Shown piece by piece: positions 1-63,342 of a stretch of 63,342 bases of DNA. Every line of letters starts with the position of its first letter. Positions within the stretch are counted from its first letter, which is position 1. The position numbers and the translations under genes are program-made. Below the pieces are notes generated by a model that ran no database searches, was not told the origin of the DNA, and saw only the letters and a program-made list of their open reading frames with translations. The stretch covers positions 1-63,342 of the forward strand of contig CANBKJ010000007.1 in NCBI GenBank assembly GCA_947369165.1. Direction: 5' to 3'. The stretch comes from an uncultured Lachnoclostridium sp. Lineage in GTDB: Bacteria > Bacillota > Clostridia > Lachnospirales > Lachnospiraceae.

Positions 1-1002
1 TATTGTAATTATGCCTCTGATCAAATATGGATTACATTAATTGAACCTGTTTCAGATCAAGGGATAAGTATTCTTAAAATACCATCTAAGATAGGGGGGA
101 AGAAAGTTACAAAGTTAGGATCAAAGTATGACAACGACCAGGAGTATAGAGAGTATAATATTTTTGGCTTTTGGGTTTCTGAAAATGATGGGAAATTAAA
201 ACCAAAAAAAATGATAAATAGGGTGGAGAAAATTAAAAATATAGTGATTCCAAAAACAGTAATAGACGTGACACCAAACAGTTTTACAAAACTTCAAAAC
301 GGAAAAAAAATTAACATTCCAAAAGGAATTACGCAAAATATTACAAACTTTTGTGAAGTAAGGTGGAAAAAGTTTTCAGTCTCTTCAAAAAACAAAAAGT
401 ATAAGGTTGAGGATGGCGTGCTTTTGTCGAAAGATGGTAAATTGGCATATGGTTCCGTAATGCCTATGAAAAAACTGAGTATTCCCAAAGGGGTAAAAAC
501 TATTGAAGATAGAAGTATTTTTTATAGTTCTGGAGCAACTGATTTTTATATTCCTGCTTCCGTGAATAAGATAGGTTTTCAATCGCTTTTTTTTAGTAAT
601 GTAGTTAGATTTCATGTTTCAAAGAAAAATAAACATTATGCAGAAACGGAGAATTGCGTCTATAGTAAAAAAACAGGGCGGTTAGTTGCTGTTTCGGTCA
701 AGAATTCTACATTTACAGTACCTAAAGGAATAACATATTTGAGTAAGACAAATTTTGCAGGCAGACCTGTAAAGAAGTTTATCATCCCAGCCTCTGTTAA
801 AAAGATAGAGGGTTTTTGGTGTCCGTATATAGAGAATATAACTTATGTATTTAAAGGAAAAAGACCACCAAAGATAGAGAACAGCTTTGCTTTTAAAGGA
901 ATCAGGCTGCAGGTGCCCAAAGGTTGTAAGAAGGCGTATCGGAGGGCGGTAAAAACAACAAGTGATTACTATGGGGAGAAGATAGAAATAAGTGAAGTTT
1001 AG
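1..1002 (+). CDS. BspA-like leucine-rich repeat surface protein, 5' end missing
   Basis: The reading frame is open from base 1, so the gene is cut by the window edge; the first internal ATG is at 211 but frame 1 continues upstream without a stop. The protein shows degenerate LRR_5/BspA-type repeats: recurrent segments such as SIPKGVKTIED, YIPASVNKIG, TVPKGITYLS and IIPASVKKIEG, each an I-P-x-x-V/I-x-x-I strand unit. The C-terminus is basic (LQVPKGCKKAYRRAV). BspA-type repeats are typical of secreted or surface-exposed proteins in host-associated bacteria, often adhesins; a ligand cannot be inferred. No export signal is visible because the N-terminus is missing. A second gene of the same class lies at the right end of the window on the same strand. 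Family call is good; function is unknown. Confidence 0.8.
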   Translation, partial: YCNYASDQIWITLIEPVSDQGISILKIPSKIGGKKVTKLGSKYDNDQEYREYNIFGFWVSENDGKLKPKKMINRVEKIKNIVIPKTVIDVTPNSFTKLQNGKKINIPKGITQNITNFCEVRWKKFSVSSKNKKYKVEDGVLLSKDGKLAYGSVMPMKKLSIPKGVKTIEDRSIFYSSGATDFYIPASVNKIGFQSLFFSNVVRFHVSKKNKHYAETENCVYSKKTGRLVAVSVKNSTFTVPKGITYLSKTNFAGRPVKKFIIPASVKKIEGFWCPYIENITYVFKGKRPPKIENSFAFKGIRLQVPKGCKKAYRRAVKTTSDYYGEKIEISEV

Positions 1003-1064
1003 TATGTGAAGAAAATAAGGGATACCAAAAATGACAACTTTTTATACGAGGGAGGAAAGAAGTT

Positions 1065-1787
1065 TTGAAAAACAAGAAAATAATCATTATGCTGCTTTTG
1101 CTGGGGATCTTGTTATCAGAAGTTCCATATGTTCCGATCTTAGCTGCAAAGAAAAAAAAGACTGAGATCTACCGTTTGAATTATTATGCCATACAGAGCA
1201 AAAAACAATATACGATACGGGATGTTATAAATATTAAACGAAAGCCGGATTCTACCGATAAGGCAGAAAAAAAGAAATTTACGAATTCCAGGATCAAGTG
1301 GAGATCAAGTAGTAAACAGATAAAAATTAAAAAAGACAGATTTACTGTAAAAAAGTCAGGAACGTATGAACTAACAGGTAAGTTGAAGGGTAAGAAAAAA
1401 GATTCAGAATTTACTATTGTCTTACGTGTTTATGACAAATTACCAGGAGAAATTCCGGATGACGTCAGTAAAATTACCATTAGCAGATTTGGGAACTCCA
1501 TCGCTATTACAGACCTCCAGGAAATAAGCCTTTTACGCCAGAAATTTAGTTTGGCCAGGTATCGTCTTGATATAAATCTATCAAATCGTATGTATTGTGG
1601 CGGGGAGTTTAGTATTAAGGCTTATTCTTCTAGTGAGGAAGTAGTTTATAGTTTTATAATAATGGACCCAAGTTTGATCAGCACTTCCCCAGGCGGGTCA
1701 TATCGTTCAGCTGGAAATAATACCACAAAAGAATATGTAGAAGAACTTTTCAATAAGTATTATGTCCCGGAAGCAAAAGTGGGATGA
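1065..1787 (+). CDS. secreted protein of unknown function
   Basis: The gene starts at TTG 1065, preceded by a GGAGGA Shine-Dalgarno at 1051. The first 28 residues form a signal peptide: a basic MKNKK start, a leucine-rich core (IIIMLLLLGILLSEV) and a likely cleavage after ILAA. The mature part is lysine-rich (AAKKKKTEIYRL; KGKKKDSEF) and residues about 45-125 look like a bacterial Ig-type beta domain: IKWRSSSKQIKIKK then SGTYELTGKLKGKK. No catalytic motif is recognised. It follows the LRR gene closely and its stop overlaps the next start (ATGA at 1784), so it is translated with the BtrH-like gene. A role at the cell surface is inferred only from the signal peptide. Confidence 0.7.
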   Translation: MKNKKIIIMLLLLGILLSEVPYVPILAAKKKKTEIYRLNYYAIQSKKQYTIRDVINIKRKPDSTDKAEKKKFTNSRIKWRSSSKQIKIKKDRFTVKKSGTYELTGKLKGKKKDSEFTIVLRVYDKLPGEIPDDVSKITISRFGNSIAITDLQEISLLRQKFSLARYRLDINLSNRMYCGGEFSIKAYSSSEEVVYSFIIMDPSLISTSPGGSYRSAGNNTTKEYVEELFNKYYVPEAKVG

Positions 1788-3313
1788 GTGAAATAGGAAC
1801 GGAAGGTGACAGGATGGAAAATTTAACCTCTGAAATCACCCCGGTAAATATGGAAGGGCTGGATTGTATCGACAATACAGTCCTTACTATATGCAATTAT
1901 TTCCGGGGGGAATATGAAAAGGTGTTTTGGGACTCCTGGAGCATTCGCTATAGGCCGGATTATGTCATAGGAAGAGGCTTAAAGGTCTGCCCAGAGCGTA
2001 TTCAGGATAATGTAAGAAAAATTTATGGCATTGACTTTACTCCCCAGGGTAATCTGGGAAAAGAAGAGATAGAGCAAAAAATTAGCCAGTGCATACAAGA
2101 AGACCAGCTTATAGTGGCTGGTATCAAGACGAATTCCATACCCTGGCAGAAGTCATATAATCAAAATGACTACAGAGTACATTTTTTAATTTTTACAGGT
2201 ATGGGGGAAGAAGGAATATGGTGTGTAGATACGATGCCCTCCAAATCCGATGTCATGATCCAGTGGAGTGATGTGCGGCGGGGGCTGTTAAGCCTCATCC
2301 GGGTCAGGGTGAAATCTATGGAGGACTTAAAATCACCCCAAATAAAAAAAGTTTACAAAAACGCAAAGTTTAAGGTTCATTACAAAGATATAGAATCCTT
2401 AAGAAAAAAGATACGTGGGGATTTTGATGTGCAAAGGGAGTTTGGGGATCAGAAAAACATATGGAGGATTCCGTTATACAATCTTTTTTACATAATTCTT
2501 GGAAGGCATATTCAGTTTGAAAGATATCTTACCAAAGAGTGCGGTATGAAGTACGCATTACTGGCAGATAAGATACGGGATCTTATCGTGGAATGGGAAG
2601 CCCTTAAAATACTTACCGTCAAAATGCACAGAGAATATACAACAAGCAGACTGACATCATCGAAAGTACGTAATTATCAGGATATATATGTAGAAAACCT
2701 GGAAAAAATGCAGAGAATGGAAATAAGTGCTAAAAAGTGCTTTGAAAAGACCTGCAGAGAGCAGGAAAGCAACGGGAATGCCGGGGATTCCTCCCAGGAA
2801 GATCGTGTGCAGGGAATATTTTTGGATCTGCCATACAACGAATATACTCATATGCTTCACCCGGAGGATTTCTATGTGGACAAGGTATTGGAATATGGGA
2901 GGACATGGCAGACAGAAGAATGTGGATTTCACTTAAAAGAGGTTGGGCCTGATGAGTTTAATTGTTTAAAATGTGAGGGCCAGGTACTGCCTGTGGATAA
3001 AAAGATTAAAAGTATTCATCTGCTGCTATACGCGACATATGGTTCACAATTGGCAGAACTGGAAATAGGCTATGATGACGAAGTTGTGAGTGAAAAGATC
3101 GCGGTATCGGATTGGGTTGAGAGGCCATTAAGCCGGGAAAGGGTTATTTGGCAGGCGGCATTTAAAAATAAGACGCCGGGCGGGCTGAATCATACCGGAA
3201 AAATTGTATTTACTAAAATTGAGCGGTCTTCCCATAGCAAGTGCAGCTATGTGAAACTTCCTGATTGTAAGGATATACATATCCTGGCGGTTACGGTATT
3301 GACGGTTAAATAG
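1784..3313 (+). CDS. BtrH N-terminal domain-like (papain-fold) protein
   Basis: About 509 residues, cytoplasmic (no signal peptide). The start overlaps the preceding stop by 4 bp; an in-frame ATG at 1814 with GGAAGG in front is an equally good start. The N-terminal half resembles the butirosin BtrH N-terminal family: LDCIDNTVLTICNYF gives the nucleophile-like Cys (residue 28), YRVHFLIFTGM gives a His, and IWCVDTMPS gives an Asp, in the usual order. BtrH is an acyltransferase moving an acyl chain from a carrier protein onto an aminoglycoside; relatives accompany many peptide or antibiotic clusters. The C-terminal half (about residues 200-509) is not recognised. No carrier protein or synthetase is present here, so the substrate is open. 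It could also be an inactive structural relative. Confidence 0.6.
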   Translation: MSEIGTEGDRMENLTSEITPVNMEGLDCIDNTVLTICNYFRGEYEKVFWDSWSIRYRPDYVIGRGLKVCPERIQDNVRKIYGIDFTPQGNLGKEEIEQKISQCIQEDQLIVAGIKTNSIPWQKSYNQNDYRVHFLIFTGMGEEGIWCVDTMPSKSDVMIQWSDVRRGLLSLIRVRVKSMEDLKSPQIKKVYKNAKFKVHYKDIESLRKKIRGDFDVQREFGDQKNIWRIPLYNLFYIILGRHIQFERYLTKECGMKYALLADKIRDLIVEWEALKILTVKMHREYTTSRLTSSKVRNYQDIYVENLEKMQRMEISAKKCFEKTCREQESNGNAGDSSQEDRVQGIFLDLPYNEYTHMLHPEDFYVDKVLEYGRTWQTEECGFHLKEVGPDEFNCLKCEGQVLPVDKKIKSIHLLLYATYGSQLAELEIGYDDEVVSEKIAVSDWVERPLSRERVIWQAAFKNKTPGGLNHTGKIVFTKIERSSHSKCSYVKLPDCKDIHILAVTVLTVK

Positions 3314-3317
3314 GTGG

Positions 3318-3684
3318 ATGAGGTTAATAAAGAAGAAAAATATTATCGCAGTATTTATTTTATTTTTGTTATTATGTACTATGCTGAATGGTATTGTCTC
3401 CAGTGCAGGTAAAGTAAAAACACATAAAGGCAGTAAAGTTATAGTCGGAGTTGACGTGAAATACAAAATATCCGGTAGATCTGTCTGATGTAACATACAT
3501 GACGATCCGGTGCGGGAGTAATGGAAGTATTGTTACGATTTACGATGCGAAGCCGGTTCAGAATCTGTGTCGGATGGTTCATGACGCAGAATTTGCCTTT
3601 GATTATAAATTGGCAAAGAAAGGACCAATGACTGGATGGAGTTATGCAGTTAGATTCTATTCTTCCGATGGCAGCTCACATTAG
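3318..3684 (+). pseudogene. small secreted protein, frameshifted
   Basis: An ATG at 3318 opens a 56-codon frame that begins with a clear signal peptide (basic MRLIKKKN, then a hydrophobic IIAVFILFLLLC core, likely cleavage near SSA) and ends at TGA 3486. The adjacent frame carries on without interruption from about 3460 to the stop at 3682-3684 and encodes DLSDVTYMTIRCG to the terminal SSDGSSH. Removing one A from the AAAA run at 3465-3468 joins the two into a protein of about 121 residues reading VKYKYPVDLSD at the junction. This is best explained by a one-base insertion, in the genome or in the assembly. The product is not recognised. It lies directly after the BtrH-like gene and may be its secreted partner. 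Confidence 0.55.
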
Positions 3685-3704
3685 CGCTGAAGGGTTAAGA
3701 AAGA

Positions 3705-3734
3705 GGGCGGAGCACACAGATCGTGGCTCCGCCC
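3705..3734. terminator. bidirectional terminator between convergent genes
   Basis: A 9-bp GC-rich stem, GGGCGGAGC (3705-3713) with GCTCCGCCC (3726-3734), lies between the small secreted gene and the convergent hemerythrin-receiver gene. The T-rich side on the minus strand (TCTTTCTT) suits termination of the minus-strand gene; the plus side has only a weak T tract. Confidence 0.6.
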
Positions 3735-3754
3735 CCATTTGTTAAGGTTTCAGA

Positions 3755-5113
3755 TCATTTATGTAAATCCTTTTTCTTTTCAAAAAACGCATCAATATTT
3801 TCCTTTATCGCTGCCGGATCCAGATTTTTCAAGAGATATCCTGCAGGTTTTAAGGCCTTAACTTTCTTTACGCTTTCCGGATCGCTTCTTCCGGTTAGGA
3901 AAATGACAGGAATATCTGCAAGAGCCTGGTCAGAACGGATCATTTCAAGCGTCTGCCTTCCGTCGCAGACCGGCATCTCATAGTCCAGAAGGACCAGATC
4001 CGGCTTATTTAAAGTAATGCATCGGATCGCGGCGATACTGGATTCAGCCAGCGTGATATCATAATCCTCACCTAAGAGTTTACCCATATGCTGCCGCACT
4101 GTCATGGAATCGTCCACCACGAGAACTCTAGGCTTATTGCCTGTGGTCTCTCTCTTTTTCAGGTATTCTTTAACTTCATCCATCGCATTGTCGGCTTCAA
4201 TAGGGGTGCCGATGTTGCTTTCAAGGAGATGAGGCGCAATGGCGCAGTAGGCAAAATAACCGCTTCCTGTGTTAAACAAGAGGCTGAGGTGTGGGCTTTG
4301 TCTTGTAAAGGCTTTTTGAAATTGATCATAGGCCAGGAGATTTTCTGTTTTCAACTCATATGTTTCCTCTGTGGGGAATTGTTCCATAACACGTTTTACA
4401 AACTGCCTGGCGGTGTACCGGGCGGCATGAACCAGCATATTATCCAGCTTGTTTGTTTTGATGCCTATAATTTTTCCCACCGTGTTGATCAGCAGATTTT
4501 CTTCAAAGACCAATATAACTTCCTGTTTCTTATCATTCTTTGGTGTGCCATAGATCAAACGGTAATATACACCGTTTCCAAACTTTTCCCCATTGTAAGC
4601 GTCGCTGACCAGATGGGATTCCAGCTGAAACATATCAAACAGAAGCTGCTTGATCACCTTCTTCATAGCTGTAAGATTTTCACTTGGCAGAAGATTTGTC
4701 GGTTTCTTCATCTGCTTTCCTGTGATGGCCATATCTTCTGTCAGGGTATGACCGATCAGCCAGCCGGCACAGACGCCCAGAAAATGTTCCACTGAGTCAG
4801 GGGAGTAGGCGGACTCTTCCATCTCCTGTTCCAGTGCGGGAAGCGTATTTTCACGGAATCCTTTATGAAGGTGCCTGTGCTGTTCCAGTCCCTCGTAGTT
4901 GATAGAATCCATATACGCTTCTTCGTCCGCAAAATGGCTGACAGCATGTTTTTTGAAGAATTTAATACCTTCCCGGCACGCCCACTGACGGGTCGCTTCG
5001 TCTTCTTTAAATGCGAGGAGCTTATTAATAATTTTGAAAAGTTTTTGATGTTCCTTATCAATAACCTCTACTCCTATTTTGAATTCTTCTTTCCATTCAA
5101 ATTGACCGTCCAT
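3755..5113 (-). CDS. hemerythrin - CheX-like - receiver domain fusion regulator
   Basis: This 452-residue protein joins three parts. Residues 1-130 are a bacteriohemerythrin with all expected iron ligands in order: H22, H60, E64, H79, H83, H122 and D127, so it should bind a di-iron centre and sense O2 (or possibly NO). Residues about 145-300 look like a CheX-type phosphatase-fold domain. Residues about 325-445 are a receiver domain: VLVVDDSMTVRQH supplies the acidic pair, LVLLDYEMP the phosphoacceptor Asp, FLTGRSD the Thr/Ser and YLLKNLDP the Lys. There is no DNA-binding output domain, so it probably acts by protein contact, perhaps on a chemotaxis-like or c-di-GMP pathway; no cognate kinase lies nearby. 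AGGAGG precedes the ATG. Confidence 0.88.
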   Translation of the reverse strand: MDGQFEWKEEFKIGVEVIDKEHQKLFKIINKLLAFKEDEATRQWACREGIKFFKKHAVSHFADEEAYMDSINYEGLEQHRHLHKGFRENTLPALEQEMEESAYSPDSVEHFLGVCAGWLIGHTLTEDMAITGKQMKKPTNLLPSENLTAMKKVIKQLLFDMFQLESHLVSDAYNGEKFGNGVYYRLIYGTPKNDKKQEVILVFEENLLINTVGKIIGIKTNKLDNMLVHAARYTARQFVKRVMEQFPTEETYELKTENLLAYDQFQKAFTRQSPHLSLLFNTGSGYFAYCAIAPHLLESNIGTPIEADNAMDEVKEYLKKRETTGNKPRVLVVDDSMTVRQHMGKLLGEDYDITLAESSIAAIRCITLNKPDLVLLDYEMPVCDGRQTLEMIRSDQALADIPVIFLTGRSDPESVKKVKALKPAGYLLKNLDPAAIKENIDAFFEKKKDLHK

Positions 5114-5506
5114 TTAAAATCCTCCTATTGCGGTATATTTAAAAAGGAAACGTATTTCCCTGGAATTGGCAGCAGTCGTAATCTCTGCATACTATTGCCT
5201 ATATTGTAAGATATCCTCCTTGAACAAGTCAAGATGTTTTTACAAAGTTTAGTACGATTTTGGAGACAAAATTTGCCGCTATGTCGTTTGTCGCAATTTT
5301 GGTCTGTTGGGATGAAAAGTCATTTGAAGTAGAATCTTGTCGAATCAAGGCTGAAACAGGGCATTAGAACGCCCGGTAAGGGATGGAAAAACGCCGAAAA
5401 AGCAGGTACGTTGTAACATGTTGCGTCGTTTATGGACATATAGGTCGTTTCCAAAAGGTTATTTACTGGTATGATGAAATAAAAAGCCAAAGGAGCGATC
5501 TATATT
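5114..5506. promoter_or_regulatory. divergent intergenic region with GTCGTTT repeats and a candidate promoter
   Basis: This 393-bp gap between divergent genes has no credible CDS. GTCGTTT occurs three times (about 5283, 5425 and 5444), the last two 19 bp apart. The final copy abuts a promoter-like TTTCCA, 16-bp spacer, TATGAT (about 5449-5476) reading toward the XRE gene. XRE repressors often bind repeats over their own promoter, so these are candidate operators. That role is inference. Confidence 0.35.
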
Positions 5507-5845
5507 ATGAAAAGGAATTCACGGAAGAAAACAGAGATAAATATTCGGATAGGAGGGCGTTTAAAACGGTTTCGGATCAAAAACGGCATATCGGCGGATG
5601 AACTGGCAGAAGCCTTTGGGATCGTGAAAGATTCTCTTCTGCGGATAGAAAATGGTTCTACCGGATTATCCAGTGAATATGCTTACATTTTGGCAACCAG
5701 GTATAACTGTGATATGAATTATTTATTTGGAGGTGTGATTTCAGAAGCGGAGTGTATAAGACTACAAAAGGATGTGAGGGAAGAAGACAGCCAGTGCATG
5801 GCAAGGCTGTTACACTATATTGCGGATCTTGTGGCGGAAAAATAG
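5507..5845 (+). CDS. XRE-family helix-turn-helix regulator
   Basis: A 112-residue protein with a single XRE/Cro-C1 helix-turn-helix. The segment IGGRLKRFRIKNGISADELAEAF (about residues 15-37) followed by DSLLRIENGSTGLSSEYAYILATRY is the canonical five-helix pattern with its R-I-E-N-G turn; CDMNYLFGG closes the domain. The remaining 30 residues form an acidic helix. ATG 5507 is preceded by AAAGGAGC at good spacing. A second XRE gene starts 31 bp downstream, so the two probably form one transcript. The target genes are unknown; self-regulation is likely given the repeats upstream. Confidence 0.85.
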   Translation: MKRNSRKKTEINIRIGGRLKRFRIKNGISADELAEAFGIVKDSLLRIENGSTGLSSEYAYILATRYNCDMNYLFGGVISEAECIRLQKDVREEDSQCMARLLHYIADLVAEK

Positions 5846-5876
5846 CGATACCATTATTTAAGGAGACAAATGATTA

Positions 5877-6197
5877 ATGAAAAATGCAGATTATTCAGAG
5901 ATAGGATTTCGTATTATGCAGCTGAGAAACCAACAAAATATCTCAAGAGAAAGACTTGCAGATATGGCGAATATTTCCCAGAAATTTCTATATGAAATTG
6001 AGTATGGCAAAAAAGGATTTTCTGTAAGTATTTTAAAAAGTATTGCGGATAGTCTGGAAACCAGCTGTGAGTACATCGTTCGGGGTGATGATATTTATTC
6101 CGATACAGAGTTATATAATGCAGTAAGATTGTTTGAAGGCAGAGAGGCAGATAAGGTGGCAGAAGTACTTAAAGCATTACATGAACTGGTTTGGTAA
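5877..6197 (+). CDS. XRE-family helix-turn-helix regulator
   Basis: A 106-residue XRE protein: IGFRIMQLRNQQNISRERLA followed by MANISQKFLYEIEYGKKGFS is the helix-turn-helix, with the conserved S-Q-K-F-L-Y-E-I-E core that is common in Clostridia. The C-terminal tail (DIYSDTELYNAVRLFEGREA onward) is a helical segment of the kind that dimerises such regulators. AAGGAG stands before the ATG. It follows another XRE gene by 31 bp and the two differ clearly in sequence, so this is not a recent duplication. The 6S RNA promoter begins 65 bp downstream. Regulated genes are unknown. Confidence 0.85.
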   Translation: MKNADYSEIGFRIMQLRNQQNISRERLADMANISQKFLYEIEYGKKGFSVSILKSIADSLETSCEYIVRGDDIYSDTELYNAVRLFEGREADKVAEVLKALHELVW

Positions 6198-6262
6198 ATG
6201 TGTTCCGAGTTAATCATTACGGGAGGTGCGTCATTTTGGAAAATAATTCTTTCAATAAGCAC

Positions 6263-6291
6263 TTGATAAAATCAAATAGATTAGGTATACT
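6263..6291 (+). promoter_or_regulatory. sigma-A promoter of the 6S RNA
   Basis: TTGATA (6263-6268), a 17-bp spacer and TATACT (6286-6291). The predicted transcription start is about 6298, just at the base of the 6S RNA closing stem. Confidence 0.75.
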
Positions 6292-6297
6292 ATGAGT

Positions 6298-6480
6298 ATG
6301 ACTTCCTGAGATGTTCGATACTCTTGAATTTTTGAACCTACAATACTTTAAACGGGATTCCTATATTTGTGATTGGATGCCAGGCCGTCACTGCCGAACT
6401 TGTTCGGTACAATGGAAACATTGCAACGGAAGGCAGAAGACCACGTGCGGTTGCCCACCTAGCATATGCTAGGAGTCAAA
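6298..6480 (+). ncRNA. ssrS: 6S RNA
   Basis: A non-coding stretch of about 180 nt with the layout of Firmicute 6S RNA. The 5' end (GACTTCCTGAGATG at 6300) can pair with the 3' end (CTAGGAGTC, ending 6477), giving a closing stem of GACT-CCT against AGG-AGTC with one bulged T. Between them lie a purine/pyrimidine-rich open central region and an inner arm containing CCGAACTTGTTCGG. It has its own strong promoter and is followed by a terminator. 6S RNA binds the sigma-A RNA polymerase holoenzyme by mimicking an open promoter and represses transcription in stationary phase. Assignment rests on my recognition of conserved segments and the fold; a covariance-model search would confirm it. Confidence 0.75.
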
Positions 6481-6524
6481 AATCAAGAACCGGCATTTTG
6501 GGGGTTTTACAAAAGATTGTTTAG

Positions 6525-6553
6525 GGGCAGCGAGCGAATCGCTGTCCTTTTTA
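6525..6553 (+). terminator. intrinsic terminator after 6S RNA
   Basis: GGGCAGCGA (6525-6533) pairs with TCGCTGTCC (6539-6547) and is followed by TTTTT. It lies about 45 nt past the mature 6S end and directly before the nadE ribosome-binding site, isolating the two units. Confidence 0.8.
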
Positions 6554-6577
6554 TAATTTGTATCAATGGAGGAAGAG

Positions 6578-8539
6578 ATGTTAGATGGATTTGTAAAAGT
6601 GGCTGCTTGTTCACCGGAGCTTAAGGTGGCAGATTGTGAATACAACTGTGATAAGATGATCGAAAAAGCGCATAAGATGAGCAATAAGGGAGCAAAAGTG
6701 CTGGCATTTCCGGAATTGTGTCTGACAGGATATACCTGCGGTGACCTGTTTCTGCAGGATCAGCTTCTGAATGGGGCGCTGCGGGGGCTGGAGCGGTTTG
6801 CAGGAGAGACGAAGGAATGCGATACGTTATTTTCCGTGGGTCTTCCGCTGTTGCATCTGGGAAGGCTTTATAATGTGGCGGCGGTAGTATTTCATGGAGA
6901 GATACTGGGACTGATTCCCAAAAGCCATATCCCGACCTATTCTGAATTTTATGAAGGACGTCATTTTGCCGGCGGGGATTCTGCATGGCAGAGAGGTACC
7001 GCGAGCGAGGAGAGCTGCGGGACACACCGTCTTCCATTTATGGAACAGGAAGTTCCTTTTGGCGCCAAACAGATCTTTACCTGCGAACAGCTTCCGGAGC
7101 TGTCAGTCGCCATAGAGATCTGTGAGGACCTGTGGGTGCCGGTGCCACCAAGTTCTTATCATGCCATGGCGGGGGCGACGGTCGTCATCAATCCATCTGC
7201 CAGTGATGAAGTGACAGGGAAATCCGCATACCGCAGGGAGCTGGTAAAGAATCAGAGCGCGCGGACCATCGCCGCCTATCTCTATGCAGATGCTTCCGAG
7301 GGAGAGTCCACTACCGATCTGGTGCATGCCGGGCATAATATGATCATGGAAAACGGAGTGATGCTGGCAGAAAATCCTTCTTTTAAAGACCATGATATCA
7401 TCACGGAGATTGATGTGAAGAGGCTGATGGCTGAGCGGCGCCGTATGACGACGTTTCCTCTGTATGTCTCACCGGAGAAAATGGGATACCGGATTCACAG
7501 GTTCTGTTATGAAAAGGTTGAGAAGGCAGAACTTACCAGAAAATTTGAAAAGACGCCATTTGTACCATCATCAAAGACCCACAGGGAAGAGCGCTGCGAT
7601 GAGATCTTGAATATCCAGGCTTCGGGACTGGCAAAAAGGCTGCGCCATACCGGCTGCCGGAGTGCGGTGATCGGCCTGTCTGGCGGTTTGGATTCCACCC
7701 TGGCTCTGCTGGTGACAGTGCGTGCCTTTGATAAGCTGGCGCTGGACCGGAAAGGAATCGTCTGCGTAACGATGCCCTGCTTTGGCACCACAAACCGGAC
7801 CTATGACAACGCGGTCAATCTGGCGAAAGAACTGGGGGCAGAATTGAGAGAGATATCCATCGAAAAGGCAGTGAAGGGACATTTCGAGGATATCGGCCAC
7901 GATATCAATGTCCATGATATCACCTATGAAAACGGACAGGCGAGAGAGCGTACTCAGATTCTTATGAATATTGCCAACCAGACCGGCGGTCTTGTGATCG
8001 GAACCGGGGATATGTCAGAGCTGGCGCTGGGCTGGGCGACCTATAACGGAGATCACATGTCCATGTATGGCGTGAACTGTTCTGTTCCGAAAACCCTTGT
8101 GAGGTATCTGGTGCAGTACTTTGCCGATATTTACGGGAGTACCTTGAAACGTGTCCTGTATGATGTACTGGATACACCGGTGAGCCCGGAGCTTTTGCCG
8201 CCCAGGGACGGCAAAATTTCACAGAAGACAGAGGATATTGTAGGACCTTATGAACTACATGACTTTTATCTGTACTATATGCTCCGGTTTGGATTTATGC
8301 CGTCCAAGATATTTCGGATGGCAGTCTATACTTTTGAGGGTGTGTACGATGCACCGACGATCTACCAATGGCTTTATACCTTCTACCACCGTTTTTTCAG
8401 GCAGCAGTTTAAGCGTTCCTGTATTCCCGACGGGCCCAAGGTAGGCTCTGTAGCGCTGTCGCCGCGGGGAGATCTCCGCATGCCAAGTGATGCATCCGAT
8501 GCGCTCTGGAAAGCAGATCTTGAGAGCATAAAGCCCTGA
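6578..8539 (+). CDS. nadE: glutamine-dependent NAD(+) synthetase
   Basis: About 653 residues, the size of the two-domain, glutamine-using NadE. The N-terminal nitrilase-type glutaminase shows the Glu (FPELCLTGYTCGDLF), Lys (IPKSHIPTY) and Cys (IEICEDLW) triad; the C-terminal synthetase carries the ATP-pyrophosphatase P-loop GLSGGLDSTLAL and the GTGDMSELALGW motif. It makes NAD from nicotinate adenine dinucleotide, ATP and ammonia released from glutamine, in the cytoplasm. I place the start at ATG 6578 because GGAGG (6568-6572) sits 5 nt in front; an in-frame ATG at 6566 overlaps that Shine-Dalgarno and is less likely. The gene is monocistronic and converges on the next gene with a 1-bp gap. 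Confidence 0.95.
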   Translation: MLDGFVKVAACSPELKVADCEYNCDKMIEKAHKMSNKGAKVLAFPELCLTGYTCGDLFLQDQLLNGALRGLERFAGETKECDTLFSVGLPLLHLGRLYNVAAVVFHGEILGLIPKSHIPTYSEFYEGRHFAGGDSAWQRGTASEESCGTHRLPFMEQEVPFGAKQIFTCEQLPELSVAIEICEDLWVPVPPSSYHAMAGATVVINPSASDEVTGKSAYRRELVKNQSARTIAAYLYADASEGESTTDLVHAGHNMIMENGVMLAENPSFKDHDIITEIDVKRLMAERRRMTTFPLYVSPEKMGYRIHRFCYEKVEKAELTRKFEKTPFVPSSKTHREERCDEILNIQASGLAKRLRHTGCRSAVIGLSGGLDSTLALLVTVRAFDKLALDRKGIVCVTMPCFGTTNRTYDNAVNLAKELGAELREISIEKAVKGHFEDIGHDINVHDITYENGQARERTQILMNIANQTGGLVIGTGDMSELALGWATYNGDHMSMYGVNCSVPKTLVRYLVQYFADIYGSTLKRVLYDVLDTPVSPELLPPRDGKISQKTEDIVGPYELHDFYLYYMLRFGFMPSKIFRMAVYTFEGVYDAPTIYQWLYTFYHRFFRQQFKRSCIPDGPKVGSVALSPRGDLRMPSDASDALWKADLESIKP

Positions 8540-8540
8540 T

Positions 8541-8990
8541 TTACTGTTCCACAGTAGCTTTGGACAGGGCATTTTTGATGCCGTCGATCAGCATAGTCTG
8601 GGTATATTTACTTTTTTCACTGACGGTGATGTCGTCAATGGGAGTTCCAGCCACCAGTTCTTCCTCCAGAAATTCCAGGGAGGGTTTTACCAGAGGGTAC
8701 ATGGTGGTTACGGACTCATCCAGATTTACCAGGGAAACGGACTTGATCTGGCTCTCATCTACGACGATCTCCAGATTCAGCGTGGTGTCCCCCAGCTGCA
8801 TCTGGGAATTGTATATACCCGGATTGTACACCGCTGCCTCTGCGGTAGTAGTTTCGGCGGCAGTGTCCTCATCGCCGGAAGGATAGAACATGACGATCAG
8901 AAGTATGATGAGCAGGAGACCGAGTCCTACAAATATACCGGTATATACAAGCTCTTTCATTTGAAATACAAGTATTTTAGTTTTTGACAT
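8541..8990 (-). CDS. membrane-anchored protein of unknown function
   Basis: 149 residues. An N-terminal transmembrane helix (about residues 15-36, VYTGIFVGLGLLLIILLIVM) is followed by a short Thr/Glu-rich linker and an extracytoplasmic domain (about 53-149) with the pattern YNPGIYNSQMQLGDTTLNLE and IKSVSLVNLDESVTTMYPLV. The domain resembles small FMN_bind-like exported domains, but the flavinylated-Thr motif is not evident, so no cofactor is claimed. GGGGGA precedes the ATG. It is transcribed toward nadE and away from addB. Confidence 0.65.
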   Translation of the reverse strand: MSKTKILVFQMKELVYTGIFVGLGLLLIILLIVMFYPSGDEDTAAETTTAEAAVYNPGIYNSQMQLGDTTLNLEIVVDESQIKSVSLVNLDESVTTMYPLVKPSLEFLEEELVAGTPIDDITVSEKSKYTQTMLIDGIKNALSKATVEQ

Positions 8991-9083
8991 GTGGATAATT
9001 CCCCCTTTTATGGAGTGTAGATTCCATCTTGTTATATTATATGTGCCAGAATGGGCAGATAGAACGAAAAAGGATGAAAATAT

Positions 9084-12000
9084 ATGGCATTGCAGTTTAT
9101 ATTCGGCGGGGCCGGAAGCGGCAAGAGCACTTTTTTATATGATATGATCACCGCAGAAGCGGCAGAACACAGGGATAAGCAGTATTTTATCCTGGTGCCT
9201 GACCAGTTTACGCTGGAGACGCAGAAGACTCTGGTGGAAAGGAGCGGAGGGAAGGGAATCTTAAATATTGATGTACTCAGTTTTCACCGCCTGGCATTCC
9301 GGGTATTTGAGCAGCTGCCGGCGATGGAGCGGACGATTCTGGAGGACATGGGAAAAACCATGCTGCTCCGGAAGGTATTTTCTGAGCAGAAAGACAGACT
9401 GGCATATTTTAAAAAGGGAATCGACAATCCCGGCTTTTTAGATGAGTGCAAGTCTTTTTTGTGTGAGCTGGAGCAGTATGGAATCCGTCGCGAAGAGGAC
9501 TTTGATACAATGAGCCAGCTGGGTATAAAATTTGAGGATATCCGCCTGATCTATGACTGCTTCAAAGAAAAGCTGGGGGATACCTACCGGACGGCGGAAG
9601 AGCTCATAATTCAGCTGGCGGAGGTAGTGCATGAGATGGAGGGGATCTGGGATTCGGTGATCTGTCTCGACGGTTTTACCGGTTTTACCCCGGATCAGTA
9701 TGAGCTGATCGCCAGGCTTTTACAGCTCTGTCAGGATATGTATGTCACGGTGACGATGGATGTGTCACGTCGAAGAAAGTATCTTTTTCAGATCAGTGAG
9801 GAGACGGTGACTGCCCTGACAGAGACCGCGAACCGGCTTCCGGTGGAAGTAAAAGAACCTGTCTGGGCGGGGCGGGGAAGAGAGAAAAACCCCTATCGTT
9901 TTCAAGTGGATGGAGAGCTCGCTTTTCTGGAGAGAAATTGTTTTTGCTATCCCCCGGGGCGCTGGGATGCGCCCACAGAGGATATTCGGTTGTACATAGG
10001 AAGGAAACCGCGGGATGAGGCACAATATGTGGCATATACTATATGGTGGATGGTGGCAAAGGGAAATTACCGCTATGAGGATATCGCCGTGATCACAGGG
10101 GATATAAATTCTTATGAACAGACCATTACACGGGAATTTTCCAGGATGGGCATCCGCTTTTTCCTGGACAATAAGAAAAGCATCGGCGCCAACTGGGTGG
10201 CGGAATATATCCAGTCTGTGCTGGAAATGGTCCGCAGGAATATGGATTACGAGAGCACTTTCCGGTTTCTGCGCTGTGGGCTGTCTCCGCTGACCAAAGA
10301 GCAGACAGACTGTCTGGAAAATTATGTAATTGCCACGGGCAAAAGAGGTCTGTCTTCCTATGAAAAGGAGTGGAAGCATGGAGTGGGACAACTTTCCATG
10401 GAGGAAATCAATGCTTCCAGACAGGTGGTTTATGATTGTGTCAGAGAACTGTTTGAGGATTTCCGGGGTGGGAAAAAGACGGTGGAGGTATTTACCAGGG
10501 CGTTGTATGGGTTTCTCCTGCGGCAGACGGTGTATGAGCGAATGCTGGCGCGCAGTGAGGCCTTTGAGGAACAGGGGCAGGATATACTGGCGAAGGAATA
10601 CCGCAGTGTCTATAAAGTAGTAATGAACCTTTTTGACGAGATGGTGGAGCTGATGGGGGATGAGCTGGTCAGCGCCGAGGAATACCGTCAGATTCTCGGG
10701 GCTGGATTGTCCGAGGGGCTGGTGGGGTTTATTCCGCCGAAGAAGAACCAGGTGGTGGTGGGTGATATCGAGCGAACCCGGTTGAAGGATATCCGGGTAT
10801 TGTTTTTCATGGGTTTTAGTGATGATATTGTTCCGGGAGGACCGCAGCCGCCGGGGATCGTAAATACCAGGGAGAGAAAAAAACTGGAGCAGATGGGCAT
10901 CTCTCTGGCGCCTTCTGGCAGCAGAAAGGCGGCGAATGATCTGTTTTATCTCTATCTGAATTTTGCCAGGCCCTCCGAAAAGCTCTTTTTTACATACAGC
11001 GAGACGGGAGCCGGCGGAGAGGGAAGGCAGGCTTCTTATATTCTCGGGAAGATCCGCCAGATCTTTCCGGCGCTGAGTGAGCTTTACGCCGGAGAGGATT
11101 ATTCCCCGGAGAAATATCTCGGTACGGACCGGGGGCTGGAGTATCTTCTGGATGGTCTGGGGAAGGAGGATGGCCTTGCCGGGGAAGAAGTCAGCCACAC
11201 CGGAAGGGAAATTTGCCGCGTCAGGGATGAGGGAAATATATGGTGGGAACTGTGGCGTTACTATCAGACCGGGGAGAACAGGGAATGGATGAGCCGGGCT
11301 CTGGCATGTCATTTTGGAGGCAGACGGGAGGGAAAGCTGTCGAAACAGGCTCTGCAATATCTTTATGGCGAGGAACTCTATGGGAGTATCACCAGGCTGG
11401 AACGGTTTGCCAGGTGTCCCTATGCCTATTTTATCCTGTATGGGCTGTCCCTGAAAGAGCGGGAGGAGTACACGGTGGCGGCGCCGGATTTTGGAAATGT
11501 AGTACATTATACCCTGAAAGAGTTTTCGGACCGGATGCGGGAAAAGAATTTAAGATGGCGGGATCTGGATGAGGAGACTATCGAACCGATGGTATCGGAG
11601 TGCGTGGACCGGACCGTGGGAGGCTACCGGGATGTGCTCTTTGGACAGTCCAGGCGAATCGCTTTTATGATCACCCGGATCAAAAAGATGATGAACCGGA
11701 CGATATGGGCGGTCTCGGAGCAGATGCGCCGGGGAGCATTTGAGCAGGAATACTGCGAGGCAGGATTTTCCTATCACGATAACCTCCCCAGTATGAAGAT
11801 CTCCCTGGAGGGGGAAAAAAGGCTGGTTTTTTCCGGTATCATTGACCGGATTGATACCTATGAGGACGAGGAAAATATCTATGTAAAAGTGGTGGATTAT
11901 AAGACCGGAGGCATTAAACTTTCCTTAAATTCCATGTTTTACGGACTGCAGTTGCAGCTGGTGCTGTATATGGCGGCGGCTCTTGATATGGAGAGGCAGA

Positions 12001-12533
12001 GAAGCGGGGAAAAAAATGTGGTTCCAGCAGGGATGTTTTATTATTATGTGAAGGATCCGGTTCTTAAGCTGGAGAGCAGCGCTGCCACCTCTGATCTGGA
12101 GGAACAGATGCTGGCGGAATACAAGTGCGGAGGTTATGCCAGCCAGGATCCCAGGGTGCTCCAAAAACTGGATTCGGTCTTTGGCACCGGGGGAGATTTA
12201 GAGAATGGGGCAAAGTCTTCCTGTATTCCGGTAAATATTACTACCAAAGGAGATTTTAGCAGTTATGCCAAGGTGCTGAGTGATGAGAAGTGGCAGAAGC
12301 TCATGTCCCACACTCTGAAGATGGCAGCGGATTTTGGAAGCCAGATCATGGATGGCGTGATCCGTGTCCATCCCTATCATCTAGGAGGGGAGACGGGCTG
12401 TGACTATTGTCGTCTGAGGAGTATCTGTGGCATGGAGCGGGCTGAATTTGTCCGTTGCTGCCATGAGATGGAAGAAAAGAAAGAAGAGGAGATCTGGGAT
12501 GAACTGGACGAAGGAACAGAGACAGGTCATTGA
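9084..12533 (+). CDS. addB: AddB, ATP-dependent deoxyribonuclease subunit B
   Basis: 1149 residues, the usual AddB length. The N-terminus has the Walker A motif GGAGSGKST and the AddB opening LQFIFGGAGSGKSTFLYDMI. The C-terminal RecB-type nuclease has VKVVDYKTGG, and the four Cys of the iron-sulfur cluster are present: C778 (FARCPYAYF) and C1106, C1109, C1115 (CDYCRLRSIC). AddB with AddA forms the helicase-nuclease that resects double-strand breaks to a Chi-like site and loads RecA. The start ATG at 9084 has AAAGGATG upstream. The end overlaps the start of addA by 35 bp, indicating an operon and coupled translation. Confidence 0.95.
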   Translation: MALQFIFGGAGSGKSTFLYDMITAEAAEHRDKQYFILVPDQFTLETQKTLVERSGGKGILNIDVLSFHRLAFRVFEQLPAMERTILEDMGKTMLLRKVFSEQKDRLAYFKKGIDNPGFLDECKSFLCELEQYGIRREEDFDTMSQLGIKFEDIRLIYDCFKEKLGDTYRTAEELIIQLAEVVHEMEGIWDSVICLDGFTGFTPDQYELIARLLQLCQDMYVTVTMDVSRRRKYLFQISEETVTALTETANRLPVEVKEPVWAGRGREKNPYRFQVDGELAFLERNCFCYPPGRWDAPTEDIRLYIGRKPRDEAQYVAYTIWWMVAKGNYRYEDIAVITGDINSYEQTITREFSRMGIRFFLDNKKSIGANWVAEYIQSVLEMVRRNMDYESTFRFLRCGLSPLTKEQTDCLENYVIATGKRGLSSYEKEWKHGVGQLSMEEINASRQVVYDCVRELFEDFRGGKKTVEVFTRALYGFLLRQTVYERMLARSEAFEEQGQDILAKEYRSVYKVVMNLFDEMVELMGDELVSAEEYRQILGAGLSEGLVGFIPPKKNQVVVGDIERTRLKDIRVLFFMGFSDDIVPGGPQPPGIVNTRERKKLEQMGISLAPSGSRKAANDLFYLYLNFARPSEKLFFTYSETGAGGEGRQASYILGKIRQIFPALSELYAGEDYSPEKYLGTDRGLEYLLDGLGKEDGLAGEEVSHTGREICRVRDEGNIWWELWRYYQTGENREWMSRALACHFGGRREGKLSKQALQYLYGEELYGSITRLERFARCPYAYFILYGLSLKEREEYTVAAPDFGNVVHYTLKEFSDRMREKNLRWRDLDEETIEPMVSECVDRTVGGYRDVLFGQSRRIAFMITRIKKMMNRTIWAVSEQMRRGAFEQEYCEAGFSYHDNLPSMKISLEGEKRLVFSGIIDRIDTYEDEENIYVKVVDYKTGGIKLSLNSMFYGLQLQLVLYMAAALDMERQRSGEKNVVPAGMFYYYVKDPVLKLESSAATSDLEEQMLAEYKCGGYASQDPRVLQKLDSVFGTGGDLENGAKSSCIPVNITTKGDFSSYAKVLSDEKWQKLMSHTLKMAADFGSQIMDGVIRVHPYHLGGETGCDYCRLRSICGMERAEFVRCCHEMEEKKEEEIWDELDEGTETGH

Positions 12534-15500
12534 CCTGAGAAATTGCAATATCTTAGTTTCAGCGGCGGCGGGTTCCGGAAAGACGGCAGTGCTGATCCAG
12601 CGTATCCTGTCGCGGATCATGGATGCCAGAGAGCCGGTGGACGTGGATGAGTTTTTAATCGTGACTTTTACCAAGGCGGCGGCGGCACAGATGAAGGAGC
12701 GGCTGACCCGGGCACTGGAACAGGCACTGGCGGAAGACCCGGACAACGAACATCTGCAGCGCCAGGTCATGCTGGTGCCGATGGCGCAGATCTCTACGAT
12801 ACATAGTTTCTGCGGCTATGTGATACAGAATTATTTTCACCGCACCGGTGTAGACCCTGCTTACCGCGTGGGAACAGAAAGTGAGCTGGGAATGCTCCGG
12901 AATGATGTGCTGGAGGAGATGCTGGAAGAAAAATATGAGTCGCCTTCGGAGGAGTTTCTGCAGATGGCGGGGATGAGCCGTTTTGTCAAAAGCGATAAAG
13001 AGATCGAGGAGCTGATACTGTATCTGTATGAGAAGGCGGTAAGCGAGCCATTTCCCCGCAAATTCCTGCAGCGGATGGAAGAGTTTGTGGGGATGGACAC
13101 GGTGGAGGAGTTAAAAGCATCGGAGTTTGTCCGGAGGAACACGGAATATGTAAGAAATGTACTGGAGGGAATAAGGGAAGAATACGATAGCATGCTTTCA
13201 CTGTGTGATGCGCCACGGGGACCGGCGGCATACCGGGATTTTCTGATACAGGAAGCCGGACAGTTTGAGGGGGTGCCGCAGGAGGCAGAATTAGAGCAGC
13301 TGGGCAGATGGGTGGAGGGAATTACCTTTGGAAGGCTGCCAGGAAAGAGACAGCCGGATTGTGAAGAAGAGTTAAAAGAGGCGGTTAAGGGGCTCCGGAA
13401 TGCCGTGAAGGATGTGGTAAAGTCACTGAAAGCAGAGATTTTTGACACCACTTTGGAAGAACAGCTGGAGCAACTGCGCCAGATCCGGGGGACGGTCTGT
13501 GCCTTTTTGCATCTTACGGGAGAGTTTATGGAGCGGTACCGGGCCAAAAAGGCGGAAAAATCCCTGGCGGATTTTAATGACCTGGAGCAGATGGCGATGG
13601 AGATTCTTCTGGAGGAGGACGAGGACGGAGCCGTGCATCCCTCAGAGGCTGCCGGGGAGTTGTCTGGGCAGTTTGCGGAGATCATGATCGATGAGTATCA
13701 GGACAGCAACCGGGTTCAGGATATGCTTCTGGGGAGTGTCGCTTCCGAAAATAATCTGTTTATGGTGGGAGACATCAAGCAGAGTATCTATCGGTTTCGT
13801 ATGGCGTGCCCGGATTTGTTTTTGGAGAAGCTCCACCGGTATTCCACCGAGGAAGGAGAGAGGGACCGTCTCGTTTGCCTGAGCCGGAATTTCCGAAGCC
13901 GGGATGTGGTTCTCCAGGGGACCAATGATATATTTGAAAAGATTATGCAGCCGAAGCTGGGAGGGGTGGCCTACGATGAAGCTGCCAGATTGAGACTGGG
14001 GGCTGATTACCCAGAGAGCGTACAGCGTCTGGCAGAAAGTGTGGATGTACTTGCTATCGATGGAAAAGACGATGGGAGTTATGAAGGGAAGCTGATCGCA
14101 GAGCTGATCCGGGAGTATACCGGAGAGGAGAATCCACTATATGTACAGGGAAGGGATGGATACCGACCCTGTGGTTATGGAGATATTGTCATTCTGGCGA
14201 GAAGCACCAAAGCCATCGGCCAGCAGATCTACGATGCACTGGCGGCAGAGGGAATCCCGGTGCATATGGAGAACACCAGGGGATTTTTTGAGACCAGGGA
14301 GATCTCTCTGATGGTGAGCCTGTTTCAGATTATCGACAATCCGAGACAGGATATCCCCCTGGCAGCAGTGCTCCGGAGCCCGGTGTTTGGATTTAGTGAC
14401 GATGAGCTGGCACAGCTGCGGGGAAAAAATAAGAATATGGATTTTTATGATTCTCTTCTTCATTATGTGAACAGTCAGGAGGAAGAGGGAGAACTTCGGG
14501 AGAAGACCAGACAGTTCCTGGAACTGCTGGAGCGTTTCAGGGAGAAGATGACCTATGCCACAGTATCGGATATGATCCAGGATATTTACAACTGTACGAA
14601 ACTGGATTATATGATGTCTGCGATGAGCAATGGACTTCAGCGCAAGGCAAATCTGGAACTTCTAATGGAGGTGGCGAGGGAATTTGACAGCACTTCCTAT
14701 AAGGGACTACATCAGTTTGTCAGATATATCAGCGGAATCAAAAAGCGGGAGGAGGATCTGGGAGAGGCAAACCTTTCCGGAGACATAGAGGACGTGGTTC
14801 GGATCATGACGATCCACAAGAGTAAAGGATTGGAGTTTCCTGTCTGTATTCTGGCAGGGATGGGAAGAAGCATCACAGGAGCCCGTTCCCGCTCCTTTCT
14901 GGTGGTGCACCCGGAAGTGGGGATCGCGGCGCCGGTGGTAGACAATGACCTAGGGATCTCTGTCAGCCATACCTTTACCCGCTCTTTGGCGAGGATGAAT
15001 CTTCTGGAGGATCTGGGAGAGGAGCTGCGGGTGCTCTATGTGGCGATGACCCGTGCCAAAGAAAAACTTGTGATGACCGGCTGCACCCGCCGGGATAAGT
15101 GCCCCGTGGGGACCGGATATTTTCAGCTGATCCGTGCCAAAAGCTATTTTGACTGGGTGTTGCCTGCGGTCCAGGGCAACGGCTGGTTCCGGGTGAAATG
15201 GCTGGAGATGGAAGAGCTGGAGAGGGCGGAGATCCGGCGTCAGGCGGATGTAATGGTAGATGAGGTGATGCTGAATAATTTTGACACAAATATCACCTAT
15301 GATAAGACCATAAATGAGATGCTTTCTTTTATGGATGAACATCAGGCACAGGAAGAACTGGAGATTCCGACGAAACTGTCCGTCTCGGAACTGAAAAAAC
15401 GATCCATGGAAGAAAGTACAGAAGAGGGATTTACCATTCTTGCCGGGGAAGCACTGGAGAACCAGTCTCCGGTACCGGCATTTGCCAGGGAAGATGCCGA

Positions 15501-16038
15501 AGAGGACCAGGCTCTGGCGGGGGCTGGTTATGGTACGGTGTGGCATCAGGTGATGGCGGGGCTTTGTTTTTCCGCCATCCGGACAGAACAGGAACTGGAA
15601 GAGGCGCTGGAGGAGCTGGTGAAATCCGGGCGAGTGAGGACGGAGGATATGAAATATATCCGGAAGCACAAGCTTATGAAGTTTCTGGACTCTGCCCTTG
15701 GCAGCCAGATGCAGGAGGCGCAGGAAGAGGGCAGGCTTTACAGAGAGCAGCCTTTTGTGACGATGATCCCGGCAGCAGAGGTCGTGCCGGAGGCGGCGGA
15801 CAGGGAGAGAGTTCTGGTGCAGGGGATCATAGACGGTTTCTATGAGACAGAACAAGGCATTGTATTGATGGACTACAAAACAGACCATCTGGAGCCAGGC
15901 CAGGAAGGCATTCTTGTAGAGCGCTATGAGAAGCAGATGGAGCTCTATGCCCGCGCCCTGGAAGGGATTTTGGGGAAACGGGTAGTGAGAAAGGTGCTGT
16001 ATTCTTTTTCACTGGACAAAGAGATTGAGCTGAAGTGA
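12499..16038 (+). CDS. addA: AddA, ATP-dependent helicase/nuclease subunit A
   Basis: 1179 residues from ATG 12499, where the conserved AddA opening MNWTKEQRQVIDLRN begins; an upstream in-frame ATG at 12427 would add an unsupported tail inside addB. Superfamily 1 helicase motifs are all visible: Walker A SAAAGSGKTAV (residues 21-31), FTKAAAAQMKERL, IMIDEYQDSN (Walker B), VGDIKQSIYRFR, LSRNFRS, RIMTIHKSKGLEFP and RVLYVAMTRAKEKL. The C-terminus has a RecB nuclease core, LVQGIIDGFY and VLMDYKTDH. It supplies the 3'-5' helicase and one nuclease of the AddAB recombination machine. A compound palindrome follows the stop. Confidence 0.96.
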   Translation: MNWTKEQRQVIDLRNCNILVSAAAGSGKTAVLIQRILSRIMDAREPVDVDEFLIVTFTKAAAAQMKERLTRALEQALAEDPDNEHLQRQVMLVPMAQISTIHSFCGYVIQNYFHRTGVDPAYRVGTESELGMLRNDVLEEMLEEKYESPSEEFLQMAGMSRFVKSDKEIEELILYLYEKAVSEPFPRKFLQRMEEFVGMDTVEELKASEFVRRNTEYVRNVLEGIREEYDSMLSLCDAPRGPAAYRDFLIQEAGQFEGVPQEAELEQLGRWVEGITFGRLPGKRQPDCEEELKEAVKGLRNAVKDVVKSLKAEIFDTTLEEQLEQLRQIRGTVCAFLHLTGEFMERYRAKKAEKSLADFNDLEQMAMEILLEEDEDGAVHPSEAAGELSGQFAEIMIDEYQDSNRVQDMLLGSVASENNLFMVGDIKQSIYRFRMACPDLFLEKLHRYSTEEGERDRLVCLSRNFRSRDVVLQGTNDIFEKIMQPKLGGVAYDEAARLRLGADYPESVQRLAESVDVLAIDGKDDGSYEGKLIAELIREYTGEENPLYVQGRDGYRPCGYGDIVILARSTKAIGQQIYDALAAEGIPVHMENTRGFFETREISLMVSLFQIIDNPRQDIPLAAVLRSPVFGFSDDELAQLRGKNKNMDFYDSLLHYVNSQEEEGELREKTRQFLELLERFREKMTYATVSDMIQDIYNCTKLDYMMSAMSNGLQRKANLELLMEVAREFDSTSYKGLHQFVRYISGIKKREEDLGEANLSGDIEDVVRIMTIHKSKGLEFPVCILAGMGRSITGARSRSFLVVHPEVGIAAPVVDNDLGISVSHTFTRSLARMNLLEDLGEELRVLYVAMTRAKEKLVMTGCTRRDKCPVGTGYFQLIRAKSYFDWVLPAVQGNGWFRVKWLEMEELERAEIRRQADVMVDEVMLNNFDTNITYDKTINEMLSFMDEHQAQEELEIPTKLSVSELKKRSMEESTEEGFTILAGEALENQSPVPAFAREDAEEDQALAGAGYGTVWHQVMAGLCFSAIRTEQELEEALEELVKSGRVRTEDMKYIRKHKLMKFLDSALGSQMQEAQEEGRLYREQPFVTMIPAAEVVPEAADRERVLVQGIIDGFYETEQGIVLMDYKTDHLEPGQEGILVERYEKQMELYARALEGILGKRVVRKVLYSFSLDKEIELK

Positions 16039-16050
16039 CCTGCCGCCGGG

Positions 16051-16216
16051 TTAGCTCGACGGTGCCAATTTGAACCCTGTTTCGTTCTGCGCTAGCAGCA
16101 AAATAGCGTTGTTGCTTTCATTCGATGATGCCACCGCATCACCTCATTCAAGCGCCTAGCTATTTTGCTGCTATCACAAGTCGGAGGCAGGATTCAAATT
16201 AGCGCCATCGAGCTAA
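16051..16216. repeat. 166-bp compound palindrome, MITE-like
   Basis: The outer arms TTAGCTCGACGGTGCC... (from 16051) and ...GGCGCCATCGAGCTAA-type (ending 16216) are imperfect inverted repeats of about 28 bp. Inside them AGCAGCAAAATAGC (about 16094-16107) and GCTATTTTGCTGCT (about 16158-16171) form a perfect 14-bp inverted repeat. There is no ORF. The outer-arm sequence recurs at several other intergenic sites, so this is probably a non-autonomous mobile or REP-like element. It ends 14 bp before the next gene and just ahead of its Shine-Dalgarno. Confidence 0.7.
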
Positions 16217-16230
16217 GAGAGGAGATAGAG

Positions 16231-16980
16231 ATGTATGATAGATTTGCTGATATTTATGACCGCATGATGTCAGAGACACCTTATGATATATGGTTTGAAA
16301 GGCTAACTGCCTATCTGGAATGCCAGGGGAAGACGGGCGGACATCTGTGTGAACTGGGTTGTGGTACCGGTGAGATGACGGGGCGTTTTGCCGAAGTGGG
16401 ATACGAGGTCACAGGTATTGATCTGTCCACGGATATGCTGGCGCTGGCAGCAGAAAAGAAAAAGGACGGGCAGAATATTTTATATTTAAATCAGGATATG
16501 ACAGATTTTTCGTTGCATAAGCCGGCAGATGTGGTACTATGTATATGTGACTCCATCAATTATCTTCTGGAGGAGGATGACCTTCGTGATCTGTTTGGCT
16601 GTGTCAGGGCAGTCATGCCAGAGGATGGGCTGTTTCTGTTTGATATGAAGACAGAATACTGTTATAAGGAAATCCTTGGAGATGAGATCCGGTTGGAGGA
16701 TGAGGAAGACTATACGGTGATCTGGGACAATGCATACGACGGTGTGACAAAAATCAACGAGTACATGCTGACGATGTTTATTAGAGAGCCTGGAGGCGGG
16801 CAGTATGAGCGGTGTGATGAGTGCCATCGGCAGAGGGCATATTCTCCGGATAGGATCAGGGAGCTGCTCAGGGAGGCAGGCCTTGAACTTAGGGATTGTT
16901 TTGGAGAGGATATGGAGACGCCACCTGACATCACAGATGCGAGAATTTATTTTATAGCACAACCATACAAAGGACACTAA
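16231..16980 (+). CDS. class I SAM-dependent methyltransferase
   Basis: 249 residues from ATG 16231, chosen because GGAGATAGAG precedes it and MYDRFADIYDRMM is the usual family opening; longer in-frame starts run into the palindrome. Motif I is LCELGCGTGEMTG (SAM-binding glycine loop), motif II the acidic VTGIDLSTDML and motif III ADVVLCICDSINYL, which are typical of Rossmann-fold methyltransferases of the UbiE/CcbJ type. The substrate is unknown. It is separated from addA by the palindrome and from the next gene by 30 bp, so it may share a transcript with the glucosaminidase gene. Confidence 0.85.
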   Translation: MYDRFADIYDRMMSETPYDIWFERLTAYLECQGKTGGHLCELGCGTGEMTGRFAEVGYEVTGIDLSTDMLALAAEKKKDGQNILYLNQDMTDFSLHKPADVVLCICDSINYLLEEDDLRDLFGCVRAVMPEDGLFLFDMKTEYCYKEILGDEIRLEDEEDYTVIWDNAYDGVTKINEYMLTMFIREPGGGQYERCDECHRQRAYSPDRIRELLREAGLELRDCFGEDMETPPDITDARIYFIAQPYKGH

Positions 16981-17010
16981 GTTGTACTAGAAGAAAGGAA
17001 TGCGATAAAT

Positions 17011-18921
17011 ATGAAGGGTAAATGGATAGTAGGAATGATGATCTGCATCCTGTTTTGCGGTGTTATTTTTTTGCAGGCAGGCGGTCCGGCATATGCGGAC
17101 CAGACAGCAGTGGTAGTGACAGATAAAGGTGATCCGCTGAATATGCGGGTGGGTGTGGGAACCGGGACGGCGGTGTTGACGGTGATTCCCAATGGCAGTC
17201 AGGTTACGGTACTGGATACGGCAGCCGGCTCCGATGCCAATGGGACATGGTATAAGATCACTTACAATGGACAGGAGGGCTATGTGGCGGCCAAATACAT
17301 TTCTTTTACGGCGGTGCCATCTTCATCTCCGTCGGCGGCAACCACAGCGCCAACAGCTGCGCCAGCCTCGCCCACACCGGCGCCTCAGCCGGCAAAAGTA
17401 ACGGTTTACCGTACACAGACCACATACAAAAAGATCAGTGTACCAGCAAAATTGAAAAAAACCCGGACGATCTGTAAGAATACCTCTGGTAAATCGTTAA
17501 AGGTAAATAAGAAAAATGTTGTTTTAAAAAAGAATAAAAGTGTAAAAATAATAGCAGAGAAAACCAAAGGCAGCACAAAATGGTTTAAAATCAGTTTTAA
17601 ATACAAGAAAAAAACGAGAAAGGGATACATAAAAAGCACGGACCTGAAACCGGTTTTGAAGAAAGCGGCAGGAGGTGTCGTCACTGGGGTAAAGACGGCG
17701 CTTCGTGTGAGAAAGAAACCGGGGAACTCTAATCCTTACTATAAGGTAAACGGCCGGATTATGGTCCTGGCTAAAAAACAGTATATCCAGATTCTCAAAG
17801 TAAGAACCGTGAAGAAAAAGCTGTGGTACCGCATTTCATATGATTATTATGGAAAGACCTACTATGGTTATGTACAGGCAAAATATATCAAGCTGGCAAA
17901 GACCAGAGTGCAGAAAAAAGTTGCAGTAACTGTACTGAGCGAGAAACAGTTTGAGGAAGAGATGACCAGACAGGGATTTCCTGATTCCTACAAGGATTCT
18001 CTGCGCAAGCTTCACGCGGCCTATCCTTACTGGCAGTTTACGGCATACAAGACCGGGCTTGACTGGAATGCTGCTGTGGCAGCGGAATCGAAGCTCGGGG
18101 TAAGCCTGATCTCCAATTCCAAGTCAGCGGCGTGGAAATCCATGGAAAAGGGAGCTTATGACCCAGCTACAGGTAAATGGACAGTATTCGACGGAAGTAC
18201 ATGGGTGGCGGCCTCCAAACAGGCAGTCAGCTACTATATGGATCCGCGTAATTTCCTGACTACCCAGGGAATCTTTCAGTTTGAACAGCTGGAATACCAG
18301 TCCCAGTATCAGACAATGGATGGGATCAACCAGATCTTTAAGAATACACCATTTTCCAATGCCACATTTTCTTATGTTGACGATGTCACCGGGGCGGAAA
18401 AGCGGATCAGCTATGCCGATGCTTTTCTGCAGGCCGCAAAGGAGTCCGGTGTAAGCCCTTATCATCTTGCCTCCCGCAGCAAGCAGGAAGTGGTGACGGG
18501 ACCATCTTCTACCAGTACGGCGGTGACAGGAACCACCGAGAACTATCCAGGGATCTTTAACTTTTACAATATTGGTGCCTACAGCGGGGCAACGCCGATA
18601 TTGAATGGCCTGAAATGGGCAAGCTCTGGAACTACATTTCTCCGTCCATGGAATAACCGTTACCGTTCCATCGTCGGAGGGGCGATGTACATTGGAAGCA
18701 ATTATATCAACCGGGGACAGAATACCGGGTATTTACAGAAATTCAATGTGACTCCGAATAATACCTACAATCATCAGTATATGACAAATGTGGAAGCGGC
18801 GAACTCCGAGGCGCTGAAGACGAAGAATGCCTATAACGGTATGTTGGATTCGGTACCACTGGTATTTTCTATTCCTGTGTATGAAAATATGCCGGCGACA
18901 AATTGTCCGGTGCCCCAATAA
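17011..18921 (+). CDS. SH3-domain glucosaminidase (peptidoglycan hydrolase)
   Basis: 636 residues. The signal peptide (about residues 1-29) ends at GGPAYA. SH3 type 3 domains follow: about 30-95 (GDPLNMRVGVGTGTAVLTVI, TWYKITYNGQEGYVAAKY), a Ser/Thr/Pro/Ala linker, then lysine-rich SH3-like units to about residue 310. The C-terminal 320 residues form a LytD/LytG-type N-acetylglucosaminidase: GVSPYHLASRSKQEV, GIFNFYNIGAYSG and RPWNNRYRSIVGGAMYIG are characteristic. It should cut glycan strands in the wall during growth or cell separation. The very basic middle section may bind wall polymers. It lies 18 bp ahead of the cohesin-like gene, so both belong to an envelope operon. Confidence 0.88.
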   Translation: MKGKWIVGMMICILFCGVIFLQAGGPAYADQTAVVVTDKGDPLNMRVGVGTGTAVLTVIPNGSQVTVLDTAAGSDANGTWYKITYNGQEGYVAAKYISFTAVPSSSPSAATTAPTAAPASPTPAPQPAKVTVYRTQTTYKKISVPAKLKKTRTICKNTSGKSLKVNKKNVVLKKNKSVKIIAEKTKGSTKWFKISFKYKKKTRKGYIKSTDLKPVLKKAAGGVVTGVKTALRVRKKPGNSNPYYKVNGRIMVLAKKQYIQILKVRTVKKKLWYRISYDYYGKTYYGYVQAKYIKLAKTRVQKKVAVTVLSEKQFEEEMTRQGFPDSYKDSLRKLHAAYPYWQFTAYKTGLDWNAAVAAESKLGVSLISNSKSAAWKSMEKGAYDPATGKWTVFDGSTWVAASKQAVSYYMDPRNFLTTQGIFQFEQLEYQSQYQTMDGINQIFKNTPFSNATFSYVDDVTGAEKRISYADAFLQAAKESGVSPYHLASRSKQEVVTGPSSTSTAVTGTTENYPGIFNFYNIGAYSGATPILNGLKWASSGTTFLRPWNNRYRSIVGGAMYIGSNYINRGQNTGYLQKFNVTPNNTYNHQYMTNVEAANSEALKTKNAYNGMLDSVPLVFSIPVYENMPATNCPVPQ

Positions 18922-18939
18922 AAAAGTATGAGGTAGTTT

Positions 18940-20235
18940 ATGAAAAGAAAATTTGTATTTGGTGTTATGCTGCTTGTGACTGTTCTAGGTTTATTGCTGA
19001 TACCTGGTGAGGCGCAGGCGGCGAGTGCCACGGTGGAGTTTACAACGAGCACTTCTGAGGTTTCAACGGGAAGTGAATTTACCGTTGTATGTCGTGTGAC
19101 TTCTTCCGAGGTTTTCAGCGATGTAGAGATGAAAGTGCTTTATGATGCCTCCATGATGGAATTTGTCAGTGGTGGCAGGAAGGTGAGCGGAGAAGATGGC
19201 GTTCTTCAGATCTCATCCACTGGAAATGAGGACGAGGTGAAAAAGCGTACCTATTCTCTGCGTTTTAAGGCGTTAAAGGCGGGAGTGGGAGCCATTGAGA
19301 TGGGGAGGAGAATGACGGTGAAAAATCTGGAGGGTGATTCTTTTTCTGTATCTGCAAATCGTGTTACCCTCACGGTGAAAGAGCCTGAAAGCAGTGAAAC
19401 AACGCCGGATCCGGCTGCTGTGACGCCGGTGCCGGTGGCTACTGGAGCTCCCTCTTTGAGTACAAACAATAAATTGAAGTCCCTACGTTTTGATTGTCTC
19501 TCCATGACACCAAAATTCGATACGAATGTGTTGGAATACACGGTAAAGGTTGACTGTGACACGAATTTATTGTATTTTAATTATGTTGCGGCGCATAATA
19601 AAGCCGCCGTCAGGATTAAAAATAATGATGAACTGCTGCTGGGTGAGAATGATGTCAGGATTGTAGTGACGGCAGAATCCGGTGACAAGCGGGTGTACAA
19701 GCTCAAAGTGATCAAAGAGAGCGAGTCAGAGACACGGGTTCGGGAGCAGCAGGAAAAGGGGAAATCTGATATCACTTTTTCCGTGTATGAAAAAGAGGGA
19801 TCGATCTTTATCCAGAATCAGTACCAGTTTCAGGTGGTGGACGTAAAGGATGACTCCATCCTTCCCTCCGGTTATGTAAAAACTTCTGTGGATCTGGAGG
19901 GGAAAAGTGTCACCGCCTATACGATGGAAAATGACCTGGATAATAATTATCTTTTGATGTATCTCAAGGGGACGGAGACAGAACCGGTGCTCTATCAGTA
20001 TGACCGGATGGAGCGGACGGTGCAGCGCTATACCGGGACGATGACGCAGAAGGTCAATAAGGGCGGCAATGTTGCCCAGGAAAAGGAATTCATGCCGAAA
20101 TCAGGAGCATGGCTTTATGCGGCGCTGGTTAGTATGGCAGTGATCATACTTATACTGCTGATCGTGATCGTAAATATGGTTTTGAGAAGAAAGCTTGGCA
20201 GGGGAAAAAGGGAATTGGATGATATGGATTTCTGA
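18940..20235 (+). CDS. cohesin-like / cadherin-like membrane-anchored surface protein
   Basis: 431 residues with a signal peptide (residues 1-28, cleavage near AQA). Residues about 30-145 resemble a cohesin fold (SATVEFTTSTSEVSTGSEFT, then MKVLYDASMMEFVSG). Residues about 170-260 match the cadherin-like beta-sandwich family: NNKLKSLRFDCLSMTPKFDT, LEYTVKVDCDT and DKRVYKLKVIKE. One C-terminal transmembrane helix (about 395-420, WLYAALVSMAVIILILLIVI) precedes a short basic tail, giving an extracellular domain tethered by its C-terminus. No partner dockerin is visible in the window. It is in the same unit as the glucosaminidase. Confidence 0.75.
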   Translation: MKRKFVFGVMLLVTVLGLLLIPGEAQAASATVEFTTSTSEVSTGSEFTVVCRVTSSEVFSDVEMKVLYDASMMEFVSGGRKVSGEDGVLQISSTGNEDEVKKRTYSLRFKALKAGVGAIEMGRRMTVKNLEGDSFSVSANRVTLTVKEPESSETTPDPAAVTPVPVATGAPSLSTNNKLKSLRFDCLSMTPKFDTNVLEYTVKVDCDTNLLYFNYVAAHNKAAVRIKNNDELLLGENDVRIVVTAESGDKRVYKLKVIKESESETRVREQQEKGKSDITFSVYEKEGSIFIQNQYQFQVVDVKDDSILPSGYVKTSVDLEGKSVTAYTMENDLDNNYLLMYLKGTETEPVLYQYDRMERTVQRYTGTMTQKVNKGGNVAQEKEFMPKSGAWLYAALVSMAVIILILLIVIVNMVLRRKLGRGKRELDDMDF

Positions 20236-20259
20236 TAAAAGAAATGGAGAGTAGAGACA

Positions 20260-22719
20260 GTGAAGAGAGATTTTACAGCAAGTGCAGAAAGAGCTCTGAC
20301 GAAAGCAGGAGAGATCGCGGCAAAATTGGGAACTACTGCCATTGGGACGGAACATCTTCTTTATGGCCTGAGCGCAGTGAGCGGTACAGCATCCAGAATA
20401 TTAAAGGAAAATGGAGTGATTCGGCAGGATATTGAGATGATCCTGGAGGACATGACAGGTGGCGCTGCGCCGGAAAAGGTAAGGCGCAAGGACTGTGATG
20501 TCACGCCCCGGTTTGATGAGATCATCCTTTCCGCCGAGCAGATTGCAGAGAGAAATGAGGATTCCAGCATTGGGACGGAGCATATTTTTCTGGCAATCTT
20601 AAAGGCCAGGGATACCGGCGGTCTTATGGTATTAAGAACTCTGGAAGCAAATCTCCAGAAAATGTTTGTGGATGTGGTGCTGACCATGGGGGCGGATTTA
20701 AATGCTGCCAAGGCTGAGCTTTCGGGGAACCGCAGCACTGGAAAGAAAGGGAAGTCAGAGACACCGATGCTGGACCAGTATTCCAGGGATTTGGTGGAAT
20801 ACGCCAAAGAGGGGCGTCTGGATCCTGTATTTAACCGGGATGAGGAGATCGCAGGCGTGATCGAGATCCTGAGCCGGCGGACAAAGAACAATCCCTGTAT
20901 GGTGGGCGATCCGGGAGTGGGTAAGACCGCGATCGCTGAGGGATTGGCGATCCGGATCGCAGAGAACTCTGTACCAGAGACTATGGCGGGAAAGCGCATT
21001 CTTTCCCTGGATCTGTCGGGCATGGTGGCGGGCTCCAAATACCGGGGCGAGTTCGAGGACAGGATAAAGCGTGCTGTAAAAGAAGCTATTTCCACTGGGA
21101 ATATCATATTATTTATAGATGAACTTCACACCGTGATCGGAGCGGGAGGAGCAGAGGGGGCGATCGACGCCTCCAATATTTTGAAACCGGCGCTTTCCCG
21201 TGGAGAGATCCAGGTGATCGGCGCGACTACCAGAGAGGAATACCGCAAAAGAATTGAAAAAGACGCGGCACTGGAGCGCCGGTTTCAGCCAGTGGTCATC
21301 GAAGAACCGACGGTGGTACAGACCATTGGTATGCTTCGGGGACTCAGGGGGCGTTATGAGAGTTTTCACCGGATTAAGATAAGCGATGAGGCGTTGGAAG
21401 CGGCGGCAAAATTATCCGATCGCTATATCAATGACCGCTTCCTGCCGGATAAGGCCATCGATCTGATGGATGAGGCGGCAGCAAAGCTTCGACTGGCCCA
21501 GGCGGTGAAAAAGGGGCAGGCTTCGGCGGAGCTGGAGGATAAGATCCGGGAACTGGAGCAGTCCAAGGAAAAAGCTCTGATCAAGGGGGATATGGATCTG
21601 GTGCTGCAGATCCATGCCGAAGAGCAGGATGCCAGGGAAGAGCTTGATAAAGAATTAAAGAAATGGCAGAAAAAGCAAAAGAAAGAACAGGTACTTTCGG
21701 CACAGCAGATCGCCGAGGTCGTATCGGCATGGACGAAGATTCCGGTGAGCCGTCTGGCAAAGGATGAGACAAAGCGTCTGCAGAAGATGGAGACCATTCT
21801 GCATGAGCGCGTGGTAGGACAAAACGAGGCGGTGGAGGCCGTTTCCCGCGCTGTGCGCCGGGGACGGGTTGGTCTGAAAGATCCGAAGCGTCCCATCGGC
21901 AGCTTTTTGTTTCTTGGACCTACGGGAGTGGGGAAAACGGAGCTTTCCAAGGCACTGGCGGAGGCCGTATTTGGTTCAGAAAAAGATATGATACGCATCG
22001 ACATGTCAGAATATATGGAAAAGCAGAGCGTCTCCAAGATGGTAGGTTCCCCACCGGGATATGTGGGCTATGAAGAGGGCGGGCAGCTCAGTGAAAAAGT
22101 GCGTCAAAAGCCTTATTCTGTGCTGTTGTTTGATGAGATCGAGAAGGCTCACCCGGATGTGTTCAATATGCTGCTGCAGATCTTAGAAGACGGTCATCTG
22201 ACGGATTCCCAGGGACGCCGGGTGGATTTTAAAAATACAATCATTATCATGACCTCGAATGCCGGGGCGAACCGGATCATTTCCCCAAAAACCCTTGGCT
22301 TTCTTTCCAGTGAAGACGCAGAGCAGGATCATAAGCGGATGAAAGAGGGAGTTATGGAAGAGGTGAAACATCTCTTTAAGCCGGAATTTATCAACCGTAT
22401 TGATGAAATTATCGTATTTCATGCCCTTACCAGAGAAAATATATCCGATATTGCTTCCCATATGCTGGAGAGCTTCCGTCTACGGGCAAAAGAGCAGATG
22501 GATCTCACGGTCCGTTATGGCAAATCCGTTGTAGAATTTGTAGCAGAGAAGGGATTTGACAAAGACTACGGAGCCAGGCCTTTGCGCCGTGCCATCCAGA
22601 ACCAGATCGAAGATGCTCTGGCACAAGAGCTGGTCAATGGGGCGGTCAAGATTGGCGATACCGTTAAGATCACTGTAAAATCGGGGAAAATTTATGTTCA
22701 AAACTTCATAAAAAAATGA
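20260..22719 (+). CDS. clpC: ClpC-type AAA+ unfoldase
   Basis: 819 residues from a GTG start with GGAGA upstream. It has a double Clp N-domain (about 1-145), the first AAA module with Walker A GDPGVGKT (from residue 216) and [20 protein letters not shown], a short middle coiled coil (about 410-465, [13 protein letters not shown]), and a second AAA module with GPTGVGKT (from 553), [16 protein letters not shown] and the D2-small domain to the end. The short middle domain indicates ClpC rather than ClpB. It unfolds proteins for ClpP. The usual mcsA-mcsB-ctsR neighbours are absent here, so regulation by CtsR is not indicated. Confidence 0.92.
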
Positions 22720-22820
22720 TGGCATTGGCATGTTTTTTTTGTTATAATTGAAGTAGAGATCAACTGCCTGTAAGAGGGTCAGGAGGATATAATCAGCAAG
22801 AAACTAAGGAGGATACTGGT

Positions 22821-23234
22821 ATGGGTGTAGTTGAGGAAATGATCCGCAAGGAGGACGATGGTTCTCTCAGTTTTGGAAACTATCTTCTGGATTCAAAGAC
22901 AAAGAAATCGGATTTTGAGTATCAGGGAGATATGTATAAGGTGAAGACCTTTCGGGAGATTACAAAGCTGGAGAAAAATGGTCTGTTTGTGTATGAGTCA
23001 GTCCCTGGAAGCGCCGTTACAAATTATGTGGATGATGGAAACGATGTATCTTTTGTGGTGGAAGCAGCAGAGGACATAAGTTTTACACTGGAGCTTGAGC
23101 CATCACAGGAGTACAAGGTAATGCTTGACGGAAATGAGCTGGGAACGATGAAGACCAATCTGGGAGGAAAGCTCAATGTGAGCATCGAACTTGATGAAGG
23201 AAAACAGGCAGATATCAAGGTAAGTAAATGTTAG
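22821..23234 (+). CDS. small conserved protein of unknown function
   Basis: 137 residues, acidic, no signal peptide or transmembrane segment. It is rich in beta-strand pattern (SFTLELEPSQEYKVMLDGNE, GKLNVSIELDEGKQADIKVS). Similar small proteins are encoded near radA in Lachnospiraceae and are sometimes named endosialidase-like, a label the sequence here does not support. AAGGAGG precedes the ATG. A TATAAT box lies at 22743-22748 but a good -35 is not evident. A 12-bp hairpin follows the gene. Confidence 0.7.
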   Translation: MGVVEEMIRKEDDGSLSFGNYLLDSKTKKSDFEYQGDMYKVKTFREITKLEKNGLFVYESVPGSAVTNYVDDGNDVSFVVEAAEDISFTLELEPSQEYKVMLDGNELGTMKTNLGGKLNVSIELDEGKQADIKVSKC

Positions 23235-23268
23235 TACTAAAACAATGATAGTTACCTGAACTGAGAAC

Positions 23269-23298
23269 GGCGCCAATCTGTGGATTCAGATTGGCGCC
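23269..23298. repeat. 12-bp perfect hairpin ahead of radA
   Basis: GGCGCCAATCTG (23269-23280) and CAGATTGGCGCC (23287-23298) form a perfect stem with a 6-nt loop. There is no T tract after it, so it is not a standard intrinsic terminator. Its GGCGCCAAT core resembles the inner part of the TTAGCTCGACGGYGCC palindromes elsewhere in the window. Confidence 0.6.
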
Positions 23299-23325
23299 AC
23301 TGTTAGTCAATGTTGAAAGGAAATT

Positions 23326-24720
23326 ATGGCAAAGGCAAAGAACATATTTTATTGTAAAGAATGTGGTACGGAGACCGGAAAATGGCAGGGACAGTGTCCT
23401 GGCTGTGGAGAGTGGAACACATTGGTTGAGGCGCCGGATACCGGTGCTCCAGGGAGAAAGACAGGGGCAGTGGCCTCCAGAGCCGGACAGGCAGAACCTA
23501 CCAGATTAAAGGATATTACCATTGAAAACGAGCACCGGATGATGACTGGCATCGGGGAACTTGACCGGGTCCTGGGAGGTGGCATCGTGGCTGGTTCGCT
23601 GGTATTGGTGGGGGGAGATCCGGGCATTGGCAAATCAACTCTTCTGCTGCAGATGTGTAAAATGCTTTCTGACCAGGGCGAGAAGATTCTTTATGTGTCG
23701 GGAGAGGAATCTCTCAAGCAGATCAAGCTGAGAGGAGACCGCATCGGGGAATTTTCTGATTCCATCTATCTTTTGTCGGAGACAAACATCTCGGACATCG
23801 ATCATGCCATTGGGAAGGTTCAGCCAGCGGTGGTCATTGTGGACTCGATTCAGACGATGTACGATGAGCGAATCGATGCGGCACCGGGCAGTATCAGCCA
23901 GGTGCGTGAGATCACGTCCATCCTTTTACGCATCGCCAAGAGCAGGGGAATCAGTATTTTCATCGTGGGACATGTGACAAAGGAAGGAAATGTGGCAGGG
24001 CCCCGCATGCTGGAACATATGGTGGATACGGTGCTTTATTTTGAAGGAGATTCAGCGGCAGCCTACCGTATCCTGCGGGGAGTAAAAAACCGGTTTGGTT
24101 CCACCAATGAGATCGGTGTATTTGAGATGAAAGGAAAAGGACTGGTGGAGGTACCCAACCCATCTGAATATATGATGCAGGGAAAACCGGTGGGTGAGTC
24201 CGGTTCCGTGGTGGCATGCGCGGTGGAAGGAACGAGATCTTTTATGATTGAGGTTCAGGCTTTGGTTTGTCACACCTATTTTAATATGCCACGGAGAACG
24301 GCGGCGGGGACGGATTACAACCGGATCAACCTGCTGATCGCAGTGCTGGAGAAGCGTCTGGGCATCCGTCTCTCAGACAGTGATGCCTACGTCAATGTGG
24401 CAGGTGGAATGAGGATCACAGAACCGGCGCTGGATCTTGCCATCATTACTGCGATCATGTCCAGTCACAGTGGAAGAGCCATGGATGACCGCACCGTGAT
24501 TTTTGGCGAGGTAGGTCTGGTGGGCGAGGTGAGGGCGGTTCCTCAGGCAGAAAAACGGGTGGCGGAAGCAGTGAAAACCGGATATCAGACCTGTATTCTG
24601 CCGGAGGCAAATAAAAAAATGATCGAAAAAAGCGGAGGGCTGGATTTGTCTGGTATCCGCCTGGTGGGAATCCGCAACATCCGGGAACTGGCAGATCAAA
24701 TTCGCGTGAATATAACATGA
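23326..24720 (+). CDS. radA: RadA/Sms DNA repair ATPase
   Basis: 464 residues, the standard RadA size. An N-terminal C4 zinc finger (FYCKECGTETGKWQGQCPGC) is followed by a RecA-like core with Walker A GGDPGIGKST, the RadA signature KNRFGS, and a C-terminal Lon-protease-like domain (VAGGMRITEPALDLAIITAI) without catalytic activity. It promotes branch migration and processing of recombination intermediates. The start ATG has GAAAGGAAATT upstream. Downstream genes encode small membrane proteins spaced 30 bp away. Confidence 0.95.
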   Translation: MAKAKNIFYCKECGTETGKWQGQCPGCGEWNTLVEAPDTGAPGRKTGAVASRAGQAEPTRLKDITIENEHRMMTGIGELDRVLGGGIVAGSLVLVGGDPGIGKSTLLLQMCKMLSDQGEKILYVSGEESLKQIKLRGDRIGEFSDSIYLLSETNISDIDHAIGKVQPAVVIVDSIQTMYDERIDAAPGSISQVREITSILLRIAKSRGISIFIVGHVTKEGNVAGPRMLEHMVDTVLYFEGDSAAAYRILRGVKNRFGSTNEIGVFEMKGKGLVEVPNPSEYMMQGKPVGESGSVVACAVEGTRSFMIEVQALVCHTYFNMPRRTAAGTDYNRINLLIAVLEKRLGIRLSDSDAYVNVAGGMRITEPALDLAIITAIMSSHSGRAMDDRTVIFGEVGLVGEVRAVPQAEKRVAEAVKTGYQTCILPEANKKMIEKSGGLDLSGIRLVGIRNIRELADQIRVNIT

Positions 24721-24750
24721 GGGCACAATACGAAGTGAAGGGAGAACAAT

Positions 24751-25203
24751 ATGTACGAAAAGACACAAAAAATGGCGACACCGGGATTTCGGCTTTTGAC
24801 TGCTCTGGTTTTGTTGGTGGTGGGGCTTATATGGCAGATCACTTCTGGTAAGGTTCTGGACATGTATGCCTTTTATATTATGTCGGCGGCAATGTTTTCC
24901 CTTGCCAGTGTGATCCTTGCAAAACTTTCCCGCACTGACAATCATTTTATCCTCTATGTCATTTTCAACATGGTGGTTCTGATCGTCGGTGTCGCTCTGA
25001 CTGGATCAGGGGGATTTTCCGGAGTAGTACTTTACAGTATATGGGGAATCTGTGTGATCGCGGAGTGGGTGGTCAATGCTGTGCTTTTGCCGTGCGAGGA
25101 CATTCTGAAACGGGTGGTCATGGGGGTTGTGGCAGCAGCTGTGAATCTCATTCTTGTTGCCATCGTTTTTATGATTCCTATTTTGCTTCAGGTAAACGCA
25201 TAG
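24751..25203 (+). CDS. small integral membrane protein
   Basis: 150 residues with about five hydrophobic helices: LLTALVLLVVGLIWQI, YAFYIMSAAMFSLASVILA, FILYVIFNMVVLIVGVALTG, VVLYSIWGICVIAEWVVNAV and VVAAAVNLILVAIVFMIPIL. No recognisable family motif. GGGAG precedes the ATG. It is only 25 bp from the next membrane-protein gene, so they probably function together; the role is unknown. Confidence 0.65.
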   Translation: MYEKTQKMATPGFRLLTALVLLVVGLIWQITSGKVLDMYAFYIMSAAMFSLASVILAKLSRTDNHFILYVIFNMVVLIVGVALTGSGGFSGVVLYSIWGICVIAEWVVNAVLLPCEDILKRVVMGVVAAAVNLILVAIVFMIPILLQVNA

Positions 25204-25228
25204 AAAGATAGACATGGAGGGAATGGAA

Positions 25229-25876
25229 ATGAAAGAACGACTCAAAAAGATTTCAGCAGGATTGCTCATTATTCTGCTGTCTTTGGTAGGATTGTGGGAG
25301 TATATGCAGCTGTATCTGTATTTTGATATCCCTCAGGCGGTAGTGATTCTGCCAGTCGCCGGAGCATTGTCAGCAATTTTTTTGAAAAAACTAGCATGGG
25401 TGGTGCCGGGTGCTTCCATGCTGATCTGCATTGTGTACCAGCTGATAGAGAAAAGATCCAGTTCGGTAGGCATCGTGGAAACCTCCAAACTAAAAGTAAT
25501 TCTGTCTATTTTACCTGTGATAATTATTTTTATGGCTGTTGGCATTGCCGGAGGTTTTCTGGTGAGGGTGCTGATTCAGAAAAAAAGGCCGCTGGCTGTG
25601 GGGATTCTATGCTGTCTGCTGGGAGTGCTCATCACTTTTGGAGGCAGTGTAGTGATGTTCAGGAATCCTCTGTATCCATTTATGGCGAAGGCATCGATCA
25701 ATCAATATGCAAAAAAATTTCAAAGTGACAGTTATAAGATCAGCGAAGTTTCTGTATACTACAGTTTAGAGGATCTGCAGTATCAGGGGCGTGTGGTGAT
25801 GAGTGATGGGATTGTGTATGCGTTGTATCATGATCGTGACACAGAAGAGGTGACAGAAAGCAACGTGAACGAATAG
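25229..25876 (+). CDS. integral membrane protein of unknown function
   Basis: About 215 residues starting at ATG 25229, preferred over ATGs at 25214 and 25223 because GGAGGG (25216-25221) lies 7 nt before it. At least five hydrophobic helices occupy residues 1-150, and the last 60 residues (YPFMAKASINQYAKKFQSDS onward) form a soluble, probably extracytoplasmic tail resembling the small domains of LPXTG-independent lipoprotein-like proteins. No motif allows a functional call. It follows the preceding membrane gene closely and is followed by a 230-bp gap with the cys operon promoter. Confidence 0.65.
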   Translation: MKERLKKISAGLLIILLSLVGLWEYMQLYLYFDIPQAVVILPVAGALSAIFLKKLAWVVPGASMLICIVYQLIEKRSSSVGIVETSKLKVILSILPVIIIFMAVGIAGGFLVRVLIQKKRPLAVGILCCLLGVLITFGGSVVMFRNPLYPFMAKASINQYAKKFQSDSYKISEVSVYYSLEDLQYQGRVVMSDGIVYALYHDRDTEEVTESNVNE

Positions 25877-25958
25877 AATAGGTTTTCGTGAGCCCGATTC
25901 AGTGGCTGGTAGGACCTGAGATTAAAAAAATGTGTAAAAAAAGGAAAATAGTTGCAAA

Positions 25959-25987
25959 TTGACATAATTGTAACATTTATGTAAAAT
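25959..25987 (+). promoter_or_regulatory. sigma-A promoter of the cysD operon
   Basis: TTGACA (25959-25964), a 17-bp spacer and TAAAAT (25982-25987). The leader to cysD would be about 110 nt; it contains a small GCATGC...GCATG hairpin near 26044-26060. I do not recognise a riboswitch in it. Confidence 0.75.
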
Positions 25988-26105
25988 ATAACAATAGTAT
26001 GACAAAATGATATATAGGGTACAAGGTTATGTGTTTCATGTTTGCATGCAAAAGCATGACTTTATGGCCCTGACATTTTAAAATAACAAAATTGGAGGAA
26101 ACGCC

Positions 26106-26987
26106 GTGGACCATTTGGATATGTTGGAGTATAAGAGTGTTCATATTTTGCGGGAGGCATACAGTGAATTGGGAAATCTGTGTATGCTCTGGTCGATTGG
26201 AAAGGATAGCACAGTTCTTCTCTGGCTTGCCAGAAAGGCCTTTTTTGGACATGTTCCAATCCCCCTCGTACATGTGGACACCCATTTTAAGATCAAAGAG
26301 ATGATTGAATACAGAGACCGCCTGGCGGCAGAGTGGAATCTGGATATGATTTACGGAGAAAACACCGAGGCGTTGGAGAAAAAGGCTACGTTTCCGGATG
26401 GAAATGCCACCCATCTGGAGTGTTGCAAATCGCTGAAAACAGAAGCTTTGACCAATACCCTCAATGCCAGCTGGCCCCGTTACCGTTTTAATCACGGGAA
26501 GGGAGTTTACGAAAAGGATGTCAACATTGAACCGTATACCGGTGTGATCGTCGGTGTCCGGGCAGACGAGGAAGGAAGCAGATCCAAAGAACGATATTTC
26601 TCACCGAGAGATAAAAACAATGATTGGGATGTGGGAGACCAGCCGCCAGAATTTTGGAACCAGTACAAGACCGATTTTGCACCGGGGACCCACGTACGTG
26701 TGCATCCTCTGCTGGACTGGACAGAGTTGGATATCTGGGAGTATATCGAGAGAGAAAATATTCCTGTTGTTCCGCTGTATTTTGACCAGGGCAATGGAAA
26801 ACGCTACCGCTCCCTTGGGTGCGCCCCCTGCACCGGAACGGTAGATTCCACAGCAAAAAATGTAAGAGAGATCATAGAAGAATTGAAAACCGGAAAATTT
26901 GCCAATATCGCTGAGAGATCCGGGCGCGCCCAGGATAAAGAGGGAGGCGGCGGTCTGGAAGAACTGCGCAAAGAAGGATACATGTGA
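26106..26987 (+). CDS. cysD: sulfate adenylyltransferase subunit CysD
   Basis: 293 residues from GTG 26106 with GGAGGAA in front. This is the PP-loop subunit of the CysDN-type ATP sulfurylase: the P-loop SIGKDST is at residues 30-36, with [32 protein letters not shown] and the C-terminal [15 protein letters not shown] all characteristic. With CysN it makes adenylyl sulfate (APS) from sulfate and ATP. It is the first gene of cysD-cysN-cysC-arylsulfotransferase. No APS/PAPS reductase or sulfate permease is present in the window, so the operon appears built to supply activated sulfate rather than sulfide. Confidence 0.96.
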
Positions 26988-27262
26988 AGTGTGACTAAAG
27001 TCGCGAGAGCGGCAGCGGCAAGTAAACTTGCCGCTGACATTTGAGCGACGGACATCATGAGTACGTAGCGAAGCGGAGTACGAATGTGCCTGTGCGAAGC
27101 ACAGGGTCACACGTAGTAATTAATTGTTTGTGCCGCCTGTGCGGCAGCACAGGTCACATGTTATGTACTGAGCTTGTCATGCGGCCGGCACAAATTTATT
27201 TGTGTCCGGACATATGACAGATAGTGTCAGCATATCAAGAAAAGGATTGGAGCAATTGCGAT
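26988..27262. repeat. hairpin string between cysD and cysN
   Basis: This 275-bp stretch without a gene contains a series of stem-loops: AGCGGCAAG/CTTGCCGCT (27014-27035), CCTGTGC-GAA-GCACAGG (27089-27105), CCTGTGC-GGCA-GCACAGG (about 27136-27153), and a long one (about 27175-27220) whose CCGGCACAAAT/ATTTGTGTCCGG core is extended by TGTCAT/ATGACA. The second and third are near-identical units each followed by GTCACA. Such a spacer could separate or stabilise segments of the operon mRNA. It could also be inserted repeat DNA. Confidence 0.6.
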
Positions 27263-29056
27263 ATGAATAAAAAAGAAGACATGAATATAGTCATTGTCGG
27301 TCATGTGGATCACGGTAAGAGCACTCTTATGGGACGCCTGCTGGCAGATACCGGTTCCCTTCCCGAAGGAAAGTTAGAGCAGGTAAAAGAGACCTGCCGC
27401 AGAAATGCAAAGCCATTTGAGTACGCATTCTTGCTGGATGCCCTGAAGGACGAGCAGTCCCAGGGGATCACGATAGACACGGCGAGATGTTTTTTTAAGA
27501 CGGAAAAAAGAGATTACATCATATTGGATGCGCCGGGGCATATCGAGTTTTTGAAGAATATGATCACAGGAGCTTCCCGTGCCCAGGCAGCATTGCTTAT
27601 GATTGATGCCAAAGAAGGTGTCCAGGAAAATTCCAGGCGGCATGCTTATATGCTGTCTATGCTGGGAATTCAGCAGATTGCTGTGGTGATCAATAAGATG
27701 GATCTGGTGGATTACAGCCAGGAAGTATTTGAGAAGGTAAAAAATGAGTATCTTGAATTTTTAAAACAGATTAATATTACACCGAAGTTTGTCCTTCCTG
27801 TAAGTTCTTTCCAGGGAGATAATATCGTAAAGCAGAGCGATAAAATGCCATGGTACGATGGAATGTGTATTTTGGAAGTGCTGGATGCTTTTGAATGTGA
27901 GGAAGAACATGACAAGCAGCCATTCCGTATGCCAGTGCAGGATGTATACAAATTCACGAGAAACGGGGATGACCGGAGAATCGTGGCGGGAACCATCGAG
28001 ACCGGTACGATCCGTGCCGGGCAGGAGGTTATTTTCTACCCTTCCGGCAAGAAGAGCCATATCAATAAAATCGAGTCATTTAATACCGACCCCATCAAAG
28101 AGGGCAAGCCTGGTATGGCGATCGGATTCACCATGAAGGAGCAGATTTATATAACCCGTGGGGAAATGATGGCGATCGCTGGAGAGCCACAGCCCAAGAC
28201 GGCATCACGGATCTCGGCTAATATCTTTTGGCTGGGAAAGAAAGATTTTGTTCCAGGAAGATTATACTTCCTGAAGATCGGCGGCGAAAAGGTCAGAGTA
28301 GAGGTGGAAGAGGTCAAAGGAGTCATTGATTCCTCCAATCTTTCCTCTACGGATACGAAGCAGGCGGTGGAGAAACATGAGGTGGCAGAGGTTATTCTAA
28401 AGACCGATAAGCCGATTGCCTTTGATACGGTAAAGGAGAGCGCCGGCACGAGCCGATTTGTCATCGTGGACAATTATGAGATTGCCGGAGGCGGAATCAT
28501 AACCGAGGCGCTGGAAGATGAAGAAAGTGATATCAGAAGCAGTGCCATGCTTCGCAATTATAAATGGGAGACGGGTGAGATCAGTCTGGAGTCCAGAATC
28601 GAGCATTACGCCCAGAGACCGGAGCTGATCGTGCTGACCGGGGAAAAGAATACCGGTAAGAAGGATCTGGCAAAGGCATTGGAAAAAAGCCTTTTGGACA
28701 GTGGCAGATATGTATACTACATGGGAATTGTATCCTATCTGTATGGGGTAGGTGCTGATACGAAGTCAGGCGAAGATGAGGACCACAAAGAGCAGATACG
28801 GCGTTTTGCCGAAGTGGCAAATCTCATGCTGGATGCCGGGATGATTCTAATCGTTACAGCTACCAAGCTGACCGAGAGTGACCGTAAGATCATGGAAGCG
28901 GTGATTCAGGGAGAAATGGATGTTTTCTGGATTGGCGATGAGGTAAGCACAGATATTAAAATGGATATGAGGCTGAAGGACAGTGAATTTGATTATGAGA
29001 AAAATATTCGTAAGATCCGGACGCTTCTTAAAGACAAAGGAATCCTGTTCCGATGA
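27263..29056 (+). CDS. cysN: CysN GTPase subunit with degenerate C-terminal APS-kinase-like domain
   Basis: About 597 residues from ATG 27263 (GGAG at 27249); a GTG at 27224 would extend it into the hairpin zone. Residues 1-450 are an EF-Tu-like GTPase: GHVDHGKST (13-21), [12 protein letters not shown] and NKMD, plus two beta-barrel domains. It powers APS formation by CysD. Residues about 450-597 resemble a CysC kinase, as in CysNC fusions, but the P-loop reads [10 protein letters not shown], lacking the Ser/Thr after GK and the usual FTGLSGSGKST context, so kinase activity is doubtful. A complete cysC follows 24 bp later, which fits loss of function in the fused copy. Confidence 0.92.
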
Positions 29057-29080
29057 TGGATCAGGGAGATGGAGAAAAGG

Positions 29081-29677
29081 ATGGCTTCAGACAATAAAAA
29101 CGAAAATATTATCTGGCATGACGGAAAAGTATCTTATGAAGACCGGTGCCAGGTTCTGAACCAGAAGGGGATTGTAGTGTGGTTTACCGGACTTTCAGGA
29201 TCTGGCAAGTCCACAGTGGCAGTAGAGTTAGAACATATCCTTAATGAAGCAGGACGGGCCGTGTATCGTCTGGACGGGGATAATATCCGCTGTGGTATCA
29301 ACTCCGATCTTGGTTTTAGTGACGAGGACCGCAACGAAAATATCCGTCGTATCAGTGAGATTGCAGCGCTGTTTCAGGATGCGGGAGTAATCACACTGGT
29401 ATCCTTTATCTCTCCTTTCCGGGCAATGCGTCAGTTTGCCAGAGAGAGAGCGGGTGAGGGGAACTTTATAGAGGTCTACGTAAATACGGATTTTGAGACC
29501 TGCAGACAGCGGGATCCGAAGGGATTGTACAAAAAACAGATCCAACAGTTTACCGGAAAGGACTCTGTATATGAGGAACCGCTGAATCCTGAGATCATAC
29601 TGGATACGGTTGATCATACTCCTTATGAATGTGCAATGCAGATTTATGAGAGAATATGGGGAGAGAGGCATGAGTAG
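29081..29677 (+). CDS. cysC: adenylylsulfate (APS) kinase CysC
   Basis: 198 residues from ATG 29081 (GGAG 7 nt upstream; an ATG at 29069 has no workable spacing). The P-loop GLSGSGKST, the substrate loop VYRLDGDNIRCGINSDLGFS, the conserved SFISPFRAMRQFARE and FIEVYVNTDFETCRQRDPKG are complete, so this is an active-looking kinase that makes PAPS from APS. Its stop overlaps the start of the arylsulfotransferase gene, implying coupled translation. Without a PAPS reductase nearby, PAPS is most simply read as a sulfuryl donor. Confidence 0.96.
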   Translation: MASDNKNENIIWHDGKVSYEDRCQVLNQKGIVVWFTGLSGSGKSTVAVELEHILNEAGRAVYRLDGDNIRCGINSDLGFSDEDRNENIRRISEIAALFQDAGVITLVSFISPFRAMRQFARERAGEGNFIEVYVNTDFETCRQRDPKGLYKKQIQQFTGKDSVYEEPLNPEIILDTVDHTPYECAMQIYERIWGERHE

Positions 29678-31685
29678 TTTAATCAAAAAGCTCAAACGCA
29701 AGGTTAAGCGCAGCAAGCGGGAATTTGAGACTGTCAGAGGTGCCAGGGCAAAAAAAGTCTATCACAGCAATGGCGGGACGATTACAGTTCGGCCGGAGGC
29801 ATGGGTGATCCGGGGATCGGAAGCCTATGAAGAGGTTTTCCGGCGGGAACAGGCAGACTCCTTTAAGACCAATATTAAGACGAAGAAAATGTATTCTCTC
29901 GTATCTCAGGCAAAAGACTGGTTTTTGGAATTGCAGCTGCGAAGTGAAAAATATACATTTAACAATATGCTGGCAGTGGTAAATCCCTTTGGGGAGGCAC
30001 CATTGACAGCTCTTGTGCTGTTTACTACACTTATGGATTACGGTGTGCGCGTTACTGTGGTAGGAGATACAGAGGATACCAGCTTCATATCGGAGTATCC
30101 GCCTGCCAAGCGTCACCGTATTCCCATCCTGGGATTGTATCCGGGACGAAGCACCGATGTGGTCATTGAACTTGTGGATGAAAACGGTCAGGTGTGTGAC
30201 AATCGCAGATTTCCCCTTATTACAGAGTCTCTTCCAGAAGACTTAAAGGATATCATAACGGTAAAAAAGAAAAATGACAAGGCGGCATTTAAAAATATTC
30301 TGATTGCTGGAGGCATTGACATCAAACCCTGCGTGTTTGACAATGAGGGGCAGATTCGTTATTATCTGCGTAGAAAGCCAAAAGGGTATGGTATTTTTCC
30401 GTTGTCAAAGGGACGTTTTCTGTTTATGGAGCGGGAAATTTCTGCTCCCTCATTCACCAATCCCCATTCAGTCCAGATGTATGACATGGACTATCTCGGA
30501 CGGGTGGGAAGAACTTATCTCGTGAAGAATGGAGCCCATCACACCGTGGAGGAAAAGACACCGGGGGGAAATATTCTGACAGCGGGAAACAGTCTGGAAG
30601 AACATTCCGAAGATCTGATCCTGGAACTGAACCGGGAAAATGGAAAGATTGTGCATCAGATCAAGCTGGGGGATCTTTTTGATGAGACCTACCAGGATAT
30701 GATGGACTGGGCACACATCAATTCGGCCTCTTATGATGAAGAGCAGGATTCCATGCTGGTATCCATGAGAAATATCCATTCTGTGGCATCCTTTGACTGG
30801 AGTGGGGATGAGATCCGGTGGCTTTTTGCCGATCCCCGGTTCTGGGAAGGGACAGAGATGGCAGATAAGCTGTTAAAGCCTGTGGGTGAGGTGCCGTGGT
30901 TTTACCAGCAGCACGCCGTATTCGAGGTGGAGCTGGAGGAAAAGAGGCCGAATATCAAGCACATCATGGTCTTCGACAATCATTGGCACAAACGCCGGAA
31001 AGTCAAATTTTTTGACAAGGATAAATTAAGTTATATCAGTTTTTATGAGATCAACGAAAATGAAAAAACGGTAAAATTGTATAAGCGTTTTCCCTGTCCC
31101 AAGTCAAAGATCCGCTCCAATGCCATTTTTGATAAAGAGACCAGGCATCTCTACGCCATGGCGGGTTTTTTGGTGCCTGAGATCGAGGAAAATCTGGGTT
31201 TGATCCGGGAATATGATTTTGATTCCATGGAAGTACTCAGTGAATATTATGTTAAGCCAGGTTTTTTCAGGGCCCATGAATTTTTACCGGATATGGTTTC
31301 TCTGTCAAAGACACTGGTGAAAAATACGGATTACCTGGGCGGAGACCTGAAACGACCTCAGCAGTTGACAGAGGACGAAGTAGAAGGTCTGGACTTTCAG
31401 GAGGCACCAAGTGTAAAGGATTCTTCTGTATTTTACCGGATGCAGGAAGATCTTCTCTATATCCATGAAATGGACCATGCCATCGGGGCAGTGTACCTCC
31501 GTGGGAATGAAGGGGTCTGGAAGGTAGATTTTTCAGATACCTGGCAGACTATGAAGACCTTTGAGGATGCGGATTACCGGATCGCCATGTGGCTGGACCA
31601 GCTTCCTCTGGATCAGTATGAGTTATATATTCTGCTCCATGGTGAACTACAGAATACAGGTAAAAAGCTCACGAAGCAGAAATAG
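29670..31685 (+). CDS. arylsulfotransferase (ASST)-family protein
   Basis: 671 residues from ATG 29670, which overlaps the cysC stop. An N-terminal beta-sandwich (about 80-190, TALVLFTTLMDYGVRVTVVG) precedes a six-bladed propeller. H349 (DWAHINS), R367 (SMRNIHSV) and H415 (QQHAVF) fit the active-site set known from E. coli ASST (His356, Arg374, His436); the 18-residue His-to-Arg spacing is identical. ASST moves sulfuryl groups between phenol esters through a sulfo-histidine and does not use PAPS. Here it has no signal peptide and a very basic N-terminus (LIKKLKRKVKRSKREF), and it ends a PAPS-making operon, which is unusual. Its donor may therefore differ from the classical enzyme. It overlaps the convergent peptidase gene by 39 bp. 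Confidence 0.85.
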   Translation: MSSLIKKLKRKVKRSKREFETVRGARAKKVYHSNGGTITVRPEAWVIRGSEAYEEVFRREQADSFKTNIKTKKMYSLVSQAKDWFLELQLRSEKYTFNNMLAVVNPFGEAPLTALVLFTTLMDYGVRVTVVGDTEDTSFISEYPPAKRHRIPILGLYPGRSTDVVIELVDENGQVCDNRRFPLITESLPEDLKDIITVKKKNDKAAFKNILIAGGIDIKPCVFDNEGQIRYYLRRKPKGYGIFPLSKGRFLFMEREISAPSFTNPHSVQMYDMDYLGRVGRTYLVKNGAHHTVEEKTPGGNILTAGNSLEEHSEDLILELNRENGKIVHQIKLGDLFDETYQDMMDWAHINSASYDEEQDSMLVSMRNIHSVASFDWSGDEIRWLFADPRFWEGTEMADKLLKPVGEVPWFYQQHAVFEVELEEKRPNIKHIMVFDNHWHKRRKVKFFDKDKLSYISFYEINENEKTVKLYKRFPCPKSKIRSNAIFDKETRHLYAMAGFLVPEIEENLGLIREYDFDSMEVLSEYYVKPGFFRAHEFLPDMVSLSKTLVKNTDYLGGDLKRPQQLTEDEVEGLDFQEAPSVKDSSVFYRMQEDLLYIHEMDHAIGAVYLRGNEGVWKVDFSDTWQTMKTFEDADYRIAMWLDQLPLDQYELYILLHGELQNTGKKLTKQK

Positions 31686-32468
31686 ATTTTTAGCGATAAT
31701 ACCCTTTAGCTGCCATCGGGGAACTGGAGTTTTCAGGAAACCGGTTTCGATGGTGATGGAGGGTATTTTTTTCTCATAAACGCACCAGTCGCCAAATCCC
31801 CCGGCGGGGCGGGTGTCTTTGGTGTTTTCTACGAGGCGGTATCCGGTCACCCGGTGGGTAACCGCGGCCATCGTGGTGATCTGGCTTTTCAGGGAGCCAT
31901 GAACATCGTAGTCATAGTAGATGAGATTGCCGCGGGAGTGATAGTGTATGATGCCCAATGGATTTGTAAGTCCGTTTACGAATTCCATGAGACACCGGGT
32001 TTCCTGCTGATCCCCGGCAGTTACACCGGGATTTCTTTTTGCCCGGTCGGGGGACTGGCCGAAACCACTGGGGAAATTTCGGTTCAGATCCACGCCCCGC
32101 CCATTTTCTTTCCAGGTTTTTGCCTCCGTGGACATGGAGATACAAACACCGTCCGGATTTGTCATCGGCAGAAAGATTACGCAGATTTCCTTCCAGAGTT
32201 CCCGGTAGCAGCCTTCGTAATGTTCCAGGTAATATTCCATAATCCGCAGGAGAAGGGTGGTATTGATATATTCCCTGCCATGGATCGAGGCGGTTATGAC
32301 AAATTGGCCTGGCGCCTCGTAAGATCCCAGGCAGCAGGAATAAAGCTGACGTTTGCCATGGGTGATACCAAGAGAGTTTACTCGAAAATATTCCGGAGGA
32401 TACTGTTTTTCCAGCTCCCGGATACGTTTTTCCATTGTCGTATAAGTATAGAGAGAATTTTTTTTCAT
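31647..32468 (-). CDS. M14-family zinc carboxypeptidase
   Basis: 273 residues, no signal peptide. Zinc ligands are visible: HGREY (His and Glu, the HxxE pair) and HYHSRG (third ligand), along with NPDGV, GVDLNRNFPSGF (substrate-binding Arg) and the catalytic Glu in SITIETG. These are the features of the gamma-D-glutamyl-meso-diaminopimelate or NLPC-like M14 peptidases that act on muropeptides, though substrate cannot be proven. GAGGTAATCC precedes the ATG. Its 3' end overlaps the arylsulfotransferase gene on the other strand by 39 bp. Confidence 0.88.
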   Translation of the reverse strand: MKKNSLYTYTTMEKRIRELEKQYPPEYFRVNSLGITHGKRQLYSCCLGSYEAPGQFVITASIHGREYINTTLLLRIMEYYLEHYEGCYRELWKEICVIFLPMTNPDGVCISMSTEAKTWKENGRGVDLNRNFPSGFGQSPDRAKRNPGVTAGDQQETRCLMEFVNGLTNPLGIIHYHSRGNLIYYDYDVHGSLKSQITTMAAVTHRVTGYRLVENTKDTRPAGGFGDWCVYEKKIPSITIETGFLKTPVPRWQLKGIIAKNLFLLRELFTCIL

Positions 32469-32534
32469 GGATTACCTCACTTCGGCGCTGGTTTTTGTGC
32501 ATAACACAATGTAAGTTCCGGCTGCCGTTCCTAA

Positions 32535-32750
32535 CTCAGCTTTATTGCTGTGTTAATATCATAGGATATTTTATGCCAGAGTTTTGTGATTTATGAGCTG
32601 TGCTGTGAGGTGGGAAAAAAGAGAGACGATAAAAAGCGGAAGCTCAGCTCTATTGCTGTGTTAATATCATAGGATATTTTATGCCAGAGTTTTGTGATTT
32701 ATGAGCTGTGCTGTGAGGTGGGAAAAAAGAGAGACGATAAAAAGCGGAAG
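32535..32750. repeat. 108-bp tandem duplication at the CLC gene 3' end
   Basis: Two adjacent 108-bp units, 32535-32642 and 32643-32750, differ at about two neighbouring bases (CAGCTTTATT versus CAGCTCTATT). The second unit contains the last 24 codons and stop of the minus-strand channel gene; the first is a copy lying beyond the stop, so the protein is not extended. The near-identity points to a recent duplication. Confidence 0.9.
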
Positions 32751-33944
32751 CAGATTTCTGTAACAGCAGGTAAATTCACACATAAGAAATACGCCGGTGA
32801 CAGGGGCACCGAGAGCTGAGGTGAAAAAACCAGACATGCCGCCCAGGAGAAAGCAGGAGGGAGAAAAGCCGGTTCCAGGAAACAGAGAGCAAAGAGCGAG
32901 TCCATAGAGCTGACCAATGCAGGCACCTACTGTAAGCAGGGGGAATATGGTTCCGCCAGGCAGCCCGGAGCCGGAGGAGATCATGGAGAAAAGATATTTT
33001 CCAAAGAGGAGCAGCAAAAGGGTGGTATAAGCAGTAGCTGGCGTTTTTAGAACAGCGAGCATATTATTTCCAGGTCCTGTGATGGCGGGAAAAAAGTAAC
33101 ACACCACACCAGCCAGAAGAAACAGGATACTCCACAGCATCCCATGGATGCGCTTATTATACTTTGAAAGCAGTTTTGCATATCGTTTTAGGGAGAAGGC
33201 ATAATATTTTCCGGCAACACCCAAAAGGATACCAAGCAGGGCAAGTGCGGGGTAATAGTAATACTGCTGCAGAGGAATGATGGTATCCAGAATGGGAGCG
33301 GTTCCAAAGATCAGATGACTTACCAAAAAAGCAGACACAGAGCCGACAGCGATGGTTAGTACAGAGATCGCCCTAAGCCTCGGAAATTTTTCAAGGGTGA
33401 ACATAAGCCCGGATACCGGGGCACAAAAAAGAGCAGATAACCCCGCTCCTGCGCCGGTACAGCAGTATTCCGGGAGAGAGAGACGTGGCTGGTAGTGTCG
33501 GCGGAAAAATTGAATGGAACGGAAGACCCCTTTTCCGGACATAGCTCCGATCTCTACGGCAGAGCCGGTTTTTCCCAGAGAAAACCCCGCGAGGATACAC
33601 AGAGGAGCAGAGATCAGTTTCACGAGAAGAACCGACCACCATCTGGCATCGGTTATGCCCCTGGCTTCCTCAATAGAATGGGAAACGCCGCCGCCTTCTG
33701 CCTTTGGTTCCAGGCAGATACTCCAGTAAACAAAACGGGACAGGAGTAATAACCCTGCGCCCCAGGCGACGGGATAGAAAAAGCTGCCGCTGTGGAGAGA
33801 GGGGATGATTTTATGATTCAGGGTGGTGTCACAAAAGCTCATAAAAAGACGGTAAAGACATATGATAAGCCCGGAAAAAATTCCTGTGACAAGCCCGGCT
33901 GATATTCTGTGAATTATGTATTTCTTCTGTTTCATGTAAATCAC
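32679..33944 (-). CDS. CLC-family chloride channel-like protein
   Basis: About 421 residues (GTG at 33944; an in-frame ATG at 33935 is also possible) with ten or more hydrophobic segments. CLC landmarks can be aligned: EGGGVSHSIEEARG (the GSGIP region), GKTGSAVEIGAMSG (the GREGP region), LMFTLEKFP and SGSGLPGGTIFPLLTVGACI (the GxFxP region). Two usual glutamates are altered: the gating Glu of GREGP is Thr, and the internal proton-path Glu is Lys in FTLEK. This suggests a passive anion channel or altered coupling rather than a standard Cl-/H+ exchanger. The 3' end is tandemly duplicated outside the reading frame. Confidence 0.85.
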   Translation of the reverse strand: MIYMKQKKYIIHRISAGLVTGIFSGLIICLYRLFMSFCDTTLNHKIIPSLHSGSFFYPVAWGAGLLLLSRFVYWSICLEPKAEGGGVSHSIEEARGITDARWWSVLLVKLISAPLCILAGFSLGKTGSAVEIGAMSGKGVFRSIQFFRRHYQPRLSLPEYCCTGAGAGLSALFCAPVSGLMFTLEKFPRLRAISVLTIAVGSVSAFLVSHLIFGTAPILDTIIPLQQYYYYPALALLGILLGVAGKYYAFSLKRYAKLLSKYNKRIHGMLWSILFLLAGVVCYFFPAITGPGNNMLAVLKTPATAYTTLLLLLFGKYLFSMISSGSGLPGGTIFPLLTVGACIGQLYGLALCSLFPGTGFSPSCFLLGGMSGFFTSALGAPVTGVFLMCEFTCCYRNLLPLFIVSLFSHLTAQLINHKTLA

Positions 33945-34018
33945 CAGGTGTTGCGTATTTGTTATTGTAATGATATCATAAAGTCAGTAAAATGTAAATA
34001 ATGGGAAAGGATTGGTGC

Positions 34019-35224
34019 ATGATGTCAGCCGCCGGAATTATATGTGAGTACAACCCCTTTCACGAGGGGCATCAGTTTCATATACAACAGGTTCGTGAAA
34101 AAACAGGAGCAGATACGGTGGTGGCACTGATGAATGGTGATTTTGTTCAACGGGGGGAGCCTGCCATTGTGGACAAATACATCCGCACCCGCATGGCACT
34201 GGAAGGAGGGGCTGATATGGTGTTTGAACTTCCGGTGCGCTATGGTTTGTCCAGTGCTGAAGATTTTGCCAGAGGAGGAATACTGGCGCTGGATTCCCTG
34301 TCCTTCATAGATTTTTATTGTTTTGGCAGCGAGGGAGCTGTTCAGGAGCAGTTGGAACTGGCTGGACGCTGTCTGGCGGAGGAGCCGGAACTTTATAAAA
34401 GACAGCTTGGGTGCTATCTCCGTGAGGGATTTTCTTTCCCTGCGGCGAGAGAACGGGCATACGCCGATTGTGTGGAGCTGTCGCAGGAAGAGAGAGAGCA
34501 GCTGTTTATGCCAAATAACACCCTGGGGATCGAATACATCAAGTCGGCCTGGCGGCTGGGATCACCTATGAAGCCTGTGGCCATAAAAAGAGAGGGAATG
34601 GGTTACCACGAAGAACTGACCGGGCAGCAGGAGGGGCAGGGATTTTTGTCAGCAACGGCAGTGCGCAGCCAGATATGGAAGGGAAATTTTGCCGGACTGT
34701 CAGAAGGAGCGGTGGAATTGTTAAAAAAAGCTCCCTGTTTTTTGTGCTCTGAGGATTTCTGGCAGATGTGTTCTTTTGCCATCCGGGACAGGTGGGAAAG
34801 GCTGGAGGATATAAAAGATCTTTCTGGAGAATTGGCGAACTCTTTTCGGAAAAACTGGTACGAGGCGGTGTCGCTGGATGATTTCGCGAACCACTGCAAG
34901 ACCAAAAATATGACGATGGCGAGAATCAAACGGTGCGTGTTCCAGACACTTCTTGAAATAGAAAAGGAATCCGGTGGGGAGGACAGCCTTCCCTATATAC
35001 GCCTGCTGGGAATGAGGCGCAGAGCGGCGGTGAATCTAAAACGCGTAAAGAAAACTAAGGTACTTGGCAGGCTTGCCAGAGATATGGAGGAACTGGATAA
35101 GAAGGGGCGGGATAAGTTATTTCAGGATATCAAGGCGGCGGACCTGTACCGTACTGCGGCGATGGCAGTTAGCGGGCAGAGGCTGCCGGAAGAATTTCGC
35201 CAGCCGGTGATCCTTATGGATTAG
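34019..35224 (+). CDS. tmcAL: tRNA(Met) cytidine acetate ligase TmcAL
   Basis: About 401 residues from ATG 34019 (AAAGGA 8 nt upstream). AAGIICEYNPFHEGHQFHIQ carries the nucleotidyltransferase HxGH-like motif (HEGH), followed by VVALMNGDFVQRGEPAIVDK and PNNTLGIEYIKS, which are diagnostic of the YlbM/TmcAL family. The enzyme uses acetate and ATP to form N4-acetylcytidine at the wobble position of elongator tRNA-Met. The gene stands alone; its stop codon lies in an AGTACAAC...GTTGTACT inverted repeat (35223-35257). Confidence 0.93.
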   Translation: MMSAAGIICEYNPFHEGHQFHIQQVREKTGADTVVALMNGDFVQRGEPAIVDKYIRTRMALEGGADMVFELPVRYGLSSAEDFARGGILALDSLSFIDFYCFGSEGAVQEQLELAGRCLAEEPELYKRQLGCYLREGFSFPAARERAYADCVELSQEEREQLFMPNNTLGIEYIKSAWRLGSPMKPVAIKREGMGYHEELTGQQEGQGFLSATAVRSQIWKGNFAGLSEGAVELLKKAPCFLCSEDFWQMCSFAIRDRWERLEDIKDLSGELANSFRKNWYEAVSLDDFANHCKTKNMTMARIKRCVFQTLLEIEKESGGEDSLPYIRLLGMRRRAAVNLKRVKKTKVLGRLARDMEELDKKGRDKLFQDIKAADLYRTAAMAVSGQRLPEEFRQPVILMD

Positions 35225-35336
35225 TACAACGAAGCAATCCGCATCATTTGTTGTACTGGTTATGGCTGGGTGGCACCACTGTCCGGCATGTCAGCAGACT
35301 GGCGCAGAATAAAGCAGGGTTCAAAGCCACACCATT
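35223..35336. repeat. inverted repeats after tmcAL
   Basis: AGTACAAC (35223-35230) pairs with GTTGTACT (35250-35257). Just beyond, GGCTGGGTGGCACC and the inverse of GGTTCAAAGCCACACC resemble diverged arms of the TTAGCTCGACGGYGCC family, spaced about 40 bp apart. No gene is seen in this gap. Confidence 0.45.
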
Positions 35337-35358
35337 ATTATACTGAGGAGGGAGCAGT

Positions 35359-35685
35359 ATGGAAAAACGATTGAAACATTATTTAGAATATTACCGGAGT
35401 GCATCGGAGGGGGAGATAGATATCGGTGAAAGGAAAAGATTTCGCAGGGAAATGCTGGTTCAGATACAGTTTTTCCAGCATGAGAGGCTCATCCATCTGA
35501 TCGTGACGGTGCTGTTTGCGCTGCTGGCGGTCATCACGATTCTGGCAGGCTTGATCATACAGGAACCGGCAGTACTTCTTCTGTGCCTGATGTTTTTTGT
35601 ACTTCTGATCCCCTACATACGGCATTATTACATTTTGGAAAACGGGGTGCAGAAGCTGTATGAGTATTATGACCGGATTGGATGA
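35359..35685 (+). CDS. small membrane protein
   Basis: 108 residues with two transmembrane helices (about 47-67, LIVTVLFALLAVITILAGLI, and 70-88, AVLLLCLMFFVLLIPYI) between basic and aromatic flanks (ending LYEYYDRIG). GGAGGGAGC precedes the ATG. No family recognised. Confidence 0.65.
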   Translation: MEKRLKHYLEYYRSASEGEIDIGERKRFRREMLVQIQFFQHERLIHLIVTVLFALLAVITILAGLIIQEPAVLLLCLMFFVLLIPYIRHYYILENGVQKLYEYYDRIG

Positions 35686-35757
35686 TTGGCGACGATGAGA
35701 TTCTAAGGCATGCGCCAGGTGGAAGATATTAGAATGTCTTAAAGTACCTGCCTTAAT

Positions 35758-35786
35758 TTGACAGTAGAAATTCCTTGTACTATCAT
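35758..35786 (+). promoter_or_regulatory. sigma-A promoter of the DUF6273 surface gene
   Basis: TTGACA (35758-35763), a 17-bp spacer and TATCAT (35781-35786). The predicted leader is about 110 nt and contains several hairpins. Confidence 0.7.
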
Positions 35787-35800
35787 GAGAAAGGAAAGAA

Positions 35801-35906
35801 TAAGGAGGAAAATCCTAGCTCTGCTTGCAGAGCTTGTCTCGCCATGGAGGGCATGCCATGCAGGCATGGCAGGGATTTTGCTTCGCAAAACAAGGAGGAT
35901 TAGCAT
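35801..35906 (+). promoter_or_regulatory. hairpin-string leader between two Shine-Dalgarno sites
   Basis: An AAGGAGG at about 35801 is followed by stems GCTCTGC-TT-GCAGAGC, TGCCATG-CAGG-CATGGCA and TTTTGC-TTC-GCAAAA, then a second AAGGAGG (about 35890) that serves the ATG at 35907. The arrangement looks like repeat DNA inserted into a ribosome-binding region. A similar layout occurs before the antiporter gene. Confidence 0.5.
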
Positions 35907-37892
35907 ATGAAGACAATGAGTAAACGACCACTGGCGCTGCTTCTCATCAGTGCCCTGCTGGCAGGGCTTCTGCCCCTGGGAACAGGGACAAAGAGCCGGG
36001 CGGTGGAGCAGCCCGCACTCCGGAATCCACGTATTCTCAAGACCACCCAGGAGATACCGCCGGAATCCGCCGGGAAGAAAGAGCTGAAAAATCCAACCAC
36101 AGACAGTAGCGGCATCACCACCTGGGACTGTATCTGGTTTGGGAACTACTGGCAGGAAGACACCAACGGGGACGGTAAAGCAGATAAAAATGACACCAAA
36201 ACCCCCATCAAGTGGAGAGTGCTGTCGGTGGAGGGTGACGATGCCTTTCTGGTGGCAGATAAGAACTTGGATTGCCAGAAATATAACGTTACGTCGGAAG
36301 ATGTCACCTGGGAGACCTGCACGATGCGCAGCTGGCTGAACGGCTACGGAGCAGAGGCGAACAAGGAAGGGAAGGATTACAGTGACAATAATTTCCTGAC
36401 TCATGCATTTTCGGCGGGGGAGCGGTCGGCGATCAAGCCGACAAATGTAGTGAATAATGATAACCCGGAGTATGGAACAGAGGGCGGAAACGATACATCC
36501 GACAAGGTGTATCTGCTGTCCATCGAAGAAGTAACAAATCCGGCATATGGGTTTACGTCTTCTACGGATAGTACCGCCACAAGGGTGGCAGTAAACACGG
36601 CCTATATGGCAGATGGAGGAGATATGGGGAGTGCTGGAAACCCTGATGCTTGGTGGCTCCGGTCGCCCGGTTTCTCTAGTAATAACGCTTCTAACGTGCA
36701 CGGCAATGGGGATGTCGACAGGACTGGCGACCGTGTCTACTTCAATTTTAGCGTCGCCCGACCGGCTTTGCATTTGAATCTATCATCCGATTCAAGTTGG
36801 TCCTATGCCGGTACTGTTCCCTCGGATGATGTGGCTGAATGGGACTGCGTCTGGTTCGGGAACTACTGGCAGGAGGATACCAACGGGGACGGCAAAGCGG
36901 ATAAAAACGATGCAAAAACCCCGATTAAATGGCGGGTGCTGTCGGTGGAGGGCGACGATGCCTTTCTGGTGGCGGATAAGAACCTGGACTGCCAGACGTA
37001 CAATGAAACAAATACAGACGCCACCTGGGAGATTTGCACGATGCGTAGCTGGCTGAACGGCTACGGAGCGGAAGCGAACCAAGCAGAAAAGGACTACAGC
37101 GGAACCGGCTTTCTGGACAATGCCTTTACGTCAGAGGAACGTGAGGCAATTAAGCCGACAAATGTAGTGAATAATGATAACCCGGAATATGGTACGGAGG
37201 GCGGAAGCGATACTACGGACAAGGTGTATCTGCTGTCCATCGAAGAAGTAACAAATCCGGCATATGGGTTTACGTCTTCTATTAGTAGTACCGCCACAAG
37301 GGTGGCAGTAAAAACGGCCTATACGGCAGCCGGAGGAGATATGGGGAGTGCTGGAAACGCGAATGACTGTTGGCTCCGGTCGCCCGGTAGCGTTAGTCAT
37401 GACGCTTCCTACGTGAGCAACGTTGGCTATGTCCAAAGGTGTGGCAGCGATGTCCGAATCAAGTATTACGCCGTCCGTCCGGCTTTGCATTTAAATCTTA
37501 AGGCATCGTCAGATGCCATATCTGCTTCAAGCTGGTCATATGCCGGTACCGTCACCTCAGATGGCAAAGTGGAAGAGACAGGAGCACCGAAACCGGCCGT
37601 TACCCCGTCGCCGGAACCGGGAAATACCCAGAAGCCCCAGGCGACCTCAGAGCCAGGAACGCCATCCCAGCCGGGGAACACGGAAAAACCGTCTGTGGTC
37701 CCGACAGTTACTCCGTCGCCGGAACCGGGCAGCATCGGAAAAGTATCCGCCCTGAAACTGAAACAGAAGAAGGGTACCGTGACAGCTTCCTGGAAGAAAA
37801 CCGCCGGAGTGGGAGGCTACCAGATCTGTTACAGCACCTCCAGGAAATGGAAGAAAAAAAACAGAAGCCGGTTTTCAAAAACAAAACGGTAA
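35907..37892 (+). CDS. secreted protein with two DUF6273 domains; probable DGR variable protein
   Basis: 661 residues as annotated. A signal peptide (about 1-32) precedes two tandem homologous units of about 230 residues, each running from WDC(I/V)WFGNYWQEDTNGDG to RPALHLNL. This is the DUF6273, C-type-lectin-like fold. The last 45 residues of each unit, starting at WLRSPG, differ sharply while the rest is nearly identical; the differences fall at codon positions 1 and 2 of AAC/AAT-like codons, as expected of diversity-generating retroelement variable regions. A Pro/Ser/Thr-rich linker (PAVTPSPEPGNTQKP) and the start of a fibronectin type III domain follow. The frame is broken in the Fn3 domain by an A8 tract; the rest lies at 37893-38011. 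No reverse transcriptase or template repeat is seen nearby. A ligand-binding or adhesion role is inferred. Confidence 0.85.
   Translation: MKTMSKRPLALLLISALLAGLLPLGTGTKSRAVEQPALRNPRILKTTQEIPPESAGKKELKNPTTDSSGITTWDCIWFGNYWQEDTNGDGKADKNDTKTPIKWRVLSVEGDDAFLVADKNLDCQKYNVTSEDVTWETCTMRSWLNGYGAEANKEGKDYSDNNFLTHAFSAGERSAIKPTNVVNNDNPEYGTEGGNDTSDKVYLLSIEEVTNPAYGFTSSTDSTATRVAVNTAYMADGGDMGSAGNPDAWWLRSPGFSSNNASNVHGNGDVDRTGDRVYFNFSVARPALHLNLSSDSSWSYAGTVPSDDVAEWDCVWFGNYWQEDTNGDGKADKNDAKTPIKWRVLSVEGDDAFLVADKNLDCQTYNETNTDATWEICTMRSWLNGYGAEANQAEKDYSGTGFLDNAFTSEEREAIKPTNVVNNDNPEYGTEGGSDTTDKVYLLSIEEVTNPAYGFTSSISSTATRVAVKTAYTAAGGDMGSAGNANDCWLRSPGSVSHDASYVSNVGYVQRCGSDVRIKYYAVRPALHLNLKASSDAISASSWSYAGTVTSDGKVEETGAPKPAVTPSPEPGNTQKPQATSEPGTPSQPGNTEKPSVVPTVTPSPEPGSIGKVSALKLKQKKGTVTASWKKTAGVGGYQICYSTSRKWKKKNRSRFSKTKR
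36651..36773 (+). other. candidate DGR variable region 1
   Basis: From TGGTGGCTCC to CGGCTTTGCAT at the C-terminal end of the first DUF6273 unit. Compared with region 2 over 29 aligned codons, 20 differ in amino acid, 2 are synonymous and 7 identical; in 17 of the 20 the third base is the same. Constant codons are A-poor (GCT, GTG, GTC, GGC). Confidence 0.75.
37368..37490 (+). other. candidate DGR variable region 2
   Basis: The counterpart in the second DUF6273 unit, from TGTTGGCTCC to CGGCTTTGCAT, with the same length as region 1. The bases after it (CCGTCCGTCCGGCTTTGC) are GC-rich and conserved with region 1, which fits an initiation-of-mutagenic-homing type end. Confidence 0.75.
37854..37861 (+). 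other. A8 homopolymer frameshift site in the Fn3 domain
   Basis: Eight A residues inside the codon run for KWKKK. One extra A restores the fibronectin type III domain: the new frame reads KQKPVFKNKTVIKKL and YYFRVRAYRLEGKK. Slipped-strand phase variation, a fixed mutation, or a sequencing error are all possible. Confidence 0.7.
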
Positions 37893-38011
37893 TCAAAAAA
37901 CTCAAAAAGAAAAAGACCTATTATTTCCGCGTCCGGGCTTACCGTCTGGAAGGAAAAAAGCAGGTCTATGGGTCATGGAGCGGCACGAAGAAGATCAAGA
38001 TTAAGAAGTAG
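37893..38011 (+). pseudogene. out-of-frame 3' end of the DUF6273/Fn3 protein
   Basis: Continuing from the A8 tract in the shifted frame, this segment encodes the last strands of the Fn3 domain (TYYFRVRAYRLEGKKQVYG, WSGTKKIKIKK) and ends at TAG 38009-38011. It has no start or ribosome-binding site of its own and is the natural C-terminus of the gene before it. Confidence 0.75.
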
Positions 38012-38033
38012 CGGAGAAATTCTGAATGATAAG

Positions 38034-38093
38034 ACCATCCTTTTCTGTATACACAGCTGTGAAATCATGCTGTGGCAGGAAGGGTGGTTTTTT
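38034..38093 (+). terminator. terminator after the DUF6273 gene
   Basis: ACCATCCTT (38034-38042) pairs with AAGGGTGGT (38080-38088) with one wobble, the inner CACAGC/GCTGTG adds a second stem, and TTTTTT follows. Its position just after 38011 supports the longer, frame-corrected gene end. Confidence 0.65.
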
Positions 38094-38225
38094 CTATAGG
38101 AAAGTTCTCGAAGCGCGGAGCGAAGAATCACTTGTGAATCTTCAGAGGTACGCGTTTCTCAGCAGCACTTTTTTAATAAAGTGATAACAATTCCTTATAC
38201 GGGAATAAAAAACTAAACAATTCAG

Positions 38226-38254
38226 TTGATAAAACCATACCTGTATGTTATGTT
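38226..38254 (+). promoter_or_regulatory. candidate promoter of the Rpn-type gene
   Basis: TTGATA (38226-38231), a 17-bp spacer and TATGTT (38249-38254) in a 380-bp A/T-rich gap that otherwise holds only the terminator and a short hairpin near 38110-38160. Distance to the gene is about 140 bp. Confidence 0.45.
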
Positions 38255-38711
38255 AATAAAAAGCATTACTATTCTTTTATCTATGAAAATCTTTTATTCT
38301 CAAAGAACGTCAATTCTTAATTCCTAAAATCAGAAAAAAGCAGGGAGGTTGTTTGAAAATGAGAGAAAGCAGCCCTCTGCAGGACGGAGGGTAGATGAAA
38401 AAAAGAGAAGAAATACCAACAGATTCGATTCCGGGAACGCCAGCACAACGAAACTACAAAGACACTGTATTCCGGATGCTGTACCGGGACAAGTCAGAGC
38501 TTCTTGAGCTGTACAATGCAGTAAACGGTACTCAATACACAGACCCGGAGGAACTGGAGGCGGCAGGACTGGAAAACGCTGTCTATATGTCGGTAAAAAA
38601 CGACGTATCCTGTGTGGTGGACCTGCGGCTGAACCTGTACGAGCACCAGTCTACGGTAAATCCCAATATGCCGCTGCGCGACCTGTTCTACATAGCAAAA
38701 CTGTATGAGAA

Positions 38712-38790
38712 AGGTGCGGCTGAGAACCGCGCACCTCGAAAGAATTGCCTTCGGCTATTCTTTAGCTCCGCAAATGAGAACTTTTTCTAG
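38712..38790. repeat. hairpin-string insert in the Rpn-type gene
   Basis: Contains GGTGCGG...CCGCGCACC and AAAGAAT-GCC-TTC-GGC-ATTCTTT stem-loops and introduces a stop. It separates codons that are continuous in intact relatives, so it is an insertion. Boundaries are approximate. Confidence 0.5.
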
Positions 38791-39023
38791 CAGATGAGAA
38801 AATGATCCAGAAAGAAAAGAGAGACCTGTATTCCGGGAAAAGAATCCAGATACCGTCGCCCCGCTTTGTTGTATTTTACAACGGAACAGAGGAACAGCCG
38901 GAGAGGAAGATCCTGCGCCTGTCAGACTCCTTTTACCGGCAGACGGAAGAAGCAAATCTGGAGCTGACAGTACTATGCATAGAAGAAGGGATCCTGGTAC
39001 AACGAATATTAAGTAATTGGCAG

Positions 39024-39129
39024 TTTGACTTGCCTATTTTCCTGATAGCTTTACTCCCCAAGCCTCGACGTAGCCACCGCTACGTCGAGGCTTGGGGAGT
39101 AAATTCTCAGAAAAATATTCTGCGTCAAA
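39024..39129. repeat. 106-bp palindromic element with a 25-bp perfect stem
   Basis: Outer ends TTTGAC (39024) and GTCAAA (39129) flank imperfect arms, and the centre is a perfect 25-bp inverted repeat with a 4-nt CACC loop, including TTTACTCCCCAAGCC and GGCTTGGGGAGTAAA. No ORF. It interrupts the Rpn-type gene and is probably a non-autonomous MITE-like insertion. Confidence 0.75.
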
Positions 39130-39517
39130 CTATCCAAAACTTAATTCCGTTGTACTGGAAGAATTCTTGAGAGCCAACCGGGCGGAGGTGATCCAGATGA
39201 GCATATTTGAATATGATGAAGAACTGCATATGGCGACGGTGAAGGAAGAAGGCCGGAAAGAGGGCAGGAATGAAGGCAGGGAAGAAGGGGCTGCCTGGGA
39301 ACGCCGCAGATTGCTGGCCGGCATGCTGGAGAGAGGCTTGTCGCCGGAAGAGATCCGTGATTTGACCGGAGAGCCGGTAGAGACCATACGGGAAGCAGTG
39401 TTCTGGCCGGATAATTAGCATAAAACATCTTATGGTGAAAAGCCGGGTACTCAGGCAGCAGCATATTTGATGAAAGTTTCCCAAAAGCGACACGATACGC
39501 CGGATTCTGGATAATCC

Positions 39518-39539
39518 AGCTCGACGGTGTCATCGAGCT
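39518..39539. repeat. AGCTCGACGG palindrome at the pdp stop codon
   Basis: AGCTCGA (39518-39524) and TCGAGCT (39533-39539) form an inverted repeat. Read on the minus strand, the pdp stop TAG is the first three bases of TAGCTCGATG, so the element supplies the stop. Confidence 0.65.
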
Positions 39540-40842
39540 ACATCACAACATCTCCGATCAGCTGTATTGTAGTCACAGGCCGATCCCCGAATTGATAGCA
39601 GATATCCAGTTTTCCGGCAGCGGCCCGGGCAAGTTCCAGAGAGGAAGTGTAGAGACGTGCAAGGGTATCTCCGCTGGTTACGTGATCGTTGACTTTGCAG
39701 CAGAGGACAATACCGGCGGAAACGTCGATGCTGTCCTCTTTTTTACTTCTCCCGGCGCCAAGAATGCCGGCAGCAGTGCCGAAGCCTTCGGTATCCATGC
39801 CAGTGATATAGCCGGACCTGTCAGCCTTGTATTCGTAGATAACAGAAGCCTGTGGCAGACGTTCCGGGTGTTCCATATAAGAAATATCCCCCTCCTGTTC
39901 ACGGACCATTGCCAGGAAAGTGTTCCAGGCACGGCCGCTGTGGATGGCCTCTTCTGCCTGTATTCTGGCATCCTCCACAGAAATCTCTTTTCCCAGGGAG
40001 ATCATATGGGAGGCGAGACAATAGCATACTTCCATAAGATCAGAAGGACCATTTCCATGAAGGGCATGAATGGCCTCCTTTACTTCCAGATTATTGCCAA
40101 TGGCAAATCCAAGGGGTTCATCCATGGAGGTCAGCTGTGCAACTGTGGTTTTTCCTGCCTGCGTACCGATGGTCACCATTTTGTGGGCAAGTTCCAGAGA
40201 TTGCTGGTAATCTTTGATGAAAGCGCCATTTCCTGTGGTTACGTCCAGCAGAATCTTATCGCTTCCTGCCGCCAGTTTTTTACTCATGATAGAGGCGGCG
40301 ATAAGAGGAATGCTGTCTACGGTGGCGGTTACGTCCCGCAGGGCATAGATCAGTTTGTCGGCAGGTGCCAGTTCACCGGTCTGCCCGTTAAGGCAGATTC
40401 CAATATGCTTTACGGCATGGAAAAAATCTTCTGTGGAAAGATCTGTTCGGAAACCGGGGATGGATTCCAGCTTGTCGATGGTGCCTCCCGTGAAGCCAAG
40501 TCCCCGGCCGCTCATTTTCGCTATAGGAATGCCGCATGCCGCGGCGATAGGACCAATAATAAGCGTTGTTTTGTCGCCGACACCGCCAGTACTGTGCTTA
40601 TCGACCTTGACCCCGGGGATGGAGGAAAGGTCGTTGATCTGACCGGAGTCTCTCATCGCCAGTGTCAGTGTCGTTAGTTCCCGGTCTGAAAGACCGTTAA
40701 AACAGATCGCCATAAGCATGGCGGACATCTGGTAATCCGGGATACTGCCGTCACAGTAGCCGCGGACCATATTCTGAATATCTGTATCGGATAGTTCTCT
40801 TCCTGTTTTTTTATTGTGTATTAGATCAACAAATCGCTCCAT
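39538..40842 (-). CDS. pdp: pyrimidine-nucleoside phosphorylase
   Basis: 434 residues. The family signature KVDKHSTGGVGDKTTLIIGP, the SGRGLGFTGGTIDKLESIPG loop and DVTTGNGAFIKD are all present, along with the C-terminal barrel-hammerhead domain (GADRSGYITGMDTE-type). It cleaves uridine, thymidine or deoxyuridine with phosphate to the base and pentose-1-phosphate for salvage. Gene length matches Pdp/DeoA. AAGGAGG precedes the ATG. The gene is alone on this strand, without the usual deoC or cdd neighbours; its stop codon lies in a repeat palindrome. Confidence 0.93.
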   Translation of the reverse strand: MERFVDLIHNKKTGRELSDTDIQNMVRGYCDGSIPDYQMSAMLMAICFNGLSDRELTTLTLAMRDSGQINDLSSIPGVKVDKHSTGGVGDKTTLIIGPIAAACGIPIAKMSGRGLGFTGGTIDKLESIPGFRTDLSTEDFFHAVKHIGICLNGQTGELAPADKLIYALRDVTATVDSIPLIAASIMSKKLAAGSDKILLDVTTGNGAFIKDYQQSLELAHKMVTIGTQAGKTTVAQLTSMDEPLGFAIGNNLEVKEAIHALHGNGPSDLMEVCYCLASHMISLGKEISVEDARIQAEEAIHSGRAWNTFLAMVREQEGDISYMEHPERLPQASVIYEYKADRSGYITGMDTEGFGTAAGILGAGRSKKEDSIDVSAGIVLCCKVNDHVTSGDTLARLYTSSLELARAAAGKLDICYQFGDRPVTTIQLIGDVVM

Positions 40843-40994
40843 ACAATGAAAACCTCCTTTTATAATAACTGGGAAATCCTTTTCGACCCTTGTATCATAA
40901 AGTTAGTATAGCATAAAATCCCCGAATATGGTAGAATATTCATAGTTGTTTATTTTATTGGTAAACAGTGAAATACATATGAATGGAGGATATT

Positions 40995-42548
40995 ATGTCA
41001 ACAGATTCTATTATTGTATTGTCTGCTTTTGCAGCATATTTACTTCTAATGGTGGCCATCGGTATTTATTCGATGAAAAAGACTAAGAGCACAGAAGATT
41101 ACTTCCTGGGTGGCCGCGGGCTCAATGGATGGGTGGCGGCGCTTTCTGCCCAGGCATCGGATATGAGCGGGTGGCTGCTTATGGGGCTTCCGGGTTCCAT
41201 CTATGCCATGGGAACAGGACAGGCGTGGATCGCTATTGGTTTGTTCCTCGGAACGGTGGCAAACTGGCTGTTCATCTCCAAGCCTCTCAGAAGATACACC
41301 ATCGTGGCAGGGAATTCCCTGACGCTTCCGGAATTCCTGGAAAACCGGTATCATGATAAGAAGAAAGTGCTTCTCAGTATCTCATCTCTGGTAATCGTCG
41401 TCTTTTTCCTGGTGTACACAGCTTCTGCGCTGGCATCTGGAGGAAAGCTGTTTAACACGGTATTTGGTGTAGATTATCATATTTCCCTCGCGATTGGTGC
41501 GGCGGTGATCCTGGTCTATACCTTTATGGGAGGCTTTCTGGCGGTATGTACCACTGATTTTATCCAGGGTATGCTTATGCTGGTGGGGCTTCTTGTGGTT
41601 CCCATCGTGGCATATGGATTTGTCAGCAGTGATTTTGTGCAGAGCATACAGTCTACAGGTGTGGCCAACTATGACCATTATATGAGTCTTTTCTACAATG
41701 GGGCGACGGATCAGCCATATTCTTTTGTGGAAATTCTGTCCCAGCTGGCATGGGGCCTTGGATATTGTGGAATGCCCCATATTCTTGTCCGGTTCATGGC
41801 GGTAAAAAGTGAGAAGGAACTGAAAAAATCCAGTGTAATTGCTATCGTCTGGGTATTTATTTCTTTGGTTTTTGCCTGTGTGATCGGCGTGGTGGGCCGG
41901 GCTTTCCTAGCTCCTGCGGTATTGGGACTAGATGGAAAGACATCATCGGAAAGTGTATTTATAGATATGATCAATAAGGTATTCAATGAACATCTGGCAT
42001 TACCCTTTATCGGAGGAATCTTCCTTTGCGGTATCCTCGCGGCAATTATGTCTACGGCGGACTCCCAGCTTTTAGTCTGTGCGTCCTCGGTATCGAAGGA
42101 TATATACAAAAATGTAGTAAAGCCGGATGCTTCGGACAAGACCGTTCTCAAAGTCAGCCGGGTTACGGTAATGATTGTAGCAGTTCTTGCATTTCTGATC
42201 GCATGGGATCCGGACAGCAGCATTATGGGGCTGGTGTCGGATGCCTGGGCAGGCCTTGGCTCTGCTTTTGGTCCTATAGTGGTCTGTTCGCTGTTCTGGA
42301 GAAGGACAAACTTTGCCGGGGCGGTTGCGGGGATTCTTTCTGGCGGACTTACAGTAATTCTTTGGGATTACATTCCACTGATTCACGGAGAAAAGCTCTG
42401 TAATGTGACAGGGATCTATTCTCTTCTCGTAGGTTTTGCTGTGAGCCTTGTTTGCATTGTCATTTTCAGTCTTGTCACCAAAGCTCCGTCTCAGGAAATT
42501 TTAGCGGAATTTAATAAAGTAAAAACTGGATCCGCGGAGTTTGATTAA
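40995..42548 (+). CDS. putP: sodium/proline symporter PutP
   Basis: About 517 residues from ATG 40995 (GGAGGA 4 nt upstream). Twelve to thirteen hydrophobic helices and SSS-family motifs: STEDYFLGGRGLNGWVAALS, ASDMSGWLLMGLPGSIYAMG, the sodium-site region SQLAWGLGYCGMPHILVRFM, and GILAAIMSTADSQLLVCASS. These strongly match PutP. It imports proline with Na+. The gene is monocistronic with an A/T-rich upstream region and a small separate unit downstream. Confidence 0.93.
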   Translation: MSTDSIIVLSAFAAYLLLMVAIGIYSMKKTKSTEDYFLGGRGLNGWVAALSAQASDMSGWLLMGLPGSIYAMGTGQAWIAIGLFLGTVANWLFISKPLRRYTIVAGNSLTLPEFLENRYHDKKKVLLSISSLVIVVFFLVYTASALASGGKLFNTVFGVDYHISLAIGAAVILVYTFMGGFLAVCTTDFIQGMLMLVGLLVVPIVAYGFVSSDFVQSIQSTGVANYDHYMSLFYNGATDQPYSFVEILSQLAWGLGYCGMPHILVRFMAVKSEKELKKSSVIAIVWVFISLVFACVIGVVGRAFLAPAVLGLDGKTSSESVFIDMINKVFNEHLALPFIGGIFLCGILAAIMSTADSQLLVCASSVSKDIYKNVVKPDASDKTVLKVSRVTVMIVAVLAFLIAWDPDSSIMGLVSDAWAGLGSAFGPIVVCSLFWRRTNFAGAVAGILSGGLTVILWDYIPLIHGEKLCNVTGIYSLLVGFAVSLVCIVIFSLVTKAPSQEILAEFNKVKTGSAEFD

Positions 42549-42702
42549 AGATTAGGAGTGGCTTAACATAATTAAGTTTTTCATTTCAAATATGATAAAA
42601 AGAAAAGTTAAGCAAATAGAATTGGTTTCCTTTGGGAAATCGATTCTATTTTTGTATTGATTTTTGATAGAAAGGGGTATAAAATGGGTTTGGTTTAAAG
42701 TA

Positions 42703-42802
42703 AGGAGGAAAAAGAGTGAAAAAAAATTTTCACTCTGCAAGTTTGTGCGCGCACGCTCAAACTTGTGAGATGCGCAAAAGGCGTGCGCGAATGGAGGTAG
42801 AA
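42703..42802 (+). promoter_or_regulatory. hairpin-string leader before the antiporter gene
   Basis: An AAGGAGG at about 42703 is followed by stems GAGTGAAAA/TTTTCACTC, CAAGTTTG/CAAACTTG and GCGCAAAAGGCGTGCGC, then a second GGAGG (42793-42797) before ATG 42803. The first Shine-Dalgarno also faces an in-frame GTG at 42716, which would add 29 residues. Confidence 0.5.
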
Positions 42803-44011
42803 ATGGAAGAATATGGATACTTATTATTTATTGCGCTCGTATTGATCAGTACAAAATGTCTTGGGCTTGTGACTAAAAAATTTCACATGCCCCAGGTTGT
42901 GGGAGCGCTTGTGGCGGGCCTGATTATCGGTCCTGCCTGTCTGAATCTCTCTTCGGTACTTTTGGCAGGAGCGGAGTCCCAGAGCATGATCGAGAGTCTC
43001 TCGGAAGTCGGCGTTATCGTTCTTATGTTTTCCGCAGGGTTGGAGACGGATATCCAGAAGTTGAAAAAGAGCGGCCTGGCCTCTCTGGTCATTGCGTTGA
43101 TGGGTGTGATCGTCCCTTGTCTGGGAGGATACCTGGTGGCATACTTTTTCACAGATGGAGGTGGTGCCGCGGCTGATCTGGTGATGTATCGTAATATCTT
43201 TATCGGAGTGATCCTTACAGCTACTTCTGTGAGTATAACGGTAGAGACACTGCGGGAGATGGGCAAACTGAATACCGACGCGGGAAATGCGATCCTGGGC
43301 GCTGCCGTGATCGATGATGTGTTAGGTATTATCGCATTGACCATTATAACGACTCTTGGCACTGGCGGCGAAGGCGGACAGAGTGGTCCCAGTATCTGGA
43401 TGGTGCTTCTGAAAATTGTATTGTTTTTTATCTTTGCCTTTGTGGTAGCCTTCGGGGTAGGAAAGCTTTATTATAAATGGACAAATGTAGAGCACAAACC
43501 ATACCGCCGTTATGGAATCATTGCCTTTGCCTTTTGCCTGCTGTTTGCGTTCTGTTCCGAATACTTTTTCAATGTGGCTGATATTACTGGAGCTTATGTG
43601 GCAGGACTTGCGATCTCTGTCAGTCCGAAGATCGAGTATATAAGTAAGAGGTTTGAGACGGTTTCTTACATGTTTTTGTCTCCGATCTTTTTTGCCAGCA
43701 TCGGTCTGGAGGTAGTGCTTCCTGAGATGTCTGGAAGGATCGTTATATTTGCAGTTTTACTTTGTCTTGTGGCAGTACTAAGTAAGGTTGTTGGCTGTGG
43801 ACTGGGGGCAAAGGTCATGAAATATTCAAACCGAGAATGTCTTCAGATCGGAGTGGGAATGGTCTCCCGTGGAGAGGTGGCGTTGATCGTTGCCAGTAAA
43901 GGAATGGCTGTGGGGCTAATGACGCAGGAACTGTACGGGCCCATTATCATTACGGTGGTCATTACTACGATTGTAACACCGATTCTTTTAAAAGTCGTAT
44001 TTCGTAAATAA
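42803..44011 (+). CDS. CPA2-type cation/proton antiporter
   Basis: 402 residues from ATG 42803; starting at GTG 42716 would give 431. Twelve or so membrane helices with MPQVVGALVAGLIIGPACLN, SEVGVIVLMFSAGLETDIQK, the ion-site motif AVIDDVLGIIALTII, and GVGMVSRGEVALIVASKGMA; these match the KefB/NapA-like CPA2 Na+/H+ or K+/H+ antiporters. There is no C-terminal TrkA-N domain, so nucleotide regulation is unlikely. A 16-bp terminator follows at once. Confidence 0.9.
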   Translation: MEEYGYLLFIALVLISTKCLGLVTKKFHMPQVVGALVAGLIIGPACLNLSSVLLAGAESQSMIESLSEVGVIVLMFSAGLETDIQKLKKSGLASLVIALMGVIVPCLGGYLVAYFFTDGGGAAADLVMYRNIFIGVILTATSVSITVETLREMGKLNTDAGNAILGAAVIDDVLGIIALTIITTLGTGGEGGQSGPSIWMVLLKIVLFFIFAFVVAFGVGKLYYKWTNVEHKPYRRYGIIAFAFCLLFAFCSEYFFNVADITGAYVAGLAISVSPKIEYISKRFETVSYMFLSPIFFASIGLEVVLPEMSGRIVIFAVLLCLVAVLSKVVGCGLGAKVMKYSNRECLQIGVGMVSRGEVALIVASKGMAVGLMTQELYGPIIITVVITTIVTPILLKVVFRK

Positions 44012-44014
44012 AAG

Positions 44015-44062
44015 AACAGCATCTCACAAGTTAAAAGAAGCAGCTTGTGAGATGCTGTTTTT
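44015..44062. terminator. terminator between convergent genes
   Basis: AACAGCATCTCACAAG (44015-44030) pairs with CTTGTGAGATGCTGTT (44044-44059) and is followed by TTTTT. The sequence before it provides an A-rich partner, so it may work in both directions. Confidence 0.85.
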
Positions 44063-44083
44063 CATTGCTTAGAAAATCTCTGG

Positions 44084-44539
44084 TTACATTTTATTTAATG
44101 CTTTAAGCTTTGCCCTCTGGAAAAAGCCTAATTTTTCCTGAGGATTCAGAAGATTATTCCGGGATCCTTTTACATCCATAATGTAAATACCGCTGATCAC
44201 GACTTTAAGTTCTTTCTTTACAGGGAGAAGAGGGAAAATCTTCTCGTCACACATCAGGGACATGATTTTTGGACCAATTTTTGCTTTGACGATCGGAACT
44301 TTGGAGCGTTGCAAATATTTCGGTGTGTTTTCCAGGATAACCTTTGGCAGCCCCGCCTCTTTTAGTTTCATTCGTTTTTTATCTATGACCAGAATGGATG
44401 CGGTCTGTGCGGCAGCCTCCATCTGGGACTGGGATGCTTCCTGTTTTTTCTGAAGTTTTTTTCCAATGATAGATAATACAATAAATACAATGATGAGTAC
44501 AGCCAGGATGATACCTAGTACGATCAAAAATGTTTTCAT
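44084..44539 (-). CDS. membrane-anchored protein of unknown function
   Basis: 151 residues. One N-terminal transmembrane helix (about 3-26, TFLIVLGIILAVLIIVFIVL) precedes a Gln/Ala-rich helix (QKKQEASQSQMEAAAQT) and a basic domain with KMKLKEAGLPKVILENTPKY and IVKAKIGPKIMSLMCDEKIF. No known motif. Spacing to plsC upstream is about 130 bp on the same strand, so it may be cotranscribed. Confidence 0.6.
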   Translation of the reverse strand: MKTFLIVLGIILAVLIIVFIVLSIIGKKLQKKQEASQSQMEAAAQTASILVIDKKRMKLKEAGLPKVILENTPKYLQRSKVPIVKAKIGPKIMSLMCDEKIFPLLPVKKELKVVISGIYIMDVKGSRNNLLNPQEKLGFFQRAKLKALNKM

Positions 44540-44671
44540 GGATTATCGTGCCTCTCTTTCTCGATATTTTCTCAGTCGCTGTTGAACGTCAGAATTTATT
44601 TTAGCATATGCGTTCATTGTAACATGTTTTTCTGGAAATGAAAAGAAATATTTGTACAGAATTCCGTTTTG

Positions 44672-45409
44672 TTATGCAGCAGGATATGGTTTGTCATACA
44701 TTTCCTGAATGATATTCTGTACATAGGCGCCAATATGTTTTTTCTCTTCCTTATCCAGCTGATCTGGATAAACCGGTTCGCCATATTCGATGTAAATATC
44801 CCCGCTCTTGATCCAGGGAATATTGTTTTCCAAAATATTTTCTGTGTTCTTAATGCAGACAGGAATGATGGGGGCATTGGTTTTGGTGGCGATTTTCATA
44901 CTTCCCTCTTTAAAAGGAAGAAGATGATCCGTGGCATTGCGGGTGCCTTCTGGTGCAATATAGATCGAGTATCCATCCTTGATTAGGGAAATGGCATTTA
45001 AGATCACGCCCATGTTTTGTTTCATATCGCCCCGGTCCATAAATAGGCAGTTAAGGAAATACATCCACTGGGCGATCATGGGGAACTTCTTGATCTCAAT
45101 CTTCGATATAAATGCCACTTGTACATGATGGGCGGCAATGGATGAATAGGCCAGGATGATATCATAAAAGCTCCTGTGATTTGCTGCAAACATCACAGGT
45201 CTGTCTGTTGGAATATGTTCCAGGCCGCAAATGTGTTTTTTACAGCCGGATAGAAACATTGTAATATTAAAAACAATGCGTACGATCCGTATGGCAAATG
45301 CGGCAGCAGCTTTATTATTTATTTTTCGTACAATACATTCCATCAGCAGAAGGGGAATGCTTATGATGCAGACTATTAGGTAAAGAAGAATTAATAGTAT
45401 CGTTCTCAT
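44672..45409 (-). CDS. plsC: 1-acyl-sn-glycerol-3-phosphate acyltransferase
   Basis: 245 residues with an N-terminal membrane helix. The acyltransferase motif NHRSFYDI (H-x4-D), the substrate-binding YIAPEGTRN and IPVCIKNTENI are in the expected order. It acylates lysophosphatidic acid to phosphatidic acid in phospholipid synthesis. AAAGGA precedes the ATG. The VanY-like gene lies 18 bp upstream on the same strand, so the pair are probably cotranscribed. Confidence 0.92.
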   Translation of the reverse strand: MRTILLILLYLIVCIISIPLLLMECIVRKINNKAAAAFAIRIVRIVFNITMFLSGCKKHICGLEHIPTDRPVMFAANHRSFYDIILAYSSIAAHHVQVAFISKIEIKKFPMIAQWMYFLNCLFMDRGDMKQNMGVILNAISLIKDGYSIYIAPEGTRNATDHLLPFKEGSMKIATKTNAPIIPVCIKNTENILENNIPWIKSGDIYIEYGEPVYPDQLDKEEKKHIGAYVQNIIQEMYDKPYPAA

Positions 45410-45426
45410 GTGTTGAAATCCTTTCT

Positions 45427-46548
45427 CTATTGTGGGGCATTATGATCCTGAAAAGTGGGTTCGGACGACTCGGCAGGCGGCGGGTTGGTAGGCACTGCAG
45501 TGGGAACTGGTGTGGGTTCCGGTGTCGCTGCAGGTGGAGCCGTCGGTTTGTCAGTAGCTGGCGCTTTGGTTTGTGTCGGTTTTTTCGTCTTTTTCGGTTT
45601 TTCATTTGCCTTCTTGGGGTGCTCCGGTTTTTTGGTCGGTTTTGGAGAAGCGCTTGCCTTTGGTTTAATCGTGGGTTTTGGTGTGGCATATTTGACAGAA
45701 TCCGGATCTTCCACGTCTACACGGGGTTTAGATTCGTTTTTAACGGTATCTTCTTTTACCGCATCCTCGACACCATAATATTCTTCTAAAGTTAGTTTAT
45801 TTTCATACAGATAGGTGGCGATGGTCTTTCCCACGAAACGGATATGCCAGGGTTCATAACTGTATCCGGTGATCTCGGTCTTTCCGTAAGGGTAGCGAAT
45901 GATAAATCCATAGAGATGAGCATTTTCTGCCAGCCACTGTCCCTCTGTTGTGTCTCCAAAACTCTGATCCAGGCGAAAATTTACACTTCGGGCAGATACG
46001 TCGATGGTCAGTCCGGTCTGATGTTCGCTGCTGCCGGGCTTGGCGGACACAGCGTCAGTAGCTGCCTGTCCTCTGGTGGCAATATTTTTATCATAGATTT
46101 GTTTCTGACGGGCATAGGAACGGTATCCGGAAACACCGTACAATTCAACGTGTTCTTTTTCCCCCGCCTGGAACAGTCTTTCCAGAGCATCCGCTGCCAC
46201 CTTACGGAGTTTTCGCTTATCCGAAGAATAAGTAAAACTAAATTTTACGTTTGGCACTACGAGATTTGGCGGAATGTAGTCTGATGGCAGAAGATAGACA
46301 CGGTTTACCAATACGGTTTTGCTGCTTGGTATCGTATCCAGTGGTACTGTCTGGCTGTTTGAAAGTATAGAACTCAGATCTTCTGGCAAGAGAGAGTCCT
46401 CCTCGTCGTCTTCATTTTCATTATAATAATATTCATAGGCTGCTGGTTTGTTATTGATCGAGTTATGCTGTGGCTTTGCTGGATTAAATATCACGATTCC
46501 CGACAGCACAAAAAAAAGTATAATGCCAGCTAGTATATATCTTTTCAT
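45427..46548 (-). CDS. VanY-like M15 D-alanyl-D-alanine carboxypeptidase
   Basis: About 373 residues from the ATG at 46548 (GGAGG upstream). An N-terminal signal/anchor helix (MKRYILAGIILFFVLSGIV) leads to an M15 peptidase: GVSGYRSYARQKQIY, then SSEHQTGLTIDVS (zinc His and Asp) and PWHIRFVG (third zinc His). It trims D-Ala from stem peptides outside the cell. The last 85 residues are a low-complexity Lys/Pro/Thr tail (KPTIKPKASASPKPTKK, PEPTPVPTAVPTNPP) that may span or bind the wall. Confidence 0.9.
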   Translation of the reverse strand: MKRYILAGIILFFVLSGIVIFNPAKPQHNSINNKPAAYEYYYNENEDDEEDSLLPEDLSSILSNSQTVPLDTIPSSKTVLVNRVYLLPSDYIPPNLVVPNVKFSFTYSSDKRKLRKVAADALERLFQAGEKEHVELYGVSGYRSYARQKQIYDKNIATRGQAATDAVSAKPGSSEHQTGLTIDVSARSVNFRLDQSFGDTTEGQWLAENAHLYGFIIRYPYGKTEITGYSYEPWHIRFVGKTIATYLYENKLTLEEYYGVEDAVKEDTVKNESKPRVDVEDPDSVKYATPKPTIKPKASASPKPTKKPEHPKKANEKPKKTKKPTQTKAPATDKPTAPPAATPEPTPVPTAVPTNPPPAESSEPTFQDHNAPQ

Positions 46549-46600
46549 GTGTACCTCCAAAAGTTCTAACAAGCATTATACTATTAGGTTATAGAAAAAG

Positions 46601-47092
46601 TCAATTGACTTTAAATATATTTTTCCTTATTTGTTTGAGGGAGCGCAGCAGCAGCATTCCGATAAGCCCACAGGAAATCAGTTCGCCAGCTCCTACCGTA
46701 GCCATCAGATAGGGGATCGCATCTGGTATGTCATAGGCAAACCGCAGCACCCAGGGAACGATGATGGTATTGGCGAGGATCGGAGGCAGCGGCGCCATCC
46801 ACTCAAAGCGGCGCAGTGCGTAGGTACCCAGAGCTCCGGTCAGTGTCGCCAGAGTTCCAAATAGAATATCCAATGGTGCACAGCCAGTAAGGATATTACT
46901 CAGGAGGCATCCGATGGTAAGTCCCGGAATCGCAGCGGGAGTGAAAAAGGGGAGGATCGTAAGAGCCTCAGAAAATCTTACCTGGATGGCATAGTTTGCC
47001 AGTCCCAGAGCATTTGCCAGAAGTGTCAGCACGACATAGAGGGCAGCGATCATAGCTGCCTGACTTAGATACATGATTTTTATACTTTTCAT
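46601..47092 (-). CDS. queT: QueT-type queuosine precursor transporter
   Basis: 163 residues from ATG 47092 (AAGGAG upstream). Five to six membrane helices and QueT/DUF988 motifs: AMIAALYVVLTLLANALGLA, QVRFSEALTILPFFTPAAIP and GCLLSNILTGCAPLDILFG. QueT is the membrane S-component of an ECF transporter for queuosine precursors. A preQ1-I riboswitch lies directly upstream, confirming the assignment. The energising ECF genes are not in this window. Confidence 0.93.
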   Translation of the reverse strand: MKSIKIMYLSQAAMIAALYVVLTLLANALGLANYAIQVRFSEALTILPFFTPAAIPGLTIGCLLSNILTGCAPLDILFGTLATLTGALGTYALRRFEWMAPLPPILANTIIVPWVLRFAYDIPDAIPYLMATVGAGELISCGLIGMLLLRSLKQIRKNIFKVN

Positions 47093-47100
47093 TTTTATTC

Positions 47101-47144
47101 TCCTTAGTTTTGTTTTACGTGTGGGTGGTTTCGAACACACGGAT
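47101..47144 (-). promoter_or_regulatory. preQ1-I riboswitch
   Basis: On the minus strand, GTGTG (47140-47136) and CACAC (47123-47119) form stem P1 around a TTCGAAACCACC loop, followed by an A-rich tail ending in AAACTAAGGAG that contains the Shine-Dalgarno of queT. That is the compact preQ1-I H-type pseudoknot layout, which sequesters the ribosome-binding site when preQ1 is bound, lowering queT translation. Confidence 0.85.
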
Positions 47145-47174
47145 TGTAACAGTACAGGGCCTGTATGCCTCTGA

Positions 47175-47435
47175 TTATTTGGCGGCACATTCTGCCTGCG
47201 CTGCGAGTACTGCTTTGGATAGCTGGTCAGCACATGACGTATTTTTGAAACCGCACTGGATGCCGGAGCATTTTTTTACGATCTGATCGACGGTAAGTCC
47301 ATCAACGAGGATAGGGATTGCCTTTAGATTTCCATCGCATCCGCCGTAAAACTTAACATTGGTGATCACATCATCGTTGATTTCCAGATCGATCTGCTGC
47401 GAGCAGGTCCCTTTTGTTCGATATGAATATTTCAT
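47175..47435 (-). CDS. TSCPD domain protein (TIGR03905 type)
   Basis: 86 residues from ATG 47435 (GGAGGTG upstream). The sequence YRTKGTCSQQIDLEINDDVI, VKFYGGCDGNLKAIPILVDG and GIQCGFKNTSCADQLSKAV contains the conserved Cys-rich TSCPD features, a domain also found as the C-terminal tail of class II ribonucleotide reductases. Its separate role is unknown; the Cys spacing suggests metal binding or redox. It is upstream of queT on the same strand, separated by the riboswitch. Confidence 0.85.
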   Translation of the reverse strand: MKYSYRTKGTCSQQIDLEINDDVITNVKFYGGCDGNLKAIPILVDGLTVDQIVKKCSGIQCGFKNTSCADQLSKAVLAAQAECAAK

Positions 47436-47547
47436 CTGTTTCACCTCCTGTTCCATTTGCCTGATGTGGGCTATGTTCCCCGCATCAAAAAATGCCTGGG
47501 TTGAAAAATATTTTATATAAAATATAGAATCTTGTCAATATCTAAAC

Positions 47548-47576
47548 TTGAACTGGTAAAAATGATATGTTATGAT
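47548..47576 (+). promoter_or_regulatory. sigma-A promoter of the DUF1292 gene
   Basis: TTGAAC (47548-47553), a 17-bp spacer and TATGAT (47571-47576), with an AAGGAGG Shine-Dalgarno before ATG 47612. Confidence 0.7.
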
Positions 47577-47611
47577 AGGATAAATGATTAAAATATAAGG
47601 AGGTTTCATCC

Positions 47612-47965
47612 ATGGCGGAATTTAATTTGGAAGATATAGAAGAAATGAAGGTAGATCTGCAGCTGGAGGACGGAAGTACGCTGGAATGCGAGGTTATTTA
47701 TATATTTGAATGGGGAGGAGATGATTATGCCGCTCTTACTCCGGTAGACGAAAGCATCGAAGAGATTTACTTTTTTGGTATTGAGATCGAAGACAAGGGA
47801 GGGGAGCCGGAGATCACACTTCTCCAGATCGATGATGAGGAAGCGTTGGAAGCACTGGCAGATGCCTTTGATGAAATGCTGGATGAGGAAGAATTTGACG
47901 AAGATGAGGACGAGGCAGAAGACGACGGCAAATGGGACGAGTTTATCAACAAGAAGCTGGACTAG
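47612..47965 (+). CDS. DUF1292 family protein
   Basis: 117 residues, strongly acidic. The N-terminal two thirds (DGSTLECEVIYIFEWGGDDY, EEIYFFGIEIEDKGGEPEIT) match DUF1292 (YrzB-like), a small beta-rich domain; the tail is a Glu/Asp run (DEEEFDEDEDEAEDDG) ending in KKLD. Function unknown; often near housekeeping genes in Firmicutes. A terminator follows. Confidence 0.88.
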   Translation: MAEFNLEDIEEMKVDLQLEDGSTLECEVIYIFEWGGDDYAALTPVDESIEEIYFFGIEIEDKGGEPEITLLQIDDEEALEALADAFDEMLDEEEFDEDEDEAEDDGKWDEFINKKLD

Positions 47966-48000
47966 CCAATTTCAGCCTGTCCGCCTGATATTGGATCATA

Positions 48001-48037
48001 AAAATACCCCCGTTGTGTTTTGGAAGGGGGTATTTTT
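48001..48037. terminator. terminator shared by convergent genes
   Basis: AAAATACCCCC (48001-48011) pairs with GGGGGTATTTTT (48026-48037); A- and T-rich flanks let it work in both directions for the DUF1292 gene and the minus-strand sugar-phosphate transferase. Confidence 0.85.
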
Positions 48038-48060
48038 GTTATCTAAATTTTTTTATGAAA

Positions 48061-49491
48061 TTAATAGGCATTTTTATTAATAAAACCTTTGATCACCGTC
48101 AGCAGAAGAATCTTGATATCCAGCATCACAGACCAGTTTTCAATATAGTACAGGTCGCAGTCGATGCGAAGGCGGATGGAGGTGTCGCCCCGGTATCCAT
48201 TTATCTGTGCCCAGCCGGTGATACCTGGCCGGACTTGGTGCTTGATCATATAGCGTGGGATTTCTTCTTTAAATTTTTCTACGAAAAATGGCCGTTCTGG
48301 TCTTGGTCCCACAAGGCTCATGTCGCCTTTGAGTACATTGAAAAACTGGGGAAGCTCGTCCAGACTGGTCTTGCGGATAAATTTTCCGATGGGGGTAACT
48401 CTGGGATCGTCGGGAGTTGTCCAGGCTTTTTTCTCATCCGAAGCCTTCTGGACCGCCATGGAGCGGAATTTGTACATCATAAATGGCTTGCCGTGGAGTC
48501 CGATCCGCTCTTGCTTGAAGATCAGTTCACCTTCTGAAGTGGCCTTTACGATGATAGAAACTACCAGCATCGGCAGGGAAAACAGCACAATGAGAACGAG
48601 AGAGCCGGCGATATCCATCGTTCGCTTTACAAATTTATTGAAAGAATTGGTGAGGGGTACATTCCGTACATGAATGACCGGAAGCCCATCCAGATCTTCG
48701 GTATAAGGTTTGGTGGGGATGATATTGTTGTAGTCCGGGATAAACTTGGTATGCACACCGGATTTTTCTGTAATAGCGACAATTCCCTCCAGGCGTTCAT
48801 ATTGGTCGATGCCAAGAGTGATGGCGATCTCGTCATAAGAATTGTCGGCGAGAACGGTCTCCAGATCATCAATATCACCGATGACATGAACATCCCGGTA
48901 GGATTTTCCATTGCGCTTTTTGTCGTCCAGGATGCCGTGAACGACATAGCCCCATTCTGGATGGGAACAGATACGGTCGATATAACCCTCGGCAGTACGT
49001 CCGTAGCCAATCAAGAGTATATGCTTAAGATTGTGTCCCTTCCGGCGGAAACGGCGGAGGATCGTCGTGATGAGCAGACGGAAAATAAGTTCAAGAATAA
49101 AATTGATTCCTACAAATATAATGATAAAAAGGCGGGCATAGTTACCGCTGCGGATAAAATAAAGTCCTGCGGTACAGTAAAGGATTCCCACTACATTTGC
49201 CTTGAAAATGTTGTACATCTGGGATTTGCGGCTCGTCACCCGCTTGGGATCGTACAGATGGAAAAAATAGTAGGAAAATAGATAACAGGGGACCAACAGC
49301 AGCAACAGCTGCATATATTCTTCCAGAGTTCCATAGAATCCCAGAGGCTCCTTTATAAACCCATAGCGGATCAGGACACTGAATTCTTCGTCAAAACGAA
49401 GTTTGTAAGCCAGTACAAAAGAAAATATCAATATAAGTACGTCAATGATAAAACGAATGACATTAAGTAATTTTTGGTTTCCCTTTATCAA
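48061..49491 (-). CDS. polyprenyl-phosphate sugar phosphotransferase (WcaJ-type)
   Basis: 476 residues from TTG 49491, chosen because GGAAGG lies 6 nt upstream; an ATG further upstream in frame gives an unlikely Trp/Cys-rich extension. Four to five membrane helices, a Rossmann-like domain (HILLIGYGRTAEGYIDRI), a re-entrant helix, and the catalytic bacterial sugar transferase domain: FKQERIGLHGKPFMMYKFRS, TPIGKFIRKTSLDELPQFFN and GDMSLVGPRPERPFFVEKF. It transfers a hexose-1-phosphate to undecaprenyl phosphate to start exopolysaccharide or capsule repeats. It is not within a polysaccharide cluster here, so its partner genes lie elsewhere. Confidence 0.9.
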   Translation of the reverse strand: MIKGNQKLLNVIRFIIDVLILIFSFVLAYKLRFDEEFSVLIRYGFIKEPLGFYGTLEEYMQLLLLLVPCYLFSYYFFHLYDPKRVTSRKSQMYNIFKANVVGILYCTAGLYFIRSGNYARLFIIIFVGINFILELIFRLLITTILRRFRRKGHNLKHILLIGYGRTAEGYIDRICSHPEWGYVVHGILDDKKRNGKSYRDVHVIGDIDDLETVLADNSYDEIAITLGIDQYERLEGIVAITEKSGVHTKFIPDYNNIIPTKPYTEDLDGLPVIHVRNVPLTNSFNKFVKRTMDIAGSLVLIVLFSLPMLVVSIIVKATSEGELIFKQERIGLHGKPFMMYKFRSMAVQKASDEKKAWTTPDDPRVTPIGKFIRKTSLDELPQFFNVLKGDMSLVGPRPERPFFVEKFKEEIPRYMIKHQVRPGITGWAQINGYRGDTSIRLRIDCDLYYIENWSVMLDIKILLLTVIKGFINKNAY

Positions 49492-49683
49492 TTTGAATCC
49501 TTCCTTTCGTCTTTCATGTTGGTGACGCAGCCACCACCAGCATTGGCAATCCGGGCTGCTGCCCTGTTTGCTCATTTTGGTGGTGCGCCAAATGTATGAG
49601 ATATTCCAATGCAGGCATAGAATATTCTCACACACTCGGTATACTTTTACAGAAATATATAGTACATCAGGTAATATTTTCAA

Positions 49684-49872
49684 ATCATATACTTATTAGA
49701 TTATAAATTATTTTGTGCAATTTCACAATATAAAATTAATATATTCACAAACTAAACACATTTGATGGGTATAATGCAACTTGAGATGGGGAAAAAATAC
49801 ATCAAGTCAGATAATTGAACCGGGCGCAGCCCGCAGGTTGCAGACAGTCCGGCGAGAAAGGACGGGATTTTC
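49684..49872. other. intergenic region with no recognised gene
   Basis: An A/T-rich gap between divergent genes (minus-strand sugar-phosphate transferase and plus-strand htrA). I see no clear CDS or RNA; short TATAAT-like boxes occur on both strands but without convincing -35 partners. Confidence 0.5.
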
Positions 49873-51402
49873 ATGAACGAAGAAAATTGGAATCAGGAAG
49901 ATAATCAGGGTGGATCGGAATTTTCACAAAATAGAAATTATGAAGGAGCGGAACAGAGTCAGGAACCGGTGAAAGACAGCACCATCTGGCAGGCGGGCTC
50001 CGTGGATGAGGGACCGCAGCCTATGCCGTCTTCGGATAATATGTATCGCTTCCAGAACGTCAAGCCAGAAGAGAATGTGGAGAAAAAGAGCAGGGAAAAG
50101 AAGTCTGGCGGAATGAAAAAAACGATTGTGGCCGCAGTGGTCTTTGGTGTGGTGGCGGCGCTTTGTTTCTTTGGGCTGGTGAAGATCACCGGAGTGTGGG
50201 GACCAGAGAAGTCCAGTGGATCCATCGGGACTGTAGAGCCATTTGTGACGGATAACGGGCTTACAGCGGTGTCCGGCGGAGCGGCAGGTCCGGGAGACGT
50301 GTCTTCTATTGTTGAAACGGTTATGCCATCCATCGTTTCCATCACGGAGACCAGTACCGCAACTTCCTATTTTGGCCAGAGTTATCCCACAGAGGGAGCC
50401 GGTTCTGGATTTATCGTAAAAGAAGATAACAATGAACTGTTGATCGTAACCAACAATCACGTGGTGGCAGGGGCTGACAGTATCACTGTCACATTTATCG
50501 ACGATACCACGGCAAAAGCTACGGTGAAAGGAACAGACCCCACGGCAGACCTGGCAGTTATATCAGTAAAGGTCGGCGATCTGAAAACAGAGACCAAAGG
50601 GAACATCAAAGTGGCAAGTCTGGGACATTCCGAAGATGTTAAGGTGGGCCAGATGGCGATTGCCATTGGAAATGCACTGGGCTATGGCCAGTCAGTGACA
50701 GTGGGATATATCAGTGCCAAGGACAGACAGGTAGAGGTAGGAGACGGAAATTCCTCCAGTTCTAATACCATGGTGCTTCTGCAGACAGATGCGGCGATCA
50801 ATCCGGGAAACAGCGGTGGAGCCCTGCTGGATGTAAACGGAAACGTCATCGGTATCAATTCTGTGAAGTATGCCGATACGAAAGTGGAAGGAATCGGGTA
50901 TGCTATTCCTATGAGCGATGCGATTCCGATCATCAATGAGCTGATGAACCGCGAAGTACTCAAAGATGAAGAGAAAGGATATTTGGGAATCACTGGCCGG
51001 ACCATCAGTGAGGAAGTCAGTGAAGCCTATGGTTTCCCGATCGGTATTTATATCTCTGAGGTGTCGGAGAGTGGTGCAGCCAAGAAAGCAGGAATTAAAC
51101 AGGGTGATATCATCACAAAGATCAACGGCAACAAAGTGACCTCCATCGAGCAGGTGCAGAACAAAGTGAACAATACAAAGGCAGGAACGGAGATTACGGT
51201 AACCATAGCCAGAAGCCAGGAGGGAGAATATAAGGAGCAGGATGTTAAGGTGGTCCTGAAGAGCTCCGAGACACTGGATGAACTGGATAACGGGTCTCAG
51301 GATGGCAGAAACAGCGGCAATGGTTCCGGTGGAAACAATGGTGGCAATCCTTTTGGTTACGGAAATGATTCCTATGGTGGAGACCAGATTATTCCATGGT
51401 AA
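49873..51402 (+). CDS. HtrA/DegP-family serine protease
   Basis: 509 residues. A cytoplasmic Gln/Glu-rich N-terminus (about 1-80) precedes one transmembrane helix (about 88-106, IVAAVVFGVVAALCFFGLV), then a trypsin-like domain with the triad H196 (NNHVVAG), D226 (TADLAVI) and S314 (NPGNSGGAL), a PDZ domain (about 375-470, VSESGAAKKAGIKQGDIITK) and a Gly/Asn-rich C-terminal tail. It is a membrane-anchored envelope quality-control protease with the protease facing outward. Monocistronic. The clpX promoter follows. Confidence 0.93.
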   Translation: MNEENWNQEDNQGGSEFSQNRNYEGAEQSQEPVKDSTIWQAGSVDEGPQPMPSSDNMYRFQNVKPEENVEKKSREKKSGGMKKTIVAAVVFGVVAALCFFGLVKITGVWGPEKSSGSIGTVEPFVTDNGLTAVSGGAAGPGDVSSIVETVMPSIVSITETSTATSYFGQSYPTEGAGSGFIVKEDNNELLIVTNNHVVAGADSITVTFIDDTTAKATVKGTDPTADLAVISVKVGDLKTETKGNIKVASLGHSEDVKVGQMAIAIGNALGYGQSVTVGYISAKDRQVEVGDGNSSSSNTMVLLQTDAAINPGNSGGALLDVNGNVIGINSVKYADTKVEGIGYAIPMSDAIPIINELMNREVLKDEEKGYLGITGRTISEEVSEAYGFPIGIYISEVSESGAAKKAGIKQGDIITKINGNKVTSIEQVQNKVNNTKAGTEITVTIARSQEGEYKEQDVKVVLKSSETLDELDNGSQDGRNSGNGSGGNNGGNPFGYGNDSYGGDQIIPW

Positions 51403-51423
51403 AGATGATTCAAAAGAGGGCCT

Positions 51424-51452
51424 TTGACGAATACAAAAAAATATAGTATGAT
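51424..51452 (+). promoter_or_regulatory. sigma-A promoter of clpX
   Basis: TTGACG (51424-51429), a 17-bp spacer and TATGAT (51447-51452). Transcription should start near 51459, inside the following palindrome. Confidence 0.7.
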
Positions 51453-51456
51453 TGGT

Positions 51457-51496
51457 TTAGCTGGGTGGCGCGACTTTGAACCCGCCATCGAGCAAG
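51457..51496. repeat. TTAGCTGGGTGGCG palindrome in the clpX leader
   Basis: TTAGCTGGGTGGCG pairs imperfectly with CGCCATCGAGCAA; a diverged copy of the TTAGCTCGACGGYGCC family, including the GACTTTGAACCC part found also in the 16-kb element. It would form a stem at the 5' end of the clpX mRNA. Confidence 0.55.
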
Positions 51497-51596
51497 GGAA
51501 AAGTTATCTTTTACCTTGGCTTCATATGAATGGAACTGTTATCTTTGGGGATAGCAGTTCCTTTTGAACTTCAACTATAGAGAACGGAGGATTATT

Positions 51597-53033
51597 TTGA
51601 GCGAGGATATTACAAAAACAGATCAGATAGATCATACAAATGACCGGGATGGCTATAACCGGGTATGTTATCTCTGCCACAGAACAGAGGATAAGGTGGA
51701 GAAAATGATCACCATTCCCAATAATATTTGTATTTGTTCCGACTGTATGCAGAAAACTTTTGACCAGATCGGCATTCAGGGGATGCCCAATTTCAATGGG
51801 ATGCCCAATATACCGGGAGTAGAGTTTATTAATTTTGCTGGTCCTTTTGCAGGAATGCCGGAGGAGATGCAGGCGAAGCATTCTGTAAAACCGAAAAAAA
51901 AGAAAGCAAGGGCAAAGGAGCCGGTGCTGGATATACACCGTCTTCCGGCGCCGCATGTCATTAAGGGAAATCTGGATGAATATGTGATGGGACAGGAACA
52001 GGCGAAAAAGGTGATATCCGTAGGGGTATACAACCACTACAAACGAATTATAGCCATGAAAGAGGTGGAGAAGGCAGAGCTGGAGGGTGATGACCACGTG
52101 CTGGCCAGCGACGTGGACATCGAGAAATCCAATATGCTTATGCTGGGACCTACCGGCAGCGGCAAGACTTATCTGGTGAAAACCCTGGCCAAGCTTCTTC
52201 ATGTGCCGCTGGCGATCACAGATGCCACGGCGTTGACAGAAGCGGGTTATATCGGGGATGATGTGGAAAGTGTGATCTCAAAACTTCTCGCCAATGCGGA
52301 CAATGATGTGGAACGGGCAGAGTGTGGTATCGTCTACATCGATGAGATTGATAAACTGGCTAAGAAGGAAAATGCCAACCAGAGGGATGTCAGTGGCGAA
52401 TCCGTACAGCAGGCACTGCTGAAGCTGTTGGAAGGCGCTGATGTGGAAGTTCCTGTGGGGGCGACAAATAAAAATGCCATGGTTCCAATGACCACCGTGA
52501 ATACGAGCCATATTTTATTTATCTGCGGCGGCGCTTTTCCAGGATTGGAAGAGATCATCAAAAAGAGACTGACAAAGCATGGAAGCATGGGATTTGGTTC
52601 GGATCTGAAAGACCGCTTTGACGATGATAAGGATATCTTTTCCCACGTGGAAACGGAAGATATCCGTGCCTATGGTCTGATACCGGAGTTTATCGGAAGG
52701 CTTCCCATCGTATATTCGCTGGAACAGATGGATGAACGGCTTTTGGTGAAAGTACTGACAGAGCCGAAAAATGCTGTGATCAAGCAGTACCAAAAGCTCC
52801 TTGCCATGGATGAGGTAAAATTGGAATTTGAGGATCCGGCGATACTCGCCATTGCAGCCAAGGCGATGAAGAAAAAAACAGGAGCCAGGGCGCTGCGTTC
52901 CATTATCGAGGACCTTATGCTGGATATCATGTATGAGATTCCCAAGGATGACATGATCGGCAGAGTGACTATTACCAAGGAGTATATTGAGGGAACCGGA
53001 GCTCCAAAGATCGAGATGCGGGGCAACGGATAA
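51597..53033 (+). CDS. clpX: ClpX AAA+ protease unfoldase
   Basis: About 478 residues from TTG 51597 (CGGAGG 6 nt upstream); a longer TTG start at 51564 lacks a Shine-Dalgarno. The N-terminal zinc-binding domain has C-x2-C pairs (RVCYLCHRTED and ICICSDCMQK). The AAA module contains MLGPTGSGKTYLV (Walker A), IVYIDEIDKLAKKEN (Walker B), the pore-loop region and the ClpX C-terminal domain (TGARALRSIIEDLMLDIMYE). It recognises substrates and feeds them to ClpP. clpP is not in this window. Stands in its own transcript. Confidence 0.93.
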   Translation: MSEDITKTDQIDHTNDRDGYNRVCYLCHRTEDKVEKMITIPNNICICSDCMQKTFDQIGIQGMPNFNGMPNIPGVEFINFAGPFAGMPEEMQAKHSVKPKKKKARAKEPVLDIHRLPAPHVIKGNLDEYVMGQEQAKKVISVGVYNHYKRIIAMKEVEKAELEGDDHVLASDVDIEKSNMLMLGPTGSGKTYLVKTLAKLLHVPLAITDATALTEAGYIGDDVESVISKLLANADNDVERAECGIVYIDEIDKLAKKENANQRDVSGESVQQALLKLLEGADVEVPVGATNKNAMVPMTTVNTSHILFICGGAFPGLEEIIKKRLTKHGSMGFGSDLKDRFDDDKDIFSHVETEDIRAYGLIPEFIGRLPIVYSLEQMDERLLVKVLTEPKNAVIKQYQKLLAMDEVKLEFEDPAILAIAAKAMKKKTGARALRSIIEDLMLDIMYEIPKDDMIGRVTITKEYIEGTGAPKIEMRGNG

Positions 53034-53086
53034 TTTGTGAAAACCGGCATATCATATAGTAATTGTGGATTTACAGGAGATTTCTT

Positions 53087-54742
53087 ATGACATGCAAGGA
53101 GGCAATTTATTCGGATAATGTGCTGGACTATATTTTGAGTTATTATCGAGATACTGAGTTTGTTCAGCAGCGATACGATCCCATCTGTATTACTGAGATA
53201 GATAATTATAGAGCTGTTATCTATAAGGAAGAAGAAAAAATAAATAGCGAGAGTATAGGCAGATTTGGCTATGGGGCGATACCCCATGTGTATGGACTGA
53301 TGTCAGAGGCGGCACTGGAGGCGACCGGGGTGCTGAAGATACGCAGACAACCTTATCTGGACCTGTACGGACAGAATTTCCTTGTTGGCATTGTAGACAC
53401 CGGCATTGATTTTACCCATGAGGTATTTATCAATGCGGACAATACAACAAGGATTTATTCTATTTGGGACCAGACCATCCGGGATGGAAATACGCCGGCA
53501 GATTTTGAGTATGGCAGGGAGTATACCGAAGAGGAGATCAATGCCGCCCTGGCGGATGAGGAACCGTTGTCACGGCTTCCCTCTCGTGACGATAATGGGC
53601 ATGGTACCTTTCTGGCTGGAGTGGCAGCAGGAAATGAGGTGCCGGAAAAAGATTTTTCCGGTGTGGCACCCCTCTCCCAGCTTGTGGTGGTCAAATGCAA
53701 GGAGGCTAAGAGCAGCTACCGTGAATTCTACCGTGTTCCCGGCAACATGCCCTGTTATCAGGAAAATGATATCATGTGCGGAATTTCTTATATCCTGCGA
53801 AAGGCTAGAGAGCTTGGAAAGCAGGCGGCGATCTGTATTGGGATGGGCTCAAATCTGGGAAATCACGAAGGGGAGACCCCTCTCTGTAATATGATCGATT
53901 ATCTTAACATGCTGCCAGGGGTGAGTATCGTTACATGTGCCGGAAACGAGGGAAATGCCGGACATCATTATCTGATTACTCAGGAATATGAGGAGATTTC
54001 TATTAATGTAGAAAAGTCCTCCCTGGGATTTGTGGCGGAGCTCTGGTGGAGAACACCAGGCTCCCTTCAGTTTGACGTCGTTGCTCCCGGGGGAAATACT
54101 CTTGGCATTACCCGGGCGGCGGCGTATATCCGTGAAAGGCACCGGTTTGTCGTGGAAAATACCACATTGGAGGTGATCGGAGGGGAGATACAGCAGCAGG
54201 CTAGGGACCAGGTGGTCATGTTCCGGTTTGAAAACAGCAAGGCAGGAGTTTGGAAAATCCGCATATATACCACTGAGCCCAATATACGGTATCATATGTG
54301 GCTTCCAATCACCCAGTTTTTGGAGGGAGATACTTATTTTGTAAAACCCGATCCGGACATTACGATCTGTGAACCGGGGAACAGCCGGCGCTCGATCTGC
54401 ATGTCCGCATACAATCCCGTAGACGAAGCCTTTTTTATTCAGGCGAGCCGGGGATTTACCCCCAACGGAACCATTAAGCCGGACGTGACAGCACCGGGCG
54501 TAAACATTTATGGTCCCCTGCCAAAAAATAATTACGGAACGATGACGGGAACCAGCGTGGCAGCGGCGGTCACAACAGGAATCGCGGCGCTGTTTATGCA
54601 GGAGTATTCTAATTATGCCATCAGCGGAAACTCGGTCAGGGAGCTTTTGATCCGGGGAGCTGAGAGACGGGGGGAAGAATTTCCCAGCCGGGAATGGGGA
54701 TACGGTACGGTGGATGCCTATGAGAGCATTACCTTTGAATAG
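53087..54742 (+). CDS. S8-family serine peptidase (Csp-like)
   Basis: 551 residues from ATG 53087 (AGGAGA upstream; an earlier ATG at 53063 has no good Shine-Dalgarno). No signal peptide. Catalytic triad D104 (GIVDTGIDF), H172 (DDNGHGTFLAG) and S490 (MTGTSVAAAVTTG) plus the oxyanion Asn (CAGNEGNAGHH) are complete, with a large insert between His and Ser. This architecture matches the Clostridial CspABC-like germination peptidases and related subtilases common in Lachnospiraceae. Active-site residues suggest it is enzymatically competent; a link to spores cannot be shown here. Confidence 0.9.
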   Translation: MTCKEAIYSDNVLDYILSYYRDTEFVQQRYDPICITEIDNYRAVIYKEEEKINSESIGRFGYGAIPHVYGLMSEAALEATGVLKIRRQPYLDLYGQNFLVGIVDTGIDFTHEVFINADNTTRIYSIWDQTIRDGNTPADFEYGREYTEEEINAALADEEPLSRLPSRDDNGHGTFLAGVAAGNEVPEKDFSGVAPLSQLVVVKCKEAKSSYREFYRVPGNMPCYQENDIMCGISYILRKARELGKQAAICIGMGSNLGNHEGETPLCNMIDYLNMLPGVSIVTCAGNEGNAGHHYLITQEYEEISINVEKSSLGFVAELWWRTPGSLQFDVVAPGGNTLGITRAAAYIRERHRFVVENTTLEVIGGEIQQQARDQVVMFRFENSKAGVWKIRIYTTEPNIRYHMWLPITQFLEGDTYFVKPDPDITICEPGNSRRSICMSAYNPVDEAFFIQASRGFTPNGTIKPDVTAPGVNIYGPLPKNNYGTMTGTSVAAAVTTGIAALFMQEYSNYAISGNSVRELLIRGAERRGEEFPSREWGYGTVDAYESITFE

Positions 54743-54840
54743 TCTGACGTCGTAAATATATAAAAAGTTTCTGGGTTCTTGCTTGTTTGGCAGAAAATGA
54801 TTATAATGGAAGACAGGATGTACAGAAGGAGGAGACAGAG

Positions 54841-56040
54841 ATGATTTCAAAGCAGATGGAAAAACTGGTACATGGAAGTTCCGTGATCCGTGCCATGTTT
54901 GAAGAGGGAAAAAAGATGGCGGAGAAGTACGGTGCCGAGAATGTCTATGACTTCAGCCTGGGAAATCCCAGTGTAGAACCGCCGGAGGAAGTAAAGCGGG
55001 CGATGCTGGATGTGATTCAGGAAGAAGACCCCGGCACGCTGCACGGTTATATGAGCAATTCTGGATTTGAGGATGTGAGGGACCGGATCGCCGGTCACTT
55101 AAACCGGAATTTCGGTACCCATTTTACCAGGGATCATATTGTTATGACCGTGGGAGCAGCAGGCGGATTGAATGTGATACTGAAAACCCTTCTTGATCCC
55201 GGTGATGAGGTCATCGTCTTCGCCCCATTTTTTGGAGAATATAACAACTACGTGGCAAATGCAGGCGGCAGGGTGGTAGTGGTTCCACCAGATACCAGTA
55301 CTTTTATGCCGGACCTGGAAGAGCTTGAAAAACGCATCAGCCAGAGGACCAGAGCTGTCCTGATTAATACACCGAACAACCCGACGGGAGTTGTATATTC
55401 CGAGCAGACACTGAAGGATCTGGCGGCTGTTCTGGAAAAGAAGCAGGGGGAGTTTGGCACGGACATCTATCTGATCTCTGATGAGCCCTACCGGGAGCTG
55501 GTTTACGGAGACATAGAAGTGCCTTATGTGACGAAATATTATAATAATACCATTGTAGGATACTCATACAGCAAGTCGCTGTCCCTTCCGGGAGAGCGCA
55601 TCGGTTATCTTGTCATCCCGGAGGAGGTGGCAGATTATGAGCAGGTAGCGGCGGCCGCAAATGTCGCCACCCGTATCCTCGGCTTTGTGAATGCCCCTTC
55701 CTTTCAGCAGAAGGTCATTGCCCGCTGTGTGGGTGCCAGGGTGGATGTGGCAGTATATGACAAAAACCGCAGGGTGCTGGTGGAAAAGCTGAGAGATTAT
55801 GGTTACCAGTGCGCCAGCCCCGACGGAGCCTTTTATCTTTTCGTCAAGTCTCTGGAGCCGGATGATGCTGCCTTTGTGGCAAAAGCCAAGGAATTCAATC
55901 TCCTGCTGGTGCCGGGAAGTTCTTTTGCTTGTGCCGGCTATGTGAGGATCGCTTATTGCGTGGATCATGAAATGATCCTTCGCGCCCTGCCCGCCTTTGA
56001 AAAACTGGCAGAGGTTTACCGAATGGAGGAGAAAATGTGA
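54841..56040 (+). CDS. pyridoxal-phosphate aminotransferase (class I/II)
   Basis: 399 residues from ATG 54841 (AAGGAGGAG upstream). Fold-type I transaminase motifs: VYDFSLGNPSVEPP, INTPNNPTGVVYS (PLP-binding Asn), YLISDEPYRELVYG (Asp/Tyr) and the PLP-lysine in YSYSKSLSLPGERIGY. Substrate is not defined by motif; the GSSFACAGYVRIAYCV end fits the aspartate/alanine or general class I group. It overlaps hisC by 4 bp, so the two are coupled, which hints at amino-acid metabolism. Confidence 0.88.
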   Translation: MISKQMEKLVHGSSVIRAMFEEGKKMAEKYGAENVYDFSLGNPSVEPPEEVKRAMLDVIQEEDPGTLHGYMSNSGFEDVRDRIAGHLNRNFGTHFTRDHIVMTVGAAGGLNVILKTLLDPGDEVIVFAPFFGEYNNYVANAGGRVVVVPPDTSTFMPDLEELEKRISQRTRAVLINTPNNPTGVVYSEQTLKDLAAVLEKKQGEFGTDIYLISDEPYRELVYGDIEVPYVTKYYNNTIVGYSYSKSLSLPGERIGYLVIPEEVADYEQVAAAANVATRILGFVNAPSFQQKVIARCVGARVDVAVYDKNRRVLVEKLRDYGYQCASPDGAFYLFVKSLEPDDAAFVAKAKEFNLLLVPGSSFACAGYVRIAYCVDHEMILRALPAFEKLAEVYRMEEKM

Positions 56041-57101
56041 ATAGTACAAAGAAATGGGCCGCCAATGTCCGGAAGGTGACACCTTATGTTCCGGGTGAGC
56101 AGCCCCAGGAAAAAAATATCATCAAACTGAATACCAATGAGAATCCATATGCACCCTCGCCCAAAGTATTTGAGGCCCACCAGAAGATGGATGTGGGCCG
56201 TTTTGCTCTGTATCCGGAGCTTTCTGCCGCATCCCTTACGGCTGCGCTGGCAGAGTATCACGGCATTTCAGACAAAGAAGTTTTTGTGGGGGTTGGTTCG
56301 GATGACGTGCTGTCCCTGGCATTCCTCACCTTCTTTAATTCCGGGAAGCCGGTGCTGTTTCCCGATATCACCTATTCTTTTTACCCTGTGTGGGCAGAGG
56401 TCTACCGGATTCCTTATGAGTGCCCCCACATCAGGGAGGATTTTACCATAGATCCGGCAGATTACAAAGGAGATAACGGCGGTGTGGTGATCGCCAATCC
56501 CAATGCGCCCACATCGATATCTATGGCAGCTTCTCAGGTAGAGGAGATCATTCAGGCAAATGCTGATGTTGTGGTGATCATAGATGAGGCATATGTGGAC
56601 TTTGGCGGTGAGACGGTACTTCCCCTGATTCAGAAATACGATAATCTGCTGGTGGTGCGCACCTACTCAAAATCCCGCTCCATGGCGGGGATGCGAATTG
56701 GTTATGCCATGGGAAATGAAGCGCTGATCCAGGCGATGAATGATGTAAAAGAATCCATCAATTCCTACACCATGAATACAGAGTCTATCCGCATCGGGGC
56801 AGCAGCACTGGAGGATGAGGATTATTTTCAGGAAAATCTGAAAAAGGTCATGGCGACGAGAGGGCGCACGAAAGAGGCGCTGGAGACGCTGGGATTTGAT
56901 GTAAAAGATTCCTGTACCAATTTTTTATTTGCCGCCCATGAATCGGTTCCGGCAAAGGAAATATTTGAAGCGCTGAAAGGCCGGGGAATCTATGTGAGGT
57001 ATTTTAATAAAGAAAAGATCAGTAATTATCTCCGCATCACCATCGGGACAGATGAACAGATGGACTTGTTTCTGCGGGCAGTGGAGGCAATCTTACATTA
57101 G
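56037..57101 (+). CDS. hisC: histidinol-phosphate aminotransferase
   Basis: 354 residues from GTG 56037 overlapping the previous stop. Motifs: IIKLNTNENPYAPSPKVFEA (the HisC N-terminal signature), VGSDDVLSLAFLTFF, VVIIDEAYVDFGGETVL, and the PLP-lysine in RTYSKSRSMAGMRIGYAM. It makes histidinol phosphate from imidazole-acetol phosphate. No other his genes are adjacent, so it may also serve aromatic transamination. Its stop codon lies inside a perfect TTAGCTCGACGG palindrome and is followed by a terminator. Confidence 0.92.
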   Translation: MNSTKKWAANVRKVTPYVPGEQPQEKNIIKLNTNENPYAPSPKVFEAHQKMDVGRFALYPELSAASLTAALAEYHGISDKEVFVGVGSDDVLSLAFLTFFNSGKPVLFPDITYSFYPVWAEVYRIPYECPHIREDFTIDPADYKGDNGGVVIANPNAPTSISMAASQVEEIIQANADVVVIIDEAYVDFGGETVLPLIQKYDNLLVVRTYSKSRSMAGMRIGYAMGNEALIQAMNDVKESINSYTMNTESIRIGAAALEDEDYFQENLKKVMATRGRTKEALETLGFDVKDSCTNFLFAAHESVPAKEIFEALKGRGIYVRYFNKEKISNYLRITIGTDEQMDLFLRAVEAILH

Positions 57102-57123
57102 CTCGACGGCACCGTCGAGCTAA
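57098..57123. repeat. perfect TTAGCTCGACGG palindrome at the hisC stop
   Basis: TTAGCTCGACGG (57098-57109), CA, CCGTCGAGCTAA (57112-57123): a 12-bp perfect inverted repeat whose TAG (57099-57101) is the hisC stop codon. The best example of the dispersed family. Confidence 0.8.
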
Positions 57124-57131
57124 GAGATCAG

Positions 57132-57157
57132 GAGCGTTTTTCGGAACGCTCTTTTTT
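57132..57157 (+). terminator. intrinsic terminator after hisC
   Basis: GAGCGTT (57132-57138) pairs with AACGCTC (57145-57151), followed by TTTTTT. Confidence 0.85.
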
Positions 57158-57203
57158 CTTTTCCATATAATAGTGTTAAAATAAACTTTGGGGTAAAACT
57201 GCG

Positions 57204-57848
57204 ATGCGGGAGAGAAGAGAGATCGAGGGAATTGATGTGAGCCATTGGGAGGGAGACATAGACTTTCGGGAGGTAAAGCGGGACGGCATACGATTTGTCT
57301 ATATCAAATCCAGTGAGGGTGATACATATATCGACCCAGACTTTGAACGCAACTACCGGGAGGCGAGAAAGGCGAGACTCAAGATCGGTTTTTATCACTA
57401 TGTGACAGCGCGGACCGTAGAGGCGGCTAGAAATGAGGCGAGGCACTTTGCGGATGTAATACAGGGGAAAAGATACCAGGGGCGGCCGGTCATGGATTTT
57501 GAATCCTTTGGCAGTCTCTCCAAAGAGCAGATCAATGAGATTTCACTTGCGTTTCTTCAGGAGGTTAGGGAGGCGACGGGAAAACCGGTGGCGATCTACA
57601 GCGATGCGAACAATGCCAAAAATACCTTTGATGTAAGATTGTCGGTATATCCGCTCTGGATCGCCCAGTATGGAACTTCCCGTCCTGAAATGCAGAACCA
57701 CTGGAGGCAGTGGAGCGGCTGGCAGTATACCGACCGGGGACGTGTCCGGGGTATCAGCGGCACCGTGGACCGGAATGTATTCACAGAGGAGATGCTGGTG
57801 TTCCGGGGAGCCGTGATGAAGGATAAGAACGAAGAAGACTGTGATTAA
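57204..57848 (+). CDS. GH25-type lysozyme
   Basis: 214 residues, no signal peptide. GH25 motifs: IEGIDVSHWEGDIDFREVK (catalytic Asp), FVYIKSSEGDTYIDPDFERN, KIGFYHYVTARTVEAARNEA, VMDFES (catalytic Asp/Glu) and YPLWIAQYG. It hydrolyses the glycan of peptidoglycan. The lack of a signal and the position before a tRNA cluster and accessory zone could mean phage origin or a non-classical exit route; its codon use does not stand out by eye. ATG start without a strong Shine-Dalgarno (GGGGTAAA upstream). Confidence 0.88.
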   Translation: MRERREIEGIDVSHWEGDIDFREVKRDGIRFVYIKSSEGDTYIDPDFERNYREARKARLKIGFYHYVTARTVEAARNEARHFADVIQGKRYQGRPVMDFESFGSLSKEQINEISLAFLQEVREATGKPVAIYSDANNAKNTFDVRLSVYPLWIAQYGTSRPEMQNHWRQWSGWQYTDRGRVRGISGTVDRNVFTEEMLVFRGAVMKDKNEEDCD

Positions 57849-57881
57849 AAAATCTGGCTGCAAATCGTAGTTTAGTAAATG

Positions 57882-57935
57882 AAAAAGAGCAAAATCATCT
57901 ATTTGTGAGATCACAAAGATAATTTTGCTCTTTTT
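57882..57935. terminator. long bidirectional terminator
   Basis: GAGCAAAAT...TTTGTGA (from 57887) pairs with TCACAAA...ATTTTGCTC, a stem of about 20 bp with small bulges, flanked by AAAAA and TTTTT. It separates the lysozyme gene from the minus-strand tRNA cluster. Confidence 0.85.
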
Positions 57936-57962
57936 GTCCTGCGTGACTTGCAATAAGCCATA

Positions 57963-58034
57963 CTGGGCTAGCTGGATTTGAACCAGCGAATGTAGGAGTC
58001 AAAGTCCTATGCCTTACCCCTTGGCGATAGCCCA
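57963..58034 (-). tRNA. tRNA-Gln (TTG)
   Basis: Minus strand. Acceptor TGGGCTA/TAGCCCA pairs fully, discriminator G, anticodon loop CTTTGAC gives anticodon TTG, and the T arm is GCTGGTTCAAATCCAGC. First from the left of three tRNA genes on this strand. Confidence 0.93.
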
Positions 58035-58059
58035 ACATCCTACATTAATGATAGGAAAG

Positions 58060-58134
58060 GGTGGGTAATGGGATTCGAACCCACGGCCTTCAGAGCCACA
58101 ATCTGACGCGCTAACCAACTGCGCTATACCCACC
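58060..58134 (-). tRNA. tRNA-His (GTG)
   Basis: Minus strand. Acceptor GTGGGTA/TACCCAC with the extra G(-1) opposite C73 that marks tRNA-His; anticodon loop TTGTGGC gives GTG; T arm GTGGGTTCGAATCCCAT. Confidence 0.93.
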
Positions 58135-58165
58135 ATATATGAGATAAGGCAAGCTCAATCTCAAA

Positions 58166-58239
<74 letters not shown>

Positions 58240-58608
58240 ACAATCTATTGGAATATAGTGCTGATCTATCAAATCAGTACCTTAAAAATACTATCATAAA
58301 AAAATGGACATGTCAAGAAAAATTTTAAAGGATTCCCTGATCTTTGTTTCCGTGGCAGGATTTCCTCAGTCTGCTTTAAATTTTACTGCGTCCAGACATA
58401 GAAAAAAGCGGGTGATGGGAATCGAATTCTTACCCCTCGCTCGAAATACCGATAAAAAGGAGGTTTCCGACATCTCATCACCGCATCGTACCAAAACCGT
58501 ACCAGATTGGTACGAAAAACACATCTGATGTCATATCTGGTACATCCCCCCTGCCAGCTTATTCAATGCCAAGTCATCCATTTGCATTGCTTCTTCTGTA
58601 TATTCCCC
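58240..58608. other. gap with no gene; tRNA-like fragment
   Basis: No credible CDS in about 370 bp. The stretch at about 58408-58436 (GGTGATGGGAATCGAATTC) reads on the minus strand like the T-arm and 3' end of a tRNA, with no matching 5' half. It may be an att-site remnant of an integrated element, marking the edge of the accessory zone to the right. Confidence 0.35.
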
Positions 58609-58824
58609 TCAGTTCATATGGTACTCTTTCAAAATCTCTATAAAATCCCATACAGATTTCCCAGCCAGTTCGGCAGCTTTTTCCAAAGTAAGAGTCTTAG
58701 AAGCAAATAAACCAAGCACCAGTGAAAGATTGGTTTTATCAGAAACAGTTTCTCCTTCCTTAATCGTACATATGTAAGGAACAAGTTCCTGCGATATTTT
58801 TATATCCGTTACCATTGTATCCAT
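58609..58824 (-). CDS. UPF0175-like antitoxin family protein
   Basis: 71 residues from ATG 58824 (AAGGAGGG 7 nt upstream). LSLVLGLFASKTLTLEKAAE followed by LAGKSVWDFIEILKEYH matches the UPF0175 family, small helix-turn-helix proteins often paired with PIN toxins (VapB-like). Its own toxin is not directly adjacent; a frameshifted PIN gene lies about 150 bp upstream on the same strand. A hairpin AGAACCGC-TT-GCGGTTCT stands between them (about 58925-58942). Confidence 0.7.
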   Translation of the reverse strand: MDTMVTDIKISQELVPYICTIKEGETVSDKTNLSLVLGLFASKTLTLEKAAELAGKSVWDFIEILKEYHMN

Positions 58825-58978
58825 AGAAATCCCTCCTTGCGTCAAACCGCATCCTATATTCCTTCCATGTAATTATAGTATACCATAGTTTGCACATGAT
58901 TTCTGTGCATAACTTATGTTGCGAAGAACCGCTTGCGGTTCTGTGACCTTAAAATGACTTTTCAACTTCTCCCTATTT

Positions 58979-59385
58979 ATAGTTTTTTAGGAAATCCGTT
59001 GGAAGAATGGCAGGAATCTCAGAATTAATATAGTCATCTACATTTCTTGTTATGATATACTGGGCATTAATCCCCTTTGCACATCTGTCCTGTAAACAAT
59101 CTTCAAAATCCCGAAACTCTTTCATATTTTAATAGCTTTGATTATTTCCTCATGACTGGCACCAGTTACTCGCAAAAAATGACAAATATCAGATAACCAT
59201 TTCCTTCTCTTACTGTCAGGAATTTTCCGTAATATATACCAGAGATTAGGAATCGAATGAAAAGCAATATATCCCATTAATTCTCGATTTGCGCACTTTG
59301 TCATAACTTCCGATGACGCTTGATAAAATGGTTCTCTCGTCAACAAAAAATCTATTATTATATTTATATCAATCAATACTACCAT
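58979..59385 (-). pseudogene. PIN-domain toxin, frameshifted
   Basis: The N-terminal frame (59385 to 59122) encodes VVLIDINIIIDFLLTREPFY and ELMGYIAFHSIPNLWYILRK, a PIN domain with an Asp near the start, and stops after KAIKI. A one-base shift at an A run (about 59124-59130) restores MKEFRDFEDCLQDRCAKGIN and YIITRNVDDYINSEIP, the usual C-terminal PIN acidic residues and end, to about 58979. The joined protein of about 136 residues is of VapC size. It should be an RNase toxin; in its present form it is inactive unless frameshifting occurs. Confidence 0.75.
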
Positions 59386-59634
59386 ACCGCTCTTTACGTG
59401 CCTCCTCTAACTCTTTGTCTAGTCAAAATCTTCTGGCAAATAGTTCCATATCTCCATTCTTGCTTCATCCAGCCGATGAAATGCCTGTAACCCTTCATCA
59501 TTGCTTAATATCCGTGCAGTCTCTTTTTCTATATTTTTAGGCATAAGCCTTTGTATAATTTCAATCAAAAAACTGACATTATCATCCGATAAGTCATGTA
59601 TCATCTGAACAGCTTGTTCTTGTAATGCTGACAT
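59369..59634 (-). pseudogene. antitoxin partner of the PIN gene, frameshifted at its end
   Basis: From ATG 59634 (AAGGTGG upstream) the frame runs to the TAG at 59419-59421 after YLPEDFD. A one-base shift there gives DKELEEARKERYGSID and a stop at 59369, overlapping the toxin start by about 17 bp, as in intact modules. The part now translated, SALQEQAVQMIHDLSDDNVS and IEIIQRLMP, matches small antitoxins found before PIN genes in Clostridia. The C-terminus normally binds the toxin, so both partners are damaged. Confidence 0.7.
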
Positions 59635-59803
59635 AATGGACACCACCTTTCCACATCATAATAATAGTATACTCTAATTTCCCTAGTCTGTAAAATAAAA
59701 CCTCAAAAACATGAATTGGCTTTAATGGCTCATTCTCATTTGACTAAAAATACCCCAGTAAGATCCCAGCCTAAAAATTTGAGGCACAGTCAAACCTTCC
59801 CTC

Positions 59804-60043
59804 TTATGAAAATTCCATAATCAAATGTGCGGTGGATTCTATTATTTCCTGAAACTTTACAATTTCTTTATCAGAAAAACCACAAACATCCTCCCACCTA
59901 TATTCAGGCAGCCAGCAGGAAGCATGACGAAAACACACTTTTTCATCTGGGGTTTCTATATATACCTGAACAGTTCCGTCAGACTTCATCTCTGAATGAA
60001 CAATTTCTGTATTATCATTTAACGTCATAAATGGATACATCAT
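59804..60043 (-). CDS. small protein of unknown function
   Basis: 79 residues from ATG 60043 (AAAGAGGT upstream); a longer in-frame start at 60118 would add 25 residues. Sequence MMYPFMTLNDNTEIVHSEMK, VQVYIETPDEKVCFRHASCW has no known motif. Such proteins (about 80 residues, MMYPFMTLND start) recur in Lachnospiraceae accessory regions next to the retropepsin-like genes. It follows the retropepsin-like gene on the same strand by about 105 bp. Confidence 0.6.
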   Translation of the reverse strand: MMYPFMTLNDNTEIVHSEMKSDGTVQVYIETPDEKVCFRHASCWLPEYRWEDVCGFSDKEIVKFQEIIESTAHLIMEFS

Positions 60044-60147
60044 AATATCGACCTCTTTCTCCGCTGAACGAACATCACTACCTTGCTTCAAGTCGCATTC
60101 AAAGACAGCCAGCCTCACTACTACGGTGTAACAAACAAATGAATCAG

Positions 60148-60603
60148 TTACCTGCCTGCAGAATTACATAATACATGCAAATGCCCATTTCTGTCCTCTA
60201 TTTTCAAATTCCTTACATTACTTTCCCCCTGCGTCAGGGTAATATTTAACTTGTGATTTTTGTCGTCAATCTCATAAATCAAATGCTGAAACATGGTAGC
60301 ACTCAAAATAAGATTATAAGACAATTCCAGCTCATCATTAGCGATTATGTGCATATTGGGAAATATCAGTCCTCCTACTTCCAGTGTTACCTGATAGAGA
60401 TTGCCATAGGTTGTACCCCCGAACCCTGTAAAAGGGACATGCTTTCTTACCAGTGTGCCTCCCATCCCTGATACCAGCACCTCTTCTGAATCAGTCCATA
60501 CTGGAAAATATGCCCCTGTGTCTAACAAGGCGGATAATCCATTCTTTAATGCCACGACAGGTCTTTGCTGTCTGGCATCCAATCTTAATGTAAACTGTGT
60601 CAT
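60148..60603 (-). CDS. retropepsin-like aspartic protease domain protein
   Basis: 151 residues, no signal peptide or membrane segment. ALLDTGAYFPVW (Asp28 in the D-T-G-A motif), the flap-like GMGGTLVRKHVPFTGFGGT and LSYNLILSATMFQHLIYEID (the hydrophobic-hydrophobic-G-like element before the last strand) are the layout of single-domain retroviral-type aspartyl proteases, which work as homodimers. Bacterial members are poorly described. It overlaps the upstream gene by ATGA (60600-60603), so the two are translated together. No target protein is apparent. Confidence 0.7.
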   Translation of the reverse strand: MTQFTLRLDARQQRPVVALKNGLSALLDTGAYFPVWTDSEEVLVSGMGGTLVRKHVPFTGFGGTTYGNLYQVTLEVGGLIFPNMHIIANDELELSYNLILSATMFQHLIYEIDDKNHKLNITLTQGESNVRNLKIEDRNGHLHVLCNSAGR

Positions 60604-60836
60604 CCATGTACCTCCACCATGCCCATTTGGAAAACATTATCTGGTGTCGTATATCTTGAAATAATCTCGCCATCCAGCATTCGTTTTGTCAGTTCCCCTT
60701 TTGATAAATCTGTATATTTTACAACTGCCGATTCAATTGATACACCATCATCATTCAAATACCTGACTTCAACCAGACCAACCCACTGGTCAGGATATTT
60801 CGCCTGAATCTCCTGCCATGTCAACCGCTCTGCCAT
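60600..60836 (-). CDS. small protein coupled to the retropepsin-like gene
   Basis: 78 residues from ATG 60836 (AAGGCGGTGG upstream). AERLTWQEIQAKYPDQWVGL, ESAVVKYTDLSKGELTKRML and the conserved YTTPDNVFQMGMVEV. Similar small proteins occur in several phyla beside aspartyl-protease-like genes; no function is known. The 4-bp overlap with the next gene suggests a two-protein unit, possibly protein plus processing protease or a toxin-antitoxin-like pair. Confidence 0.65.
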   Translation of the reverse strand: MAERLTWQEIQAKYPDQWVGLVEVRYLNDDGVSIESAVVKYTDLSKGELTKRMLDGEIISRYTTPDNVFQMGMVEVHG

Positions 60837-60906
60837 AAAACCACCGCCTTTCAAAGGTTTTCTTACTTATTATGATAACACAATAAGAAAAATATTTCAG
60901 TATAAA

Positions 60907-60943
60907 ATTGAAAAGCTGACCATCCAAAGACAGTCAGCCTACT
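60907..60943 (-). terminator. terminator after the truncated regulator
   Basis: On the minus strand GCTGAC (from 60940) pairs with GTCAGC, followed by TTTTCAATTTT. It ends the transcript of the MarR-tail gene. Confidence 0.6.
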
Positions 60944-60949
60944 ACATCA

Positions 60950-61539
60950 TCATTCCCCCATCCACCCCGACAACATACGTTTCCCATCATACGCATCGGG
61001 GCTTAGCAACTTTTCTTCTGAAAAACACCCTTTTTCCAGCCTTGTCACTGACTTTGCCTTACAGACTATGTTATTCAGGCTGATATCCACGCACCCCCGA
61101 TTCTTTACCAGAATAACATTGATGTTTGCCGAAGCATGATAAGTCTTTATAACTGGCAAACCTGCATTGTCAGGAAAGTACCTGAAATCGACAATTCCAG
61201 CATCTGTACAAAGAACGCTGTCCTGAAACATACCCACATGGGTACTGACAGCTAGCGTATGCACCCCAGACGCATTCTTAAAATATGCCCCCAGACAGGA
61301 ACATCCTATCATTTCAAATGGGTCTGTTTCATTGTTTTTGATACCTCCTGCGTTGCTGAAAAGTTTTACAAATAGCGCCATGTTCTCGTTGAGCTGTTTC
61401 ATGCGCGCAACACCGATTTCCGCTGCGACAGATTGTTCCGCTTTTCGCAGCTCGGAAATAATGGTATCCGCGTATTTTTTTCCGCTCTCGGTAAATCGGA
61501 TCACTTTGTTCCGCTTATCTTCCGGAAGAGTGTACTAAT
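60950..61539 (-). pseudogene. MarR-type regulator tail joined to an unknown domain; 5' end lost
   Basis: The frame reads from a TAG at about 61540 through LPEDKRNKVIRFTESGKKYA and ELRKAEQSVAAEIGVARMKQ, which is the C-terminal half of a MarR winged-helix protein (the wing and dimerisation helix). It continues without break into about 120 residues with FEMIGCSCLGAYFKNASGVH and KTYHASANINVILVKNRGCV, a domain I do not recognise. The DNA-binding helix is missing because the sequence to the right is a transposase fragment, so an insertion or deletion has removed the 5' end. A GTG at 61504 could allow translation of the remainder. Confidence 0.65.
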
Positions 61540-61765
61540 TGTCAAGAGGGAAACTTAGGGATTTCAAGAGCCTGGGGCCAAGGGGGTAGAGAGGGACCAG
61601 AAGAGATTGATGTATAAAAATAATTTTTCAGATGGCGGGAATTGAGGTATACTATATATGAATAGCAGTTGGGGATGGAGAAAGATGGTGTCGTCCACAA
61701 TGCAGAACACTGGCTTTCCGGACTGCTGGGCCTCTTTATAGATAAACTGGACGACGGTACTTTTA
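61540..61765 (-). mobile_element. degenerate DDE transposase fragment (IS remnant)
   Basis: On the minus strand the reading TVVQFIYKEAQQSGKPVFCI and VDDTI matches the start of IS701/IS4-like DDE transposases (SGKP..C(I/V)(I/V)DDT). Further downstream the frame degrades, with an SxHLK-like motif only in another frame. No terminal inverted repeats could be identified. It replaced the 5' part of the MarR gene. Confidence 0.5.
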
Positions 61766-61790
61766 GCATGCTTTTTAGTATGATTTATAG

Positions 61791-61819
61791 TTTACAATTG
61801 TTTTGGGGAATGATAATAT
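61791..61819 (+). promoter_or_regulatory. promoter of the right-end LRR gene
   Basis: TTTACA (61791-61796), a 17-bp spacer and TAATAT (61814-61819), 55 bp before the ATG at 61875, which has AAGGAGGAG upstream. Confidence 0.65.
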
Positions 61820-61874
61820 AAAATATAGGTTTCTGTATGGATATTCAAAAGTGAATTGTAAGGAGGAGCAGTAT

Positions 61875-63342
61875 ATGTTTAGAAGAAATTTTTTTTGGTG
61901 TTAATTATAGCACAGATTTTTTGCCTGTCGCTTGGAAAGATCAATGTTTATGCGGAGACAAAAGAAGATAGTTTTTTATCGGCGTATGACAATATATTCC
62001 AAGTACATAGTAATAATAAATTGTCGACGAGTGATAGTTTAGAACCAGGGTTGTATAATGATGCAGGAGATATGTTAGCAACATGGCAGGAGTTAGGACT
62101 TGATTTGCGTTGGGGTTCTGATAAATCTAATGATATGATAATCAGAAGGTATCCAGAAGCGACAAAATTGGTAATTGATAATAGTATAACCCGTATAGGA
62201 AAGAACTCTTTCTTTTCCTGCATGAATTTGAAAACTATATATATTCCGGAAGGAGTAACCGAAATATGCGATGGCGCATTTAGGCAATGTATTAGTTTGA
62301 GTAGTATTAACATTCCAGAAGGGGTAACTAACATTGCAGATAGTGCATTTGAGGGATGCCGTAGTCTGTCAAGTATAAATCTTCCGAATGGATTGGTCGA
62401 GATAGGAAGTTTTACATTTAGTGGATGTAGTAATTTGAGTGATATTACCATTCCAGAAGGAGTAACTAGTATTGGATATGAAGCATTTAAAGAATGTAGT
62501 AGTCTGATAAGTGTTGAGATACCGGTCAGTGTAACGAATATCCGTGAAGGCGCATTTGGAGGTTGTGAAAACCTGACAAGCATTAAGGTGGCAGATGGCA
62601 ATACCGTTTACGATAGCCGAAAGGATTGCAATGCGATCATTGAAACAGAAACCAATAAATTAATACAAGGATGTAAAAACACTAAGATACCAAACAGCGT
62701 GACGAAGATCGGAGAAGATGCATTTAATTCTTGCCGAGGTCTTGAGAGTCTCGAGATCCCAGACAGCGTAATAAGTATCGGACGTGCTGCGTTTTATGAA
62801 TGCAGTAGTTTGTCAAGTATCGAGATTCCTGTTGGTGTGACATCTATAGTAAGTGATACATTTGCGAATTGTAAGAAATTATGCGATATCAGTCTTCCAC
62901 AGGGGTTAAAAGATATTGGTGAGAGCGCTTTCTATGCTTGTTGGAATATAGAAAGCATAAATATACCTGAAGGACTTGAGGAAATAGGGAGCAAAGTATT
63001 TGGAAATTGCATTAGATTAAAATATTTATATATACCTAAAACTGTGCAGACCATAGAAGGTTCAAGTTATGATAAATCTCCTTTTGTTGGATGTGATCGG
63101 CAGTTGACTGTTTATTGTGAATTAGAAACTAAACCAAGTGGGTGGGGATATTATTGGAATAATTATTACCGTTCAAATAGATTATGTACAAATTTTGGAT
63201 ATACAAAACAGGATTTTGAGTTTTGGAGTTCTTTGGAATCGGCAGAGGAGGTAGACATTCCGGAAAAGTATACTCAAATTCCCAATGGGGCATTTTGCGG
63301 AAATCATAATTTAAAAAGTGTAACAATCCCAAATAGTATAAC
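61875..63342 (+). CDS. BspA-like LRR surface protein, 3' end beyond window; frameshift in signal peptide
   Basis: ATG 61875 has an excellent Shine-Dalgarno but its frame ends after nine codons (MFRRNFFWC). From about 61895 a different frame is open to the right edge (more than 480 codons). Adding one T to the T8 run (61889-61896) fuses them into MFRRNFFLVLIIAQIFCLSL, a proper signal peptide ending at VYA. The mature protein has about a dozen 23-residue LRR_5/BspA repeats such as LSSINIPEGVTNIADSAFEG and LSDITIPEGVTSIGYEAFKE, then a divergent section (CDRQLTVYCELETKPSG) and further repeats. Surface adhesion or interaction is inferred. The gene may be phase variable or inactive, or the base may be an assembly error. 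Confidence 0.82.
61889..61896 (+). other. T8 homopolymer in the LRR signal peptide
   Basis: Eight T residues directly after MFRRN. Nine (or six) Ts would keep the signal peptide and the LRR domain in one frame. Confidence 0.75.

Follow-up and report, generated by a model that had tools for sequence, protein, structure and literature searches.

The DNA analysed here is a stretch of 63,342 nucleotides from an uncultured Lachnoclostridium sp. (the window). It contains a gene whose product carries two similar copies of one domain, and the two copies differ mainly in a short block near the end of each. A preliminary description took the two blocks for variable regions (VRs) of a diversity-generating retroelement (DGR) whose reverse transcriptase (RT) and A-rich template repeat (TR) lie elsewhere in the genome. 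The question is whether a DGR wrote these blocks, and whether one still does. The features under discussion are collected in Table 1.

Table 1. Features in and around the two-VR gene of the window (coordinates count from the first letter of the window).
Feature	Coordinates	Strand	Basis
Small upstream gene, left synteny marker (ORF 35359-35685)	35347..35685	+	91% identity to the G023 gene on the left side of avd
Site of avd-TR-RT in G023; here a short stretch with a hairpin	35686..35906	+	Alignment to G023
Target ORF, 661 aa	35907..37892	+	ORF list and profile search, PF19789 E=7e-53 over 2 stretches
DUF6273 domain 1	36123..36782	+	PF19789 profile; model resembles C-type-lectin folds
VR-A, 29 codons	36672..36758	+	VR-A versus VR-B codon alignment; comparison with the G023 TR
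DUF6273 domain 2	36840..37499	+	PF19789 profile
VR-B, 29 codons	37389..37475	+	VR-A versus VR-B codon alignment; comparison with the G023 TR
Fn3-like C-terminal region, 2 frames, split after an A-run near 37856	37740..37981	+	Alignment to relatives
Rpn-like gene in pieces, right synteny marker	38335..39412	+	Directly right of the target in G023

The target ORF begins with an N-terminus that, judged by eye, resembles a signal peptide, and continues with two DUF6273 domains, a Pro/Thr-rich linker and the start of an Fn3-like region. It scored 179.4 bits against the DUF6273 profile (PF19789), for which the curated cut-off is 23.5. Among solved structures the closest relative of its DUF6273 domain was PDB 9qa6, an N-terminal domain from an IgA-cleaving peptidase; the available part of PMC12402451 gives it the name DUF6273. 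The variable blocks cover a strand pair in the predicted structure model. The product is apparently secreted, and the signal peptide and the lectin-like fold lead us to guess at a ligand outside the cell. The single span of 36651-37490 that was originally proposed for the variable part holds both VRs, but it also takes in the conserved part of domain 2. Similarly, the Fn3 domain that had been assigned to this protein is present as an Fn3-like start but is not intact in the ORF, where the frame breaks near 37856. No fn3 match was found in the window ORF with Pfam at E up to 1; the same profile scored the target of G016, a genome of the same genus, above its cut-off (28.4 bits) and that of G023, another, just below it (23.0 vs 25). 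A run of eight A precedes the frame break (37856-37981), and a paralogue on contig C49 of the same genome is a single open frame there. Decay, phase variation and an error in the draft could each account for the break.

Across the 29 aligned codons after WLRSPG, VR-A and VR-B differed in amino acid at 20 codons and silently at 2 and were identical at 7, and the third base was unchanged in 17 of the 20 replaced codons (changed in 3/20), exactly the counts given in the preliminary description. Differences fell at codon positions 1, 2 and 3 in the numbers 16, 13 and 5. Over the 183 codons upstream, the corresponding numbers between domains 1 and 2 were 17, 20 and 53, and the third base was also changed in 19 of 31 replaced codons. 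The VRs thus differed from their upstream flank both in codon position (Fisher's exact test p = 1.4e-5) and in third-base changes among replaced codons (p = 0.0014). Elsewhere in the same genome, the second DUF6273 gene of contig C49 holds two similar copies of the block, C and D. When A, B, C and D were compared together, 13 of the first 20 codons varied in amino acid, with the third base varying in 1 of these 13, as against 29 of 49 amino-acid-variable codons in the flank.

A DGR template was sought among relatives, in a set of 39 genomes of the genus (own genome included). RVT_1 was found in 17 of these genomes, and 34 of the 39 gave matches to the window protein, some of which spanned only the Fn3-like end. 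We scanned 20 RT neighbourhoods, out of 35 RVT_1 matches listed, for repeats that mismatch at the adenines of one copy. Clear A-biased TR/VR pairs were seen in 8 of the 20 loci (L086, L087, L094, L095, L100, L101, L102 and L104). Repeats in L091 and L097 were not counted, having non-A mismatches roughly equal to or above those at A, nor was that in L089 (14 A and 16 non-A mismatches); in L086 the repeats formed by the conserved parts of its two domains were also left out. Nothing was found in the 9 remaining loci. The pairs in L094, L095, L100, L101, L102 and L104, which lie near other RTs of the genus, are DGR-like, with 12-18 A and 0-1 other mismatches, and the VR of L095 sits in a stretch matching the G023 target at 31% identity.

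Two of the DGR loci bear directly on the window. In G016 we found a TR/VR pair with 18 A and 1 non-A mismatch, an RT ORF of 393 aa and an Avd scoring above Pfam's bAvd cut-off. In G023 the RT adjoins a 1654-aa DUF6273 protein whose gene is syntenic to the window gene. The TR of G023 is about 90 bases long and has 2 VRs within that single target, with 19 and 14 A mismatches and none elsewhere (0/58 non-A positions in each), so the earlier claim of two VRs in one protein has a counterpart in this relative.

We therefore used the G023 TR as an outside template for the VRs of the window genome. Over the first 20 codons, VRs A-D were variable at 25 of the 27 columns where the TR has an adenine and at 4 of the 33 other columns (p = 1.8e-10). 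For VR-A and VR-B alone the counts were 20/27 and 2/33 (p = 4.7e-8), and with the G016 TR over 31 codons they were 35/40 and 12/53 (p = 2.9e-10). Individually, VR-A (90-base match from 36643) differed from the G023 TR at 16/32 template adenines and 6/58 other positions, and VR-B (90-base match from 37360) at 18/32 and 8/58. At the TR-A positions the VRs of the window genome held 55 A, 24 G, 18 T and 11 C, in proportions like those of the cis VRs of G023 (26, 12, 11 and 5). The third bases of the G023 VRs were more alike than those of their flank (p = 0.0025), a signature of overwriting; the same comparison in the six VR pairs of the window genome was not significant (p 0.11 to 0.79). Because the variable columns coincide with the adenines of the G023 TR, sequence evidence, as far as it can go, shows VR-A and VR-B to be DGR-written variable regions, and the adenine-specific substitution proposed at the outset is confirmed.

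The own genome is a 2.8 Mb draft of 123 contigs (92.6% complete) and the one genome of its species in this analysis. No RT was detected in it with the RVT_1 profile or with the G016 RT as query, which has matches in 13 of the 39 genus genomes. Within the window, tblastn gave no match to the Avd of G016 or G023 at E up to 1e-4. DNA searches of the draft for a TR, with VR-A and the G016 TR as queries, returned only the VRs and weak short matches. A TR pattern, which fits the TRs of G023, G016, G035 and L184 at 0, 0, 2 and 3 mismatches, had 0 matches in the draft at up to 3 mismatches. The 14-base anchor suggested earlier for this search matched 16 places at up to 2 mismatches, and a reversed control pattern 10; four of the 16 were the VRs (0, 0, 1 and 2 mismatches), and the other 12 include one on C36 with 1 mismatch. 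Two matches on C26 to the VR-A query were rejected, as they lie within a tandem repeat at the contig end; this repeat (G000 C26, L014) is GC-rich and runs off the contig. The RT and template expected elsewhere in the genome were thus not recovered by profile, RT query, template DNA or pattern in a 92.6%-complete draft, and on account of that completeness their absence is strong, not final.

Comparison with G023 suggests where such machinery may once have stood. The order in G023 is small gene, avd, TR, RT, target, Rpn-like gene, and the window gene lies in the same order without avd-TR-RT. The interval between the small gene and the target is 221 bases in the window; its left part aligns to sequence before the G023 avd and its right part to the G023 sequence that immediately precedes the target start. 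Between the two lies a hairpin that is predicted to be strong (approximately 35777-35893). No second copy of 35780-35905 was found in the own genome at E up to 0.001. The G023 cassette itself looks defective: the frame of avd is broken, and the TR, which ends early, continues into an RT truncated at its N-terminus. These defects may be real or an assembly fault. The G023 copy of the Rpn-like gene gave a weak match to TIGR01784, below cut-off. The Rpn-like gene is in several pieces in the window and in G015, and in one piece in G023 and G027.

We then read the same site in eight further genomes, four of them close by their upstream nucleotidyltransferase-like protein (86-97% identity). In G027 the site holds an avd remnant, followed by a VR-like sequence with the left flank of the TR and the 3' end of the target (L114 2341-3128). 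This sequence differs from the TR at 1/58 non-A and 17/32 A positions, and the arrangement looks like the scar that a deletion between TR and VR would leave. In G022 only the 3' end of the target is at the site, and a two-domain relative with an Rpn-like gene is on another contig. The nearest genome, G015, shares the left junction with the hairpin, and the target is replaced there by a gene that, by eye, encodes an IS110-type transposase; the hairpin in G015 borders this gene. The G036 site had neither target nor Rpn-like gene, and the more distant G010, G029, G014 and G016 gave no avd, RT, target or Rpn match at the site. From this synteny series we infer that avd-TR-RT once stood at the locus in the window's lineage and was then lost. 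As the four more distant relatives are without the target at this site, the cassette would have been gained within the close group, of which G023 alone keeps most of it. In a tree of 19 domains, with 2 of 16 inner branches starred, domains 1 and 2 of the window did not pair with domains 1 and 2 of G023. The target locus may itself be decaying, since in this assembly neither its Fn3 end nor the neighbouring Rpn-like gene is intact.

The age of the VRs was judged from their mismatches outside template adenines. Against the G023 TR, the four VRs A, B, C and D had 6, 8, 7 and 9 mismatches at the 58 non-A positions, and five remote VRs of G023 itself had 5, 7, 9, 9 and 13, where its two cis VRs had none; five further G023 loci had no VR within the mismatch limit. 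Some of the non-A mismatches were common to the four own VRs and some were private. As no own TR is known, part of these 6-9 mismatches would be template differences common to the four VRs. The first DUF6273 gene of C49 was 96.8% identical to its G015 orthologue over 2560 bases, and its VRs had 0 and 2 differing positions, so that they have not been rewritten since the split from G015. This test is weak for the window gene because the VRs of the C49 gene fit neither TR within the mismatch limit, and that gene may have left DGR control earlier. An orthologue of the window gene was not found in G015.

DGRs of this kind appear to reach beyond their own locus. One VR on another contig of G016 differs from the TR at 1/84 non-A and 23/42 A positions, while the other G016 VRs had 5, 13, 18, 25, 25 and 29 non-A mismatches and one fetched locus was without a VR. 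Of these, the two with 1 and 5 of 84 non-A mismatches (L228 1470 and L229 1997), both on other G016 contigs, are likely trans targets. This suggests that the family writes remote targets, whose VRs age afterwards; a family acting in trans would not need a cassette at the locus. In G035, where an Avd match accompanies a 391-aa RT, the VRs fitted the TR next to that RT poorly, with 13, 14, 16, 26 and 29 mismatches at 90 non-A positions (five other fetched loci held no VR); the proximity of an RT to a target is thus no proof that rewriting was recent. At 65% identity or more, RTs of the family were found in 3 of the 39 genus genomes: G016, G023 and G035, the last with two copies. In a GTDB scan 190 stretches encoded a relative of the DUF6273 query, the best of which were kept as 79 loci, and an RT match lay within the fetched DNA of 6 of these 79, many of the contigs being short. 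The RT family is rarer than its targets.

We consider it probable that both VRs were written by a DGR and are now orphaned and frozen, making the product a fixed two-site binding protein from a former DGR. In outline, an RT would have reverse-transcribed an A-rich template RNA and made its errors at the adenines, as the enzymology of known DGRs leads one to expect, and the cDNA would have replaced the 3' part of each DUF6273 domain. About 20 codons would have come to differ between the copies in this way, with most third bases and the A-free codons left intact. Template, RT and Avd would then have been lost, leaving the two VRs as fixed binding patches. That the VRs are orphaned is most likely because the template, RT and Avd that stand before the homologous G023 target were not found here.

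Of the alternatives, the one that survives best is a DGR that is still active in trans, with RT, Avd and TR on the unassembled part of the genome (about 7%) and both VRs still being diversified. The incompleteness of the draft leaves room for it, the remote VR of G016 that fits its TR is a precedent, and family RTs do occur in the genus (3/39 genomes). However, the nearest genome, G015 (82% complete), gave no RT match, the own VRs look aged, with private non-A changes, and the cassette site at the locus is empty; we therefore regard continued activity as unlikely. Far less probable is an origin without any DGR, in which the variation of a strand pair and its loops came from positive selection or from recombination between DUF6273 paralogues. 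Many genus genomes do hold several DUF6273 copies, and in the model the blocks span a strand pair. But selection acting on amino acids would give no reason for third bases to be preserved, as they are in the VRs and not upstream, and columns vary where a template from another species has its adenines. Equally improbable is an assembly or binning artefact, in which the draft dropped or collapsed a cassette present in the living strain: TR and VRs are near-repeats apt to break assemblies, and the frames of the Fn3 end and Rpn-like gene are broken, but a single 63-kb contig carries both flanks of the gene, arranged as in G023, and the G015 assembly, a separate one, has the same left junction and hairpin.

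A phage origin was also considered and set aside, with no confirmed DUF6273 relative in the set viral_contigs. This set had two RTs at 37 and 41% identity and five contigs with TR-like pattern matches. Among phage and plasmid records, one of each had a DUF6273 match, at 27% and 37% identity respectively. For the G016 RT, the RT of phage nd12 was one of the two closest in phage records, at 47.7% identity.

The nearest published systems, as far as the available parts of these papers describe them, are the tentaclins, proteins with DUF6273 and Fn3/Ig-like domains diversified by DGRs of phages nd4 and nd12 (PMC10743442). Their features, which the window gene appears to share, are a DUF6273 domain resembling C-type lectins, a VR on a beta-hairpin and Ig-like domains behind it. 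They differ in being phage receptor-binding proteins with a VR named in the singular, whereas the window gene is chromosomal and has two VRs, and no cassette was found with it. In the Faecalibacterium prophage DGR targets the VR likewise lies at the C-terminus of DUF6273, but these are prophage genes of another genus (PMC11792537, available part). The locus on G023:C33, found in this analysis, resembles the window in its synteny, its two-VR DUF6273 target and its TR/VR mismatches at A only; it differs by its frameshifted avd, early-stopping TR, N-truncated RT and about 960 aa between the domains, none of which the window gene has.

Several VRs per target, action in trans and missing parts link the window to systems in other bacteria with other target families, again going by the available text of the reports. 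Thiohalocapsa PB-PSB1 has multi-VR targets, trans action and incomplete loci, and eight of its nine DGR loci were shown to be diversified in nature (PMC10907252). Among multi-VR DGRs, 31 of 271 hold their VRs in one ORF (PMC6642488), and Marichromatium has three VRs within one ORF (PMC3521204). Treponema denticola variable protein 1 (PDB 2y3c) and Mtd P3c (PDB 1yu1) were also listed among the closest known systems. As these excerpts have it, DUF6273 as a DGR target, with its lectin-like fold and Fn3/Ig-like domains behind, is already published for phages (PMC10743442, PMC11792537), as are several VRs per target, trans action and disrupted loci (PMC6642488, PMC3521204, PMC10907252). Among the open-licence papers listed in our searches we saw no report of chromosomal DUF6273 DGRs in this genus, nor of a loss series like the one described here. 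The series of losses at one site is the newer part.

Tentatively, and with rather less confidence than in the orphaned state of the window VRs, the DGRs of this genus can be read as short-lived seeders. Acting both in cis and in trans, they would write VRs into a large number of DUF6273 genes and then be lost, in part by recombination between the template and a VR. What remains would be a fixed, inherited repertoire of lectin-like binding domains, found more widely than the DGRs themselves. According to the available part of a large DGR survey, remote targets, whose VR does not adjoin an RT, would escape it (PMC8144416). Here a target was recognised without an RT, with the template of a relative used as a ruler, and close species compared at one site seem to represent different stages of loss. 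Should it be common for VRs to outlast the DGR that wrote them, the influence of DGRs on bacterial surface proteins would extend to genomes that no longer contain one, and active repertoires could be told apart from frozen ones.
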